The notes beneath the pieces were generated by a model, which saw only the letters and a list, made by a program, of their open reading frames with translations, was not told where the DNA came from and did no database searches. Position numbers and translations under genes: made by a program. From Tildeniella nuda ZEHNDER 1965/U140 (GTDB lineage: Bacteria > Cyanobacteriota > Cyanobacteriia > Leptolyngbyales > Leptolyngbyaceae), in NCBI GenBank assembly GCA_019358895.1, contig JAHHIG010000004.1, positions 186,001 to 250,000 of the forward strand: a DNA stretch of 64,000 nucleotides. The letters run 5' to 3'. Shown one piece after another: positions 1 to 64,000 of this stretch (position 1 is the stretch's first letter; each line of letters begins with the position of its first letter).

Positions 1-1
1 G

Positions 2-1027
2 AATGGGCTGACGAATCAAGGCGCGATCGGTCTCAACCACCGGATCAAAATCGCGCCTGGTCTACGCGCGAACATCGGCTACGAGCGCATCTTCGGCGAT
101 ATTTTTGCCTACACCGCCGCAGGGCAGCAGTTTGCACAGCCCGTTGCCGTAGGGCAAAGCGCTGCCTCGCTGGGCATCACGGGCGGCGACAGCTACAGCG
201 TGGGGCTAGAGTACGTCGACAACCCCAACTTCAAAGCGACCGGACGCTACGAGTACCGTACCTCCAAGGCTGGCAACAACACTGTCATCTCAGCCGGAGC
301 CGCTGGTAAGCTGTCACCTGCATTTACAGTACTGGCGCGCTACGACCAGGGCAACTTTGCTAACCAACTGTTGACGGGTTCTGGGTTGGGCGACACGATT
401 AACTTCAAAGCAGGTCTGGCATACCGCGACCCTAACAGCGATAAGTTCAACGCCCTCCTGCGCTACGAATATCGTCAGAATCCTTCCTACATTCCCGATA
501 CGCTTCTGTTCAACAGCGGCACGGGTTCCACAGTGAACCTGTTCGCAGTGGAGGCAATCTATGCGCCTAATTACCGCTGGGAGTTTTACGGTAAGTTTGC
601 CCTGCGAAATACCAAGTCCTACCTGGCAAGAGATTTGTTGGGCACTAATTCTATTACTTTGGCACAGGCTCGCACCAGCTATCGGCTGGGCTATCGCTGG
701 GACATAGCGGGCGAAGTGCGCTGGATTGGTCAACCCGACAGCGGCTATCAGGAGGTTGGTTTTGTAGCCGAGGTCGGCTACTATGTCACGCCCAATTTAC
801 GCGTGGCAGCAGGCTATAGCTTTGGCGATGCTCAGGACCGAGACTTTGGCGATCGCGATCGGGGCGGTTTCTTCGTCGGTCTCAGCCTGAAGCTTGACCA
901 ACTCTCTGATGTCTTTGGCTTCAAACGCAACATTGCACCGCCACAGCAGCAGGAGTCGGTCATTAAACCTGTGGCAGACGCTTCTGTGACTCCACAAGTA
1001 ACGCCTGATGGAGGACAAGGGAAATGA
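2..1027 (+). CDS. C-terminal part of a large surface/outer-membrane beta-barrel-like protein (5' truncated by window)
   Basis: Frame is open from base 2 (NGLTNQGAIGLNHRIKIAPGLRANIGYERIFGD...) into the listed ORF; alternating aromatic/polar beta-strand pattern (YRWEFYGKFALRN, GGFFVGLSLKLDQL); overlaps the next ORF start by 4 nt. Confidence 0.7.
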   Translation, partial: NGLTNQGAIGLNHRIKIAPGLRANIGYERIFGDIFAYTAAGQQFAQPVAVGQSAASLGITGGDSYSVGLEYVDNPNFKATGRYEYRTSKAGNNTVISAGAAGKLSPAFTVLARYDQGNFANQLLTGSGLGDTINFKAGLAYRDPNSDKFNALLRYEYRQNPSYIPDTLLFNSGTGSTVNLFAVEAIYAPNYRWEFYGKFALRNTKSYLARDLLGTNSITLAQARTSYRLGYRWDIAGEVRWIGQPDSGYQEVGFVAEVGYYVTPNLRVAAGYSFGDAQDRDFGDRDRGGFFVGLSLKLDQLSDVFGFKRNIAPPQQQESVIKPVADASVTPQVTPDGGQGK

Positions 1028-1125
1028 GCAAACAGCATCAGGATGGTATGAAGCAGAAGGCAGAGGGCAGAAGGCAGGAAGCAGAAGGCAGAGGGCAGAG
1101 GGCAGAGGGCAGAAGGCAGTATCAA

Positions 1126-3312
1126 ATGTCGCTTTTGCTGGGGCTTCTGAGCGTTTTTGTCAGTGATATAGGGTTGACGCAAACGCCGGATGTGTCCGCT
1201 GCGTCGTCTTTGCGGGTGACGGTGAATAGTAATCAGGATGGAGCGATCCAGGCGGATGAGGTGCTGACGCTGCGGGAGGCGATCGCGATCGTCAACGGCA
1301 CGTTACCACTGGACAAACTATCGCCTACCGAGCGATCGCAGGTGGAACCACAAGCGTTTGACGCATCAACTCAGATTGCGTTTAGCTTGCCGGAAGGACA
1401 AACCACGATTCGTCTGGTAGACGTGCTGCCTGCGTTACAGCGTCCTGGCTTGCTGATCGACGGTACTACGCAACCGGGCTATCAGGCGAACCAATCTGCC
1501 ATTAATGAATTGCCGATGCCTGTGCCAGTAGTGGCGATCGCGCCTGCCGAGGGCAAAGAAGTGTTTCGTGGGTTCACCGTTGCGGCTAATGCCATCACCA
1601 TTCGTGGGCTGAGTCTCTATGGCTTCACCTCCACTCACCGCGAAACTGCCAGCACACCTCCTGCGGATATTTTCATCACTCATCAACTGCCACCCCCCGA
1701 TATCAGCAAACGTCCTACACCTGCCAACTTTGCGCCGTACTACAAAAACGACGTGCCAGTGCAGAATGTAGTGATTGAGAATAATTGGTTGGGGATAGCA
1801 CCGTCGGATCAGCAGTCAGCAGTTAGCGGTCAGCAGTCAGCTTCAACTCAAAACTCATCTAGATCTCAAGATTCTCCCCGCTCTGCGTTTGGGGTGTCTG
1901 TGTTCGATGCCACTGGCACCGTCATTCGTCGCAACTGGATTGCTGATCACGATGGGAGTGCCATCATTACCTCAGTGAAAGCAGAGAATTTACAGGTCAG
2001 CGAGAACGTGATTACGGGCAACGGTGTGGCAGGGATGCCAGATGCTATTCGGCTGGAAGGTGCTGTCAACCAGTCGCAAATTACAGGTAATCTCATCTGC
2101 GGCAACGATGGCAGCGGTGTCTACCTGTTTAAGCCCAATGGTGCTGTGCAGATTAAAGACAACCAGATTATCTACAACGGCAGGCGGCTCCGACGAGCAG
2201 CGGTTTATCTGATGGGCAGTAACCATCAAGTAACGGGCAATCAAATTGGTTATCAAGCAGGACCGGGTGTCGTGGTGGCAGCCTATCCCACCAGCCAACA
2301 GAACCAGATTGAGGCGAACCGCTTCTCTAATCTGGAGGGATTGAGCATTGATCTGGTCACGCGGCAAGGAACAGGCGCGTTTGGGTATGCCGATCCGGTC
2401 GTGGAAGCAGGGACGGATGTGTATGACTATCAGCGGGGTGATGGTGTCAATCCGCAGCGTGACACGCCGAACCGTCGTAAGGAAACGGGTAACGATGCCA
2501 TTAACGCACCTCGGTTTGCCAGCAAAGAGTTTTTTGCCCTCAAGTCTGAAACCGACAAACCATCGGTACAGATCTTGGGGAAAGCTGATCCAGGTTCCAA
2601 GATTGCGATTTATCAGGTCACGGGCAAGGATGATGGTTTCGGTCCGTTGAGTGAACCGATCGCCACTACAGAAACTGACGCAAAGGGCAACTTCAGTACG
2701 ACGATCGCAGCCTCTCCGGGTGAGTCGATCAGCGCGATCGCCACTGACCCGCGCTACGGTACCTCCGAACCCGCTCGTATAGCAGTCGTTCGATCACTCG
2801 ATCCATCTGCCCCCCCAGCCTCCTCTGCTTCCCCCGCTCCCCAGCCTCCCACTGCCCCGCCTCGTTGCACCACTCCGGTTGCTCAACAGCCACCAGCAAC
2901 AGAACCGCCACCCAAAATCGTGCGTCTGACGGTGCCTAGAAACATCCACTTCGCGCTCGACAAATTCAACATCAGTCCAGCGACCGCTAGAGTGCTCGAT
3001 CGCATCGCGCAGGTGCTCGTCGAGAATCCTTATATTCTCGTGACGCTTGAAGGACACACCGATCCTCGTGCCAGCGATGCGTACAACCTGAAACTGGGCG
3101 AAAATCGGGCGATCGCGGCGCGCAACTATCTACTACGACGAGGCATTACGCCAGAACGTATGACTATTCGATCGTTGGGTGAGCGCAAGCCCCTTTCTCC
3201 GGGTAGGACACGACTCGATTATGCGCGCGATCGACGCGTCGAACTAATCTATCGCGATGCCAGAGACATCGAAGTGATCATTCAGGAACAAGATTTGCAG
3301 ATTGAACCATGA
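1126..3312 (+). CDS. OmpA-like C-terminal domain protein with right-handed beta-helix region
   Basis: C-term FALDKFNISPATARVLDRIAQVLVENPYILVTLEGHTDPRASDAYNLKLGENRAIAARNYLLRRGI is an OmpA/MotB peptidoglycan-binding motif; NQITGN-type repeats typical of beta-helix; ATG at 1126 (MSLLLGLLSVFVSDIG) gives a hydrophobic signal-like start, whereas the ORF-track start at 1024 adds a repeat-encoded tail. Confidence 0.75.
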   Translation: MSLLLGLLSVFVSDIGLTQTPDVSAASSLRVTVNSNQDGAIQADEVLTLREAIAIVNGTLPLDKLSPTERSQVEPQAFDASTQIAFSLPEGQTTIRLVDVLPALQRPGLLIDGTTQPGYQANQSAINELPMPVPVVAIAPAEGKEVFRGFTVAANAITIRGLSLYGFTSTHRETASTPPADIFITHQLPPPDISKRPTPANFAPYYKNDVPVQNVVIENNWLGIAPSDQQSAVSGQQSASTQNSSRSQDSPRSAFGVSVFDATGTVIRRNWIADHDGSAIITSVKAENLQVSENVITGNGVAGMPDAIRLEGAVNQSQITGNLICGNDGSGVYLFKPNGAVQIKDNQIIYNGRRLRRAAVYLMGSNHQVTGNQIGYQAGPGVVVAAYPTSQQNQIEANRFSNLEGLSIDLVTRQGTGAFGYADPVVEAGTDVYDYQRGDGVNPQRDTPNRRKETGNDAINAPRFASKEFFALKSETDKPSVQILGKADPGSKIAIYQVTGKDDGFGPLSEPIATTETDAKGNFSTTIAASPGESISAIATDPRYGTSEPARIAVVRSLDPSAPPASSASPAPQPPTAPPRCTTPVAQQPPATEPPPKIVRLTVPRNIHFALDKFNISPATARVLDRIAQVLVENPYILVTLEGHTDPRASDAYNLKLGENRAIAARNYLLRRGITPERMTIRSLGERKPLSPGRTRLDYARDRRVELIYRDARDIEVIIQEQDLQIEP

Positions 3313-3366
3313 AGCCGATCGCCTCATGCTAACCCCCCTTTGAGTATTTTCCCTGTGTGAGGATTG

Positions 3367-5181
3367 ATGAACCGTCCCCTTAAAAAAATTCTTACCCTCT
3401 CGTCTTTGAGCCTGCTCCTCGGCTCCCAGACGTTGCTACCACCCCTGCCTGCACAGGCACAAATTTTTGACGGCTTTACTGGGTGTCCTGCTGGTACACG
3501 AGAAGGCGCAATTAACCTTGTCACCAACGGCAGCTTTGCTACCTCTCCTGGAGTCGTGAATGCGCCGTTGCCAAATGGCAACCCTGCCGGGTTTTTAAGT
3601 GATTTGCCTTACAGGGCTGATGGTGCTTACCCAGATGATAATCCGGCTCCGCCAACTCCACTGGGCGGTCTTGCTATTCAGACCGGTTCAATTAACTTTC
3701 TAAATGGCATCGTGCTAGGGCAACCGTTCCCTGGAGATGCTGCCAATGGAGTTGCTCCTTCAAACACTTACCTCTATTCCAACCCGAACGCCAGCGCTAA
3801 TACGCCACTGGTGGCAGGTTCAGCATTCCCCAATCCAATCATTTGGCGGCAGATCCTGCCTGGGTTACGTCCCAATGCGAGCTATAACTTTACGGCTTAC
3901 TTCTTCAATCTCCTGAATCCCGCTGACCCCAACAACGCGAACGCGATCGATCCCATCATTCAGTTTCTTGCTGGACCTCCGGGTGGTGCCAATACTGCGT
4001 TTGTTCCAACGCTTCAGGGAACGACTGTAGGGCGAACGCAGACATGGACTCGGGTGCAGGGTTTGTTTCGCACCACAAATCAAACGTCCCTGGAATTACG
4101 GATTGTTGACCAGGCAAATTCAGTCAATGGAGATGATTTTGGACTGACAGCAGTAGGCTTCAGGGAATGCATTCCCATTTTGGGCGTTGCCAAGCAGGCG
4201 GGTACACCAGTGCAAAATGCTGATGGCACTTACACCATTCCTTACACCCTGCGTGTGCGTAACTTTGCCCCTGCAAATAGCACTCAATTTGACCTCTTAA
4301 ACCTGCAGCTAACTGACAATCTGGCGCAGGCGTTTGCCTCTGCCACGCTCAATTCGGTTAGTGGCATTCAAAGCCCAACGTTGACTGTCAACGCGGGCTT
4401 CAACGGCGGCACAAACCAAAATCTGTTGCAGGGAACCGATACCTTGCCCTCTGGAACCACTGCCACCATTACGTTTAACGTCAATATTACGCCGGGAACG
4501 GGAGCCAATGGCTTCGGACCTTTCAACAACACAACGACTGCTACCGCAACGAGTCAGGGAGGATCGCCCGTCAGCGATCAATCGAACGATGGTGCGAATG
4601 CTGACTCTGACAACGATGGCAATCCTGCCAATAATAATGTACCGACGACTGTTTCTCTAAGCCCCTCAGGTGGCGGTGGTTCTGGAGCATTCCGTTTGGT
4701 CAAGCGCATTACCAACGTCATTCGTAATGGGACGCAGCTAAGTGGGGTCAATTTTGGTGCCTTTGTGGATGGCGCGGGCGATGATGATAATGCGCCTGGA
4801 TTTACTCAACTTCAGCCCGGAAACGCACCGATCGGTCAAATCAACCTTGATCCCACGACGGTCAAACTTCAGAGTGGCGATGATGTGGAGTATTCGGTCT
4901 ACTACCTCTCGGATGGCACGGGAACCGCGATCGATGTCAGCATCTGTGATCCCATCCCATCAGGCACTTCGCTTACAGCAAATACGACGCAGATCCGGCG
5001 TAATAATGGCGCGATCGCCACTAGCGGTACCGTGTTTGCTCCACTTGCGCCTCTGCCAGCAGGAAACACCTGCCCTGATGCCACCAATCAAAATGGTACG
5101 GTGATCTTTGATCTGGGTGATGTTCCAAACACTGCAGGCAGTAACTTTGGGTTAGTACGCTTCCGAGTCAGAGTCAATTAA
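3367..5181 (+). CDS. DUF11/conserved repeat domain surface protein
   Basis: Signal peptide (KKILTLSSLSLLLGSQTLLPPLPAQAQ); DUF11-like repeats (GVAKQAGTPVQNADGTYTIPYTLRVRNF..., KLQSGDDVEYSVYYLSDGTGTAIDVSICDPIPSGT). Confidence 0.7.
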   Translation: MNRPLKKILTLSSLSLLLGSQTLLPPLPAQAQIFDGFTGCPAGTREGAINLVTNGSFATSPGVVNAPLPNGNPAGFLSDLPYRADGAYPDDNPAPPTPLGGLAIQTGSINFLNGIVLGQPFPGDAANGVAPSNTYLYSNPNASANTPLVAGSAFPNPIIWRQILPGLRPNASYNFTAYFFNLLNPADPNNANAIDPIIQFLAGPPGGANTAFVPTLQGTTVGRTQTWTRVQGLFRTTNQTSLELRIVDQANSVNGDDFGLTAVGFRECIPILGVAKQAGTPVQNADGTYTIPYTLRVRNFAPANSTQFDLLNLQLTDNLAQAFASATLNSVSGIQSPTLTVNAGFNGGTNQNLLQGTDTLPSGTTATITFNVNITPGTGANGFGPFNNTTTATATSQGGSPVSDQSNDGANADSDNDGNPANNNVPTTVSLSPSGGGGSGAFRLVKRITNVIRNGTQLSGVNFGAFVDGAGDDDNAPGFTQLQPGNAPIGQINLDPTTVKLQSGDDVEYSVYYLSDGTGTAIDVSICDPIPSGTSLTANTTQIRRNNGAIATSGTVFAPLAPLPAGNTCPDATNQNGTVIFDLGDVPNTAGSNFGLVRFRVRVN

Positions 5182-5300
5182 TAGTTTTTGGTTTTTGGCT
5201 GTTAGTAGTTAGTGTTTGATAATTAATCACTCCCTACCTAGACCAGTGCCTCAAAGTGAGCGTCTAAAAACTAATAACCAAAAACTAACAACGTCTGAGC

Positions 5301-5885
5301 GTGTACCGTTACTTGCTGTTTCACAAACCCTATGATGTGCTGTGTCAATTTACTGATGACGGCTCCAATGGGGTACGACGCACACTCAAAGATTACATTC
5401 CAATTTCAGGCGTTTATCCCGTTGGGCGGCTCGATCGCGATAGCGAAGGGCTGCTGCTACTGACGAATCACGGCTCTCTGCAACATCGTCTCAGCGATCC
5501 CAAGTTTCAGCATCCGCGCACGTATTGGGTACAGGTCGAACGGACACCTGATGCGGTCGCGCTTAAACAACTACGGCAAGGCGTGATGATTCAGGGCACT
5601 CAAACACGTCCCGCGATCGTGACATTATTGACAGAAGCACCGACTCTACCACCGCGTGATCCACCGATCCGCTTTCGCAAAACCGTACCAACTGCTTGGC
5701 TAGAACTAACGCTCACCGAGGGGCGCAATCGACAGGTGCGGCGTATGACGGCAGCCGTAAACTTTCCCACACTGCGACTGGTGCGCGTGGCGATCGCCCA
5801 TCTTCAGCTCACCGGACTTGTTCCTGGGCAATGGCGCGATCTAACGCTCGCAGAACTCCACCCGTTGCAGGATCTTTGTCGGTAG
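5301..5885 (+). CDS. rluE: 23S rRNA pseudouridine synthase, RluE-like (RsuA/RluB family)
   Basis: [53 protein letters not shown] motifs; GTG start. Confidence 0.85.
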
Positions 5886-5896
5886 AATAGAAACCT

Positions 5897-6676
5897 ATGG
5901 AACGCGAAGTCATCACCCTCCTGTCCCCACGGGAAATCGACAAAATGCGTCAGGCGGGACACCTGGCAGCGAAATTGTTGCACCATCTTTCTGCCCTGGT
6001 GCAACCCGGTGTGAGCACCCTCGCACTCAACGACGAAGCCGAACGTTGGACTCAAGCACATGGGGCAAAAAGTGCGCCACTGGGCTACAAAGGCTTTCCA
6101 AAGTCCATTTGTACCAGCGTGAATGAAGTTGTTTGTCACGGCATCCCCAACGCTAAGCAAATCTTGAAAGACGGCGACATCATCAATATCGATGTGACAG
6201 TGATTTTGGATGGTTATCACGGCGATACCTCCAAAATGTTTTTTGTCGGAGAACCATCGCCGATCGCCCGCAAACTGATTGAAGTCACTGACGAATGCCG
6301 TCGTCGGGGCATTGCCGCTGTCAAACCCGGTGCCAAGATTGGCGATATTGGTGCTGCCATTCAGGCATATGCTGAAGGGCAAGGCTTTTCCGTTGTGCAA
6401 GATTTTGTGGGGCACGGCATTAGCAAAGTCTTTCATACTGCGCCTCAAATCCCTCACTATGGCAAAGCGGGTACAGGCAAAAAGCTGCGATCGGGCATGG
6501 TGTTTACCATCGAACCGATGATTAACGAAGGTACCTGGGAAGTCAAAGTCCTCGCTGACAAATGGACGGCTGTAACGCTCGATCGCAAGCTCTCTGCCCA
6601 GTGTGAACACACGATCGCCGTCACTGAAACTGGCGTAGAAATTCTCACACCTTACCCAGGGGAAGACATTTCCTAG
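5897..6676 (+). CDS. map: Type I methionine aminopeptidase
   Basis: STLALNDEAERW, STSVNEVVCHGIPN, GHGISKVFHTAPQIPHYG, FTIEPMIN motifs; stop TAG at 6674-6676 coincides with the repeat-element end. Confidence 0.95.
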   Translation: MEREVITLLSPREIDKMRQAGHLAAKLLHHLSALVQPGVSTLALNDEAERWTQAHGAKSAPLGYKGFPKSICTSVNEVVCHGIPNAKQILKDGDIINIDVTVILDGYHGDTSKMFFVGEPSPIARKLIEVTDECRRRGIAAVKPGAKIGDIGAAIQAYAEGQGFSVVQDFVGHGISKVFHTAPQIPHYGKAGTGKKLRSGMVFTIEPMINEGTWEVKVLADKWTAVTLDRKLSAQCEHTIAVTETGVEILTPYPGEDIS

Positions 6677-6802
6677 GGCGCGTCATCAATTAGCTCCAAA
6701 AACTTGCGGTATCAGCATGATCGCGCCCGCCCCAACACACCAGGCTAGGGGCTGGACCCCTTGCTGCAAGTCATGTGTAGTTGTAATTGATGACAGCCCC
6801 TA
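6674..6802 (+). mobile_element. MITE-like element family 1, copy 1 (129 bp)
   Basis: TAGGGCGCGTCATCAATTA...TAATTGATGACAGCCCCTA imperfect TIR; two internal inverted repeats (GGGCGCGTCA/TGATCGCGCCC and CTAGGGGCTG/CAGCCCCTAG); near-identical to 47800-47928 and related to 52394-52521. Confidence 0.85.
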
Positions 6803-6868
6803 GAACGGATGCTACCTAACCGTCCGACAAGGCGAGATCTCCAACTGCCTTCCTCCTATGCAATTGCC

Positions 6869-7054
6869 TAAGGAATAAGAATTCAATCACATTGAGTTTT
6901 GTAGGATGTGTATAGCCTACTCTTCGAGAAGCAAGCTACGGCATGGCTTCACTAAAGGCGCTAGCCGTAACGCATCAAAGCCCCGAAAGCGATGCGTTAC
7001 GCTGCGCTGACGGCATCCTACGCAGAATTACGGGTCATTTAATCCACGATCCTA
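6869..7054 (-). mobile_element. MITE-like element family 2, copy A (~186 bp)
   Basis: Shares ends (TAGGATCGTGGATTNAAT / CATTNNNTTTTGTAGGATGTGT) and the GTAACGCAT...ATGCGTTACGCTGCG core with 9337-9480; terminal TAG is the stop of gmd. Confidence 0.8.
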
Positions 7055-8131
7055 AGGTCTCAGATGACTCACATTTTGGCGAAGGGTCGCGCGATCGCCA
7101 ACGATTTGTGGCAGATGTCCGTTCAGCGGAATCAGTCCCAGTCCCTTCAGGTCGGCTTCTACCATTAGAAAGACGAGCTGCTCGAAGGTAACGGATGGCT
7201 GCCAACCCAGTGTTTCACGGGCTTTGGTGGCATCCCCGATTAAAAGTTCGACTTCGGCAGGGCGCAGGTAGCGATCGTCAAACTCGACATAGTCCTGCCA
7301 GTTCAGATTGACATACCCAAAGGCGATGGCGAGAAACTCATGAATTGCGTGAGCTTCACCAGTCGCCACCACGTAATCATCGGGTTTATCCTGTTGCAAC
7401 ATCAGCCACATCGCTTTGACGTAATCTTTGGCATATCCCCAATCGCGCTTGGTATCAAGGTTGCCCAGGTAGAGCTTTTTCTGCTGTCCGGCAATAATGC
7501 GAGCGATCGCGCGGGTAATTTTGCGGGTCACAAACGTTTCGCCACGACGGGGTGACTCATGGTTAAACAAGATTCCATTTGCCGCAAATAAACCGTAAGA
7601 CTCCCGGTAGTTGATTGACTGCCAGTGAGCATATACCTTCGCGCAGGCGTAAGGGCTACGAGGATAAAAGGGCGTTGTTTCCCGCTGCGGAATTTCCTGC
7701 ACTTTGCCATACATTTCAGACGAACCCGCCTGGTAGAAGCGTACCTGGATGCCTGTGCGGTGCTGATAGTCCCGCATGGCTTCCAGCAGGCGCAGCGTAC
7801 CCATACCGACTGTATCAACCGTGTATTCTGGCGAGTCGAAGCTAACGCGGACGTGAGATTGAGCACCAAGATTATAAATTTCGGTCGGCTTGACGGCTTC
7901 AAGAATGCGTCGCAGCGTGGTGCCGTCCGTCAGATCGCCATAGTGCAGAAACAGTCGTGCTGTTTGGTCATGCGGATCTTCATAGATATGATCGATGCGA
8001 TCGGTGTTAAACGTAGACGTGCGCCGGATAATACCGTGGACTTCATAGTCTTTTTCTAATAAAAGTTCGCTTAAATAAGAGCCATCTTGACCCGTAATGC
8101 CAGTGATGAGTGCCCGTTTGCGTTGCGTCAT
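7052..8131 (-). CDS. gmd: GDP-mannose 4,6-dehydratase
   Basis: [33 protein letters not shown], Yxxx[34 protein letters not shown]; start taken as MTQRKRAL. Confidence 0.95.
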
Positions 8132-8201
8132 AGTAAAAGCGCCTGGATGGAACGTGATCAAACAGCGGGGTCTGTAGGTTCAAGCTGCCCTACCAAGTCT
8201 C

Positions 8202-8365
8202 GGCGTTGCTGAATGCAAGTATGATTTCCCACCCTGCGGGAAGCGAGCTACATCCCCAGCCCTTCTCTTCAAGGAGAAGGGAGCTAGAATCCAGTCCCCT
8301 CGACCGTCGGGAGAGGGCTAGGGTGAGGGCAGCTTTGACCATTCATACCTCTGTTCAGCAACGCC
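8202..8365. repeat. Repeat element family 3, copy 1 (164 bp, 12-bp perfect TIR)
   Basis: GGCGTTGCTGAA ... TTCAGCAACGCC at the ends; CCCAGCCCTTCTCTTCAAGGAGAAGGG and CGGGAGAGGGCTAGGGTGAGGG core shared (inverted) with ~44847-44980. Confidence 0.75.
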
Positions 8366-8487
8366 CAAGTCTCTTCTTAACCTACGGTGCTTTGTCGCTG
8401 TCTTCCTCACGTTCTCGCAACTGACGCGCTGCTAACCTTACAATAAGTGAAATAGCAAGCGTCCAGAACAAAGGATCGTGGTCAACG

Positions 8488-9048
8488 ATGGATATTGTGG
8501 AGTTTTTCCAACGCAGTAGTGGCAAATGGTTTTCGCAGCGCTCCAGCCACCATTCGGCTGTGCAGCAAGGCAAAGGGGGACAGTCAGAGCTTCAGATTGA
8601 GCTGTTACCCAAAACCGATTCAGCGGTGATCAAGCTGTGCGAACAAGCCAACCTTGATCCAACTCTGGCGCTTTGCGGTGCGCGGATTATGTGGGACGGT
8701 ACGATCGAGGGGGACAACAAAAAGCAGAAAGGAAGCACTGTACTGGTACCGATCGCCGATCCCGATCGCCCTAATGAAGGTCAATTACTACGCGAGATGG
8801 GCGCTGGCGAGATGCCTATAGCGGGACGCTACAGCATGGGTAGTGATGAAGCTCTGACGCTCATTGCCGAAGCTGAAACGATGTACTCAGAAGAGCGTCT
8901 GTGGTTTGCCAATCCAAACTTACGGTTTCGCACCAGCATCGTAAAGCAGTCTGGTGGTTTTAGCACAGCATCGTTCTGCTCTGAGATTCGGAAGGGCGTG
9001 ACTAGTCCACCAGCGGCGACTCAAGCCGTTGCTGAAAAAAAGGCATAG
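8488..9048 (+). CDS. cpcS: Phycobiliprotein lyase CpcS/CpeS-type
   Basis: MDIVEFFQRSSGKWFSQRSSHH...SQVELQ-like N-term, YSMGSDEALTLIAEAETMYSEERLWFANPNLRFRTSIV. Confidence 0.85.
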   Translation: MDIVEFFQRSSGKWFSQRSSHHSAVQQGKGGQSELQIELLPKTDSAVIKLCEQANLDPTLALCGARIMWDGTIEGDNKKQKGSTVLVPIADPDRPNEGQLLREMGAGEMPIAGRYSMGSDEALTLIAEAETMYSEERLWFANPNLRFRTSIVKQSGGFSTASFCSEIRKGVTSPPAATQAVAEKKA

Positions 9049-9064
9049 AACTGGGACTACGAAA

Positions 9065-9151
<87 letters not shown>

Positions 9152-9336
9152 TCATGATTTAAAGCTGATAGCTGATGGCTGATAGCTAATAGCTGATAGC
9201 TGCTTTGAAAGTGTGCAGTTATTTTTTAACAAGCTCTTAGCTTTAAGCGGCGATCGCTTGGCTCAAACCAAGCGAGAAACTTGCCCTCTGATTCAGAAAC
9301 GCTCTGTACTGTCTGCACGCTAACCGCTGAAGCAGC

Positions 9337-9480
9337 TAGGGAATGAGAATTAAATAACATTGGCTTTTGTAGGATGTGTTAAGCGTTAGCCGTAACGCAT
9401 TACAAGTCTTGGAGTCGATGCGTTACGCTGCGTTAACGCATCCTACGCAAGTATGCGGTTTTATTCAATCCACGATCCTA
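9337..9480 (-). mobile_element. MITE-like element family 2, copy B (144 bp)
   Basis: TAGGGAATGAGAATTAAATAA ... TTATTCAATCCACGATCCTA imperfect TIR; internal ~30-nt inverted repeat GTAGGATGTGTTAAGCGTTAGCCGTAACGCAT / ATGCGTTACGCTGCGTTAACGCATCCTAC; terminal TAG is the stop of the 9478-10551 gene. Confidence 0.85.
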
Positions 9481-10551
9481 GGTGCCTGGAGGAGACGTTT
9501 CTTCTTCTGAATCTTTTTCTGGTTGGACAACGGCTTTGAGCTTGCTGTGAAAATCTGATGGTTGCTCAGGGGTAAACTGGTGAATGGGCTGCTTACTGGC
9601 GGCTTCTGTAAGCCAAATTGGTTGGTAGCGCGCTGTCAGATGTAGCTGTAGTTTTGGCTTGAGCGTGTGAGCCATCAGCCCAAAGCCTGGAGGCGCTATT
9701 TTAGCATCCACTGCTTGATGATCAAGCTGCTGCAAAATTCTGGCGATCGACTCCGTTTGAGCAGTTGGCGCTTCCACCTCGCTAGCAGGTAAAGCTACAG
9801 GGGGAGCCTCATCGGTTAACGGCTCGATTTCCGTAAGTTGCTCTGGCTCAGACGGTTCTGCTGTAAGCGCGATCGGCTCCGGCATCGCTTCGTCGATCGC
9901 CTCAGGTGTGGCATCAGCGTCAGGCAGTATGGCTGGGTTGGCGTTGCTCTGAACAGACGCTTCGCTGTGCGGCTCGGTCAATGGCTTGGACGGCTCGTCC
10001 GATCGCAGCGTGTAGGAGTATTGCATAGAGGACTGCTGCTCTGTTTGAGCGTGTTTTTGGGCATCCGCCAAAGCAGCCAGTTCTTTGCTGTGAAGCGTTC
10101 GTAGCGCCAGCATTACGTCTGCTTCTGGTAAAACAGGCTCCTCAAAGCTAGGAAGCTGTAACGCCACCGTGTGGTAAGGAAGCTTAGTCTCTAACGTTGC
10201 CGCCTGCGATGCAATGCCGCTTCGAGGAGCAGGGGATAGTGGCAACAGGCTTGCGGGCAAATGGTCACAAACCAAACGCTCAAACTCATGATTGAAGTGA
10301 TAGAGCGGCTGACTGCGTCGTTGCCACAGTGCTAAAATTTGCTCAACCGAAATCGCTTTGTAACGACCTTGATAGAGCGCTTCAATAATTGCCAGCCGTA
10401 GCCAAGCTGCTGGATATTGCTCCTGCCAGGCTAACAGTAATTGTGCGATCGCGTAGCCACCCAAATCAAACCCATAGTGATGCAGCAAACTAACTGCATC
10501 AGCAGCGCTGTCGTTCGATCGTTCGGTAGAATGGTTGACCAGCTCAGTCAT
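9478..10551 (-). CDS. Hypothetical cyanobacterial protein
   Basis: 357-aa ORF, coding-like composition; N-term GFDLGGYAIAQLLLAWQEQYPAAWLRLAIIEALYQGRYKAISVEQILALWQRR. Confidence 0.7.
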   Translation of the reverse strand: MTELVNHSTERSNDSAADAVSLLHHYGFDLGGYAIAQLLLAWQEQYPAAWLRLAIIEALYQGRYKAISVEQILALWQRRSQPLYHFNHEFERLVCDHLPASLLPLSPAPRSGIASQAATLETKLPYHTVALQLPSFEEPVLPEADVMLALRTLHSKELAALADAQKHAQTEQQSSMQYSYTLRSDEPSKPLTEPHSEASVQSNANPAILPDADATPEAIDEAMPEPIALTAEPSEPEQLTEIEPLTDEAPPVALPASEVEAPTAQTESIARILQQLDHQAVDAKIAPPGFGLMAHTLKPKLQLHLTARYQPIWLTEAASKQPIHQFTPEQPSDFHSKLKAVVQPEKDSEEETSPPGT

Positions 10552-10666
10552 GTACCCTCACTGTGGCAGCCAGGCGCTTGAGGGGTAAGACAAACGCCAC
10601 TTATCCCAAGTGTATATTTTGACTCACATAAGCGGTAGCGATCGTGAAAGCCATACATAAATCCAG

Positions 10667-10828
10667 CTATCAGCTATCAGCTATCAGCTATCAGCTATCA
10701 GCTATCAGCTACAGCGATCCGGTTTGATCGGTGAAAGTTGCCATGAATTCGCTATCAGCTTCAGGTTTCAAAGCTGACCGCTGACCGCTGACGGCTGATC
10801 GCTGACCGCTGACCGCTGACCGTCAACC
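10667..10828. repeat. Two opposed heptamer arrays: (CTATCAG)x6 at 10667-10708, (GCTGACC-type)x8 at 10773-10828
   Basis: Direct reading of 7-bp periodicity in both arms. Confidence 0.97.
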
Positions 10829-10840
10829 GCTATAATCCAT

Positions 10841-13627
10841 CTACTCATCGCGCCGCAAAATCACACCACCTTCTACAGGCGTGATGTCAGAGTTTTCAAA
10901 CGTATCGGTGCCACCTGTCCAGTTAAAGTCACTGATGCGTAGACCGATCGCACCAATCGAGAGTACGGGATTGTAGCGTAAGACGATCGCGTAGGTGCGA
11001 CGGCTATATTCCAAAATGTAATCCGTGCTGAACTGATTGCTTGAATCTAAGTTGATTGAGGTCTGGAAGCCAATCCGAAAGGGACCATAGAGTTGTTGGG
11101 TGATGCCAAGGCTCAGCACGCGGGTATCAACGGTGCGATCGAAGAGAAAGGGTGATTGTCCACCGCCAATATACTGGGTATAGCTGATGTTAAAGGCAGT
11201 GTAGTCAAAGAACTTGCGGGAAAAATGCCCAAACTGCCCACCGAGACCAACGCTGGCAATCAGATTGTTCTGCGTATCGCCACTCGTATAAGCACTGGTC
11301 ACCCCTCGCAGGGACACTCCCAGACTGACATACGGTACCAGCGGTATTGGACTATAGCGCAACCCTTCCTCTGGTGTTGGCGGCAGCGCTGTTCCTCGCC
11401 AGAGCGTGAAGCCTCGCGATAGCTGCACCGTCGCTTCAAATCGACCCAGACTGATCCGGTTGTTGGTGCGGTTGGCGCTCAAGAGGTCGAGGCGATCGGT
11501 ATCAGCGTTAACGTATTGAAAGCCCGTTTGATACGTTAGTTCGATGCCAGATTTACCCAGCAAGATTCTGGGCGAAAGTAGCACGGCTCCTAAACTGCTT
11601 TGTACCGTTTGGAAGCCTAATGAGCCATTGAACAGGCGATCGCGGTAGCTGTATTCCAACGCCAGAGTATGGGTGCCCACCAGTTGTCGTGCCCTCAGGC
11701 TGGCTCGCACGTTGTTTTCAAGGTCGCTGAAATCCAGACTCGTAAACGACACCTTACCGCGAACGTCCGTCAGCGGACCTGGAGTAACATTCAACGCCGC
11801 TTGGAAGCCAAAATTCTCGGCTTTGAAAGGGTTGCCACCATTCGTAATGGCACGCTGCAAGAAAATTTGGGGTGTGAGCGTAAACCGCACCGTATTGGAA
11901 GACAACACATTAAACGTGCGTCCTACAAATAAGCCGCCCCGATCTTCATCGTCGTAGCCAAACTCGAAGAGTGCTGGCGATCGCTGCCGACGATCGAGCG
12001 CAAACACTGGCAGGAAAAACGGCAGCGTGAAGCGCTGGTCAAACACGAGGCGAGGACGCTTTGTTCGCACTTCGTCTCGTAGCGGCGAAACGCGAGTGAG
12101 AGTGGCTTCCTCAGATTTCAAGACCAGTTCGGGTGGCGAAAACGGGTCATTTGTAATTTGGATGTTTTTGGCAACCCAGCCATCAGGCGTAAAGTCAATC
12201 CGATCAGCCTCAAAGCGCAGCCGCCGGACTTGTCCACCCCGGGGCACGCCACCAGGAACTCGGCTAATATCCCTACCAAAGCCCAGCCCAACTCCGAGGC
12301 TGCCAGGACTATTGACATTCTGCGTTGGCTGAGCAGCCGTGATGCGATCGCTCACAGGACGGGCGATCGTCACACCTTCATTGCGGGTTCCCACCCCCAG
12401 ATCGGTACTCGCATCGGCAAGAGAAATTTCGCCCCTGGCATTCAGCAGTGTGCCAACCCCCTGCACAAAGCTATATTCCAACCGCTGCCCGCGCAAGACC
12501 TGGGTGCCCCGCGTGAGCGCCACATTACCCTCAGCGACCGCCAGCCGATTGTCCAGATTGACCTGTACGCGATCGGCATCCAGCAACGCACCCTGAAACC
12601 GCATCAAAACTTTACCTTCTGCGGTAAAAATCTTGCGCTGCTCATCATATTCCTGACGGTCTGCGGTTAGCTCAATCACTGACCCAACGCCCGGAGTTGT
12701 CCCGTTGGTCGGTGCAGTCGGTTGTGGAGGCTGCGTGGGAACGGTCTGGGCTGGTGCTTGAGTCGGTGGTGCTTGAGTCGGTGGTGCTTCTGGTTGAACA
12801 GGTGCCTGGTTAGGCGGTGGTAGCGGAACCGGATTGCCTGCGGGTTGATCTAACGTTGGAATCGGCAAAAGCAAGGGTGTTTGGTCAGACGCTTGAGCGT
12901 GAATCGACAGACCTGGCTTGCCAGGAGCACCCGCTTCTTCCTGAGCCAGTGTTTCTTGGGCAAACTCGTCGAGCACGATCGCATCGCTCAACCCTGACAT
13001 GAGAGCCGCCTCGCGCGTCATCGGGGCTGAGTAGGTGGTACCGGAAAACGAATACACCACTGACTGCGACGTGTCTAAAACTGCCGAGGCATCCAGCGAT
13101 CGATGAACGGTAAAAGCAGGCTTCTTATGAGTCGTTTGAGTCGTTTGAGCGTGAGCCGATGGCATGGCGATCGACGGTATGGGCGTTGGCAACGCAACCG
13201 CACCTTCTGACTGCTGCCTGCCGACACGCCGTCGCTCCCATGCCGCTTTGATCGTATCAACCTTGTCGTTGAGCGTTTCTTTTGGCTCGACCGCTTTGGC
13301 TAGAGGGTTGAAAACATTTGCTCGTTGGGCATCCTTAGAAGATGGGGCATCCTTCAGCAAATAGCCTGTTGTGGTTGTGCCTAAGAGTGCCGCTTGCGAG
13401 ACACCTGACTGCTCCATAAAAGCGGCTGCTGACGGCAAGCTCTCGGCTTCAGGCACCGCTGGAGTAGAGGCTACAGACTCAACTAAGCGGGGCTGCTTTT
13501 TGGGGCTTTCGGTCTGGATCGATTCCAATTCTGAAGCGACCAGGGGAGCCTGTGGTGAATGACTAGCGTCTCTAGACGGAGTAGCGATCAGAGCTGGAGG
13601 AGTGGGTGGCGAAGCCGGATAGGGCAT
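10841..13627 (-). CDS. LptD/OstA-like outer-membrane protein (cyanobacterial DUF3769 type)
   Basis: VIELTADRQEYDEQRKIFTAEGKVLMRFQGALLDADRVQVNLDNRLAVAEGNVALTRGTQVLRGQRLEY (OstA-like) followed by a large beta-barrel C-terminus. Confidence 0.8.
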   Translation of the reverse strand: MPYPASPPTPPALIATPSRDASHSPQAPLVASELESIQTESPKKQPRLVESVASTPAVPEAESLPSAAAFMEQSGVSQAALLGTTTTGYLLKDAPSSKDAQRANVFNPLAKAVEPKETLNDKVDTIKAAWERRRVGRQQSEGAVALPTPIPSIAMPSAHAQTTQTTHKKPAFTVHRSLDASAVLDTSQSVVYSFSGTTYSAPMTREAALMSGLSDAIVLDEFAQETLAQEEAGAPGKPGLSIHAQASDQTPLLLPIPTLDQPAGNPVPLPPPNQAPVQPEAPPTQAPPTQAPAQTVPTQPPQPTAPTNGTTPGVGSVIELTADRQEYDEQRKIFTAEGKVLMRFQGALLDADRVQVNLDNRLAVAEGNVALTRGTQVLRGQRLEYSFVQGVGTLLNARGEISLADASTDLGVGTRNEGVTIARPVSDRITAAQPTQNVNSPGSLGVGLGFGRDISRVPGGVPRGGQVRRLRFEADRIDFTPDGWVAKNIQITNDPFSPPELVLKSEEATLTRVSPLRDEVRTKRPRLVFDQRFTLPFFLPVFALDRRQRSPALFEFGYDDEDRGGLFVGRTFNVLSSNTVRFTLTPQIFLQRAITNGGNPFKAENFGFQAALNVTPGPLTDVRGKVSFTSLDFSDLENNVRASLRARQLVGTHTLALEYSYRDRLFNGSLGFQTVQSSLGAVLLSPRILLGKSGIELTYQTGFQYVNADTDRLDLLSANRTNNRISLGRFEATVQLSRGFTLWRGTALPPTPEEGLRYSPIPLVPYVSLGVSLRGVTSAYTSGDTQNNLIASVGLGGQFGHFSRKFFDYTAFNISYTQYIGGGQSPFLFDRTVDTRVLSLGITQQLYGPFRIGFQTSINLDSSNQFSTDYILEYSRRTYAIVLRYNPVLSIGAIGLRISDFNWTGGTDTFENSDITPVEGGVILRRDE

Positions 13628-13651
13628 ATTGAGGCAGTCTCAAACGAATAA

Positions 13652-13671
13652 GCAACCCCTGAGGGTTGCTT
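13652..13671 (-). terminator. Hairpin between psbI and the LptD-like gene
   Basis: Perfect 8-bp stem AGCAACCC-CTGA-GGGTTGCT; short AT-rich tail on the minus strand, so possibly an attenuator or processing site. Confidence 0.55.
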
Positions 13672-13732
13672 TACTGGCAAATGGCGGGTAGCCCGCGCCA
13701 CCCCCACCATCACGTTGCAATGCAGGCTCAGT

Positions 13733-13849
13733 CTACTCCAAATCGCGCTGCTTCGGGTTACGGGCAGGGTCATTAGACAAAAAGCCAAAGATAAACAGAG
13801 CAACAAAGAAACCAACAACAATATAGACGGCAATTTTGAGAGTGACCAT
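13733..13849 (-). CDS. psbI: Photosystem II reaction centre protein I
   Basis: 38-aa minus-strand [41 protein letters not shown], matches the PsbI pattern; absent from the supplied ORF track (<60 aa). Confidence 0.95.
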
Positions 13850-14312
13850 ACCACTAGCTCCAGAAGAATCAAAAGACACACGATCGATCAGTACGGCTCG
13901 ATCGCTTTCTTATCATACAGAAATGCCGTTCCGTTTTCGCCTTGGCGATCGCGTCTGTCGTTCGCGTGACAAGATATCATGCCTATGCGGTGATGTAAAG
14001 ATTCAGTAAACGTCATTACTCGTGGCGATAAGTCTCTAAGATAAACCTCAAACGTTTTTCAGATGCCACTCTTTCGACTAAGCAGCGCTCACTGTTGTCA
14101 CAACCAATGCAGGTCGAATGCCCCCTGTGTGTCAGCGTCGTGTTCTCCCCTTCAAGCCGCTATCCATCACTAGCTGGAACGGTCTCTTGACCTGCGCCAG
14201 CTTTTCGTGCCCCATCCGCTAGCAACGCTTCTGCGCGATCGACTCCCTTGACTCAAGCAGCCGATCGCGCCTACAAGACTATTCACGGCATGAGTTTTAA
14301 GAGCAGCAAACG

Positions 14313-15503
14313 ATGCATCGCCAGTTAAGCATTCCAACCGCTTCAAGTGTTGACCAAAAACAGTATCACTTCGGAGCGATTCTCAGCGTCGGCATGGGCA
14401 ACATGACCCGCTACCTGAGCTTTCGCAAATACGCCGAGCGCGACGCTGCGGTCAACTTTGTCTGGGCACCTGTCAAGCATTTCATTGCCCCCGACGAGCC
14501 AAACCCCTTGCGGTACCTACCCGAACCGTTTTATACACGGGCAGTCATTCTCTACCAGTCGGCTCCCGTACTCCGGCAACTGCATCGGTTCGATGCTGTC
14601 CTGTTCCACATGTTCGAGGCATATACCGTTGCCTGTTGCCGCAACCTGTTTCGCAAACAGCCCCTCCTCATCTGGAACAATGATGACCCACCCGTTGTCA
14701 GCCCCGCAACCCATCCGCTGTATCCCAAAGACCGCAACAAAGCCTTGTGGCGACACCAGTTTCGGCTGAGCCTCGATCGCGTGTGCGCCAAACGGACAGA
14801 GGCATTCATTCCCTGGTCTCGGTGGGGCAACGACATTCTAGTCAGTGAGTGTGGCATTCCCCGCGAAACAGTGCAGCCGATTCACCCTGGCTTAGATTTA
14901 GAACTCTGGTCAGCCGTTGCGGCACCCAACGTGGACACGGCTGCCAAAGCGAAAATTCTGTTTGTTGGAGGCGATTTTGTTCGCAAAGGTGGCGATCTGC
15001 TGCTGCAAGTTTTCAGCCAGCAGTTTGCGGACAGCGCTGAACTCCATTTGGTCACAAAAGAGTCTCTCGCAGCGTTGCCAAATGTTTATGTCTACCCCGA
15101 CCTCGCGCCGAATGATCGTCGGCTTGCCCAGCTTTATGCACAAGCCGACCTCTTCGTTTTGCCCACAACAGCCGATCTATCGTCCTGGGCATGTCTAGAA
15201 GCAATGGCATCTGGTTGCGCGGTCATCAGCACCAGTGTCGGTGGTGTCGGTGATATTGTGCGTCATAACGAAACGGGATTGGTTATACCTATTGGTGATG
15301 CGGCAGCCCTGGCGACAGCGATGCGATCGCTGCTAGAAAATCCAACGCTGCGTCATCAGATGGGTGTGCAGGGACGCAAGGTTGTAGAACGCGAGTTCAA
15401 CGCTGCGGTCAATGTGCCGCGTGTGCTTGCGGTGATGAAAGCGGCGGTCGATCGCAAGCGTGCAACAAACCTGGATCATCATCCGGCTGCCAAAAAAACT
15501 TAG
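14313..15503 (+). CDS. Glycosyltransferase family 1/4-like
   Basis: KILFVGGDFVRKGGDLLLQVF, LFVLPTTADLSSWACLEAMASGCAVISTSVGGVGDIVRHNETGLVI. Confidence 0.88.
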   Translation: MHRQLSIPTASSVDQKQYHFGAILSVGMGNMTRYLSFRKYAERDAAVNFVWAPVKHFIAPDEPNPLRYLPEPFYTRAVILYQSAPVLRQLHRFDAVLFHMFEAYTVACCRNLFRKQPLLIWNNDDPPVVSPATHPLYPKDRNKALWRHQFRLSLDRVCAKRTEAFIPWSRWGNDILVSECGIPRETVQPIHPGLDLELWSAVAAPNVDTAAKAKILFVGGDFVRKGGDLLLQVFSQQFADSAELHLVTKESLAALPNVYVYPDLAPNDRRLAQLYAQADLFVLPTTADLSSWACLEAMASGCAVISTSVGGVGDIVRHNETGLVIPIGDAAALATAMRSLLENPTLRHQMGVQGRKVVEREFNAAVNVPRVLAVMKAAVDRKRATNLDHHPAAKKT

Positions 15504-15509
15504 CCGACG

Positions 15510-16544
15510 CTAAACACCAACATTACGCATTGGTACTACCTGTGGTTGCAGTGGTTCAGCAGGACTGTCATCATACCGTCGTGCGCGCGGCGTAGCAAAG
15601 CAACTGAGAAAAATACCAATCTGACGCTGCAACAAACACGCTTTGACAATATCGATCTCTAACTGATTGCGGTAGCGCAGGTAGAACAGTGCCACTCTCA
15701 AAGCACCCACAAGGACTAATGCAGGCACCAGCAGCATCAGCAAGGGTTGCTGCCAGGGATGCAGTCTAGACAAGCGTAAAGCATGAGCCGATAACCCGCT
15801 TGTCCGAGCAATTTTAAGCAGATACTCAGGCTCTAAGCGTCTTGCAGGTAGGTGGTGCCATACCTTCATCTGACCGTTGTGCCATACTTCCCAGCGACTG
15901 TTGATGATGTAGTGCAAGACTTCAACATCTTCGGCACACGTTGCCATAAAGCGCCAGGATTCATCTCTGCCCCATAGGCGGCGGCGTTGAGGCACCGCCT
16001 CTTCCCATGCCTGCTTACGAAAAACACAGCCCGGATTGACTGGAGAACGGCGACTCATAAACGTTCTGGGATACTGGAAGTCTGTGTCTCCAGAGTCACT
16101 AACGGCTAGCAAAAACTTGATGCGATGAAACTCCTCAGGCGAAGGAATATCTAGCTGTGGGTAAATATTGCCCCCATAAGCACCCGCTTGAGGATGGTCT
16201 TGACCAAAACGATAGGCGGCATCTAGCCAGGTTTCTTCGGGCAGATTATCGTCGTCTAAAAAGCCAATGAGCGCCTCACTTGCCGCTTCACGCATGGCTA
16301 GTTCACGCGTATAGCCGCCACCTTGACGCGGTTCAGAGAGATACCGAATGTAGCTGTCTTGCCGCCACCGTTGAGTATACTCAGCCACAACAGCCGCTGT
16401 TCGATCGGTGCTGTTATTATCAACAATCAGCACTTCCCAACGCAGCCCTTCATGATTCGTTTGGGCAAGTAGCCGATCTAACACCTCTGGCAACCGTTTC
16501 TCAGCGTTATATGTGCGGATGGCAACGGTAAAATCAATTGGCAT
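15510..16544 (-). CDS. hpsE: Glycosyltransferase family 2, HpsE-like (hormogonium polysaccharide)
   Basis: FTVAIRTYNAEKRLPEVLDRLLAQTNHEGLRWEVLIVDNNSTDRT, FLDDDNLPEETWL; HpsE assignment from recall of family pattern. Confidence 0.7.
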   Translation of the reverse strand: MPIDFTVAIRTYNAEKRLPEVLDRLLAQTNHEGLRWEVLIVDNNSTDRTAAVVAEYTQRWRQDSYIRYLSEPRQGGGYTRELAMREAASEALIGFLDDDNLPEETWLDAAYRFGQDHPQAGAYGGNIYPQLDIPSPEEFHRIKFLLAVSDSGDTDFQYPRTFMSRRSPVNPGCVFRKQAWEEAVPQRRRLWGRDESWRFMATCAEDVEVLHYIINSRWEVWHNGQMKVWHHLPARRLEPEYLLKIARTSGLSAHALRLSRLHPWQQPLLMLLVPALVLVGALRVALFYLRYRNQLEIDIVKACLLQRQIGIFLSCFATPRARRYDDSPAEPLQPQVVPMRNVGV

Positions 16545-16801
16545 GGCAAGATAACGGTAGGTGACCTACATCATTATGAGTACCCAGAATAAGAGTGTTT
16601 CTATCTTGTAGTTTCTTCATTTCTGCACCACTTTACATAAAGCTTTGATAATTTTTGCAGAAAGCGTTTTGACATCGGCTGTGGCAGTTCATCTAGTTAG
16701 CTTTCAGCCTTCAGCGGTCAGCTATCAGCTTTGATCACCCTACTGCTGATTTCAATGAGACAACCCACTCTAAAAGCCCAATTGCTATGGTTAGAACGCC
16801 C

Positions 16802-17341
16802 ATGAATGTCGATCGCCCCTTCTGGCAAACCTCGCGCTCAGTGCTGCCCATCTTTTTTGCGTCCACGCTGCTGCTGTGCTGGTTTATCACAGCAACGCCA
16901 GCCGTTGCGCTGTCGCTACCATCTACACCCGTCGTCGGTGCGCTGTTCTCCTTGGCGGGCGATCGTCCGGCAAACCTTGGCGTTGCAGCAGGTAAGTTTG
17001 CGCCCTGTCCAACTACGCCGAATTGTGTCAGTAGCCAGAGCCAAGATGCAGCCCATGCGATCGATCCTCTTCGCTACACTACCGCACCGGACGTGGCGTT
17101 TGACACGCTGAAGTCAACCCTCAAGGCACAACCGAGAGTCAACCTGCTGACGACAACCGCTGACTATATCCGTGCTGAATTCACGATTCCGATCGTCGGC
17201 TTTGTCGATGACGTTGAGTTTTACCTCGATCGTGAAGCTAACCTGATTCAAGTCCGCTCTGCCTCACGTATGGGCGAGTCTGACCTCGGTGTCAACCGCA
17301 AACGCATTGAGACCATTCGGACGAAACTGGGGGAGGAGTGA
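16802..17341 (+). CDS. DUF1499 domain protein
   Basis: FAPCPTTPNCVSSQSQDAAHAIDPLRY..., YIRAEFTIPIVGFVDDVEFYLDREANLIQVRSASRMGESDLGVNRKRIETIR. Confidence 0.85.
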   Translation: MNVDRPFWQTSRSVLPIFFASTLLLCWFITATPAVALSLPSTPVVGALFSLAGDRPANLGVAAGKFAPCPTTPNCVSSQSQDAAHAIDPLRYTTAPDVAFDTLKSTLKAQPRVNLLTTTADYIRAEFTIPIVGFVDDVEFYLDREANLIQVRSASRMGESDLGVNRKRIETIRTKLGEE

Positions 17342-17605
17342 GGAGTGAGGAAGCAGGGGTAGCGGGGGGAGTAGGGGGAGCAGGGGGAGCAGGGGGAGTG
17401 TTGAGTTTTGAGTAGCGTCGCTGCGCTAGTAAAGTTTTGAGTTAGCTAAGCTTCCTGCCTCCGCCGCCTCCCTTACTTCCTCCGCCCCCCTGCCCATACT
17501 GACAAACTACGTAGCGCTTCTCCACTCAGTCTCCGGGAAATAACGGAGCTATAGCGAAACGTCTGTGGCTATAGTTGAGCGGTAACTTGCTATTGATCCC
17601 CAGCT

Positions 17606-20299
17606 ATGAATGCGGAAGAATTCTTCAATCAGGGGTTAGCCAAGGCTCAGAAAGGCGATCACAAAGGAGCCGTTGCTGATCTGACTGAGGCGATCCAACT
17701 TTACCCTCAGTATGCTGGGGCGCTGTTACACCGAGGAAATTCACGCACAGCGTTGCATGATCACAAGGGCGCGATCGCGGACTTCAATGCAGTGCTGCAA
17801 ATCAATCCCGCCATTGCGGAAGCGTTGATGGGTCGCGGTACAGCGCTGGCTCACGCGGGCGACAAGCAGGGGGCTGTAGCAGACTTTAATCAGGCGTTGC
17901 AGCTCAAGCCTAAATCGGCTGCTGTTTATATTCAACGTGGGATGGTGCGGGCTGATCTCAAAGATCCGGCAGGTGCGCTGGAGGATTTTAATCAAGCATT
18001 GCAGCTTGCGCCAAATGCGGTGTCTGCTTACATTCAGCGTGGCATTGTGCAGGCAGGGATGAAGCAGTTCTCTAAAGCGTTGGAGGATTTTAATCAGGCG
18101 CTACAGCTTGCGCCAAATGCGATCGCCGCCTACGTCCAGCGCGGCATTCTTTACTCAGAAACAGGGGAGAAAGAACGGGCGATCGCAGACTTTGAGCAGG
18201 CGCTTCAGCTCAGTCCTAACGCTGCCAGTATTTACGTTCAACGAGGCATGGTGCGGGCAAAGCAAAAAGACCAGATGGGCGCGATCGCGGACTTTAACCA
18301 TGCCCTGAAGCTCAACCCTAACCTGGTTAATGCTTACGTGCAGCGCGGCTTATTGCGATCGACGCTCGGTGATGCTCAGGGTGCTCTGGATGACTTTAAT
18401 CGGGGCTTGAAACTCAATCCGCACGCGATCGCACCGTACATTCAACGGGGCATTGCCTGTTCGGCACTGGGCAACCAACCAAAGGCGCTTGAGGATTTCA
18501 ATCGAGCGCTGGCAGTCGATCCGCATTCGCTTGAAGCACTGCTGCATCGGGGTAAAGTTCATGCTGAATTGGGCGATCGTGAGACCGCCGTTGCCGATTT
18601 TACGCAAGCGCTGACGCTGGATGCTCGCGCTGCAACTGCCTACCTTTGCCGCAGTGCCATGCAGCTTGAATTGGACGATCGCCAGAAAGCCTCTGAAGAC
18701 TTCAATCTTGCAGTGCAGATCCTGCCCAATGCGGCGGATGCCTACATTGAGCGGGGACTGTTTCGTGCCCAAATCGGCAATCAACGCGCTGCCCTGGAAG
18801 ACTTTAACCGCTGCCTGCGGATGCACTCCGATTCTGCCGCTGGCTATTTGCAACGGGGCATTTTGAAGACAGCGCTGGGAGAAATTGACGGAGCGATCGC
18901 AGACTTTGATCAGGCAATTAAGCTTGACCCCAGTTCGGATACGACGTACCTACATCGTGGTTTGGTCAAAGCGCAACTGGCAGACTTTGAAGGCGCGTTA
19001 GCTGATTTAAATTACGCGATTCAAAACGATCCCAATCTGGTGAATGCCTACATTAACCGGGGTGCGATCCACCTCAAGCTAGGCAACACGGATGCGGCTG
19101 ACGCTGACCTGCAAACGCTATTGAAAATTAGCCCCAATCCCGCGACAGCGGCGCTGAGTCGTGCGTTAGTGCTTGCCAAACTGGGTGATGAACAGGGCGC
19201 GATCGCGGATCTGAATCAAGCGCTACAGGCGAACCCAGCGACGATCGCGGCGCACCTTAATCGCGGTATTCTGTTAGCTGCCCTCGGCGATCAGCAAAAC
19301 GCCCTGGCAGATTTCAACCACGAACTCAAACTCAATCCGTCGTCAGCGGAAACCTTCGTGCAGCGTGGCGTTCTGCTGGCAGTACTGGGCGAAACGGCTG
19401 CTGCCCTCCAGGATCTGGATCAGGCATTGGCGCTCAATCCCCGACTGCAAACTGCCCGGTTCCATCGGGGTCAGTTGCATACCGATCGGATTCCCCATGC
19501 TGCGATCGCCGATCTCAACCAACTGCTTAACAGCAAAGCGGCTTCCATACCTGCTTACGTCCAGCGAGGGCTGGCACTGATGGCATTGGGCAAGCGCAAA
19601 CCCGCCATTGATGACTTTGGTGAGGCATTGCGCTTCCAGCCTGCGACTCCAGACGATTACCTATATCTGGGCATCGCGCATACTCAACTGGGCGAAAATC
19701 GTGCTACCGAAGCAGACTTTAATCAGGCGGTCGAACACAGTCACTATCCCGTGCAAACCTGCCTTCAGCGGGGAATTTGGCAAGCAACACTGGGCAACAC
19801 GCTAGGCGCACTGACTGATTTTGATTACGTGGTACAGGTGAATCCTACGCTGGCAACGGCTTACCTCCATCGCGGCATGGTGCGAGCGCTGACTGCCGAT
19901 ACCGAAGGCGCGATCGTGGACTTCTCACAAGTTCTGCAACTCTATCCTGCGTCTACCGCTGCTTGTCTCCATCGCAGTGCAGTTCAGAGCATAATGGGTA
20001 ATTTCACTGCCGCTGATGATGATTGGAACCAGGCACGACAAAACGGCGCAAAACCTGAAAATGCCTATTACGAAAGGGGTTTGGTGCGGTTAAAGCTGGC
20101 AGACAACAAAGGAGCTATCGCTGATTTTGATGCCGCGATCGCCGCCGAGCCTGATTTCACTGCCGCCTACATCAAGCGGAGCAAGCTTCGCGCCACATTG
20201 GGCGATCAGGATGGTGCCAACGCCGATTCGCAGAGGGTGACCGAACTGACAAGCCATTTCGACACGACAACAGAGACAACAGGACGCACCGAGCGGTAA
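17606..20299 (+). CDS. Large tetratricopeptide repeat (TPR) protein
   Basis: About 26 tandem ~34-aa units (GAIADFNQALQLNPNxxxAYxxRGxxxxxLGD). Confidence 0.95.
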   Translation: MNAEEFFNQGLAKAQKGDHKGAVADLTEAIQLYPQYAGALLHRGNSRTALHDHKGAIADFNAVLQINPAIAEALMGRGTALAHAGDKQGAVADFNQALQLKPKSAAVYIQRGMVRADLKDPAGALEDFNQALQLAPNAVSAYIQRGIVQAGMKQFSKALEDFNQALQLAPNAIAAYVQRGILYSETGEKERAIADFEQALQLSPNAASIYVQRGMVRAKQKDQMGAIADFNHALKLNPNLVNAYVQRGLLRSTLGDAQGALDDFNRGLKLNPHAIAPYIQRGIACSALGNQPKALEDFNRALAVDPHSLEALLHRGKVHAELGDRETAVADFTQALTLDARAATAYLCRSAMQLELDDRQKASEDFNLAVQILPNAADAYIERGLFRAQIGNQRAALEDFNRCLRMHSDSAAGYLQRGILKTALGEIDGAIADFDQAIKLDPSSDTTYLHRGLVKAQLADFEGALADLNYAIQNDPNLVNAYINRGAIHLKLGNTDAADADLQTLLKISPNPATAALSRALVLAKLGDEQGAIADLNQALQANPATIAAHLNRGILLAALGDQQNALADFNHELKLNPSSAETFVQRGVLLAVLGETAAALQDLDQALALNPRLQTARFHRGQLHTDRIPHAAIADLNQLLNSKAASIPAYVQRGLALMALGKRKPAIDDFGEALRFQPATPDDYLYLGIAHTQLGENRATEADFNQAVEHSHYPVQTCLQRGIWQATLGNTLGALTDFDYVVQVNPTLATAYLHRGMVRALTADTEGAIVDFSQVLQLYPASTAACLHRSAVQSIMGNFTAADDDWNQARQNGAKPENAYYERGLVRLKLADNKGAIADFDAAIAAEPDFTAAYIKRSKLRATLGDQDGANADSQRVTELTSHFDTTTETTGRTER

Positions 20300-20353
20300 A
20301 CTCTGAGGGACATCAGTTTGACCACTGGCAACCCTTCACACAGGCGCTGTACC

Positions 20354-21100
20354 GTGAAGCCCTTCCTTTTTGTGACCGATTTAGACCATACGCTGGTAGG
20401 TGACGATCGCGCCCTGCACGTTCTCAACCAGCAGCTAGAGCAGCATCGCCAGCAGTATGGGACGAAGATTGTGTATTCGACCGGGCGATCGCCCACCAGC
20501 TATAGCCAGCTTATTGCCGAAAAGCCTCTCCTGCCGCCTGACATCCTGATCTGCGCGGTCGGCACCGAAATTTATCATGAGGGTAGCGACACACCCGACT
20601 CGATCTGGTCGCAAAAACTCTCTGTTGGGTGGCAGCGAGACGTAGTTGCGACCAGTGCGGCACGTTTTGTTGATCTCACGCCGCAGCCCGACTCTGAGCA
20701 GCGCCCCTTCAAAGTCAGCTACTTTCTCAGTGAACAGGCAGCCGTCGAGGTTATCCCCGATCTGGAAGCGCTGCTCGAAGAACAGGGACTGGACACACAA
20801 GTCATCTTCAGTGGTGGCAAAGATTTAGACATTCTGCCGCGTCAGGCAAATAAAGGGATGGCAATGTCTTTTGTGCGTCAATTCCTGGAGTTTGAACCCA
20901 TGCGCACCGTTGCCTGCGGTGATTCTGGTAATGACGTGGCGCTGTTTCACGATCGACCCGAACGCGGCATCATCGTCGGCAATGCTCGCCCTGAACTGCT
21001 CCAATGGCACCAGGCAAACCCCAACCCCAATCGCTACCTTGCCCTCGCCAATTGCGCTGGAGGCATTTTAGAAGGGCTGCAACACTTTAGGTTTATTTAG
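20354..21100 (+). CDS. spp: Sucrose-6-phosphate phosphatase-like HAD hydrolase
   Basis: FLFVTDLDHTLVGDDRAL, IVYSTGRSPTSY, ILICAVGTEIYH, NKGMAMSFVRQFL, VACGDSGNDVALF; GTG start proposed. Confidence 0.82.
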   Translation: MKPFLFVTDLDHTLVGDDRALHVLNQQLEQHRQQYGTKIVYSTGRSPTSYSQLIAEKPLLPPDILICAVGTEIYHEGSDTPDSIWSQKLSVGWQRDVVATSAARFVDLTPQPDSEQRPFKVSYFLSEQAAVEVIPDLEALLEEQGLDTQVIFSGGKDLDILPRQANKGMAMSFVRQFLEFEPMRTVACGDSGNDVALFHDRPERGIIVGNARPELLQWHQANPNPNRYLALANCAGGILEGLQHFRFI

Positions 21101-21128
21101 TTTTTAGTTGTTAGTTTTTAGTTGCTAG
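21096..21128 (+). repeat. Heptamer array (TTTTTAG/TTGTTAG) at 3' edge of spp
   Basis: attTAGtttttagttgttagtttttagttgctag; spp stop TAG lies in the array. Confidence 0.85.
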
Positions 21129-21172
21129 CGTTGGAAAAAGTCGCAGCATTTTTAGTGGTTTTCGCTATTTTT

Positions 21173-21730
21173 ATGAAACTCGAAGAATTTCAGAAGAATT
21201 TTCCAATCGGGACTGAAGTGCCTGAAACTTTTGTGCGACTGCTTGAGTTTCAGAACATTCGAGATTTGTATTTCGGTAATTTCAGCCTTATTGACTTCTC
21301 TCGTGATGAAGTTTTGCTGCTGTTGTTTGGCGAAAATAATCGAGACGCGGCTTCTCAGTTCATCGTCTTTGGTCACTCTCCTGCGGGTGCTTCGTATGGC
21401 TATTGGTTATACGACAAGCACACGATTGATACGGCTCCAATTGCTGTCATTGGCTTCGGAGGGGACGGTAATACAGTCATTGCTAACTCATTGCAAGAGT
21501 TTTTGCAAATCATTTCAATTGGAGAAGATCCCCTCTGCTATGTAATTACTGAATGGGGATGGACAGATCGCAATGAGATCGAAGTGAACGAAAACTTAGA
21601 AGACTACCGTAAATGGCTATTTAGAGAGTTGACTTTGACTGTACCAACAATTGAGGAAGCTGATGCAATTGTGACCTCAGCAAAAAATGCACATCCCGAT
21701 TTTGATCAGTGGATACAAGCACTTGTATAA
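21173..21730 (+). CDS. SMI1/KNR4 (SUKH)-like protein
   Basis: MKLEEFQKNFPIGTEVPETFVRLLEFQN..., FIVFGHSPAGASYGYWLYD, APIAVIGFGGDGNTVIANSLQEFLQII typical of SUKH fold; ATG at 21173. Confidence 0.5.
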   Translation: MKLEEFQKNFPIGTEVPETFVRLLEFQNIRDLYFGNFSLIDFSRDEVLLLLFGENNRDAASQFIVFGHSPAGASYGYWLYDKHTIDTAPIAVIGFGGDGNTVIANSLQEFLQIISIGEDPLCYVITEWGWTDRNEIEVNENLEDYRKWLFRELTLTVPTIEEADAIVTSAKNAHPDFDQWIQALV

Positions 21731-21831
21731 GAATGACTGAAACGAAATCGACCATAGAGATAGCGGCGGATAGCTGAGAGTTTGTAAGGTACCAGAACAT
21801 TTCTGTTGATTTGGTTGATAGTCAACTACAT

Positions 21832-21868
21832 TAAAAGCTAACAACCAACAACTAAAAACTAAAAACTG
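21832..21868 (-). repeat. Opposed heptamer array (CTAACAA/CTAAAAA) upstream of ruvA
   Basis: aaaagctaacaaccaacaactaaaaactaaaaactg, reverse-complement type of 21096-21128. Confidence 0.85.
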
Positions 21869-21874
21869 CATTAC

Positions 21875-22495
21875 ATGCTCGGTTATCTCAAGGGTACTGT
21901 TGCCTACATTCAAAAAGCCAACAACCGCGTGACGTTGACGTTAGAGGTGGGTCAGATTGGCTATGACATCCAGATTGTGCCGCGACTGTTGCAGCAGGTG
22001 TCTGGCGGGGAGACGGTGCAAATTTTTACCCATCTCCATGTGCGAGACGATCAGGTGGTGCTGTTTGGGTTTGACTCTGCCGCCGAGCGAGATCTGTTTC
22101 GGCAACTGGTGAGCGTGAGTGGCATTGGTCCACAATTGGCGCTGGCATTGCTTGATACGATGGGGCTACAAGATCTGGTGCAGGCGATCGTCGTTGGCAA
22201 TACCCGCGCCCTCTCTCGCACTCCAGGCGTAGGCACCAAAACCGCTGAACGTCTCGCGCTAGAACTCAAAAGCAAGCTGGCAGAATGGCGACAGCAAGCA
22301 GGGATGATCACTGCTCCTTCTGCGGGTCCGACACTCTCGATTCAGGAGGATGTTGAGATGACGCTGCTGGCATTAGGCTACACCAACAGCGAGATTGCTC
22401 AGGCATTACAAACCGTTGGGCAAAGCAGCACACTCTCGAAAACTGCCGATGCGGAGGAGTGGATTCGCAGCGCGATCGCGTGGTTGAGTCGATAG
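21875..22495 (+). CDS. ruvA: Holliday junction branch migration protein RuvA
   Basis: MLGYLKGTVAYIQ..., VSGIGPQLALALLDTMG, RTPGVGTKTAERLALELKSKL. Confidence 0.95.
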   Translation: MLGYLKGTVAYIQKANNRVTLTLEVGQIGYDIQIVPRLLQQVSGGETVQIFTHLHVRDDQVVLFGFDSAAERDLFRQLVSVSGIGPQLALALLDTMGLQDLVQAIVVGNTRALSRTPGVGTKTAERLALELKSKLAEWRQQAGMITAPSAGPTLSIQEDVEMTLLALGYTNSEIAQALQTVGQSSTLSKTADAEEWIRSAIAWLSR

Positions 22496-22696
22496 GGGAA
22501 GTGGGAGAGGCTAGGGGCGCATGGGAGGCAGGGGAGGCTAGAGGAGAAACTCAAAATTCAAGCATCCCTTGCTTCCCCCGACTCCCTTGCTTCCCCCGCC
22601 TCTCTTGCTTCCTCCGCTCCTCTAGCCCTTCTTCACCTGGGTTGCAATCCGTAGTCATAACGAGTATGATTTAAGGATGAGATTGAGAGAGATGCT

Positions 22697-22960
22697 ATGG
22701 TCAAAGTAGAAGCAATTCCCATTAACAAGATTCGTCGCCCGTTGTTTCGGCAAAACGATCAGGCAAAGGTGGCTGCCTTAATGGAGTCGATTCAAGAAAT
22801 TGGGTTGCAAGAGCCGATCGATGTGCTGGAGGTGGACGGCGAATATTACGGGTTTTCAGGCTGTCACCGTTATGAGGCATGTAGCCGTTTGGGGCAGGAC
22901 ACTATTCTTTGTCGGGTGCGCCGCGCTCCACGTTCGGTTTTACAACGACACTTAGCTTAG
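22697..22960 (+). CDS. srxA: Sulfiredoxin (ParB/Srx fold)
   Basis: GLQEPIDVLEVDGEYYGFSGCHRYEACSRLGQDTILCRVRRA; FSGCHR catalytic motif. Confidence 0.85.
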   Translation: MVKVEAIPINKIRRPLFRQNDQAKVAALMESIQEIGLQEPIDVLEVDGEYYGFSGCHRYEACSRLGQDTILCRVRRAPRSVLQRHLA

Positions 22961-23130
22961 GCTTCACTTAAGCGCAGGATGCATCAATGGGGTTAGCCTC
23001 TTTGCTAGAACGCAGAGAGGTTCTAGAATCCGTTGAGAGACCGAACCAACGTTTGTTGCACTATGCAGCGCGTTTTCACAATTTTCATTAGCCCAATCTA
23101 ATCGAGTTTTCATCTCATCCGGAGGATCGT

Positions 23131-23622
23131 ATGGCAGTTCCAATCGCTACAATTCCAATCAACATCGGTATTGACGAAAAATCGAGAGGTGCGATCGCAG
23201 AGGGATTATCCCATCTGCTGGCTGACACCTATTCCTTGTATCTCAAAACCCACAACTTTCACTGGAACGTCACTGGACCCATGTTTCAAACGCTGCACCT
23301 GATGTTTGAAGGGCAGTACACCGAACTGGCAGCCGCAGTAGATTTGATTGCTGAGCGTATTCGGGCACTTGGCTTTCCGGCACCTGGCACTTATTCCGAG
23401 TTTGCGCGGTTGAGTTCAATCTCTGAACCAATGGGCGTGCCCAAAGCAGAAGACATGATTCGTGAACTGGTCGAAGGGCAGGAAGCCGTTGTACGTACCG
23501 CGCGATCGATCTTTCCAACCCTTGAACAAGTGAACGACGAACCAACCGCCGACCTTCTGACCCAACGGATGCAAGTGCATGAAAAAACCGCCTGGATGCT
23601 AAGAAGCCTGCTAGAAGGTTGA
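23131..23622 (+). CDS. dps: Dps family DNA-protection/ferritin-like protein
   Basis: [56 protein letters not shown]. Confidence 0.93.
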
Positions 23623-23715
23623 GAGTCTGGGAACGTTAAGAGTTTTGAGTTTTGAGTTTTGAGTGAGGGGTAACAACTTAAAATTCAAGCCTCTCAACTC
23701 AAACTCTCTTTCCCT

Positions 23716-24393
<678 letters not shown>

Positions 24394-24477
24394 CGAAGCG
24401 TGAGATCAAGAATCGTGCAGTTTGGGCGAGAGCGCATTATCGTAGGATGGAATCATCTTTGAGGCGCTGATTTCTGG

Positions 24478-26163
24478 ATGCAACAAGTCTGGATGCAACG
24501 AGATTACTGCGATCGGGTTTCCTCACGGCTGTTGGTGCTGTTTGTTCAGTCTCTACGATCCCAGCGACTACCCTGGGCAGCGCTATCGGCAATCTGTCTA
24601 GTGATGTCAGCAGAATCAAGTCTCGCTGCTAGCCGCAAGGATATTGACTTGCAAGTGGGCGTGGAGCAGCGCTTTGGTAGCAAACCAACGGACGCGTTAA
24701 CGTTGCAAGCACCGTCGGGCGATCGCCTCACCTTCCGCTTTGAGACAGAGGGTAAACCGCAAACCGTCACTGGCACCAGCGCGACGTTAGAGATTGTTCA
24801 GCAACCGCTACCCGAACCAGCGCTACAAGAACGTGTGGTACTCAGCACCCATCGCAGTTTTGAAAGTGCTGAAGATAGTGCCAATCGCTGGCTTGCTCAG
24901 GGCATTCCGGTAGAGCTTGCCCAACCACAACGCTGGCAAGTATGGGCAAAGCGAGACGTTTATTCTACGCCTCTGTTGCGCCGTCTGCTGCTGCAAAGCT
25001 TGCAAGAACATGGCATTCAAACAGCTTACATTGATACGCAAATTTTGCCCAAGCAGCCGCGTGCATCGCTGGTGGTCAATGGCTACCGCTACACCCGCGA
25101 TCGCATCGAAATCTTGTCGGGACAAGGTGCCGTTCGTGTCATCGAAAAGAGTGGCGACAAAACCCGTCAACTTTATGCGGGTAGTTTGCGCGTCCAGCCT
25201 AATGCCTATGGCACGTATACCCTTGTCAATCAGGTGCCGCTTGAAGCGTATCTGCGTGGCGTGGTGCCCTATGAGATTGGCACGTGGGCAGTGCAGCCAG
25301 TGCTACAGGTACAGGCAATCCTGGCGCGTACCTATGCTCTCCGCAACCTGCGACGGTTTGCGATCGATGGCTACCAGCTTTGCGCCGATACACAATGTCA
25401 GGTTTACAACGGTCTCACAGGCGCTGATCCAGCGACCGATCGCGCGATCGCTGCCACGCGTGGCAAAGTGTTGACCTACAACAACGAACTGGTAGATGCC
25501 GTCTACTCTTCTTCTACAGGCGGGATCACCGCGCCCTTTAACGATGTCTGGTCGGGTGCCGAGCGTCCCTACCTGCGGGCAATCATCGATTCAGTCGCAA
25601 ATCCCTGGGATCTAGCGCGTCAGAGTTTAGCCGATGAGAAGAACTTTCGCCGCTTTATCAGCCAAACCAAAGGGTTTAACGAAGCGAGCGAGGAGATGTT
25701 TCGGTGGCGGATCGAGAGCCGTATTGAAACGCTCAACCAGGACATACGGCGCTATCTGACGACGATTAAAAGCCCGCTAGCGACCTTTAAAACGATTCAA
25801 CGCCTGACTGTGACGCAGCGATCGCCAGCAGGGCGAGTGATCAGACTAACCGTCACAACTGACGCTGGCAGCATAGAGCTGGAAAAGGACAATATTCTAG
25901 TAGCGCTTTATGCTCCCAACAGTACCCTCTTTTACCTGGAACCACTCTACGGAGCAAACCGAGTATTAAAAGGTTATACCTTTGTTGGCGGTGGTTTGGG
26001 TCATGGTGTCGGACTGAGCCAGACAGGTACTTATTACTTGGGCAAGTTAGGCTGGTCGAGCGATCGCATCCTCAGCTTCTATTTTCCTGGCACCCAGCTA
26101 CAGCCTATTAGCAACGCCATCACCTTCTGGCGCGATGCTAATGGTAAGGAAAGCGGTAGTTAG
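24478..26163 (+). CDS. SpoIID/LytB domain protein
   Basis: VPLEAYLRGVVPYEIGTWAVQPVLQVQAILARTYAL, YSSSTGGITAPFNDVWSGAERPYL, GGGLGHGVGLSQTGTYYLGKLGWSSDRILSFYFPG. Confidence 0.92.
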   Translation: MQQVWMQRDYCDRVSSRLLVLFVQSLRSQRLPWAALSAICLVMSAESSLAASRKDIDLQVGVEQRFGSKPTDALTLQAPSGDRLTFRFETEGKPQTVTGTSATLEIVQQPLPEPALQERVVLSTHRSFESAEDSANRWLAQGIPVELAQPQRWQVWAKRDVYSTPLLRRLLLQSLQEHGIQTAYIDTQILPKQPRASLVVNGYRYTRDRIEILSGQGAVRVIEKSGDKTRQLYAGSLRVQPNAYGTYTLVNQVPLEAYLRGVVPYEIGTWAVQPVLQVQAILARTYALRNLRRFAIDGYQLCADTQCQVYNGLTGADPATDRAIAATRGKVLTYNNELVDAVYSSSTGGITAPFNDVWSGAERPYLRAIIDSVANPWDLARQSLADEKNFRRFISQTKGFNEASEEMFRWRIESRIETLNQDIRRYLTTIKSPLATFKTIQRLTVTQRSPAGRVIRLTVTTDAGSIELEKDNILVALYAPNSTLFYLEPLYGANRVLKGYTFVGGGLGHGVGLSQTGTYYLGKLGWSSDRILSFYFPGTQLQPISNAITFWRDANGKESGS

Positions 26164-26222
26164 AAAGGGCGATCAAGAGACCTAAGAAACACATGCTTCC
26201 CTGATACGAAAGCGCACCATAA

Positions 26223-26258
26223 AAGAGGCAAAGAGACAGTTGAGACTCTTTACCTCTT
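26223..26258. terminator. Bidirectional hairpin terminator between convergent SpoIID and petF genes
   Basis: AAGAGGCAAAGAG / CTCTTTACCTCTT, 12 of 13 complementary plus one G.U-type pair, 10-nt loop. Confidence 0.8.
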
Positions 26259-26290
26259 ATCCCGATCGGTAGTACAGCTAAGGTGTACTG

Positions 26291-26590
26291 CTAGTACAGT
26301 TCTTCTTCTTGATGCGTGATAATGGTGCAATCAGAGGTGGGATAAGCCACACACGTAAGCACATAGCCAGCTTCAATCTGATCGTCATCCAGGAAGGATT
26401 GGTCAGATTGATCAACGGTGCCTTCCTTCAACTTGCCAGCACAAGTTGAGCAAGCTCCTGCTCTACAGGAGTAGGGCAGATCAAGCCCCTGCTCTTCAGC
26501 AGCATCGAGAATATACTCGTCTTCGGGAACCTCAATCGTTGTGTTCAGCCCTTCGGCCTCGTTGACTAACGTGACCTTAAAAGTTGCCAT
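26291..26590 (-). CDS. petF: Plant-type [2Fe-2S] ferredoxin
   Basis: [29 protein letters not shown]...[15 protein letters not shown]; canonical cluster ligands. Confidence 0.95.
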
Positions 26591-27113
26591 GCAGTGGTCC
26601 TCTCAATTAATGGAAACAGCACTCTAAGCTCATTGGAAGCTGGCTCTGTAGCTCTGTGTGGATAAAGTCTGCTTCCTGAATCAGCTTTACTCTTGATACT
26701 ACGGGAAAACAACGGCTTTAGAAACGGCAATGTATCAGTGGGATGAATGGTATTCGTAATAAAAGTATCGGTTTTAATCTAGTTAGCTTATATAACGATC
26801 CGTCAGGTTCTACTTTGTACCGATGCAAACAGGCACCAGGAAAGGGCATTCGTCTGATCGAGCCTCAATTAGGCTCACTTGCTCCTACCAATGGGTCGCT
26901 CTCGACCTAACTCTTTCTACCGGAGTGCATCCAAGCTGTGCGAAGGATCGTACTGTAGCTAACGGGCTACTGTAATTTGACTCCAGATCGACACCCCGAT
27001 CGCCAAACGACAGCTAAAAAGGGTGCTTTGGTAATTCAAGCCAGCCACTTAAACCAAAACTTAGAGTGGCTTTGGGGCACGCTAACGTTCATTCATCTTC
27101 ACCGGAAACTATA

Positions 27114-27812
27114 ATGCGTCAACGTAGTAAGAGTTTTGTCAACCTGATGCTCGGCATCATGACTTGCCTGATCCTGGTGAGTCTTTCAACGCCAGCGATG
27201 AGTCAGGGTACAGCGACGTTGTGGTCAGCCTCAACCAAGACGTTTAACCGCGCCGCGATCGCGCCCTCAAGTGAGGCGATCGCCACCCAACTGTCAATGC
27301 ACCTGCAAGCAGCAGAAACCGTACTTCTGGCACAAGCCGAACCAGCACCAGCACCAACCACCGAGACCGCTCCGATGACTGGCACAACTACTGGCACAAC
27401 CATTGTCAGATATGTTGCTGTGATGTCAGGGAAAGCGGTCGCGCCTTCTGCATCCACCTATGCCTTTGGTTCAGCAGGAGCAGCTCTGATTGGTAATCGC
27501 CTGGTTATTCGTGGTGATTATAGTGGTTTATCCAGCCCGCTCCGTGACTATGCGACTGATCCCGTCAATCCACCCAACCCCAACATTACATCGGGCATCC
27601 ACGTCCACAGAGGCGAACCCTCAAAAAACGGACCGTTTCAATATGCGTTGACAGTAGAACCAGCGGCAAATCAACTCAGCGGCAGGTTTATGGGCGAATA
27701 CACACTGACCGAGGAACAACTGCAAGCACTGACTAATGGCACGCTCTATATGGATCTTCACACCAAGCAAAACCGTGCAGGCGAACTGCGCGGTATCTTC
27801 AAAGCCTACTAA
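27114..27812 (+). CDS. CHRD domain secreted protein
   Basis: Signal peptide; TSGIHVHRGEPSKNGPFQYAL, LTEEQLQALTNGTLYMDLHTKQNRAGELRGIF. Confidence 0.85.
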   Translation: MRQRSKSFVNLMLGIMTCLILVSLSTPAMSQGTATLWSASTKTFNRAAIAPSSEAIATQLSMHLQAAETVLLAQAEPAPAPTTETAPMTGTTTGTTIVRYVAVMSGKAVAPSASTYAFGSAGAALIGNRLVIRGDYSGLSSPLRDYATDPVNPPNPNITSGIHVHRGEPSKNGPFQYALTVEPAANQLSGRFMGEYTLTEEQLQALTNGTLYMDLHTKQNRAGELRGIFKAY

Positions 27813-27936
27813 GCGCTACTTTAACTAGCGGCTGAGACAATCTTGCAAAACGCTCAACCAGTCAGCTTACTCAAAAAGTAAATGGTAGACGACGGGCATA
27901 GCAGTCATCTACCGTTTACGTTTAATAGCAGGAGTA

Positions 27937-28956
27937 TTGAGTGCGCTGCTGATGACTGGAACGGCTAACTTTCTTTCGCGTCCGCTACAGGTTGGTTTAG
28001 TTGGTACAGGTTATGCGGCGAAGCTTCGATCGCAAGCCCTGCAAGCAGAACCACGAGCGGTATTAGCTGCTGTTGCCGGACATACGTTAGAAGTAGTCCA
28101 GGCGTTTAGTCAAACTTACGACGCAAAACCGATCGCCTCCTGGCAAGAACTCGTGCAGCGATCGTCCCTCGATCTCATCATCATCGCGACGGTGAATCGA
28201 GATCATGGCGCGATCGTTCGTGCCGCTCTAAAAGCAGGAAAGCACGTCATCGTGGAGTATCCTTTAGCGCTAGACGTTGCAGAAGCAGCAGATCTGATTG
28301 CGTTGTCAAACGCTCAAAACAAACTGCTGCACGTCGAACATATTGAGCTTTTAGGTGGTATGCATCAAGCGCTCAAAGCCTCGTTGCCTGCGATCGGCAC
28401 ACCCTTTTACGCCCGCTATGCCACCATCAAACCTGAACGTCCCGCACCCCAACGTTGGACATATCACCCAGAGCTATTCGGGTTTCCGCTGATGGGTGCC
28501 TTGTCGCGGCTGCATCGTTTCATCGATCTGTTTGGTGCCGTAGCAACTGTGAATTGTCAGATGCAGTTGAGCGATCGCCATGCATCCACTGATCCCCACC
28601 ACACAACCTGTTACTGCACGGCTCAATTGCGTTTTCAGTCGGGTTTGCTGGCAGAAGTGGTTTACGCCAAAGGTGAAGCGATGTGGCGACCAGAGCGCAA
28701 AATGGAAGTACATGGCGAAAAAGGTGCCCTCATTTTTGATGGGGATCAGGGACTACTCGTGCAGGCAGAGGGCGAAGAACCGATCGCGCTGGCGACTCGT
28801 CAGGGTCTCTTTGCGAAAGATACCGCAATGGTGCTGGATTACTTAATTGACGGTACACCGCTTTATGTCACACCCGAAACGAGTTTGTATACGTTGAAAG
28901 TGGCAGAGGCAGCACGACGATCGACAGAAATCGAGCAGACGATCGTCGTTGAATAG
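27937..28956 (+). CDS. Gfo/Idh/MocA family oxidoreductase
   Basis: VGLVGTGYAAKLRSQALQAEPRAVLAAVAG, AALKAGKHVIVEYPLALDVAEAADLIALS. Confidence 0.88.
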   Translation: MSALLMTGTANFLSRPLQVGLVGTGYAAKLRSQALQAEPRAVLAAVAGHTLEVVQAFSQTYDAKPIASWQELVQRSSLDLIIIATVNRDHGAIVRAALKAGKHVIVEYPLALDVAEAADLIALSNAQNKLLHVEHIELLGGMHQALKASLPAIGTPFYARYATIKPERPAPQRWTYHPELFGFPLMGALSRLHRFIDLFGAVATVNCQMQLSDRHASTDPHHTTCYCTAQLRFQSGLLAEVVYAKGEAMWRPERKMEVHGEKGALIFDGDQGLLVQAEGEEPIALATRQGLFAKDTAMVLDYLIDGTPLYVTPETSLYTLKVAEAARRSTEIEQTIVVE

Positions 28957-28969
28957 ATTCTGATTCCCA

Positions 28970-29599
28970 TCAGCGCTTCAGTAATTTGAAGGCAACTTGT
29001 CCCAACTGTTGACCATAGGCAAGCTGTACCAGCAAAAACATAGCCGGTTCAACAAAACGCGAATTCTTGAGTGAGCCAGCATCTACGACTTCAACATCAA
29101 TTTCACTCAGGAGAGCGGCTACAATCTGTTTTGCCTCTGGGTCGTCGCCTGTGTAAAAGATGGTGGCAATCTGGTCGTCAAAACGCTGCGATGGTGAATT
29201 TAAGACTTCAGCAAACAGCGGCAGCGCTTCGACTACACGGGCACCCGGCGCGAGTTTAGCAATTTCCTCCGCAGCAGAGGTGGTGGTGCCAACGGCTAAC
29301 CCACTCATATCAGGCAACAGTGCATTCACACAACTGAAGAGAATCTTACCGTCGAGTGACCCTGCGGCTTTGAGCGCATCGTCGATCGCGCCGTAGGGCA
29401 CTGACAGCAAGACCACATCGGCAAATTGCACCGCCTCAGCAGGTGTGCCCACCGTGGCGTTATCACCGATCGATTGGGCAATTTTTTCTAGCTTTGCGGG
29501 ATCACGGGAGTAGCTGAACATCAGTTGGTGTCCGTTCTGCGCCCAGAATTTGCCTAAGCTACTACCCATGTTTCCCGCACCAATAATGCCGATCTTCAT
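28970..29599 (-). CDS. NADPH-dependent F420 reductase-like oxidoreductase
   Basis: MKIGIIGAGNMGSSLGKFWAQNGHQLMFSYSRDPAKLEKIA, DVVLLSVPYGAIDDALKAAGSLDGKILFSCVNAL. Confidence 0.82.
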   Translation of the reverse strand: MKIGIIGAGNMGSSLGKFWAQNGHQLMFSYSRDPAKLEKIAQSIGDNATVGTPAEAVQFADVVLLSVPYGAIDDALKAAGSLDGKILFSCVNALLPDMSGLAVGTTTSAAEEIAKLAPGARVVEALPLFAEVLNSPSQRFDDQIATIFYTGDDPEAKQIVAALLSEIDVEVVDAGSLKNSRFVEPAMFLLVQLAYGQQLGQVAFKLLKR

Positions 29600-29770
29600 G
29601 GTTGTTTTTCTGGTAGTTTGATGGCTCTAATTACTGTGAAAACGTTCAGCCGCTACACCATCTACATTTGATTCAATTAAAAAATGGAGTGGATAGTTTT
29701 GGTAACGCGCTGTTAGAGTTTTCGGATAGTCGCACCTGATTCAACTATTCGATTTGGGAAAGTTGTAGAT

Positions 29771-29785
29771 TTCGGATAGTCCGAA
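29771..29785. promoter_or_regulatory. Candidate operator TTCGGA-TAG-TCCGAA with an additional half-site 50 bp away
   Basis: Perfect 6-bp palindrome 29771-29785; direct repeat TTCGGATAGTC at 29721-29731; inverted ACTATTCGA at ~29744; upstream of 28970-29599. Confidence 0.5.
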
Positions 29786-29853
29786 CCGTAGATTTTTGTC
29801 CAAAACGTGCGCTTACTACGCTGAGCTTCGATGGCTTCGACCATGCTTCAGAA

Positions 29854-30537
29854 CTAGCTATTGGCTGCGGCTTCTCTGATCACGTCCAAAACTTCCTTTG
29901 CGTGAGAAATCATTGCAACGTGGCTTGATTCCACAACTGTCGTCGTTGCGCCCATTCGTTTTGCTGAATCATGCTGTAACTCTGTTGGAACAGCTTGATC
30001 ATTGCTGGCTACGATGTACCAACTCGGCTTATTTCTCCATGCCGGAGAATCTACTTTCGCTCCTAGCAACGATACTGATGGCGCAATTTGAGTCGTGTAT
30101 ATCAATGCTGATTGTTCTGCTACGAGGTCGTCTGCAAACGTTTTTTGTATGCCTTCTTTGGAAAGCCAAATAAAGCCGTCTTGTTCTTGAAAATACTGCG
30201 ATGCAGGCGCTGGCTCGTACTTGCTCAGCAGATCTATAGTAGTTTCGCCAGCATCAGGAGCAAGCGCGGCAATATAAACTAAACCAGAAACTCGTTCATC
30301 ATTTCCGGCTTCAGTAATGACAAAACCGCCCCACGAATGACCAACTAAAAGACATTGACCTTCGATGCGGGCTAAAGCGCGTTTCGTCGCGGTAACGTCA
30401 TCAGCTAGTGAGGTAAGCGGGTTTTGAACAGCAATCACTTCGTACCCTTCCGCCAACAAGGTCGGAATTATTTCACTGTAACAAGACCCATCTGCCCAAA
30501 AACCGTGAACCAACACAACATTTTTAACTTTACTCAT
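29854..30537 (-). CDS. Alpha/beta hydrolase
   Basis: VLVHGFWADGSCYSEIIPTLLAEGYEVIAVQNPLTSL, LLVGHSWGGFVI nucleophile elbow. Confidence 0.88.
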   Translation of the reverse strand: MSKVKNVVLVHGFWADGSCYSEIIPTLLAEGYEVIAVQNPLTSLADDVTATKRALARIEGQCLLVGHSWGGFVITEAGNDERVSGLVYIAALAPDAGETTIDLLSKYEPAPASQYFQEQDGFIWLSKEGIQKTFADDLVAEQSALIYTTQIAPSVSLLGAKVDSPAWRNKPSWYIVASNDQAVPTELQHDSAKRMGATTTVVESSHVAMISHAKEVLDVIREAAANS

Positions 30538-30604
30538 GATTGTTTCTCCTTCTTGTCAATCTATTCATACCGTTTGTTTGTACGATTCCACGTTCGTCTC
30601 ATGC

Positions 30605-31054
30605 TTATTTAAGAATTAGTGGTGTTAGCACTGGAGCCAGCAGCATTTCAAACTCCAGGTTCGTTGCGCTGACGACATTCTCAACAATCTTGCCATCACG
30701 TAAACGCATGATGTGTGCCTCAATCAAGGTAATGATTCGTCCCGTTGCAGGCACACCAAAAAAATCTTTGGTATGTTTTTGTGGCGATCGAAAGCGAACC
30801 ACCACGCGATCGTTTGCCGCAAAAATATCTTCTATCACCAGGTCAGAAACAGGTGGAAAGGCATCGTAAAAGGCACTAAATACTTGCTTGTACTCTTCAC
30901 GCCCATCAATGGGACCTGTTGGCTTTAGCCCAGTAATCGCCTGCACATTTTCATCTAGCACTGCTTCAGCCATACTCATGTCACCTTTGCCAAGAAATTG
31001 CTCAATAAACGTACGGGCAACAGCCAGATTTTGCGTTTCAAGTTCGGTCGTCAT
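30605..31054 (-). CDS. SnoaL-like ester cyclase
   Basis: FIEQFLGKGDMSMAEAVLDENVQAI...GPIDGREEYKQVFSAFYDAFPPVSDLVIEDIFAANDRVVVRFRS. Confidence 0.82.
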   Translation of the reverse strand: MTTELETQNLAVARTFIEQFLGKGDMSMAEAVLDENVQAITGLKPTGPIDGREEYKQVFSAFYDAFPPVSDLVIEDIFAANDRVVVRFRSPQKHTKDFFGVPATGRIITLIEAHIMRLRDGKIVENVVSATNLEFEMLLAPVLTPLILK

Positions 31055-31090
31055 AATTGCCTCATTGATTTTGCAGCGAAACTAAGCCTA

Positions 31091-31254
31091 AGAGGGTGTT
31101 TGAAAAGGTATGGTCTGTAGCGTTAAGCACTCAGCGATCCCCCCTAGCCCCCCTTAAAAAGGGGGGGAAAGGCTTTTGTCGTCCCCCTTTTGAAGGGGGA
31201 TTGAGGGGGATCTAGCTTTTTGCTACTAACAGAAGGACTTTTTAAACATCCTCT
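31091..31254. mobile_element. TIR-bounded repeat element family 4, copy 1
   Basis: AGAGGGTGTTTGAAAAG ... CTTTTTAAACATCCTCT (17-bp TIR, 2 mismatches), TA next to both ends; core contains CCCCCTTAAAAAGGGGGG / CCCCCTTTTGAAGGGGG palindromes. Confidence 0.7.
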
Positions 31255-31350
31255 AAAGTGCCGTCATACAGAACAGCCATGTCAAGTCTTACTCATACGG
31301 TTTGTATCTTGAGGTCAAACTCTAGCGCTTCCAACTCTGCTCTCGTCGGA

Positions 31351-32841
31351 TTAGCTATGAAACCCATAGGCTTGCCAGTTTTGCAAGATGCGCTCCTGTA
31401 GGTCTTTGGGGTAGGCACCCGTGAACGAACTACGCTGTGGCAGTTTGTCACCCCACTCGTCAGGTGGCAAGCAGTTGTAGATCACTTTCGTTGTGTGCAT
31501 GGACATCTTTTCGCTTTGTTCAAGAAACGCCACGAGTGGGTTGGTGGCTTCATCGTTAAAGATGACTTCGCCTTTACTGCCAGGATAATTGCGGGTAGCA
31601 AACGCCCAGACTACTTCTTGAGTGTTGGTAATGTCGATGTCGTCGTTTACCACGATGTATTTTGGTGTACCCATCCCTGCTTTGGTTTTGAACAAAACCT
31701 CACCCAGCTTGTAACAAAGTTCAGAGGCGCTGGTGTTGGGCATCTGTTGTCGCCAGTTTCGCTCCATCGCGATCGCGTACCAGTGGTTAGCGCTCTCAAA
31801 CGGACTCCATGCCATCGCAACCGGATAGCCTGCTGTGCGGAGAGTATAAACAATTTCGGCAGCGTTGGGCACCCCCCAAGCCGTATGATTTTCCTCTACA
31901 GGTTCACCTGCGACCGAAATGGGCAGAATGGGCTGATTGCGATAGGTCATTGCCGTGACGTGATACACAGGCTTGGGGCTGCTTTGTCCAGTCCAGAGGT
32001 AGCCTGCGTATTCTCCCATTGGTCCTTCGGGCACGGTGTCAGCGATCGCGATCGTCCCCTCAAGTACAATTTCTGCGGTTGCAGGCACTTGCAAATCAAC
32101 CGTTTCACACTGTACAACGTCGATCGGCTCACCAAAGTAGGCACCCGCATAATCCGCCTCGCTCACATAATCTGGTAAAGGCATCCCGCCCACAAAGGGC
32201 AAGAAGGGTTCGACCCCTAGCGCCAGTGCAAACGGCATAGGTTTGTTGATGTCGAGCCAGGTTTGCCGCACCATCCCGATATGCTGATTAGGCGCAATGA
32301 TGCCTGCCATCCGATTGCGATCGACCAGCATGGTGCGGGCGATCGACCAATTTGTCCAGCGTTTATCCGGGGTTTGAGCAACGATGATGCCAAAAGTATT
32401 GAGATAGCGTCCGCCATCACCGTCATGCAGGAGTGGAGTGGGTAAGCGCAAGAGATCAACCTCATCGCCAATTAGGATGTTCTCTTTACAAGCGCCTGTT
32501 GCAACCAACTGAGGTGGAAGCAACGATCGCGATCGTGCCTGAACGAGTGCTGCAATGATCTCCCTACCCGTTGAGTCTGGAGGCAACCCCAGCGATAGCG
32601 CGATACGGGAAAGGTAGAGTCTGGGCTGGCGGCTGACTCCTCCAGGTGCGCCTAAAACCCGAAAGCCCTTCTCGATTCCCTTGATTGTGTTGAACAATGG
32701 CGCGGGCGCTCCGGTTTCGTAGCAGCGACGAGCAATTGCGCCGATCTCCAACTGCCAATTGACCGCTCGATCAATTTCCTGGACTTCACCGATTGCAGCC
32801 AGCGCCTCAATGTAGTCGCGTAAGCTCTTGAGATGATTCAT
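31351..32841 (-). CDS. UbiD family decarboxylase
   Basis: LRDYIEALAAIGEVQEIDRAVNWQLEIGAI, GPMGEYAGYLW, VVNDDIDITNTQEVVWAFATR. Confidence 0.92.
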   Translation of the reverse strand: MNHLKSLRDYIEALAAIGEVQEIDRAVNWQLEIGAIARRCYETGAPAPLFNTIKGIEKGFRVLGAPGGVSRQPRLYLSRIALSLGLPPDSTGREIIAALVQARSRSLLPPQLVATGACKENILIGDEVDLLRLPTPLLHDGDGGRYLNTFGIIVAQTPDKRWTNWSIARTMLVDRNRMAGIIAPNQHIGMVRQTWLDINKPMPFALALGVEPFLPFVGGMPLPDYVSEADYAGAYFGEPIDVVQCETVDLQVPATAEIVLEGTIAIADTVPEGPMGEYAGYLWTGQSSPKPVYHVTAMTYRNQPILPISVAGEPVEENHTAWGVPNAAEIVYTLRTAGYPVAMAWSPFESANHWYAIAMERNWRQQMPNTSASELCYKLGEVLFKTKAGMGTPKYIVVNDDIDITNTQEVVWAFATRNYPGSKGEVIFNDEATNPLVAFLEQSEKMSMHTTKVIYNCLPPDEWGDKLPQRSSFTGAYPKDLQERILQNWQAYGFHS

Positions 32842-32869
32842 GAATTAAAGGTTTCAGGGGTTTGGTCTT

Positions 32870-33042
32870 AGAGGTTGTTTGAAAAGTGTCTGGCGGTTAA
32901 AACCGCGACTACGTAAACAAAGTCCGCCTGCGCGGACGACCGCAGAGTAAGGGTTTTATCACCTGCAACGGCAGGTTTTGCCTCTGTAGCCGCGACTTCA
33001 GTCGCCAATGCTACAAGCATCTGGACTTTTAAAACGTCCTCT
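32870..33042. mobile_element. TIR-bounded repeat element family 4, copy 2 (different core)
   Basis: AGAGGTTGTTTGAAAAG ... CTTTTAAAACGTCCTCT TIRs matching 31091-31254; core GGCGGTTAAAACCGCGACTACGTAAACAAAGTCCGCCTGCGCGGAC... unrelated to copy 1. Confidence 0.7.
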
Positions 33043-33064
33043 TAGCTCAATCGTCGCGATCGCT

Positions 33065-34654
33065 TCAGGACAGGTCTACCCACACAGTCTTCGTTTGCAG
33101 GTAGAACTCCAGCGCTTCCCAGCCTTGCTCTCGCCCATAGCCGCTCATCTTGTAGCCACCAAACGGCGCAGACGGATCAAAATGACCGTAGGTGTTCACC
33201 CAAACCGTGCCTGCTTTTAACCGTGCCGCTGCTTTGTGTGCCTTTTTGATGTCGCGGGTATGCACCCCAGATGCCAAGCCATACTGGTTGCTGTTGGCAA
33301 TGCGAATGGCATCGTCAAACCCATCAAAGGGAATGATGGCAAGAATCGGACCAAAGGACTCTTCGCGGGCGATCGTCATTTCACTGTTGACATCTGCAAA
33401 CACCGTCGGCTCGACAAAGTAACCTTTACCTGTGCCAATGTCTGCGGCTTTGCCCCCTGCAACGAGACGGGCACCATCTTGCTTACCCACTTCCATGTAG
33501 CTGAGGACTTTATCGTATTCACTCTTGTTGGCGATCGGACCCATCTGGCTGGTTGAATCCAGTGGATCGCCCGGTTTAGTGTCTAGGGCACGCTGCCGAA
33601 CGCGATCAACTACTTCGTCATAGATCGATCGCTCCACCAACATGCGCGACCCGGCATAGCAGATTTCACCCTTGTTGTAGAACATCCCGTCATACGCGGT
33701 TTGGGTTGCGGCATCCAGATCGGCATCGGCAAAAATGATGTTGGCACTCTTGCCGCCCAACTCCATCGTCAAATGCTTCAAGGTATCTGCCGAGTCTTTG
33801 ATCACCCGAATCCCGCTGGCAGTAGACCCTGTAATCGCTACCTTTTCAATGCCGGGATGAGTGGAGAGGGCATTGCCAACGGTGCCACCGGGACCGGGTA
33901 CAACGTTAAACACACCGGGCGGCACACCCGCTTCTGCCATGATTTGAGCGACTTTCAGCGCTGAAAGGGGCGTTGCCGATGCAGGCTTGTGGATGAGCGT
34001 ATTACCCGCCGCAAGGGCAGGGGCAAACTTGCTAATGGAAAGAATGAGTGGAAAATTGAACGGTGTGATGGCAGCGACAACCCCCAGCGGTTCGCGCAGG
34101 GTATAGGTGTGTAGACCTTTGGTGGTTTGCTTCACCGAACCTTCAATCTTGCTTGCCCAGCCTGCGTAGTAGTGAAACATCTTAGCAAGGTGGGGAATGT
34201 CTACACTCATCGAATCGGTAAACAGCCGCCCCATTTCTTTAGCTTGCAGAAAAGCAAGTTCCTCACCGTATTTGTGGAACAGGTCGCCAACTCTCCACAG
34301 AATTTCGCCGCGATCGTGTCCACTCAACTCACCCCAATCTGACTCAAACGCACTATTTGCCGCTTCGACCGCAGCTTCGACATCTTCAACCGTGCCCTCG
34401 GCAAGCTGAGCGATTTCTGCTTCAGTGGTGGGGTCAATGACCGGAAACGTCTTGCTGCTGGCGGAATCGCGCCACTCGCCATTGATATACAGCTTCTTAA
34501 GCGAAATGGGAAAGTCTGGGCGGACTGCGGTAGATGTGGTTGCCGCATTGCTATCGGTGGTCTTTGTTGGAGCATCTGATTGCTCGATACCAAGCTGACC
34601 ATCGCAGATCTTCATAAGTGCTCTCTGTAACGCTTTTTGAAGAGTAGGAGACAC
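33065..34654 (-). CDS. NAD(P)-dependent aldehyde dehydrogenase
   Basis: YINGEWRDSASSKTFPVIDPTTEAEIA, LTMELGGKSANIIFADADLD, NKGEICYAGSRM, PFGGYKMSGYGREQGWEAL. Confidence 0.93.
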   Translation of the reverse strand: MSPTLQKALQRALMKICDGQLGIEQSDAPTKTTDSNAATTSTAVRPDFPISLKKLYINGEWRDSASSKTFPVIDPTTEAEIAQLAEGTVEDVEAAVEAANSAFESDWGELSGHDRGEILWRVGDLFHKYGEELAFLQAKEMGRLFTDSMSVDIPHLAKMFHYYAGWASKIEGSVKQTTKGLHTYTLREPLGVVAAITPFNFPLILSISKFAPALAAGNTLIHKPASATPLSALKVAQIMAEAGVPPGVFNVVPGPGGTVGNALSTHPGIEKVAITGSTASGIRVIKDSADTLKHLTMELGGKSANIIFADADLDAATQTAYDGMFYNKGEICYAGSRMLVERSIYDEVVDRVRQRALDTKPGDPLDSTSQMGPIANKSEYDKVLSYMEVGKQDGARLVAGGKAADIGTGKGYFVEPTVFADVNSEMTIAREESFGPILAIIPFDGFDDAIRIANSNQYGLASGVHTRDIKKAHKAAARLKAGTVWVNTYGHFDPSAPFGGYKMSGYGREQGWEALEFYLQTKTVWVDLS

Positions 34655-34718
34655 AACCCTCAGTCGTCACGATTGATTCTTGCGTTTTTTATGGCAATCT
34701 TGCGGTGGCAGCAGTTCC

Positions 34719-35615
34719 TTACAGGCGCTCTCGATATGCCCTGGGCGTTATGCCTGTAAACTTGCGAAACTGAACGGTGAATTGACTTTGATCCGCGAAG
34801 CCAACACGATGCGCGATCGCACTCATCGACAAAGCGCTGCTCTTGAGCCATACCTTTGCCCGCTCGATTCGCTGTTGCAAGACGTACTGATACGGCGAAA
34901 TGCCCATCGACTGCTTAAACAAGCGGGCAAAGTAGTACTGGCTCATGTCTAGCTCACGGGCGATCGCGGCTAAGCTAAGCTCTTGATCGAGATGGTCGTT
35001 AATGTAGTCGATCGCCTGCTGCAACTTGCGCTGAGATAAGCCCCGGTACTCTTGTAAAGGCTGCTGCCAGGTGGAATACGATCGCAGCAGATGGATGGAG
35101 AGTGCTGTCGTTAGTGAATCGACAAAGAGCCGACTGCCTACCCCGTTTGAGGTTATTTCAGACTTAAGCGCCTGCCCAATTTGGTAAATGAGTGGATCAG
35201 GGGTGGCAAACTGAGGGATGAGTTCAATGCGATCGACATTCACCGCTTCATAAGCCACCTGGGCGAGATGATCAGGCTCAAGAAACAGTAAGGTAAAACT
35301 CCCTTCACGATCCCAGACTGCCTGATGCTGCACGGTTGCTGGCACAAGCACCACCTGTGGGGAGCTAAGCACTTCACTCTGTCTGCGCCCATCCAACACC
35401 CGCTCCGACTGCACCTCACAGTCAGCTTCGTGAACCATCAGCATATGCCGGGTATGGGCGTACTCAGGTGTTTCCCAGGCAGGTTGGCGGTGCTGCTGGA
35501 GGTAAATACCATCCCACGCAAAGTCCTGGCTTGTCAGCAGCGGTGGTCGTGCTAAGACCTGCAAAACCTCACTTTCCTGAGTGAAGTCAACAGTGAGTCG
35601 ATTCGGTTCCGGCAT
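34719..35615 (-). CDS. AraC family transcriptional regulator
   Basis: C-term ELSLAAIARELDMSQYYFARLFKQSMGISPYQYVLQQRIERAKVWLKSSALSMSAIAHRVGFADQSQFTVQFRKFTGITPRAYR. Confidence 0.93.
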   Translation of the reverse strand: MPEPNRLTVDFTQESEVLQVLARPPLLTSQDFAWDGIYLQQHRQPAWETPEYAHTRHMLMVHEADCEVQSERVLDGRRQSEVLSSPQVVLVPATVQHQAVWDREGSFTLLFLEPDHLAQVAYEAVNVDRIELIPQFATPDPLIYQIGQALKSEITSNGVGSRLFVDSLTTALSIHLLRSYSTWQQPLQEYRGLSQRKLQQAIDYINDHLDQELSLAAIARELDMSQYYFARLFKQSMGISPYQYVLQQRIERAKVWLKSSALSMSAIAHRVGFADQSQFTVQFRKFTGITPRAYRERL

Positions 35616-35698
35616 GACGGCTATTATTAGAAAGGCGCTTACATCGTTTTGGTTCTGATCATGGCATCAGTTTCAACACATTGATGTCATCAGCTTGA

Positions 35699-35800
35699 CA
35701 ACTTATCTACGTCCTGTCCGAAGCAAGTTTGCACATTTTAAAGGTAATAGAGGCAGCACGGCGATCGGTAGAAACCGGGCAGACTACTGCACTGGAGTAA
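35699..35800 (+). pseudogene. Degraded 3' end of a Gfo/Idh/MocA paralogue
   Basis: Translates ...LIYVLSEASLHILKVIEAARRSVETGQTTALE*, aligning with LYVTPETSLYTLKVAEAARRSTEIEQTIVVE* at the end of the 27937-28956 gene. Confidence 0.8.
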
Positions 35801-35897
35801 TATATCCCTGATGCTGAGCTAAATAACTCAGCGCAAACGAGAATGTTTCTCCGCAAGCTTCAAGAGAGGTAAATTTGGGTGTCCAATGCAATGGTGC
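35784..35897 (-). pseudogene. C-terminal remnant of a second gene, convergent with the Gfo/Idh tail
   Basis: Minus strand reads APLHWTPKFTSLEACGETFSFALSYLAQHQGYITPVQ* with no start; truncated at a GGTGCGTT...AACGCACC palindrome; family not identified. Confidence 0.45.
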
Positions 35898-35920
35898 GTT
35901 TACTTTGTAGTAACGCACCC
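35893..35920. repeat. Palindromic repeat fragment (GGTGCGTT/AACGCACC)
   Basis: ggtgcgtttactttgtagtaacgcaccctac; resembles the core of family 2 elements. Confidence 0.6.
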
Positions 35921-36151
35921 TACAAGAGCGGCGATCGTACTGTTTGGCTTGAGGTAGTGGCTTGCACTCCTTTACCGATGCGCTGTGAGAGTGGCGGGCG
36001 TTGCCTGAGTCGCTTCTGTCACACTAAACCCAGAGAGAAACTGTAGCTTAGATTAAGGTCAGCGAACTGGTGCTAATCTGTCATCTTAGTTTCAACTACT
36101 CGTCTTTCAGCAACGGCTCCTAGCGTATGGTTACTTCTGCTAACAAAGGTC

Positions 36152-38560
36152 TCAGTTTAGCGGTAGATCGTCGTCATCGCCCGGCAGGATGCGAACGCGG
36201 GCATACTTTAGCCCCGATACACCTTGGAGTGGCTGCACAGTGCCGCGATCGATCTGACTATCCACCCAGCCTTCACGCATCAGGTAGCGGAGATATTGCT
36301 GATATTCTGCCCACTCTTCCTCGGTAGAAAAGACCAGGGTGAGCATTCCCGGTTGCGTGATGCGAGTATTGGTTTGTTCGTCGATCGCCTTATCAATTCG
36401 CTTTTTGACGATTTCGTAGCGGGTATCGCGGCTCCCGCGCACGTCAAACATGCGCTCTGTAGTTTCGTCGTGGAAAATGTCAACGGTTGCATCCTGCACG
36501 AGAACAAGATGCGTCACTTGCATATGGGTACTGTGCTTTTCGAGCAGGCGAAAAGCAGTTCTGGCACAGTCACAGACGGCACGAAGCTGCTCATAGCGTA
36601 GACTTCGGAGTTGAAAGCTGCCAAATTTAAGGTCGATCGATGCCCCAGCATAAAGCATGTGATCGATCCCATCGGTTGCCTCAATGTCGCAGTAGTGAGG
36701 CGTGATCCGCTGCATTGCTTCCTGCCAGCGCTCCCAGGTTTCCCGTAGTAGCACGTTGATGGTATTTACCATGTTGTCATAGTGGGTTCGCGCTCGATAG
36801 ACGCATTCGTGATCGTTGGCGCAAGCCTCATGGTAGGCGTTGATCGCTGCGATCGCCGTTTCCCCGCATTGTGCAAAATAGTCAAAGTAAATTTCTAGAT
36901 GGTCACGCAGATAGCGCAGACGACTTACTTCAGCATCGACCGTCACGCCTTCCTGCATCTGGCGAATGTGTTCCAGCAAATCCAACCGCAGTTGTTCGCC
37001 TAGCGCTGTTGCTTTGGCGTTGCAGGCAGAATCAACGACGGTCAGCGCGAGATGAAACTGCTCCAGCAAATCGGCTTGAATGGCAAGATTGCGTTCGTTA
37101 GACGAGCCTCGAATATCGGAAATACCGTACAGGGGATACACGTTGGTGAACGCGATCGGCTCTGGTGGTAAGCCCATGCCCCGACGCTCGGCTTCCTGCA
37201 AAAAGCGCCACTCGACAGCGGGGTGAATGTTGGTAATCAACCGCTGTTGTACCAGTTGCCGCTGGGCAGTCGTCAGCGATCGCGTGAAGGCAGGAATGAG
37301 CTGCTCGGCATGGCGACGGTCTAAGGCATCAAACGTATAGGGTCGATCGCTCAGTAGAGCCACAACGCCAACGGCACCGGGCGGCTTGAGGGCTGGGCTT
37401 GCAGCTTGAAGCGGAGCGCTAGGGTCTAATGCAGCGCCTTCCTGATCGCCTGTGCCAATACTGGGTGCCAGCAGCGGGATGAGCAACAAAGAGCGCACAC
37501 CCATTTTGAGCAGTTGCCGTCCGCCATCGGTGCGGGGATCTTGAGCCAAATCAGCAACGGCATACACCTGATTGGTGCGGAGAGCGTGCATGAAATGGGA
37601 CTCTTGCAACGACTCTAGAGGATATAGCGTTGTGTGTGGCTCGTCGCTTAACGATCCCATAAACAACCGCACCTGATCGGTTTCAATACTCAGTAACAGC
37701 GTATTCTGGGCGCGAAAGAGCGATCGCAGTTGCTGATTCAGTTCGCTAAATTTATGGGTACGCAGAATGGAATCGCGATCGATCAGCAGTTGCGTGATGC
37801 GGCGGATAATCTCTCGTTCGGTTACGTCCAGTCCTTCCAGCAGCAGCCAACCTTCGGTCTGGTAATACTCTAGCTGCTGTTCGAGTCGTTCGCACTGCAT
37901 GGGATCAGCCAGGGCAGCTTCGATCGCAGGTAGCGCCATTGCTTGAAGACTCAGCGCCGCATCATCAACTTGTGTGTTTAGGCGCGTAAGTTGCAGTTGA
38001 TCGGAGCGCAACCAGAACTCAACGTAGCGTGGTTCAGGGTGTAGCGGGCTTCGCAGCGAAATCATCACGGGTTCGTCTAGCAAGCGAGAACCTTGCAAAT
38101 CGACGTGATAAAACTGTTGCAGCACTCGATGCAGTAGATGTCGGCGATACAGCCGCTGGATTGCCCCGTTGTCTGCTTCATTCAGCAAGTGCTGGAGTAC
38201 CTGCCCCAATTCTCCCTGTGCGCCTGTGGTGGTCAGCCCCAGAAGCTGACAGAAGTAATCATTAGCGTAGTGCAACGTCATCGTCGTCGGGTCGATCGTG
38301 GCAATAAGGAGCCGACTGCACTGCTGAAAATAGCTTAACCAGGCGTAGGTATCTGCTGGAGCAGAGGCGATCTCTGGCTGAACGGTCAAAGTCGTTGACG
38401 GCGATTCTGGTTCAACGGTTGGGCGATCGGGCGATTGAATCAACGTGCTAACACTCTGAGTCACGGCTTCATGCTCGTTCAAGGGCATATTCGTCACTGA
38501 CTCAGAAGAATGCATGGTAGTTTGCCTCAAATTGATGAACACTTGCAAGGTGAGTAACAC
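36152..38560 (-). CDS. PAS/GAF-type sensory protein, cyanobacterial
   Basis: 802-aa ORF; GAF-like segment (NQVYAVADLAQDPRTDGGRQLLKMGVRSLLLIPLL...GVVALLSDRPYTFDALDRRHAEQL); start uncertain. Confidence 0.7.
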   Translation of the reverse strand: MLLTLQVFINLRQTTMHSSESVTNMPLNEHEAVTQSVSTLIQSPDRPTVEPESPSTTLTVQPEIASAPADTYAWLSYFQQCSRLLIATIDPTTMTLHYANDYFCQLLGLTTTGAQGELGQVLQHLLNEADNGAIQRLYRRHLLHRVLQQFYHVDLQGSRLLDEPVMISLRSPLHPEPRYVEFWLRSDQLQLTRLNTQVDDAALSLQAMALPAIEAALADPMQCERLEQQLEYYQTEGWLLLEGLDVTEREIIRRITQLLIDRDSILRTHKFSELNQQLRSLFRAQNTLLLSIETDQVRLFMGSLSDEPHTTLYPLESLQESHFMHALRTNQVYAVADLAQDPRTDGGRQLLKMGVRSLLLIPLLAPSIGTGDQEGAALDPSAPLQAASPALKPPGAVGVVALLSDRPYTFDALDRRHAEQLIPAFTRSLTTAQRQLVQQRLITNIHPAVEWRFLQEAERRGMGLPPEPIAFTNVYPLYGISDIRGSSNERNLAIQADLLEQFHLALTVVDSACNAKATALGEQLRLDLLEHIRQMQEGVTVDAEVSRLRYLRDHLEIYFDYFAQCGETAIAAINAYHEACANDHECVYRARTHYDNMVNTINVLLRETWERWQEAMQRITPHYCDIEATDGIDHMLYAGASIDLKFGSFQLRSLRYEQLRAVCDCARTAFRLLEKHSTHMQVTHLVLVQDATVDIFHDETTERMFDVRGSRDTRYEIVKKRIDKAIDEQTNTRITQPGMLTLVFSTEEEWAEYQQYLRYLMREGWVDSQIDRGTVQPLQGVSGLKYARVRILPGDDDDLPLN

Positions 38561-38876
38561 TTCAGGTCGCTAGACGCTAGTGTGCCCCAATAACCATTTT
38601 CTTTTTGTCATACGGTTATTCATGGCGGTTATTCATGGCGATCGCTTAACACTGCCAGAACAATTCTTCTTCCAGGCTACTGCAAGGTTTTTCTAAGTAC
38701 TTGCTTAACGGGTAACAACACGCTTCTCCTCCTTTATTTCAGCCTTTTTAGAGATTCACCGGATCAAGCGAACCGAAAGCGCTAATCTGGATAAAGAGCA
38801 GGCAGCATTTTGCTGTCGGGCACGCTCTCGTGCAACGATGCCACGATTGTGGACAATTAATTAGCTGGCAAAATCC

Positions 38877-40343
38877 ATGTTTGAAGCACTTTCCGATCGC
38901 CTGGAGTCTACCTGGAAAAAGCTGCGCGGTCAGGACAAGATCTCTGAAACGAACATCAAAGACGCAGTGCGTGAAGTGCGACGGGCGCTGCTCGAAGCGG
39001 ATGTGAACCTCCAGGTTGTCAAAGACTTTGTGGCAGCGGTCGAAACCAAGGCACAGGGTGCAGCGGTGATTGCCGGAGTGCGCCCCGACCAGCAGTTTAT
39101 CGAAATCGTCCACAACGAACTCATAGCGGTGATGGGCGGCGATCATGCGCCTCTGGCAAGGGCGGATACTGCCCCGACGGTCATTTTGATGGCGGGTTTG
39201 CAGGGCACGGGTAAAACCACTGCGACCGCGAAACTGGCACTGCATTTACGCAAAGAAAACCGCTCTACGCTGCTTGTGGCAACGGATGTATACCGCCCAG
39301 CGGCGATCGACCAGCTCATCACCCTCGGTCGGCAAATTGATGTACCCGTCTTTGAATTGGGCAACGATGCGAACCCCGTTGAAATTGCTCGTCAGGGGGT
39401 CGAAAAGGCAAAAGCAGACGGCATCAATACCGTCATTATCGACACTGCCGGACGCTTGCAAATTGACGAAAGCATGATGGCAGAACTGGCGCAGATTAAG
39501 AACACTGTGCAGCCCCACGAAGTCTTGCTGGTCGTCGATGCCATGACGGGGCAAGAAGCCGCCAACCTTACCCAGACCTTTCACGACCAGATTGGCATTA
39601 CGGGTGCCATTTTGACCAAGATGGACGGTGATACACGGGGTGGTGCAGCGCTTTCAGTCCGGCAAATCTCCGGTCAGCCCATCAAATTTATTGGTGTGGG
39701 CGAAAAAGTGGAGGCATTGCAGCCCTTTTATCCCGATCGCATGGCATCGCGCATTCTGGGTATGGGTGATGTCCTCACCCTCGTCGAGAAGGCGCAAGAA
39801 GAAGTAGACCTGGCAGATGCCGAAAAAATGCAGGAGAAAATTCTCTCTGCCAAGTTCGACTTCACCGATTTTCTCAAGCAAACCCGGATGCTCAAAAATA
39901 TGGGTTCGCTGGGCGGGATCATGAAAATGCTCCCTGGAATGGGCAAGATCAGTGATGAACAGCTCCAGCAGGGCGAAAAGCAACTCAAACGTGCCGAAGC
40001 GATGATCGGCTCTATGACCGTTCAGGAACGCAAGAATCCTGAACTGCTGTCGGGTTCACCGAGCCGTCGTCGTCGTGTGGCGCGGGGTGCTGGCTATGGC
40101 GAAAGCGATGTGAGCAAGCTGGTGAGTGATTTCCAAAAAATGCGATCGCTCATGCAGCAAATGGGGCAAGGACGCTTCCCCGGTATGGGCGGGATGCCCG
40201 GTATGGGTGGAATGCCAGGAATGCCCGGTATGGGCGCTGCTCCCAGCGGTAACCGTTCACCTCAACCGGGCTGGCGCGGTTATGCGACAGGAAGTAACAA
40301 GAAGAAAAAGGACAAGAAGAAAAAAGGCTTTGGAAATCTGTAG
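38877..40343 (+). CDS. ffh: Signal recognition particle protein
   Basis: LMAGLQGTGKTTATAKLA, DVYRPAAIDQL, DTAGRLQIDE, TKMDGDTRGGAALS, Gly/Met-rich C-terminus. Confidence 0.97.
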   Translation: MFEALSDRLESTWKKLRGQDKISETNIKDAVREVRRALLEADVNLQVVKDFVAAVETKAQGAAVIAGVRPDQQFIEIVHNELIAVMGGDHAPLARADTAPTVILMAGLQGTGKTTATAKLALHLRKENRSTLLVATDVYRPAAIDQLITLGRQIDVPVFELGNDANPVEIARQGVEKAKADGINTVIIDTAGRLQIDESMMAELAQIKNTVQPHEVLLVVDAMTGQEAANLTQTFHDQIGITGAILTKMDGDTRGGAALSVRQISGQPIKFIGVGEKVEALQPFYPDRMASRILGMGDVLTLVEKAQEEVDLADAEKMQEKILSAKFDFTDFLKQTRMLKNMGSLGGIMKMLPGMGKISDEQLQQGEKQLKRAEAMIGSMTVQERKNPELLSGSPSRRRRVARGAGYGESDVSKLVSDFQKMRSLMQQMGQGRFPGMGGMPGMGGMPGMPGMGAAPSGNRSPQPGWRGYATGSNKKKKDKKKKGFGNL

Positions 40344-40649
40344 CAACGCAAAGTGACACACTCATGCTCTGTTTTGCCCTCTCTACAGGCTGTACGGCAG
40401 TTGTAATCATCAGTCATGGTTGTATTCTAGTAGTGCCACCTGTAACCCCTAAGTACAAGCGATCGCGTGACTTCTATCCCGCAAGCACTGCGTTAAGCAA
40501 CCCATTGACAACACGGGTGTAAGCCTCTGTCGTGAGGCACTAGCGGTTTACCAGATGAAAGACTGTCTCTTGCTAGATCTAGAATGAGTCGCTTTATGGC
40601 AAGTTGGGTTGTACACTTCTGCTAGAAAACCTTTGCGATAGGTTTTGCG

Positions 40650-41729
40650 ATGCACCGTTCAGCCAAACTCCAGCGTTTATTCATTTTCGGTTTGAGCGGT
40701 CCGATCGTGGCGTTAAACGTCTGGCTGCTGACTCAGGTTTTTCGTTACTTTGAGCATCTGATTACGCTGTTAGCGATCGCGGCGATTCTGGCATTCTTGC
40801 TAAATTATTCGGTGCAGTTCTTTGAACGTGCCCGGATGACCAGACCACAGGCAGTCATCATTGTTCTACTGGTAACCTTCACGCTGCTGCTGCTGGCGGG
40901 GTTGACACTCGTACCGCTCCTCATCCAGCAAACGACTCAGTTACTCGAGCGTATTCCTGCATCATTAGAAGCCAGCCGTGATAATCTGCAAGCGTTCGAT
41001 AGTTGGGCAAAGGCACGCAATCTGCCTCTCGATTTGCAGGGGATCACCGGGCGTATTAATGGTCAAATTGAAAGTCAGCTTCAAACCCTGGCGGCACAGG
41101 CGCTGAGTGTGGCGTTAGGCACGGTTAGCGGGTTAATTGACGGGATTTTGGTACTAGTGCTGGCGTTTTACATGCTGCTGTATGGCGATCGCCTCTGGAA
41201 CGGACTGATTCATCTTTTACCACCACGCATCGGTCTTCCATTAAGCCTTTCATTGCGGTTAAATTTTCAAAACTTTTTTATCAGTCAACTGCTGTTAGCC
41301 ATCTTCATGACAGCCGTGCTGATTCCAATCTTTTTGGTGCTCAAAGTACCGTTTGCGCTCTTATTTGCTCTCTTGATCGGCGTTGCCGAATTGATCCCGT
41401 TTATCGGGGCAACTCTGGGCATTGGACTAGTGACGCTGCTGATTGTGCTGCAAGATCCAGGCTTAGCCTTCTGGGTCGGCGTTTCTGCCACCGTCATGCA
41501 GCAAATTCGCGATAATGTCCTCGCACCGCGTATGATGGGCAGCTTTACCGGGCTTAATCCGATCGTCATCTTCATTGCGCTTTTGGTCGGGCTGCAAGTG
41601 GCTGGTTTTCTGGGTGTCATTGTTGCCGTGCCGATCGCAGGTACAATCAAAGGCACTTTAGATGCTATGTATAGCAAGCAAGCTCAGGTTGTAACGACCA
41701 ATATTAGTGCAAAAACCCCGCCGCTTTAG
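40650..41729 (+). CDS. AI-2E family transporter
   Basis: Multi-TM; VLAFYMLLYGDRLWNGLIHLLPPR, GVAELIPFIGATLGIGLVTLL, IRDNVLAPRMMGSFTGLNPIVIFIALLVGLQ. Confidence 0.92.
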   Translation: MHRSAKLQRLFIFGLSGPIVALNVWLLTQVFRYFEHLITLLAIAAILAFLLNYSVQFFERARMTRPQAVIIVLLVTFTLLLLAGLTLVPLLIQQTTQLLERIPASLEASRDNLQAFDSWAKARNLPLDLQGITGRINGQIESQLQTLAAQALSVALGTVSGLIDGILVLVLAFYMLLYGDRLWNGLIHLLPPRIGLPLSLSLRLNFQNFFISQLLLAIFMTAVLIPIFLVLKVPFALLFALLIGVAELIPFIGATLGIGLVTLLIVLQDPGLAFWVGVSATVMQQIRDNVLAPRMMGSFTGLNPIVIFIALLVGLQVAGFLGVIVAVPIAGTIKGTLDAMYSKQAQVVTTNISAKTPPL

Positions 41730-41934
41730 GAACGAGAACAGAGGTAACGATCCAACTCGGAAGGCTAAAAACAATCGATCGACATCACCGATTTGCCGTC
41801 TTGTCTGCTACAAATTTGATCAGCCTGTCTGAGAGTGAACGGCTGAGAACAGCTATGGTTCAGCTAGAGTTTAGACCGAGGCTTTTCCCAAGCTCTGGGC
41901 AGAGGCAATCTATCGCAAGTGTAGGAATTTAAGT

Positions 41935-42306
41935 ATGCGACAAATCAACTTTGTCATCATCTTCGTGATTTGTTTGGCTCTTGTGCTGTTTGGCATCGAA
42001 AACACCGACCCAGCCGTGATTCGGATTGCTCAAGGCATCGAACTACAAGCGCCGCTGGCAGTGGAACTCATCATGGCGATGGGTGTTGGGGCAGTTCTGG
42101 CATGGGTTTTTAGCGTTTGGGCACAGCTTCAGCGAGCGATCGACTCCCGAAAGGATCTGCGGGTCAGAGATGTTCGTATTCAGGAGCTAGAGGAAAATGT
42201 CGAGCGCTACAAAGCGGAAATTGAAGAACAGCAACGACTGCTTCCGGCTGCCAAACCTCATCAAGATACCACGCAAGAGGCTGAGACAGGCGCTTACGCT
42301 CAGTAA
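41935..42306 (+). CDS. LapA (DUF1049) domain membrane protein
   Basis: NFVIIFVICLALVLFGIENTDPAVIRIAQGIELQAPLAVELIMAMGVGAVLAWVFSVWAQLQR. Confidence 0.8.
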   Translation: MRQINFVIIFVICLALVLFGIENTDPAVIRIAQGIELQAPLAVELIMAMGVGAVLAWVFSVWAQLQRAIDSRKDLRVRDVRIQELEENVERYKAEIEEQQRLLPAAKPHQDTTQEAETGAYAQ

Positions 42307-42390
42307 GAGGCTGTTAGCATCTAGTAGGGGTGAACAGCTTTTCGCCCCTGATTTCTCTCACCCTTTTCCCTCTGAGTTAGCATACAAGAA

Positions 42391-42507
42391 ATGACGGCTG
42401 CTGACCTGATTACACCGCTTAACTACTGGAGTCTTTGGGTGCCGTTACTGCTGCTGGTTTTGATTGTGATTGCAGCAGTCTGGTTTGCCCGCATTTCTCT
42501 TCGGTAG
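42391..42507 (+). CDS. Small single-TM protein, 38 aa, not in ORF track
   Basis: MTAADLITPLNYWSLWVPLLLLVLIVIAAVWFARISLR*; ends 8 nt before the scpA start. Confidence 0.5.
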   Translation: MTAADLITPLNYWSLWVPLLLLVLIVIAAVWFARISLR

Positions 42508-42515
42508 GTTCATTC

Positions 42516-43358
42516 ATGCCCCTTTCTCTTGCACAGGACGCGATCGCCTTTCTTATTGACCTGGCAGAACGGGGCGAGATTGATCCGTGGGATGTCAAAG
42601 TCATTGAGGTTATCGATCGCTTTTTGAGTACATTGGCACCGTTGAGTAGTGGCAGCGAACCGTATGAAGCCACGCTATCCCAATCAGGGCAAGCGTTTTT
42701 GTATGCATCGATGTTGGTGCTGCTGAAAGCCGATAGTTTATCTCAACCAGAACCAGCGGCTGCGATCGATGGCGATGAAGAAATAGCGCTCGATCCAGAC
42801 GGGGGGAATGGCTCTTCGTTACCCGCTAACCTGGAGCGCCAGATTCGTCGTCGTGCGGTTGCCCAACCACCCCAACGGCGACGAGTCACCCTTAAAGAAC
42901 TGATCGACCAGTTGCGAACGATCGCCACCGCTTTAGATGATCCGACTCCACGAGCACGGGCGCGTCGTCCCCGGCAGCAGTCTCGCAGTCAGGCAGTCCG
43001 CGCGATCGCTCAGCTTGCCCACCAGGAAAATTTGTCTGAGATGGCAGTGGCGCTTGAACAATTTTTCATCGACCACTGGCAAACCTTTGCAAAGCAAGAA
43101 AACTGGATTGATTTTGACTTGCTGTTAGAGCTGTGGTCACAGGCAAGCGATTATAAAATAGGCATTCCTCACGATCCGCATGATGGCAATGCGACCCACG
43201 ATCGAGTCGGTGTTTTTTGGGCGCTACTGCTGCTATCGGCACAATCCAAGGTAGAACTGGCACAAGAGGAGTTTTACCAGGATCTCAAAGTGCAACTCCT
43301 TTCAGAGCAGGGGCTAGCCGAACTGACGGACTGGGCAGCACGTGCTTCACCCGATTAA
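42516..43358 (+). CDS. scpA: Segregation and condensation protein A
   Basis: DAIAFLIDLAERGEIDPWDVKVIEVIDRFL, FLYASMLVLLKADSL; ATG at 42516 preferred over the 42435 extension. Confidence 0.88.
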   Translation: MPLSLAQDAIAFLIDLAERGEIDPWDVKVIEVIDRFLSTLAPLSSGSEPYEATLSQSGQAFLYASMLVLLKADSLSQPEPAAAIDGDEEIALDPDGGNGSSLPANLERQIRRRAVAQPPQRRRVTLKELIDQLRTIATALDDPTPRARARRPRQQSRSQAVRAIAQLAHQENLSEMAVALEQFFIDHWQTFAKQENWIDFDLLLELWSQASDYKIGIPHDPHDGNATHDRVGVFWALLLLSAQSKVELAQEEFYQDLKVQLLSEQGLAELTDWAARASPD

Positions 43359-43638
43359 GTTTGTTAACATTGCGGTTAACACAAGCTTGATGTTACGAAA
43401 AACGCGCGATCGCCCTTGAAGAACGGCATCCGTGCGTTTGCAACAAAACTTAACTGTAGATGTGATGAAGCATGAGCCTTGTTTCACTAGGGCTTTACGA
43501 AGAGTAACCTGGTTTACTTTGACTCAGCCTGAAAATCACCTAGCATCAGCATAGAGCCGCCATGGCGGGCAGTGCCTTTAGGCGTTAAACATAGTCAGCC
43601 AATATTCAGTGGCGAAGGTTTGGGGAGATGAACGATCT

Positions 43639-44817
43639 ATGAAAGCCATGATCCTGGCAGCCGGTAAGGGCACACGTGTGCGTCCGATCACGTATACGAT
43701 TCCAAAGCCCATGATCCCGATTCTGCAAAAACCCGTGATGGAGTTTTTGCTTGAGCTGCTGCGGCAGCACGGGTTCAACGAAATTATGGTCAACGTGAGC
43801 CATCTAGCGAGCGAAATTGAAAGCTATTTTCGTGATGGTCAGCATTTTGGCGTGCAAATTGCTTACTCGTTTGAAGGGCGCATTGTTGACGGCGAACTCG
43901 TCGGCGAGGCGATCGGCTCGGCGGGTGGAATGCGACGGATTCAAGACTTTTCCCCCTTTTTCGACGATACATTTGTTGTCCTTTGTGGTGACGCGCTGAT
44001 TGACCTGGATCTGACGGCGGCTGTCAAGTGGCATCGCGCCAAGGGTTCGATCGCCACGATCGTCATGAAAACAGTGCCTCAAGAAGAAGTGCCTAGCTAT
44101 GGTGTTGTGGTTACCGATGATGAGGGTCGCATTCAAGCCTTTCAGGAAAAGCCGACCGTTGAGGAAGCACTCAGTAACTGCATTAACACTGGAATCTATA
44201 TTTTTGAGCCAGAAATTTTTGACTACATTCCCGCTGGCGAAGAGTACGACATTGGTAGTCAGCTTTTCCCGAAGCTAGTGGAAAAAGGAGCGCCATTCTA
44301 CGGTGTGCCGATGGATTTTGAATGGGTCGATATCGGCAAAACTCCCGACTATTGGCGAGCCATCCGGAGTGTCTTAAACGGCGAAGTTAAAAATGTCGAG
44401 ATTCCCGGTCGGCAAGTGGCACCGGGGATTTATACAGGGCTAAACGTGTCGGTCAATTGGGATAAAGTGGATATTCAGGGTCCTGTTTACATTGGTGGCA
44501 TGACCCACATTGAAGATGGAGCAACCATTATTGGACCGACCATGATTGGTCCTAACTGCTGGATTTGCAGCGGAGCAACCGTAGACAATAGCGTCATTTT
44601 TGAGTACGCCCGTCTCGGTCCTGGTGTGCGACTGGTCGATAAGCTGGTCTTTGGTCGCTATTGCGTTGACAAGACGGGAGCCACGATCGACGTACAGGCA
44701 GCGTCCCTCGACTGGCTGATTACAGATGCCCGTCAGGCTTTACCATCGCATCCCCCGGCAGAACGGCAGGCGATCGCAGAACTTCTCAATGCCGACATTA
44801 GAAGCATCGGTGTTTAG
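43639..44817 (+). CDS. NDP-sugar pyrophosphorylase (mannose-1-P guanylyltransferase/glucose-1-P type)
   Basis: MKAMILAAGKGTRVRPITYTIPKPMIPILQKPVMEFLLELL; hexapeptide-repeat C-terminus. Confidence 0.92.
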   Translation: MKAMILAAGKGTRVRPITYTIPKPMIPILQKPVMEFLLELLRQHGFNEIMVNVSHLASEIESYFRDGQHFGVQIAYSFEGRIVDGELVGEAIGSAGGMRRIQDFSPFFDDTFVVLCGDALIDLDLTAAVKWHRAKGSIATIVMKTVPQEEVPSYGVVVTDDEGRIQAFQEKPTVEEALSNCINTGIYIFEPEIFDYIPAGEEYDIGSQLFPKLVEKGAPFYGVPMDFEWVDIGKTPDYWRAIRSVLNGEVKNVEIPGRQVAPGIYTGLNVSVNWDKVDIQGPVYIGGMTHIEDGATIIGPTMIGPNCWICSGATVDNSVIFEYARLGPGVRLVDKLVFGRYCVDKTGATIDVQAASLDWLITDARQALPSHPPAERQAIAELLNADIRSIGV

Positions 44818-44846
44818 TACCTGACATTAAGATCTGGCGCGGCTAA

Positions 44847-44980
44847 ATTGCTGCATGAATGCCTACATTCACCCTCACCCTAGCCCTTTCCCCAAAGGAG
44901 AGGGAACAGGGCTTCTAGCGCCCTTCTTCTTGGGGAGAAGGGTCGGGAATGAGGGAAATTTATCCTTGCATTCAGCAACC
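44847..44980. repeat. Repeat element family 3, copy 2
   Basis: TTGCTGCATGAATGCC ... CCTTGCATTCAGCAA ends; CACCCTCACCCTAGCCCTTTCCCCAAAGGAGAGGG core; counterpart of 8202-8365. Confidence 0.7.
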
Positions 44981-45010
44981 CTATATGTAGAGTCCTACAA
45001 GGCGTGCAAC

Positions 45011-46132
45011 TTACACGGCTTGCTTTGAAGCGAGACGATCTTTTAGCTCAGCAGGCACGATCGCGCCGTACTCCGTAATGATGGCGCTGATCAAGGCGGC
45101 TGGAGTGACATCAAACGCAGGGTTGTAGAACTCTGCACCAGTGGGACACAGAATCGTCTCGCCAATCGTGTGAACCTCGCTCGGATTGCGTTCTTCAATG
45201 GGAATTTGAGAGCCGTCTGCGAGCGCAAAGTCGATCGTCGATAGCGGAGCTGCGACAAAAAAGGGAATGTTGTGCGCTTTGGCGATCAGCGCCACGCTGT
45301 AGGTACCAATTTTGTTAGCGGCATCACCATTTGCTGCAATGCGATCGGCTCCAACCACAACGGCATCAATCATCCTTCGTTGCATACAGTGTGCTGCCAT
45401 GTTATCTGTAATCACCGTCACGGGGATACCTTCCTGTACACACTCCCAGGCAGTCAACTTCGCACCCTGCAAGCGTGGACGCGTTTCATCGGCATAAACC
45501 CGTTCTAAGCGACCATCGCGCCACGCTGAACGAACCACACCTAAAGCGGTGCCATACCCCGCTGTTGCCAGTGCTCCGGCATTGCAGTGAGTGAGAAGAC
45601 GCAATTTTTCAGGACTGGTGGGTAATGCCTGTAACCCGTAATCGCCAATTTGATGGCAAGTTTGCACATCATCCGCATTAATAGTCTTCGCGGTTTCTAG
45701 CAAGGTTTGCTTCAGGTGCTCAATCGGTCCTAGCGTTTGCTGAGCCGTTTTAACCATGCGATCGATCGCCCAAAACAAGTTCACAGCAGTAGGGCGAGTT
45801 TCCCGTAGCCGCTGAGCGATCGGTTCTAACTGCGCCAAAAACTCACTGCGATCGGTTGTTTGAATCTCCCGCGCACCGAGATACATACCATAAGCAGCAG
45901 CAACGCCAATCGCGGGAGCACCGCGCACAATCATCGTTTCGATCGCCCGCGCCATGTCTTCGTAGCGGTTAATTTCAACGACCGCGTATTCATTGGGTAA
46001 GCGGGTTTGGTCAATCAACAAAACATGTCCACGCAGCGTCTCTGCGGGAGCCTGATCATTCCAGATCACGGGATAAACCTGATTGTTAGAAAGCATAAGG
46101 CGTAAGACGATCACGAGTGCAACTAAAACCAC
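45011..46132 (-). CDS. mtnA: S-methyl-5-thioribose-1-phosphate isomerase
   Basis: [74 protein letters not shown]; start uncertain. Confidence 0.93.
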
Positions 46133-46191
46133 TCTGCCACAAGGTGTTCAAACAGAGACATAGCAGTGCTAAATCATTTGCGTAATTTGGC

Positions 46192-46354
46192 GGTCAGCGG
46201 TCAGCGGTCAGTGGTCAGCGGTCAGCGGTCAGCGGTCAGTAGTCAGCAATCAGCAATCAGCTTTTCTAGCTTGATGACTGAATGACTGGCACTGATGACT
46301 ATTACTCCTCATAGTTCATGGCTGACCGCTGATCGCTAATGGCTGACCGCTCAG
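46192..46354. repeat. Opposed heptamer arrays (GGTCAGC)n ... (GCTGACC)n
   Basis: 46192-46261 GGTCAGC/GGTCAGT/AATCAGC units; 46320-46350 GCTGACCGCTGATCGCTAATGGCTGACC. Confidence 0.95.
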
Positions 46355-46591
46355 CCCAGAATGCTTCTCGCTTTGCAGAGACCGATCGTGCACAGCAAGC
46401 AACAAAAATTGACAGTTAGACAACTGGCACTTACAAGAGGGGTGCAGAACCCTACAACTTCTAACCTGAGAGTAATGCGCGACCCAGAAGAGCCATTAAT
46501 TTCTGGTGAAGAGCAGCAAAACCAATGCGTCTTTGGGTGAGGTTTGTGAATGGACTCTTATCTGCCTGTATCCTGGTCAACAGTTACGACA

Positions 46592-47206
46592 ATGCTTACA
46601 CAGGTGTCGGTGTCAGTAAAAGATCTGCCAAACTACGACCTGGTTCTACGCTGTCAGACGGGTCATCGTCCCGACAAAACAGCATTCGCTGAACTGTTGA
46701 GGCGCTACCAGTCTCACGTTGAAAAGGTGCTTTATCATCTCGCGCCCGATTGGCAAGATCGGGCAGATTTGGTTCAGGAAGTTTGGATTCGAGTGTATCG
46801 CAATATTCGACGGCTCAATGAACCAGCTAAGTTTCAGGGCTGGTTGAGCCGCATTGCCACTAATCTGTTCTATGACGAACTGCGGAAACGCAAACGCACA
46901 GCGCCACCGTTGTCATTGGATGCACCGCTTACCTTCAGTGATGGCGAGATGGATTGGGAAATTGCTGCCGATACGCCAGCACCCGATGAAGCGCTGAGTC
47001 GGCAAGAGTTTTATGATCAGCTCAAGCTAGCGATCGCCGATTTGCCCGAAGTCTTCCGCACGACGATCGTTCTCCGCGAAATCGAAGGCATGAGCTACGA
47101 AGAAATCGCGGCACTGACCAACGCATCTCTAGGAACAGTGAAGTCTCGGATTGCCCGCGCCCGCCAGCGCTTGCAGCTTCAGCTACAGCCCTACTTGGAT
47201 GAGTAG
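46592..47206 (+). CDS. ECF-type sigma factor (SigG-like)
   Basis: LVQEVWIRVYRNIRRLNEPAKFQGWLSRIATNLFYDELRKRKR, EIEGMSYEEIAALTNASLGTVKSRIARARQRL. Confidence 0.92.
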   Translation: MLTQVSVSVKDLPNYDLVLRCQTGHRPDKTAFAELLRRYQSHVEKVLYHLAPDWQDRADLVQEVWIRVYRNIRRLNEPAKFQGWLSRIATNLFYDELRKRKRTAPPLSLDAPLTFSDGEMDWEIAADTPAPDEALSRQEFYDQLKLAIADLPEVFRTTIVLREIEGMSYEEIAALTNASLGTVKSRIARARQRLQLQLQPYLDE

Positions 47207-47293
47207 CCACCCGCGAGTGAGAGGCGATCGCGATCGTCGCAGCGAATTACGATCTAGACTGAGACTGTTGTGTGCAAGCGTAAAAGATAGCCT

Positions 47294-47683
47294 ATGCCGC
47301 CAGAAACCATCCAAGCTGTTGTCGCTGACTACTTTGCTAACCTTCAAGCAATGAACTTAGAGGGATGGGTAAAGAACTTTACCAAGGATGCAACGGTGCA
47401 TGACCCAGTTGGTAAACCACCAAATAATGCCCTTGAGACTGCGCCAAAATTTTTTGGCTTACTCTCGATGGCGTTTGAAAAGCTCCAGCTATCCCAGGAT
47501 CAAATCTTTGTGGCAGGGAGCGGAGCAGCGGTTAAATGGACAATGCGAGGCTGGGGGAGGAACGGCAAGCAAGGGATGACTGAGGGCATCAGCGTGTTTG
47601 AAATTCACGAATCTGGCAAAATTCAACAGGTTTCCTCCTACTGGGATGAAGCTGCAATGATGGCTCAGATCAGAAGGTCTTGA
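47294..47683 (+). CDS. SnoaL/NTF2-like protein
   Basis: VVADYFANLQAMNLEGWVKNFTKDATVHDPVGKPP; AAVKWTMRGWGRNGKQGMTEGISVFEIHESGKIQQVSSYWDEAAM. Confidence 0.82.
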   Translation: MPPETIQAVVADYFANLQAMNLEGWVKNFTKDATVHDPVGKPPNNALETAPKFFGLLSMAFEKLQLSQDQIFVAGSGAAVKWTMRGWGRNGKQGMTEGISVFEIHESGKIQQVSSYWDEAAMMAQIRRS

Positions 47684-47799
47684 TCGCTTTGTAAACGACT
47701 CCACTTCACCATTTCTCCCAACAGCCGCACCCTTCAGCAACCTGCTGGAGCTTTTTTTATGCACTGTTGAATTTATGCACTGTTGAACGATTAACTTGC

Positions 47800-47928
47800 T
47801 AGGGCGCGTCATCAATTAGCTCCAAAACCTTGCGGTATCAGCATAATCGCGCCCGCCCCAACACACCAGGCTAGGGGCTGGAACTCTTGCTGCGAGTCAT
47901 GTGTAGTTGTCATTGATGACAGCCCCTA
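47800..47928 (+). mobile_element. MITE-like element family 1, copy 2 (129 bp)
   Basis: TAGGGCGCGTCATCAATTA...GATGACAGCCCCTA, same length and nearly same sequence as copy 1. Confidence 0.88.
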
Positions 47929-48384
47929 GCAATACCATTTCACTAAACTGTGGCTACACGGGCAAGCTTCGGCTGGCGGTCAGCGGTCAGCAGCAGAAAC
48001 GAATCTGTAGGGCGATTTTATAGAATTGGTATAAGACAGCTTGCCTATAAGCAAGCATTGCGACGTAAAGCGCTACCTTGCTCCAAACGTTTAGCAACGC
48101 TAGAGAGCTAAAAGATCCTGAGCAACCCGATGAACTGCCGTAACAGAAGGTATAGCTTTCGTAGGATCACTGTGTATGTCTCTCCTAGCATCTTCAATCA
48201 TGCAAGCATTTCCAGCACACGTCACGCAAGACGACCACACGCTTGAAGAGCGGGGCAGTGGTCGCTAAGAGGTCGGACAGTTCACTCAAGTCCTTTTTTG
48301 CAACTTTCGACACACAATCTCTCTCGTTCTGAGCGTTATCTTGATAGCCTTGACATCTTAACTAAGACGCTTAACACCTTACTT

Positions 48385-48416
48385 GCCCCTACTGTTTACC
48401 CGTGGGGGCTTTTTTG
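48385..48416 (+). terminator. Orphan intrinsic terminator upstream of topA
   Basis: GCCCC-TACTGTTTACCCGTG-GGGGC followed by TTTTTT; no convincing ORF immediately upstream. Confidence 0.65.
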
Positions 48417-48473
48417 TAGTGCGATCTGCATAGATCACCTGTACTATAAAGTGAACACTTTAAGTGTACACCG

Positions 48474-50660
48474 ATGGTAAAGTTGCTGTTGATTGAGAGT
48501 CCGGGCAAGTCCAAGAAGCTGAGCCAGATTTTGGGGTCTGGTTGGCAGGTCAAAGCCAGCATGGGTCATGTGCGCGAACTGGCGAACGATGGTGACGATG
48601 CGCTGGGCTTTGACTTGCTCGATAGCCGCGTAGAGTGTCGCTATGAACCCAGGGAAGCCAGAGGACAGAAGGTATTAGCGGAGTTGCGTCAGGCAGTGAA
48701 GCAAGCAGAGGCTGTCTATATTGCCACCGACCCCGATCGCGAAGGAGAGACCATTGGCTGGCACCTTCAGCAGGCACTGAAGCTAAAAAACCCGCACCGG
48801 GTCGTCTATAGCGAAATTACACCACAAGCTGTCAAAGCTGCGATCGCCCATCCCCGTGCTCTCGATCAGTCGCTGGTTGCCGCCGGACGAGCACGCGATT
48901 GTCTCGATAAGTTGGTGGGTTACAAGGGCAGTAAGCATGTGGTCTGGCGACTCAACATCGGCGCGAAATCAATGGGACGGGTACAAAGTGCCACTCTGCA
49001 TCTGTTGTGTACGAGAGAAAAGGACATTCAGGCATTCAAACCCCAGGACTACTGGAGCGTTTGGGTGGAATATCAAGAAGGGTTTAAGGCGTTCTATCGC
49101 GCCAAATTGAAGGCGAAAGCGGCTTCCAGACCAGACGCAGAAGTCGCTGATGATGCGACAGACGGTAAGGAAAGCCAGGAGTCCGATAAAGTAAGCAGTC
49201 AAGCAGATGCCGATCGGCTGGTAGCGATCGCCCGTTCGACTCCGCATCAAGTGGTCACGATCGATGGCAAAATAACGCAGCAAGCCGCTCCGCCACCTTT
49301 TATTACTTCTTCCTTGCAGCAGGCAGCCGGTACTAAACTTCGCTTCAGCCCTGATAAAACCATGAAAGTGGCACAGTCGCTCTACGAAGCGGGACATATC
49401 ACCTATATGCGAACGGATTCAGTGACCTTAGCTGCGCCGTTTTGTGCGGCTGTGCGACAGTACCTGGAGCAGCATGATCCAACGAATGTGCCCAAGCAAA
49501 CGGCGCGACACCGAGCCGTTAAAGGCGCACAGGATGCCCATGAAGCGATTCGCCCGACGGATATCGATCGCGTGCCAGCGCAACTGCAAGCTCAGGTCAG
49601 CGGTGATGATGCCAAACTGTATGAGCTGATCTGGAATCGGGCGATCGCCTCTCAGTGCTGTCCTGCCCGGTTACGCAAAACGCAAATTGTCACGCGCTCT
49701 GGAACGATCGATTGGGAAGCGCGCGGGCAGGTCGTGGAATTTCCCGGCTACACTCGCTACTGGAACAACTTGAGTGCAGATACGCAACTGCCAGCGTTGC
49801 AGCAGGGACAGCCACTCATCCTGAAGCAGGCAGCAGCGGACAAAAAGCAAACTCAACCGCCGCCACGCTACACCGAACCGAAGCTCGTTCAGTTGATGGA
49901 ACGCAAAGGCATTGGGCGACCGAGCACCTATGCGCCGACCATCAAAACGCTCAAGGAGCGGGAGTATGTGCAGGTAGAAAAAAGTAAACTTCAGCCAACT
50001 GCCCTCGGCATGGCGCTAGACAACGCACTAGAAACACTGCTGCCGGACTTGCTTCAGCCAGAATTTACAGCTCAAATGGAACTGGCATTAGACACCATTG
50101 CCCAGGGCAAGCAAGACTGGCAGAGATATTTAACCGATTGGCACCGCACCTATTTCGCGCCAGCGCTAGAGAAAGCCAGTCAACTTCTGCTGACTCAGGG
50201 GACGCGATCGGCACAGACATCGACAAGGACAAACAGCCATAAAGCTACAGGCACAGCGTCTCAGGTAGCAGTGACAAAAACACCCTGTCCGAAGTGTGGG
50301 GTAGCGATGAGCAAAGTGTCGTCCAAATCCAAGAAGCTGAAGGCGGATCATTTTCTCAAGTGTGGCGCGGCAAGCTGTGGCACGGTGATGTTCTGGAATG
50401 CGAAAGGGAAGCAGTACGAGTTACCCTATGCCCAGCGCATTCCCGATCCAGCGGCGTTTACAGATGTGCCCTGCCCAGTTTGTGGAGCGTTACTGGAGCG
50501 CTATACCTACACGAAAGACGGCAAGGCAAAGACCATGTTGCGCTGTTCGCTGATGGAGAATCGGCGGGGGAAATGTAAAGAGGTCGCGTTTTTTGAAGGA
50601 CACGATGGCTTTTGGTCGCCAAAGTTTGGGACATTGACGCTGGAGAGTTTGGTGAAGTAA
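48474..50660 (+). CDS. topA: Type IA DNA topoisomerase I
   Basis: LLLIESPGKSKKLSQIL toprim, YIATDPDREGETIGWHL, YEAGHITYMRTDS active site, ERKGIGRPSTYAPTI, C-terminal Cys motifs. Confidence 0.96.
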   Translation: MVKLLLIESPGKSKKLSQILGSGWQVKASMGHVRELANDGDDALGFDLLDSRVECRYEPREARGQKVLAELRQAVKQAEAVYIATDPDREGETIGWHLQQALKLKNPHRVVYSEITPQAVKAAIAHPRALDQSLVAAGRARDCLDKLVGYKGSKHVVWRLNIGAKSMGRVQSATLHLLCTREKDIQAFKPQDYWSVWVEYQEGFKAFYRAKLKAKAASRPDAEVADDATDGKESQESDKVSSQADADRLVAIARSTPHQVVTIDGKITQQAAPPPFITSSLQQAAGTKLRFSPDKTMKVAQSLYEAGHITYMRTDSVTLAAPFCAAVRQYLEQHDPTNVPKQTARHRAVKGAQDAHEAIRPTDIDRVPAQLQAQVSGDDAKLYELIWNRAIASQCCPARLRKTQIVTRSGTIDWEARGQVVEFPGYTRYWNNLSADTQLPALQQGQPLILKQAAADKKQTQPPPRYTEPKLVQLMERKGIGRPSTYAPTIKTLKEREYVQVEKSKLQPTALGMALDNALETLLPDLLQPEFTAQMELALDTIAQGKQDWQRYLTDWHRTYFAPALEKASQLLLTQGTRSAQTSTRTNSHKATGTASQVAVTKTPCPKCGVAMSKVSSKSKKLKADHFLKCGAASCGTVMFWNAKGKQYELPYAQRIPDPAAFTDVPCPVCGALLERYTYTKDGKAKTMLRCSLMENRRGKCKEVAFFEGHDGFWSPKFGTLTLESLVK

Positions 50661-50712
50661 GCGAGTCTCTACAGCGATCGCCACAACGCCTCACACGATC
50701 GCTCCAACCGCC

Positions 50713-51750
50713 TTACGCCGTATAGGTTCTGCCCAAACCGAGGGCGGCTAAGCCTTTACGATAGGCGATCGAGGTGCGGTCAGCGCCAATGTGCGATTCA
50801 GCAGCCAGTTCCAACGGCAAGTCTTCGGGATACTGTGCTTCGACGACTTCCTTATCTTCGGCAAACACCTGGTAATTGAACTCATACACAGGCTCCAGCG
50901 GCGCGTCTTTGTCAAAATTGCGGCACAACGGCACAAACACGCGCGTCTTGCGAGCCGATACTGGAGAGGCAGCATTGAGAATGCACAGTCGCCCCTCGCC
51001 GGGAAAATGCACCGTCAATCGTGCCGTGAATGGAAAAAAGACTTCAAAAATGCGGAGCCACTGGAAATCAGCCGGGGCAAGATCCTGCATCGCTTTAGGA
51101 AAATTGCTGACCGTACTGAGGTACTCAGCACGAATCCCATTAGGCGTTTTTTCGACCTCGTAGCGCGGCACCACCGGGTTGTTGAAGTCGCCAAAGGTGT
51201 TGGTATGCACCCAGGCAAAGTGAGCCACGTCGAGAAAGCCTTCCATCTGTCTGCCTGCGGCGGCGTTGAGGTCAACCGCATCGGGAAGAATCTGCTGGTA
51301 GTCGGGGTCGTTCCATTCATGCAGATCAGGCAGGGGGTACTGTTCACCGCCCCCTAACGATGTCCAAACCAAACCATATGCCTCTTTTACAGGGTAAGTC
51401 TTGAGGCAAAGCTTGATGGGAATGCTGGTGCCGGGATTGGCAGGGACTTCAACACAGCGACCGTCTGCCGAGTAATGAAAGCCGTGATACTTACAAACAA
51501 GCTGATCACCGCTGACCCAACCCATACTCAGCGGAATACCCCGATGCAAACAGATGTCGTTTGCCACAGAAATACCCGCAGACGTGCGCCAAATGACCAG
51601 TCGCTGATCCAGAAGAGTGGCTGAGAGCGGTTGCTCTTTGACATCATGGCTAAAGGCGATCGGATACCAGAAGGGTGCCAACGCATCCCAGTCAAACTCG
51701 GTAAACGTGCATCCTCTAGGATAAACCGTTCGGCTAACTGTATTGACCAT
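50713..51750 (-). CDS. Rieske [2Fe-2S] aromatic-ring oxygenase alpha subunit-like
   Basis: CLHRGIPLSMGWVSGDQLVCKYHGFHYSADGRCVEVPA Rieske motif; start taken as MVNTVSRTVYP. Confidence 0.88.
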   Translation of the reverse strand: MVNTVSRTVYPRGCTFTEFDWDALAPFWYPIAFSHDVKEQPLSATLLDQRLVIWRTSAGISVANDICLHRGIPLSMGWVSGDQLVCKYHGFHYSADGRCVEVPANPGTSIPIKLCLKTYPVKEAYGLVWTSLGGGEQYPLPDLHEWNDPDYQQILPDAVDLNAAAGRQMEGFLDVAHFAWVHTNTFGDFNNPVVPRYEVEKTPNGIRAEYLSTVSNFPKAMQDLAPADFQWLRIFEVFFPFTARLTVHFPGEGRLCILNAASPVSARKTRVFVPLCRNFDKDAPLEPVYEFNYQVFAEDKEVVEAQYPEDLPLELAAESHIGADRTSIAYRKGLAALGLGRTYTA

Positions 51751-51956
51751 ATGAACCACCACTCCTTTAGAATCACCCAGCAACGGGCGCGCCAGGGTAT
51801 GCAGTACACATACTACTCATGGCAGTGAGATGCATTGCAGTCATTCTTGCTACTAAATGAACGATTGCGATCGAACTGTCATGCTGTCGTTCGTTTTAGA
51901 GAGCCATTCTATTTAAGCTGTGAACATTGTTTGGATGAGTGATCAGCTTTTAGCTT

Positions 51957-52089
51957 AAGTTAAGCTGACCACTGACCGCTGACCGAACCGCTAATGGCTG
52001 ACCGCTAATCCTCTTAGCTGACCGCTAATGGCTGACCGCTGACCGCTAATGGCTGACCGCTAACCGCTAATGGCTAACCGCTGACCGTT
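51957..52089 (-). repeat. Heptamer array (GCTGACC/GCTAATG/GCTAACC)n
   Basis: Direct reading of ~17 degenerate 7-bp units; upstream of the 52181 ORF. Confidence 0.92.
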
Positions 52090-52180
52090 GCCATCGACCA
52101 CCAAAAATTCTCCGGCTGCTCTTGAACATTTTTCTACGTCATAGGGAACGCTAGAAAAAGCATGGAATTATGAAACCAGG

Positions 52181-52390
52181 GTGCCGCTTATGGTGATGAC
52201 AGCAACATTAACGCGTAGGTCACTTGAAGATGTCGTTGGGCAAATCTTGCTATCTGGTGAAATTACGTCTCATAGTCGGTATCAATTGATGCAGACAATT
52301 TTGGCAGAGGGGTTGAGCGAAAGCGAATGTATTCTGCTCGATCGATTACTTTATGGTGTTCGCAAAGGGCTACTGCTACTGGTGGATTAG
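52181..52390 (+). CDS. Small conserved-looking cyanobacterial protein (69 aa)
   Basis: TLTRRSLEDVVGQILLSGEITSHSRYQLMQTILAEGLSESECILLDRLLYGVRKGLLLLVD. Confidence 0.65.
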   Translation: MPLMVMTATLTRRSLEDVVGQILLSGEITSHSRYQLMQTILAEGLSESECILLDRLLYGVRKGLLLLVD

Positions 52391-52393
52391 CAC

Positions 52394-52521
52394 TACGGGC
52401 TGTCATCGATGACAATCAGAGTCCCTGATAATGGCAAGTCTACAGCCCCTAGCCTTTTTTGGGGCGGGCGCGGTCAGGCTGATGCCGCAAGCTTTTGAGC
52501 TTTAGTTGATGACGCGCCCTA
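52394..52521 (-). mobile_element. MITE-like element family 1, copy 3 (128 bp, reverse orientation)
   Basis: Reverse complement TAGGGCGCGTCATCAACTA...CATCGATGACAGCCCGTA; same two-hairpin layout; fills the gap between two convergent stop codons. Confidence 0.85.
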
Positions 52522-53910
52522 AGCGCGGGCAACACCATCCTGGCGAGCCGCGCTTTGAACGGCAGCCGAAACAGCCGTTGCGACACGCTCATCAAAGACA
52601 GATGGAATGATAAACTCGTGGTTCAGATCGGATGGTTTGACCAACGAGGCGATCGCCTGTGCCGCTTCCAGATACATATTGATCGTGAAGGTGGACGCGC
52701 GACAGTCTAACGCACCCCGAAACACACCTGGAAACGCCAGGACATTGTTGATCTGGTTGGGATAGTCGCTACGTCCAGTTGCCATCACTGCCACATCTTG
52801 CATCACCAGTTCTGGCTGAATTTCGGGAATGGGGTTTGCCATCGCAAAAACGATCGGGTTGTTTGCCATCGATCGCACCATTGCTGGTGTGACAACGCCG
52901 GGAGCGCTGACCCCCAGAAAAATATCGCTGTCTTGCATAGCGTCTGCCAGTTTGCCGCCTTTTGCGATGGCAAATTGCTGCTTTTGCTCGTTTAGATCAG
53001 CGCGATCGAGCGACAGAATACCCCTGGAGTCACACATCACAATATGCTCTGCGCCTGCCTTGCGAAGGAGACGCGCGATCGCCACACCCGCCGCACCAGC
53101 ACCGTTAATAACAATCCGTACGTCTGCCATCGACTTTTTGACTAGCTTCAAGGCATTGATGAGTGCTGCCAGCGTCACAATCGCCGTACCGTGCTGATCG
53201 TCGTGAAAGACGGGAATGTTCAGTTCGCGCTGAAGGCGGGCTTCGATCTCAAAGCAGCGAGGAGCCGCAATATCTTCTAAATTAATGCCGCCAAAGACAG
53301 GGGCAATGTTTTTTACCGTTTCAACGATCGCATCCGTGTCTTGTGTTGCCAAACAGATCGGAAACGCATCCAGTCCGCCAAACTCTTTAAACAGCATGGC
53401 TTTTCCTTCCATGACTGGGAGAGCCGCTTCAGGTCCCAAATTGCCCAAACCCAGCACAGCGCTGCCATCGGTGACGATCGCCACCGTATTTTGCTTGATC
53501 GTCAGTTGGTACGCCTGCTCTGGATCGTTGGCGATCGCAGTACAAATGCGCCCCACGCCTGGCGTGTATGCCATTGCCAGATCTGCCTGTCCCCGTAGTG
53601 GAATGCGGCTCTGTACAGTAATTTTGCCGCCTCGATGCAAGTCAAAGGTGCGATCGTAGACGTTCAGCACCTTAATATCTGGCAAGGCTTTGACTGCTGT
53701 CACGATCGTCTCGGCATGTTCTGTACTGGCAGCGTCGATCGTAATATCCCGCAGCGACAACTGGCGGGTTTGCTCAATCAAATCAATCTGACCCATGTTG
53801 CCGCCTAAACTGGACACCGCTTTTGTCACTGATGCCAACATGCCCGGTCGATTTGGCACCTGAAAGCGGATGGTGAGACTAAAACTGGAGTTGGGAGTAA
53901 GTTCAGTCAT
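52519..53910 (-). CDS. NAD(P)-dependent malic enzyme with N-terminal ACT domain
   Basis: FQVPNRPGMLASVTKAVSSLGGNMGQIDL (ACT), YTPGVGRICTAIANDPEQAYQLTIKQNTVAIVTDGSAVLGLGNLGPEAALPVMEGKAMLF, VFHDDQHGTAIV. Confidence 0.95.
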   Translation of the reverse strand: MTELTPNSSFSLTIRFQVPNRPGMLASVTKAVSSLGGNMGQIDLIEQTRQLSLRDITIDAASTEHAETIVTAVKALPDIKVLNVYDRTFDLHRGGKITVQSRIPLRGQADLAMAYTPGVGRICTAIANDPEQAYQLTIKQNTVAIVTDGSAVLGLGNLGPEAALPVMEGKAMLFKEFGGLDAFPICLATQDTDAIVETVKNIAPVFGGINLEDIAAPRCFEIEARLQRELNIPVFHDDQHGTAIVTLAALINALKLVKKSMADVRIVINGAGAAGVAIARLLRKAGAEHIVMCDSRGILSLDRADLNEQKQQFAIAKGGKLADAMQDSDIFLGVSAPGVVTPAMVRSMANNPIVFAMANPIPEIQPELVMQDVAVMATGRSDYPNQINNVLAFPGVFRGALDCRASTFTINMYLEAAQAIASLVKPSDLNHEFIIPSVFDERVATAVSAAVQSAARQDGVARA

Positions 53911-54081
53911 GGGCGTTTGGATGTGCAGTTGTAGATTGTCGCTTCGAGATTAACTTAAATTAGCGTTAAGTCGAAAATTAAGACCTGTAAACGCGCTTCT
54001 AGCTTAAAGGAATGTCTGACCCGCAATTGTACCAAGTCACACCAACTGCTTTGATGGAGTCATCATGCACTGTTCCTCTCT

Positions 54082-54549
54082 ATGCCCAGTCTTTATGCCG
54101 AAATTGAAATCAACGCCTCACGTCGGCGGGTGTGGCAAGCACTATTGCATAAGGAGCAATGGTTGTATTGGAACACTTACCTTTACGATTGCGATCCGGA
54201 ACAAGCCTTTGAGCAGGGGCAAGCAATCTCCCTCTCGCTACGGCGCAACCCGGGTGATGAAGAAACCGAATTTCAGCCGATCGTGACACTGCTGCAACCA
54301 GAGGTGTGCTTGAAGTGGGTATCGTCGATTCCTGGCTTTGTGAATGAGCATGTCTTCCAGCTTCAAGAAACCGGACGCGATCGCACCAAGTACATTCACC
54401 AGGAGAATTTTTCAGGACTACTCACGCGTGTCTTTTTTCCCTTTATTCGCCAGGATGAACAACAAGGCATCCGCCGCATGGCACGAGAGCTAAAACGTTA
54501 CGCAGAATCGCCGTCTAGCGCGTTGTCCGATTCATTTAGCAAGTGGTGA
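54082..54549 (+). CDS. SRPBCC family protein
   Basis: SLYAEIEINASRRRVWQALLHKEQWLYWNTYLYDCDPEQAFEQGQAISL. Confidence 0.82.
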   Translation: MPSLYAEIEINASRRRVWQALLHKEQWLYWNTYLYDCDPEQAFEQGQAISLSLRRNPGDEETEFQPIVTLLQPEVCLKWVSSIPGFVNEHVFQLQETGRDRTKYIHQENFSGLLTRVFFPFIRQDEQQGIRRMARELKRYAESPSSALSDSFSKW

Positions 54550-54570
54550 AGGCAATTTTGAGTTGAATGT

Positions 54571-54620
54571 TTCCCACTCCCTACTCCCCACTCCTTACTC
54601 CCTACTCCCTACTCCCTACT
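54571..54620 (-). repeat. Heptamer array (ACTCCCT)n at 3' end of TIR gene
   Basis: cactccctactccccactccttactccctactccctactccctactcccc. Confidence 0.92.
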
Positions 54621-54631
54621 CCCCCTCAGCC

Positions 54632-55528
54632 TCAACCCGATCGCCGCCCAATCGCCACCCGAATGCCCTGAGCAATGTTGAGAAAGGCTTCATCACGATC
54701 GTCCCATTTGGTGACCGGTTTCGCGTCTTTAGGTAGTGCCTGCAATTTGCCGAAGGGTGCACTTGTCCAGTCGCAGGGCTTGAGAATAATTGGAATCACC
54801 TGAGCTTGTCCGGCTGCGTGGCGCTTCATGGCTTGTCCTAGCTCAAGCTCGTAGCAGTAGTCAGAGGCGAGGAAGCTGGCACTGACCAGCAGCAAAATGA
54901 TGCTGGCTGAGTTGAGGTGAGCATCGATCGTGCCTGCGAAATCACTCCCGGCGGTAATTTCGCGATCGTGCCACGCAGCAATAAGCCGTTGCCGCTTCAA
55001 CATGCTCAGGTGAATTGCCAATTCATCCCGTAGCTCTTCATCCCGATGGGAGTAGGAGAAAAAGATTTCGATCGGTGCTGCTGCAATCGACGAGGACTGT
55101 ATAGGGTTGGTAGCACTGAGCACTTGTCCTGAACCAGCCTGCACGGGTGTACCAACGAGAAACATCTGGATTGTTTGGAGTGCAGCGGCAAGTTCTTCAT
55201 GGCTTCTAGATTTAACCGTAATTTTTCTGCCATCTGTCTCAATCGTGATTTCGAGTGTTGAATCGCCTACAACAGAATCCAAGGCACCTACTACAGCAGG
55301 TACATGGGCAGGTGCCATCTGTGCGGTCAGCAGCCCCGATAAAAAGGCACCAAAGCTTTTGGTTCCAGTTAGTATGTTCGTTTCTAACACACGATTGACT
55401 TGTTCGATTTCGTCAAATTCGCGCAGTTGACGCAGCAAAGTTTGGGTTTTAGCCTCCAATTCTTCGCTGTCCAGCTCTGGATCGACTAAGTTAAAGGTGA
55501 TGTGTACAGTCAAAGCTGATTCCTGCAA
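54632..55528 (-). CDS. TIR domain protein with EACC1-like N-terminal domain
   Basis: C-term IEIFFSYSHRDEELRDELAIHLSMLKRQRLIAAWHDREITAGSDFAGTIDAHLNSASIILLLVSASFLASDYCYELELGQAM (TIR); N-term beta-alpha-beta ~130 aa (VDPELDSEELEAKTQTLLRQLRE...LEITIETDGRKITVKSRSHEELAAAL) EACC1-like. Confidence 0.8.
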   Translation of the reverse strand: MQESALTVHITFNLVDPELDSEELEAKTQTLLRQLREFDEIEQVNRVLETNILTGTKSFGAFLSGLLTAQMAPAHVPAVVGALDSVVGDSTLEITIETDGRKITVKSRSHEELAAALQTIQMFLVGTPVQAGSGQVLSATNPIQSSSIAAAPIEIFFSYSHRDEELRDELAIHLSMLKRQRLIAAWHDREITAGSDFAGTIDAHLNSASIILLLVSASFLASDYCYELELGQAMKRHAAGQAQVIPIILKPCDWTSAPFGKLQALPKDAKPVTKWDDRDEAFLNIAQGIRVAIGRRSG

Positions 55529-55915
55529 AAGACTGAACGACTGATCGATTCGAGCTTTAGCATGGAGGCAGTGGCTACAAAAGCAGTGTCTACTATGGCT
55601 ATGCAGCTCTACTATACATTAACCTCTGCCGAATAAATGGTTCAAGCGAAAGACGACGCAACGGCAAGAACCAGAAGCTCGAAAACAAAATTTACAAATT
55701 TGAGATAAAATTTACAAGCGGAGCATGGGGATGATTTCAACTGTCCGTCTTTCAATTAATCTCCTGATTTAGGATAAACCTTATATCACGGCGTTTGGCG
55801 GCTACTGATTTATTTCTCTTATAGTCAACGTGGCAAGATCTGACCTCACAACAATTGCCGAGTTCTTCACAATTTGTTACAACTTAGTGAGACAACCCTC
55901 GGGACGAAAGACCGC

Positions 55916-56701
55916 ATGATTGGTGGCTTCACTGCACCCCCTACTGGTACCGACTTTGGTGAGCGTATGCTCAACAAGGTCATCAGCCAATCGCTCCGTC
56001 ATCTGTTCTCCCAGAGTGAGTCAGTGGACGTTTCCATTCGCTGTTCTCCCTCTAGCAAGCTGTTACAGGGGAGCGTCGATAGTTTTAAGATGAGCGGTAG
56101 CCGTCTGGTCATCCGCAAAGACTTTTTTGTCGAAACGATGTCGTTTGAAACCGATGCCGTTTCGATCGACTTTGGCTCTGTTTTGAGTGGTAAGGTTCGC
56201 TTGAGGCAGCCAACGCAGGCGATCGCTCAGGTCGTCCTTACCGAAGAAGGCATCAATCAAGCGTTTACGGCTGAGCTAGTTGAAAAGCGCCTTCAGAATA
56301 TCGATACCCCTGAACTCACCAACCTGTCAGGGGGAGAGCCTGTTTCGTTTACAGATATCAACCTTCAGCTATTGCCCAACAGCCAGATCAAAATCTTTGC
56401 GAAGGCAGAGCTTCCTAACGGTTCAATCCCGATTAGCCTGCTGGCGACCTTAGCAGTTGAGCGCCGTCGCCGGATTTCATTTCAGAATCCACAATTCAAT
56501 GAGGATGTGGTGCAAGAAGAACTCAGGGGCGTTTCAAGAGTTTTGACGATGGCGTTTGCAGAAATCCTGGACAACATGGTTGATCTCGATCGCTTTGATC
56601 TGGACGGCGTAACGATGCGGATCAATCGCCTGGAGACTCAAGGGAAACAGCTTATTTTCAGTGGTTATGCTCAAGTCGAACATTTCCCTGGCAGCCAGTA
56701 G
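55916..56701 (+). CDS. DUF2993 domain protein
   Basis: VDVSIRCSPSSKLLQGSVDSFKMSGSRLVIRKDFFVETMSFETDAVSIDFGSVLSGKVRLRQPTQAIAQVVLTEEGINQAF; ATG at 55916. Confidence 0.82.
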   Translation: MIGGFTAPPTGTDFGERMLNKVISQSLRHLFSQSESVDVSIRCSPSSKLLQGSVDSFKMSGSRLVIRKDFFVETMSFETDAVSIDFGSVLSGKVRLRQPTQAIAQVVLTEEGINQAFTAELVEKRLQNIDTPELTNLSGGEPVSFTDINLQLLPNSQIKIFAKAELPNGSIPISLLATLAVERRRRISFQNPQFNEDVVQEELRGVSRVLTMAFAEILDNMVDLDRFDLDGVTMRINRLETQGKQLIFSGYAQVEHFPGSQ

Positions 56702-56773
56702 AGAGTCAAAGGGCAGAGTTTCAGCAGGGACGTTACACGTAAGGTCCCCACTTCTTTTTTAGTAAGCAAGTCT

Positions 56774-57289
56774 TTAGTAAGCAAGCTCAGCCAGCCAGGA
56801 AATTGAGATTCCCAAAATGGAGCCTGCGATGACTTGAACGGGCGTGTGTCCAAGCAATTCTTTGAGACGGTCTTCGTTGAAGTGTTGATCTTCCTGAAAA
56901 AATTCGTCAATGATTTGGTTCAAAATTCGAGCTTGTTTGCCAGCAGCTTGACGTACTCCAGCAGCGTCATACATCACAATCACGGCAAAAATAATTGCGA
57001 TCGCAAACTGCGAACTTGCCCAACCTGCGGTTTGACCAACGCCTGTAGCAAGCGCGGCTACCAGCGCTGAATGAGCACTGGGCATACCGCCTGTTTCAAC
57101 CAATACCCGTAGATTGACTTTATGGTGCCGACCAAACTCAATGACCAGTTTCATTGCCTGAGCCAGTAAACAAGCTACAAGCGCAACCAGCAGTACCTGG
57201 TTATGGATAATGTCGCCAACGTCCTGCATGTGTTTTGCGTTGAGAAGGAGAGTAAAGGATGAAGTCCAAGGTCTAAAGGCTAAAGACAC
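56774..57289 (-). CDS. Divergent PAP2 family protein
   Basis: GDIIHNQVLLVALVACLLAQAMKLVIEFGRHHKVNLRVLVETGGMPSAHSALVAALATGVGQ, LGHTPVQVIAGSILGI. Confidence 0.9.
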   Translation of the reverse strand: MSLAFRPWTSSFTLLLNAKHMQDVGDIIHNQVLLVALVACLLAQAMKLVIEFGRHHKVNLRVLVETGGMPSAHSALVAALATGVGQTAGWASSQFAIAIIFAVIVMYDAAGVRQAAGKQARILNQIIDEFFQEDQHFNEDRLKELLGHTPVQVIAGSILGISISWLAELAY

Positions 57290-57327
57290 GTTTTTATCCT
57301 TAAGCCTTTATCCTTAAGCCTTTCAAT

Positions 57328-58254
57328 CTAGTGTGTGCGAGCGGTGATGAAGTCAGCGATCGCAATCAGCGGCTTAGCACGATCGCCAAAATCAGCCAGT
57401 TCGGCTTTAGCTTTTTGTATCAGTGACTGTGCTTGACGTTTAGATTCCTCTAAGCCCCAAACGCTAGGATAGGTTGCCTTCTGTGCACGCAAATCTTTTC
57501 CAGCCGTTTTGCCTAGCTCCTCCTGCGTAGCGGTGATATCCAAAACATCATCCACAATTTGAAACGCCAGCCCGATATGTTGGGCGTAGCGAGAGAGTCG
57601 CTGCAAATCGAGGTCAGGAACTCCCGCCAGAATGCTGCCCGATGTCACTGAAGCTTCTAGTAAGGCGGCTGTTTTGTGATTGTGGATGAAGTTGAGGGTT
57701 TCCAGACAAACGGCGGTGTTGCCTTCTGATTCTAGATCAACGACCTGCCCACCCACGAGACCCGCTGCACCGACTGCTCGACCCAAAATCGCAACAATCC
57801 TCAGGAGGCGATCGGTCGGTACATTTTTGGTCTCCATTGCCACGTGCTCAAACGCGTAAGCAAGCAAGCCATCGCCTGCCAAGATGGCGATATCCTCACC
57901 AAAAACCTTGTGGTTGGTCAGCTTACCACGGCGGTAATCATCGTTATCCATGGCAGGTAGATCGTCGTGGATCAGTGACATGGTATGGATCATTTCCAGC
58001 GCACAGGCAGTTGGCATTGCCATCTCGATCGTGCCACCAATGAGTTCACAGGTTGCTAAGCAGAGAATCGGACGCAGCCGCTTGCCGCCCGCCAGCAGTG
58101 AGTAGCGCATGGCATCATAAATTTTCTCTGGATAGATCACTGGGAGGGCACGATCGAGCGCCGTTTCTACGAGAGCCTGTCGTTCTTGTAGATAGGCTGC
58201 CAGATCAAAATGGAGTTCCTTCTGAGATGTATACATTCTGCCTGATAAAACCAT
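57328..58254 (-). CDS. crtE: Geranylgeranyl diphosphate synthase (polyprenyl synthetase)
   Basis: [60 protein letters not shown]. Confidence 0.93.
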
Positions 58255-58491
58255 TTCTCTATCTCCCTCCCCGTTCTCACTTCAGTTACATCACAACCGC
58301 ACTGACCGATCGCTGTCTCTCAATCATTCTTTATCCCTCAATCATTCTACGGAGGTTTCTGCACTCATGAAACATTGAGATAGTGGACAACCAGGACTTT
58401 ACACTTTAGGGAGTAGCGATCAGCGGTCAGCGGTCAGCGGTGCAGACGCTGCTAGAAGTGACAGATGCTGCTGGCTACTAACCGCTGGCTG

Positions 58492-59358
58492 CTATCGTTC
58501 GCGGTAGCTCAGCACCGTATTTTGCAACAGCATGGCAACGGTCATGGGACCGATACCGCCTGGAACAGGCGTAATGAGCTTTGCTACAGGTTGGACAGAC
58601 ACAAAATCGACATCCCCAACCAAACGAGACTTACCGCTGTCATCGGTCACCCGGTTCATGCCAACATCAATCACGATCGCCCCTGGTTTGACCATCGCAG
58701 CCGTAATCAGCTCTGGGCGACCAACTGCCACCACGAGAAGGTCAGCCGTGCGAGCGATCGCGCCGAGATCAGGGGTGCGTGAATGCGCGATCGTAACCGT
58801 TGCATCCGCTTCCAGCAGCATCAACGCCTGCGGTTTGCCAACTAGAATGCTACGCCCAATCACGACTGCTTGTTGCCCCTTTGGGTTTACCTCATATGCC
58901 TCTAGCAGCCGCATGACTCCCGCAGGCGTGCAGCTTCGCAGACCAGGTTCACCTCGTACCAAACGCCCCAAGTTAACGGGATGTAACCCATCAGCATCCT
59001 TGTCAGGATCAATTTGATTGAGTAGGGCGATCGCATCCAGATGGTCTGGCAAAGGCAACTGCACGAGAATACCATCCACGCGATCGTCCTGATTGAGTGC
59101 TGCGATCGCTTGCTCTAATTCAGCTTGCGTTGCCGTTGCCGGAAAGTGCTGCCCAAAGGACGCAATGCCCACGTTGGCACAGGCACGCTCTTTGTTGCGG
59201 ACGTAGGCAGCACTGGCAGGATTATCCCCGACCATCAACACTGCCAGTCCAGGCGGTCGTCCCTTTAAAGTTTGCAAAACTTGAACCTGCTGCGTCAGCT
59301 CGGTTTGAATGGAGTTTGCCAGGGCTTTGCCATCAAGCAATTGAGCAGTAGAAGACAT
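58492..59358 (-). CDS. folD: Bifunctional methylenetetrahydrofolate dehydrogenase/cyclohydrolase
   Basis: [92 protein letters not shown]. Confidence 0.97.
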
Positions 59359-59494
59359 GCGTGGAAAAGAAGGCAGCGATCGCTGCGACACAAGTGGTCA
59401 AACACTAAAGTCTGTGTTAACACAGCGTTAGGCTGTTCACCAGTTTCGCAGATCCAGCGTCCCTTTTCGTTAATCTCCAAAGGGTAGAAGTGCG

Positions 59495-59941
59495 ATGTGG
59501 TTACCAAAAGCTCACATTCAAGGGTTTGCAACTCTCTTAGCTCTTAGTCTTGCAGGCTGTGCTCCCTCCGTCTGGTCAAAGCCAGGTGGCGGCATTCAGC
59601 CCATTGATTTTGCGACCGACACGAGTACCATTGCCACATTCACACAGGCACCGAAGGTGAACGCGATCGTCCAAATCAAAGGTCGGGTTAGCCATCGCGC
59701 CCCGCTCCTCGGTAAAGTCGGCTATGAACTTCAAGATCCGACCGGAAGCATCTGGGTGATCACAACTGATCCAAGCCCAAACATCGGGGATGAGGTGGTG
59801 TTGAAAGGCAAACTGCTTTATCGCAGCATTCTGCTTAATGGTAAAGAACAGGGATCGCTCTACATCGAACAACAGCAGGAGCTTCAACGGACACCTGCAC
59901 TCAAAAGCGAATACGGAGAAAGGCTGACGGCTGAAAGCTAA
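59495..59941 (+). CDS. Putative lipoprotein with OB-fold-like domain
   Basis: N-term lipobox-like LLALSLAGCAPS; VNAIVQIKGRVSHRAPLLGKVGYELQDPTGSIWVITTDPSPNIGDEVVLKGKL. Confidence 0.65.
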   Translation: MWLPKAHIQGFATLLALSLAGCAPSVWSKPGGGIQPIDFATDTSTIATFTQAPKVNAIVQIKGRVSHRAPLLGKVGYELQDPTGSIWVITTDPSPNIGDEVVLKGKLLYRSILLNGKEQGSLYIEQQQELQRTPALKSEYGERLTAES

Positions 59942-59967
59942 AAGCTCAAAGCTCAAGGCTCAAGAGA

Positions 59968-60456
59968 TTGATGGCAAGAGTGTTCCACAGAGTTGAGGCG
60001 ATGGAAATGAATCAGGATCAACGTCATCAGGTTGCGATCGCGATCCTTCACCAAAACAGCAAATTTTTGCTCCAGCTACGCGATGACATTCCTGGTATTC
60101 TCTACCCTGGGCACTGGGCGCTTTTTGGTGGGCATATTGAACCAGGCGAAAGCCCCGATGATGCCATTCAACGAGAGCTGTTAGAAGAAATTGGCTACGT
60201 GCCCGCAACGCTGACTCAGTTCGACTTCTATGAAGATACGCAAGTCGTTCGCTATGTCTATCAGGGAGGACTGGAGGTTGATCTGAGTCAACTGGTCTTA
60301 AACGAAGGGTGGGATATGGCATTGGCAACATCCGAAGAGATTAGTCGGGGCGATCGTTACTCACAGCAGGCAAACCAGGTGCGTCCGTTAGGCAAACCCC
60401 ACCAACGCATCTTGCTAGACTTCATTAAGCGCAGCGACAAGCAGATTCATTCATAA
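59968..60456 (+). CDS. NUDIX hydrolase
   Basis: GGHIEPGESPDDAIQRELLEEIGY Nudix box. Confidence 0.9.
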   Translation: MMARVFHRVEAMEMNQDQRHQVAIAILHQNSKFLLQLRDDIPGILYPGHWALFGGHIEPGESPDDAIQRELLEEIGYVPATLTQFDFYEDTQVVRYVYQGGLEVDLSQLVLNEGWDMALATSEEISRGDRYSQQANQVRPLGKPHQRILLDFIKRSDKQIHS

Positions 60457-60903
60457 TGCAAGTGTCTTTGGCGCAGAGAAGGACTGAAGCCCCACTATAG
60501 ATGTCGAAAGATGTCGAAAAAGTTAGCGATGTCGAAAAGGTTAGCAACGTAGAGGCGCTGAGTATAAATATGGGCACTCTCAAAAGATAGAGACGTAGCA
60601 AGCCTTGACCGTATTGGTTTTTAGCGTGCCATAGATAGTGACTAAAGTGATCGATCGGCTACTGGAGGGTTTGCGTATGCCAGAACATTAGTAGCACGAT
60701 CGAAGGTAAACCTCTGACAGTAAGGCTTACGGAAATGCTCTATCCCCGTGTGAATCTTCTTTAAGGTATCGATCGACACTCGTAGTCTTCAAGCTCTGGC
60801 TCCCCTTGCCAGATGGTCTATGATAAATGCTCCCGGCAGTGAAAACCCCGGTACCTTGGTGAAGTGATGAACCTGATTCCTAAACTAGGCTGCTGAAACG
60901 CCA

Positions 60904-61914
60904 ATGGACGCTTCGATTTTATTAGTCGGAGGTGATGACTTTCTAGCAACACTTCTGGTTCGTATCCGTAACTTAGTGAGTTGCACGGTAGAGATCGCAC
61001 CGAATCCTAGCGAGGCTATGCCGCTGATCCAGGCGCAGCAGCCAGATCTTGTTATTCTTCAGAGCAATCAACCAGGCAGCTTAGAGCTTTGCCGTCAAAT
61101 TAAAGAACAAACTCGACTTGCCTGGATTTATTGCATTTTGTTAGACAATCCAGCGCAAGCGTTGACAGAAGCGTGGCGCGATCGCTTTTGGGAACTGGAG
61201 TGTCGGGCAGAGGCGCTAGAAAGCGGGGCTGATGCCTATCTGTGGTTTCCTAAAAATGATGCGAAGGGCGAAGCGCTCGATCTGGATATACTCATCCAGC
61301 AAGACCGTCTGTTAAGCTCCCAAATTGCCTCTGGGCTGCGCATGGTGAAGAATCACCGCGAACTCATGCGAACGAATGATATCCTGTCTGCGATCGCTCT
61401 GTCCGACCCGCTTACTGAACTGAATAACCGTCGCGCTCTCGACTGGGAAATGCCTCGACAGGTTCAGAACTCACGCTCACGATCGGAGCCAATGAGCGTC
61501 CTCATGCTGGATGTCGATTACTTCAAAAATATCAACGACACCTACGGGCATCCGATTGGCGATCGTGCCCTGCAATTGATCTCCGGTCGCTTACGGCACA
61601 ACCTCCGCTTTCGAGACACGCTGTTTCGCTATGGTGGCGAAGAGTTTGTCATCCTTTTGAGCAATACGGATGAACAAGAAGCGTTACTGGTGGGTCGCCG
61701 TCTCTGTCGCTTGATTAGTGATCAGACGTTTGCGATCGACGATGCCCTCAATCTGGACATCACTATTAGTGCAGGGGCAGCTTCCCTTGAAGAGAGCGAC
61801 GACACAAAGGGTGCCAGCCTCTTGCAACGTGCCGACCAAAACCTCCTAAAAGCAAAAGCGGCTGGGCGCAACCGTGTCATCAGTGGCTGTGATGACGTAA
61901 CTGAAAAAGGTTAG
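60904..61914 (+). CDS. Response-regulator-like/GGDEF diguanylate cyclase
   Basis: DPLTELNNRRALDWEMPRQ, VLMLDVDYFKNINDTYGHPIGDRALQLISGRLR, RYGGEEFVILLS (GGEEF). Confidence 0.93.
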   Translation: MDASILLVGGDDFLATLLVRIRNLVSCTVEIAPNPSEAMPLIQAQQPDLVILQSNQPGSLELCRQIKEQTRLAWIYCILLDNPAQALTEAWRDRFWELECRAEALESGADAYLWFPKNDAKGEALDLDILIQQDRLLSSQIASGLRMVKNHRELMRTNDILSAIALSDPLTELNNRRALDWEMPRQVQNSRSRSEPMSVLMLDVDYFKNINDTYGHPIGDRALQLISGRLRHNLRFRDTLFRYGGEEFVILLSNTDEQEALLVGRRLCRLISDQTFAIDDALNLDITISAGAASLEESDDTKGASLLQRADQNLLKAKAAGRNRVISGCDDVTEKG

Positions 61915-61961
61915 GCAGAGAAGCCATTCAGCCTGCCACCCACCAAGCAGGTTAGTCTCGC

Positions 61962-64000
61962 CTACACGCCTTCTTTGACTGGGAAGCGATCGATCAGACG
62001 AATCGCACGATTGGCGTTGGTCTTAAGCTCGTTAGGCGCATGAGGGACATGCGGAATCTGCGAGAGAAAATCCAAAGTGCGACGCAGAATACGGACGACA
62101 TCGCCTTCGTCGAAACTGGTGTTGGAGCAGAGTTCTGCCCATTCCACGCCCAGAGACCATTGCTCTACGAGACTAACCATCTCATGCTCCAACCAGACAG
62201 GCGGCATTTCAAATTCTTGCTGAGGATGTTTTTCTCTCAGCTTGTGTTGTTGCTTTCGCTGCACCTGAAACAAGAGACGACGAATGCCTCGCAAGCCTCC
62301 CAGGGCGTCTTCCACTTCACTTGAAAGGTCGTAGCGTGTCCAGCTATCCGGGCGCGACACTTCGGTCACAAGAGCCGCACAGGCGGTTGCCAGATGGTGT
62401 GGATCGAGATGGTCGAGTTCGCCAGACATGAGCGCCAAACCGAGCCACAGTTCGTTATCGCCCCGAATTGCGGCAGTTGCCTCTCCTAATGGAGTGGGTA
62501 ATAAACCTTCGAGACTGCCAAAATGTTGCAGGCTTTCGATGAGGCTGAGAAAAACGTCCCAGCGCCACTGCGACTGCCGATCGAGCTTTGCCCTGCGATC
62601 GGCAATCTCAGTTTGTACCGCACTGATGCGCTTTTGCCGCTTGAGAATGGTCACGCGGTTGCCCCAGCCGTTCACTGGATGAGCGTCGATTTGCTGCTGT
62701 ACGGCTCCCATCCGCTGGAGCTGCTCATACACTTCGGGCGCTTCATCTACGGGCGACGGTACCGGAGGAATCTGACGGGCGATCGCGGCTGTCACATCAC
62801 TGCCTGATTTCATCTGTCCTGGTTTGAGCGGCATCTCCGGCGGTGGAGCCAGGTGATCCACGCCACTGAGTCGGGGAATTTCGCCCCGTAGCCCGACGAC
62901 ATCGCTGACTGTCACGACGTACCAGCGGTTGTCTTTGCCCAAGCAGATTAAGTAGGGAAACTGTCCCGAACCAGGAACCTTCATGACCAGTGCCGCAGGC
63001 AGCGGTTGGGCAACGGGCACATTGACACCTTTAAGGCTTAGAACCGTACCCGCGATCGCAAACGACAGCGCAACAGGCAAATCGCCCGCCTGCATTTCTC
63101 TCGCCTGGTCTTGCAAAATCTTGAGCAAGCGCCGTTCTTCTTTCAAACGCTCTTGCAGCTTTTCGTACTGCGCCAGTAGATCCCAATCCACGCCGTCTAG
63201 CTGCGATCGCAGTTGGGCGTGTTCGGCTTCGAGGTGAGCGATCGCGTCTTGCTGGGGACGCAGATAGAGCGTAGATAGATACTGCCCAAAACTGCGCTCC
63301 ACTAGCTCTTTTGCTTCCTCCAGCGTGTGAGTTTGCAGCAAATTCAGCACCATACCGTAGCTGGGCGTAAACTGGCTCACCAACGGATCAGCGCCTACCG
63401 TCGTCAAATACGCCGCTTCCCGTGCCCCTTCAAACGGCGTTTGTACCGTGACTACGTGCCCCTGACTATCCATCCCGCGTCTTCCCGCTCGTCCTGCCAT
63501 TTGGAGGAACTCAGAAGCGTTCAACAGGCGATGACCCAGATCGGTGCGCTTGGACAGGCTGGAAATGACGGTCGTGCGCGCTGGCATGTTGATACCCGCC
63601 GCCAGTGTTTCGGTAGCAAACACGACTTTGATCAATCCCTGCTGGAAGAGTTCTTCGACCAATCCTTTCCAGGCAGGCAAAATCCCTGCGTGGTGCGCCG
63701 CAATGCCCTGATACAGCGGCTCGATTTGTCCTACCCGTCCCGCTTCAGGGTTTAGTGCCAGAAAGGCATCGATCTGGGTACGCAACTGAGCGGCTTCTGC
63801 CTCATTCACCATTGACAGCGGCGCATCGCTCACCGTTGCGACTGCCTGATCGCAGCCCCGCCGACTGAAGATGAAGTAGATGGCGGGCAGCATGTCCTTT
63901 TGGCGCAGTTGGCTCAGCACAAATGCCAAATTGGGGCTTTCCTGTCGGGGTCCTCGCTTGTTGCTACCGGGAGCGCCTTTGCCGCCCTTGAGTTTGAGAC
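61962..64000 (-). CDS. Ski2/Mtr4-like DEAD/DEAH RNA helicase (N-terminus beyond window)
   Basis: VVFATETLAAGINMPARTTVI, MAGRAGRRGMDSQGHVV; frame open past the listed TTG start to base 64000. Confidence 0.9.
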   Translation of the reverse strand, partial: LKLKGGKGAPGSNKRGPRQESPNLAFVLSQLRQKDMLPAIYFIFSRRGCDQAVATVSDAPLSMVNEAEAAQLRTQIDAFLALNPEAGRVGQIEPLYQGIAAHHAGILPAWKGLVEELFQQGLIKVVFATETLAAGINMPARTTVISSLSKRTDLGHRLLNASEFLQMAGRAGRRGMDSQGHVVTVQTPFEGAREAAYLTTVGADPLVSQFTPSYGMVLNLLQTHTLEEAKELVERSFGQYLSTLYLRPQQDAIAHLEAEHAQLRSQLDGVDWDLLAQYEKLQERLKEERRLLKILQDQAREMQAGDLPVALSFAIAGTVLSLKGVNVPVAQPLPAALVMKVPGSGQFPYLICLGKDNRWYVVTVSDVVGLRGEIPRLSGVDHLAPPPEMPLKPGQMKSGSDVTAAIARQIPPVPSPVDEAPEVYEQLQRMGAVQQQIDAHPVNGWGNRVTILKRQKRISAVQTEIADRRAKLDRQSQWRWDVFLSLIESLQHFGSLEGLLPTPLGEATAAIRGDNELWLGLALMSGELDHLDPHHLATACAALVTEVSRPDSWTRYDLSSEVEDALGGLRGIRRLLFQVQRKQQHKLREKHPQQEFEMPPVWLEHEMVSLVEQWSLGVEWAELCSNTSFDEGDVVRILRRTLDFLSQIPHVPHAPNELKTNANRAIRLIDRFPVKEGV

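Follow-up and report, generated by a model that had tools for sequence, protein, structure and literature searches.

The window, i.e. the whole 64,000-nucleotide stretch of DNA that was analysed, lies on contig C27 of Tildeniella nuda ZEHNDER 1965/U140 (G000), whose genome is in 38 contigs. It was compared with congeners G001-G006 and with G018, which belongs to a different genus. The locus described here consists of an intact gene for a Gfo/Idh/MocA oxidoreductase (hereafter Gfo), a cassette of six genes on the opposite strand and, beyond these, a remnant of the Gfo 3' end (Table 1). Gene calls and Pfam matches placed all six genes between Gfo and the remnant, where the first-pass annotation had located them. 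The locus is ordinary genome patchwork, produced by a known kind of event, and represents no new type of element.

Table 1. Features of the Gfo-cassette locus, in window coordinates.
Feature	Position	Strand	Evidence or remark
Intact Gfo/Idh/MocA oxidoreductase gene, the proposed anchor for recombination at the left cassette edge	27937-28956	+	Pfam PF01408, PF02894; gene tree with G005 versus species tree
F420_oxidored-like NADP reductase	28970-29599	-	PF03807
Alpha/beta hydrolase	29854-30537	-	PF12697
SnoaL-like protein	30605-31054	-	PF07366
MITE-like element	31088-31258		terminal inverted repeats CTAAGAGGGTGTTTGAAAAG / CTTTTTAAACATCCTCT, internal palindrome GATCCCCC
UbiD-family decarboxylase	31351-32841	-	PF01977; TIGR00148 above cut-off (NCBIfam)
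MITE-like element, about 180 bp	32867-33047		high-copy repeat family in T. nuda
Aldehyde dehydrogenase (ALDH)	33065-34654	-	PF00171
AraC-family regulator	34719-35615	-	PF12833
AraC upstream region, right junction of cassette	35616-35707		shares homology with G005 as far as ...GACAACTTATCTA
Gfo 3'-end remnant, 30 codons, in frame	35708-35797, stop 35798-35800	+	alignment to Gfo tail
Inversion breakpoint interval, remnant to GAF gene	35801-36151		no congener match; reciprocal junction on C37
Small dispersed palindromic repeat GGTGCGTTTACTTTGTAGTAACGCACC inside breakpoint interval	35884-35941		matches on other T. nuda contigs and in congeners
Conserved right flank: protein of 802 aa with a weak match to the GAF domain	36152-38560	-	adjoins X1 in congeners, not in T. 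nuda

The accessory status that had been assigned to the block is supported by a patchy distribution over 42 genomes of the family, in which UbiD is present in three, the reductase in eight and SnoaL in nine. The T. nuda reductase is 94% identical to that of G005, which lies next to its Gfo gene, and 81% identical to that of G018, which lies next to UbiD. SnoaL shows 93% identity to the copy within the G005 cassette, and AraC 86% identity to G005 as compared to 62% for G003 and G018. ALDH is 90-91% identical to its counterparts in G003 and G018, and UbiD 87% identical to that of G018. The Gfo of G018 is only 64% identical, versus 81-90% for the enzymes that both genomes have in common, and the G018 gene order is AraC-ALDH-UbiD-reductase, as in T. 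nuda. In the reading preferred below, these four genes form a transferable operon, to which SnoaL, the hydrolase and the MITEs have been added. The hydrolase has a low GC content (46%, GC3 39%), has a DNA match of 71.6% on a plasmid of Gloeothece citriformis, is missing from this position in G005 and was probably acquired separately. The MITE family of the copy between UbiD and ALDH has at least 40 members in the T. nuda genome, with 85-99% identity. The coding sequence of ALDH probably starts at the ATG at 34618.

UbiD has its N, Rift-related and C domains (PF20695, PF01977, PF20696) all above cut-off, and its best PDB relatives are UbiD-like/Fdc1 decarboxylases. Its match to the family and to solved Fdc1-like structures is full-length, but it does not reach the cut-offs for BagN/FevL, VdcC and phenylphosphate carboxylase; compared with known UbiD-family gene sets, it is paired here with ALDH, AraC and an F420_oxidored-like reductase. 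The operon probably performs aldehyde oxidation followed by prFMN-dependent decarboxylation of the resulting acid.

About 6.8 kb downstream of the Gfo stop and on the same strand, approximately 90 nt match the final 30 codons of the Gfo gene without gaps or stops. This remnant, already recognized in the first-pass annotation, forms part of the strongest direct repeat of the region (28874-28940 and 35718-35784, 76% identity over 67 nt, spacing 6844). When the whole genome was searched at the DNA level, the remnant returned the Gfo tail (E = 2.4e-6), and tblastn with Gfo recovered the remnant (41% over residues 290-338, E = 0.02). Its frame reads YVLSEASLHILKVIEAARRSVETGQTTALE followed by a stop, where the leading LI corresponds to AraC-upstream sequence common to G005 rather than to the Gfo tail. 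The remnant differs from the resident Gfo tail at 29 of 90 sites (7, 8 and 14 at the three codon positions). It is no closer to the resident gene than to the same gene in other species, and its divergence is about that of Gfo between species; identity to the congener tails is 80% over 65 nt for G005 (E = 3e-10) and 78% over 64 nt for G004. Since it has kept genus-consensus residues that the resident Gfo has lost (ETGQT.ALE), it is not a copy of today's Gfo end. Given this divergence, the repeat is not a clean, fresh direct-repeat boundary. A phylogeny of the 90 nt gave the remnant no supported position, hence its native origin is deduced from the anatomy of the locus.

In G001 and G002, Gfo is directly followed by ilvN with a spacer of 172-209 bp, which is the empty site; in G003 one extra ORF lies between both genes. 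An empty site had been expected, and it is found at the Gfo 3' end but not as Gfo abutting the flank at 35.8 kb, an arrangement that occurs in no relative because an inversion probably brought that flank, the GAF gene, to this place. The Gfo/ilvN junction is broken in T. nuda, G004, G005 and G006, with differing sequence in several of these. In G005, Gfo is followed by the reductase, SnoaL, other genes and AraC, all in the same orientation. The sequence upstream of AraC is 78.6% identical to that of G005 over 84 nt, and this homology ends exactly at the remnant; the right junction was thus joined without long homology, any microhomology amounting to no more than 4 bp (TCTA). No convincing Gfo tail was identified upstream of AraC in the examined stretches of G005, G003 and G018; the right junction of G005 is not seen since its contig stops 290 bp past AraC. 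The sequence to the right of the remnant matches none of the Gfo-ilvN spacers.

That right flank has a history of its own. In the congeners the GAF gene adjoins X1, away from Gfo, and on a separate T. nuda contig, C37, X1 (minus strand) and ilvN (plus strand) are now neighbours at 1.7 kb. Gfo-cassette-remnant/GAF on C27 and X1/ilvN on C37, both inverted in orientation as compared to relatives, therefore appear as the reciprocal junctions of an inversion. By this comparison the GAF flank was probably brought to the locus by an inversion, an event separate from the entry of the cassette. In single-contig chromosomes from other genera (G010, G027 and G030), Gfo and GAF lie at a great distance from each other and in the same orientation, which is what such an inversion requires. 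At the C37 junction, which lies at 69.8-70.4 kb of that contig, homology on the X1 side extends up to L095:11795 and homology on the ilvN side starts at about 12426; the unmatched 630-nt stretch in between has a single 58-nt match, in G001. The breakpoint interval on C27 has no match downstream of Gfo or GAF in the congeners, a search of the C37 junction yielded no Gfo tail, and no convincing repeat is common to both inversion junctions.

The Gfo gene itself departs from the species tree. Core genes group T. nuda with G002 and G005 with G006 (support 100 each), whereas the Gfo tree groups T. nuda with G005 (UFBoot 90). An AU test on Gfo rejected T. nuda with G002 (p = 0.012) and did not reject G005 with G006 (p = 0.17). 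At fourfold sites, T. nuda-G005 identity exceeds G005-G006 identity by 11 points in Gfo; for seven core genes the same difference is -8 to -18. No grouping of T. nuda with G005 is seen for the CHRD gene upstream of Gfo. Gfo hence departs from the species tree towards the genome that shares the cassette, as expected if, as was originally proposed, a segment recombined in Gfo; the closeness to G005 is scattered over the gene, and no sharp mosaic boundary or recombination point was found inside it.

We propose, with a probability of about 0.6, that the cassette came in through recombination with Gfo as the anchor, leaving the native Gfo tail behind, and that an inversion then moved the locus away from ilvN. 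The cassette, with AraC outermost, would have been acquired from a related cyanobacterium along with Gfo sequence of the donor. Its left edge would have been set by homologous recombination within Gfo, which left that gene intact, while its other edge, on the immediate upstream side of AraC, would have been joined inside the recipient Gfo some 30 codons before its stop, so that the native tail ended up on the far side, where it may later have decayed by point mutation. The subsequent inversion would have had one breakpoint just right of the tail, within the spacer between Gfo and ilvN, and the other on the 3' side of GAF, linking cassette and tail to GAF and, elsewhere, X1 to ilvN. The remnant, the patchy cassette, the empty site, the reciprocal junctions and the conflict between Gfo and the species tree are established by comparison, whereas one-sided transfer, the sequence of events and the enzyme chemistry are inferred.

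The same footprint of intact gene, cassette and truncated 3' end in direct orientation would result if a circular molecule with the cassette and a 3' fragment of Gfo had integrated through a single crossover in Gfo and so duplicated the 3' end; the left copy would then owe its 5' part to the chromosome, and the truncated fragment would be the right copy. Most events recovered in E. coli one-sided integration tests were of the duplication type (109-950 bp; PMC3240628). However, no circular source of the cassette was found in a plasmid search, where no plasmid covers 80%, the cassette genes include no integrase, and on 90 nt this scenario is indistinguishable from linear one-sided recombination; we consider it possible but unlikely. 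An ancestral tandem Gfo, or a Gfo-cassette-Gfo arrangement, of which the second gene was truncated by a deletion that removed its 5' 308 codons and reached to the AraC promoter, would explain why the remnant is direct, in frame and diverged about as much as the gene between species, and the short junction microhomology would fit such a deletion. It requires an extra step, though, and two close Gfo genes occur in no relative: of 54 genomes in which Gfo has a match, 53 have one orthologue each, and the second copy of the exception, G004, is 58% identical to the query and shares 10 of 30 residues with the remnant, which is too distant. For this reason the replaced tandem paralogue envisaged in the first-pass annotation is unlikely, and the ancestral tandem appears improbable.

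Between T. nuda and G005, the reductase, SnoaL and AraC genes have diverged to an extent (83-85% DNA identity) that lies within the core-gene range, as would follow if the cassette had descended vertically from the ancestor of the genus and had been lost in G001-G004 and G006, the remnant being an unrelated old Gfo fragment. Vertical inheritance is nevertheless very unlikely: it demands several independent losses, two of which would have restored a seemingly ancestral Gfo-ilvN spacer, Gfo itself favours T. nuda with G005 against the species tree, and UbiD and ALDH are too similar to those of another genus. With 38 contigs, a high-copy MITE family and a small repeat near the join, a misassembly of AraC and remnant to GAF might be suspected, but it would take two independent misjoins at exactly reciprocal places on C27 and C37, and the repeat at either join is no longer than about 80 bp, which makes an artefact hardly credible.

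In genomic islands of the tRNA or tmRNA type, a site-specific integrase inserts DNA at the 3' end of a gene. The present locus resembles these in having an intact gene at one edge and a 3'-end fragment at the other, but the anchor codes for protein and the repeat lacks a near-identical att core; Pfam identified neither integrase nor transposase among the six genes, which together with a best repeat of 76% over 67 nt speaks against an integrase-borne island. The preferred reading, Gfo-anchored entry, resembles homology-facilitated illegitimate recombination (HFIR), described for E. coli and for bacteria in the competent state (PMC3240628; Meier & Wackernagel 2003 as cited in PMC5361080). Shared features are one homologous anchor, here proposed to be Gfo, another end without long homology and a foreign block beside the anchor; a loss of recipient DNA is expected from HFIR, whereas here, where the process is read from the anatomy of the locus, a short stretch of the anchor gene persists as a repeat. 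For T6SS effector loci and orphan Rhs tips of Vibrio cholerae, which also have displaced 3' ends, the authors proposed an HFIR-like mechanism (PMC5361080). There, as proposed here, an incoming module anchored in a conserved part of a gene pushes the old 3' end downstream, where a fragment persists. In those loci effector/immunity diversity drives repeated rounds, whereas the T. nuda locus has a conserved metabolic anchor gene, a single remnant and no effector or immunity gene. That the Gfo/ilvN junction is a recurrent hot spot of integration and breakage in the genus, with Gfo as an integrase-free landing site where repeated cassette entry leaves gene tails, is conceivable but doubtful.

The locus would thus provide a readable case of a metabolic operon entering a cyanobacterial chromosome without an integrase, via an anchor in a conserved gene, and leaving the displaced tail behind. 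It also illustrates that the boundaries of an island may be misread when a later inversion has moved one of its flanks. AraC-ALDH-UbiD-reductase itself is a patchily distributed candidate decarboxylation operon.

The gene order claimed by the first-pass annotation, with a plus-strand Gfo/Idh/MocA oxidoreductase gene (Gfo) followed by six minus-strand genes (the cassette) and a plus-strand fragment of a Gfo 3' end, was as described. The fragment that it took for a duplicated boundary is, on sequence evidence, equally real and also old. Paired with the Gfo tail, it makes up the region's top direct repeat (76% over 67 nt); it recovers this tail in a genome-wide DNA search (E=2.4e-6) and matches the Gfo tails of congeners with up to 80% over 65 nt (E=3e-10). 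Its alignment with Gfo comprises 30 codons, gap-free and stop-free, in which 29 of 90 sites differ (7/8/14 by codon position); 27-29 sites differ from the tails of congeners G002, G004, G005 and G006. Since the fragment keeps the genus-common residues ETGQT.ALE, lost from the resident Gfo, it is no copy of that gene's present end.

Features of the cassette locus and of contig C37 of the same genome (window coordinates unless a contig or locus is named)
Feature	Coordinates	Strand	Remark
Gfo/Idh/MocA	27937-28956	+	left edge of cassette
F420_oxidored-like reductase		-	cassette, leftmost gene
Alpha/beta hydrolase	29854-30537	-	cassette
SnoaL-like	 	-	cassette
MITE-like element	31088-31258		left of ubiD
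UbiD		-	cassette
MITE-like element	32867-33047		right of ubiD
ALDH		-	cassette
AraC		-	cassette, rightmost gene
Gfo 3'-end fragment	35708-35797	+	between cassette and GAF
Palindromic repeat	35884-35941		inside inversion breakpoint interval
GAF (802-aa protein, weak GAF match)	36152-38560	-	right of Gfo fragment
X1	C37:67798-68820	-	adjoins ilvN
Stretch between X1-side and ilvN-side homologies	L095:11796-12425		630 nt, on C37
ilvN	C37:70545-71060	+	adjoins X1

Upstream of Gfo lie a ferredoxin gene and the gene at 24478, conserved alongside it in many cyanobacteria; relatives recovered through the Gfo protein include Leptolyngbya sp. FACHB-321, Stenomitos rutilans HA7619-LM2 and Lyngbya sp. HA4199-MV5. 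In congeners G001 and G002 Gfo is followed, after 172-209 bp, by ilvN and then trmFO (names read from the sequences, without family search), and in G003 a single extra ORF separates Gfo from ilvN, by which the empty site of the cassette is identified as Gfo-ilvN. The proposed empty site with Gfo abutting the flank at 35.8 kb was found in no relative: in congeners GAF and Gfo never adjoin, and genes X1 and X2 come after GAF. G004, G005 and G006 have other sequence downstream of Gfo, and carry ilvN on a different contig. The Gfo-ilvN neighbourhood is also broken at their Gfo loci (L064, L060 and L061), with different sequence beside Gfo in each, and the site is a possible hot spot. G004 has a second, distant Gfo (58%) on a 3.6-kb contig (L065, G004:C360), either a paralogue or contamination.

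Presence and absence of the cassette are apparent from genome comparison, UbiD being present in 3, SnoaL in 9 and the reductase in 8 of 42 family genomes. Beside the Gfo of G005 stand reductase (94%), SnoaL (93%), a 98-aa ORF, a fusion named DJ-1/SMP-30-like from sequence alone, another hydrolase and AraC (86%), all in the same orientation, and G003 has AraC (62%)-ALDH (91%)-UbiD (81%). Given the order AraC (62%)-ALDH (90%)-UbiD (87%)-reductase (81%) in G018, from another genus, where Gfo is just 64% identical as against 81-90% for the enzymes, these four genes look like a transferable operon, to which SnoaL, the low-GC hydrolase (GC3 39%) and the MITE-like elements look to have been added here. 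At the DNA level this hydrolase gene is 71.6% identical to one carried by a Gloeothece citriformis PCC 7424 plasmid. Both MITE-like elements have similar terminal inverted repeats; of the right-hand type the genome carries at least 40 copies (85-99%), several at most ~300 bases from contig starts.

A tree of seven core proteins groups the source genome, G000, with G002 and G005 with G006 (support 100 each), in conflict with the Gfo tree, which groups G000 with G005 (UFBoot 90). The AU test on Gfo rejected G000+G002 (p=0.012) and kept G005+G006 (p=0.17). At fourfold sites, identity between G000 and G005 exceeded that between G005 and G006 by 11 points in Gfo and by 4 in CHRD, and fell short of it by 8 to 18 points in Fdx, GAF, the gene at 38877, ilvN, X1, X2 and X3. 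CHRD, directly upstream of Gfo, showed no G000+G005 grouping, and a search for a sharp breakpoint within Gfo found none. The conflict suggests that Gfo moved along with the cassette.

At the right junction, the AraC upstream region matches G005 as far as GACAACTTATCTA, where the Gfo fragment starts. No convincing Gfo tail precedes AraC in the G005, G003 and G018 stretches (~220-290 nt for G018 and G005), which makes it unlikely that the cassette brought the fragment along. The simplest account is one-sided recombination, of which we infer the route and the order of events. Incoming DNA with a donor Gfo and the cassette would have recombined within the resident Gfo. The far end of this DNA, directly upstream of AraC, would have joined inside Gfo ~30 codons ahead of the stop, where at most 4 bp (TCTA) are shared, and the native tail would have stayed behind on the right of the cassette. 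This resembles homology-facilitated illegitimate recombination, and the tail can be likened to the 3' ends that were reported as displaced in Vibrio T6SS and Rhs loci (PMC5361080). Integration of a circular molecule by a single crossover leaves an identical footprint, and the duplication type expected from it constituted the majority of recovered events in E. coli (PMC3240628).

One-sided recombination would later have been followed by an inversion that broke between the Gfo tail and ilvN, the junctions of which emerge from comparison with congeners. On C37, the X1 side retains 974 nt homologous to the GAF-X1 spacer of congeners and the ilvN side ~120 nt of the native ilvN upstream sequence; the only congener match of the stretch between them is one of 58 nt in G001. 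Judged by this homology, Gfo/GAF on C27, the contig of the 6.1-Mb genome that holds the window, and X1/ilvN on C37 correspond exactly to the two reciprocal junctions that an inversion creates. Reciprocal exchange between replicons is formally possible, C27 and C37 being contigs not joined in the assembly; in the single-contig chromosomes of G010, G027 and G030, from other genera, a long distance separates Gfo from GAF and both point the same way, the arrangement that an inversion requires, and in G019, also from another genus, their orientation is opposite. The breakpoint interval contains a small dispersed palindromic repeat, GGTGCGTTTACTTTGTAGTAACGCACC, which also occurs in congeners and on contigs C9 and C28.

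The full-length UbiD is close to UbiD-like decarboxylases and to those of the Fdc1 type; ALDH has phenylacetaldehyde and betaine-aldehyde dehydrogenases as its best NCBIfam models, neither of which reaches its cut-off. Together with the AraC regulator this makes oxidation of an aldehyde, with prFMN-dependent decarboxylation of the resulting acid, the likely predicted role; a specific substrate has no support, the sole model above cut-off for UbiD being the general UbiD-family TIGR00148. The locus is real and explainable as a cassette gained by lateral transfer and accompanied by a displaced gene tail, with an inversion as a complication, and is of a kind already known.
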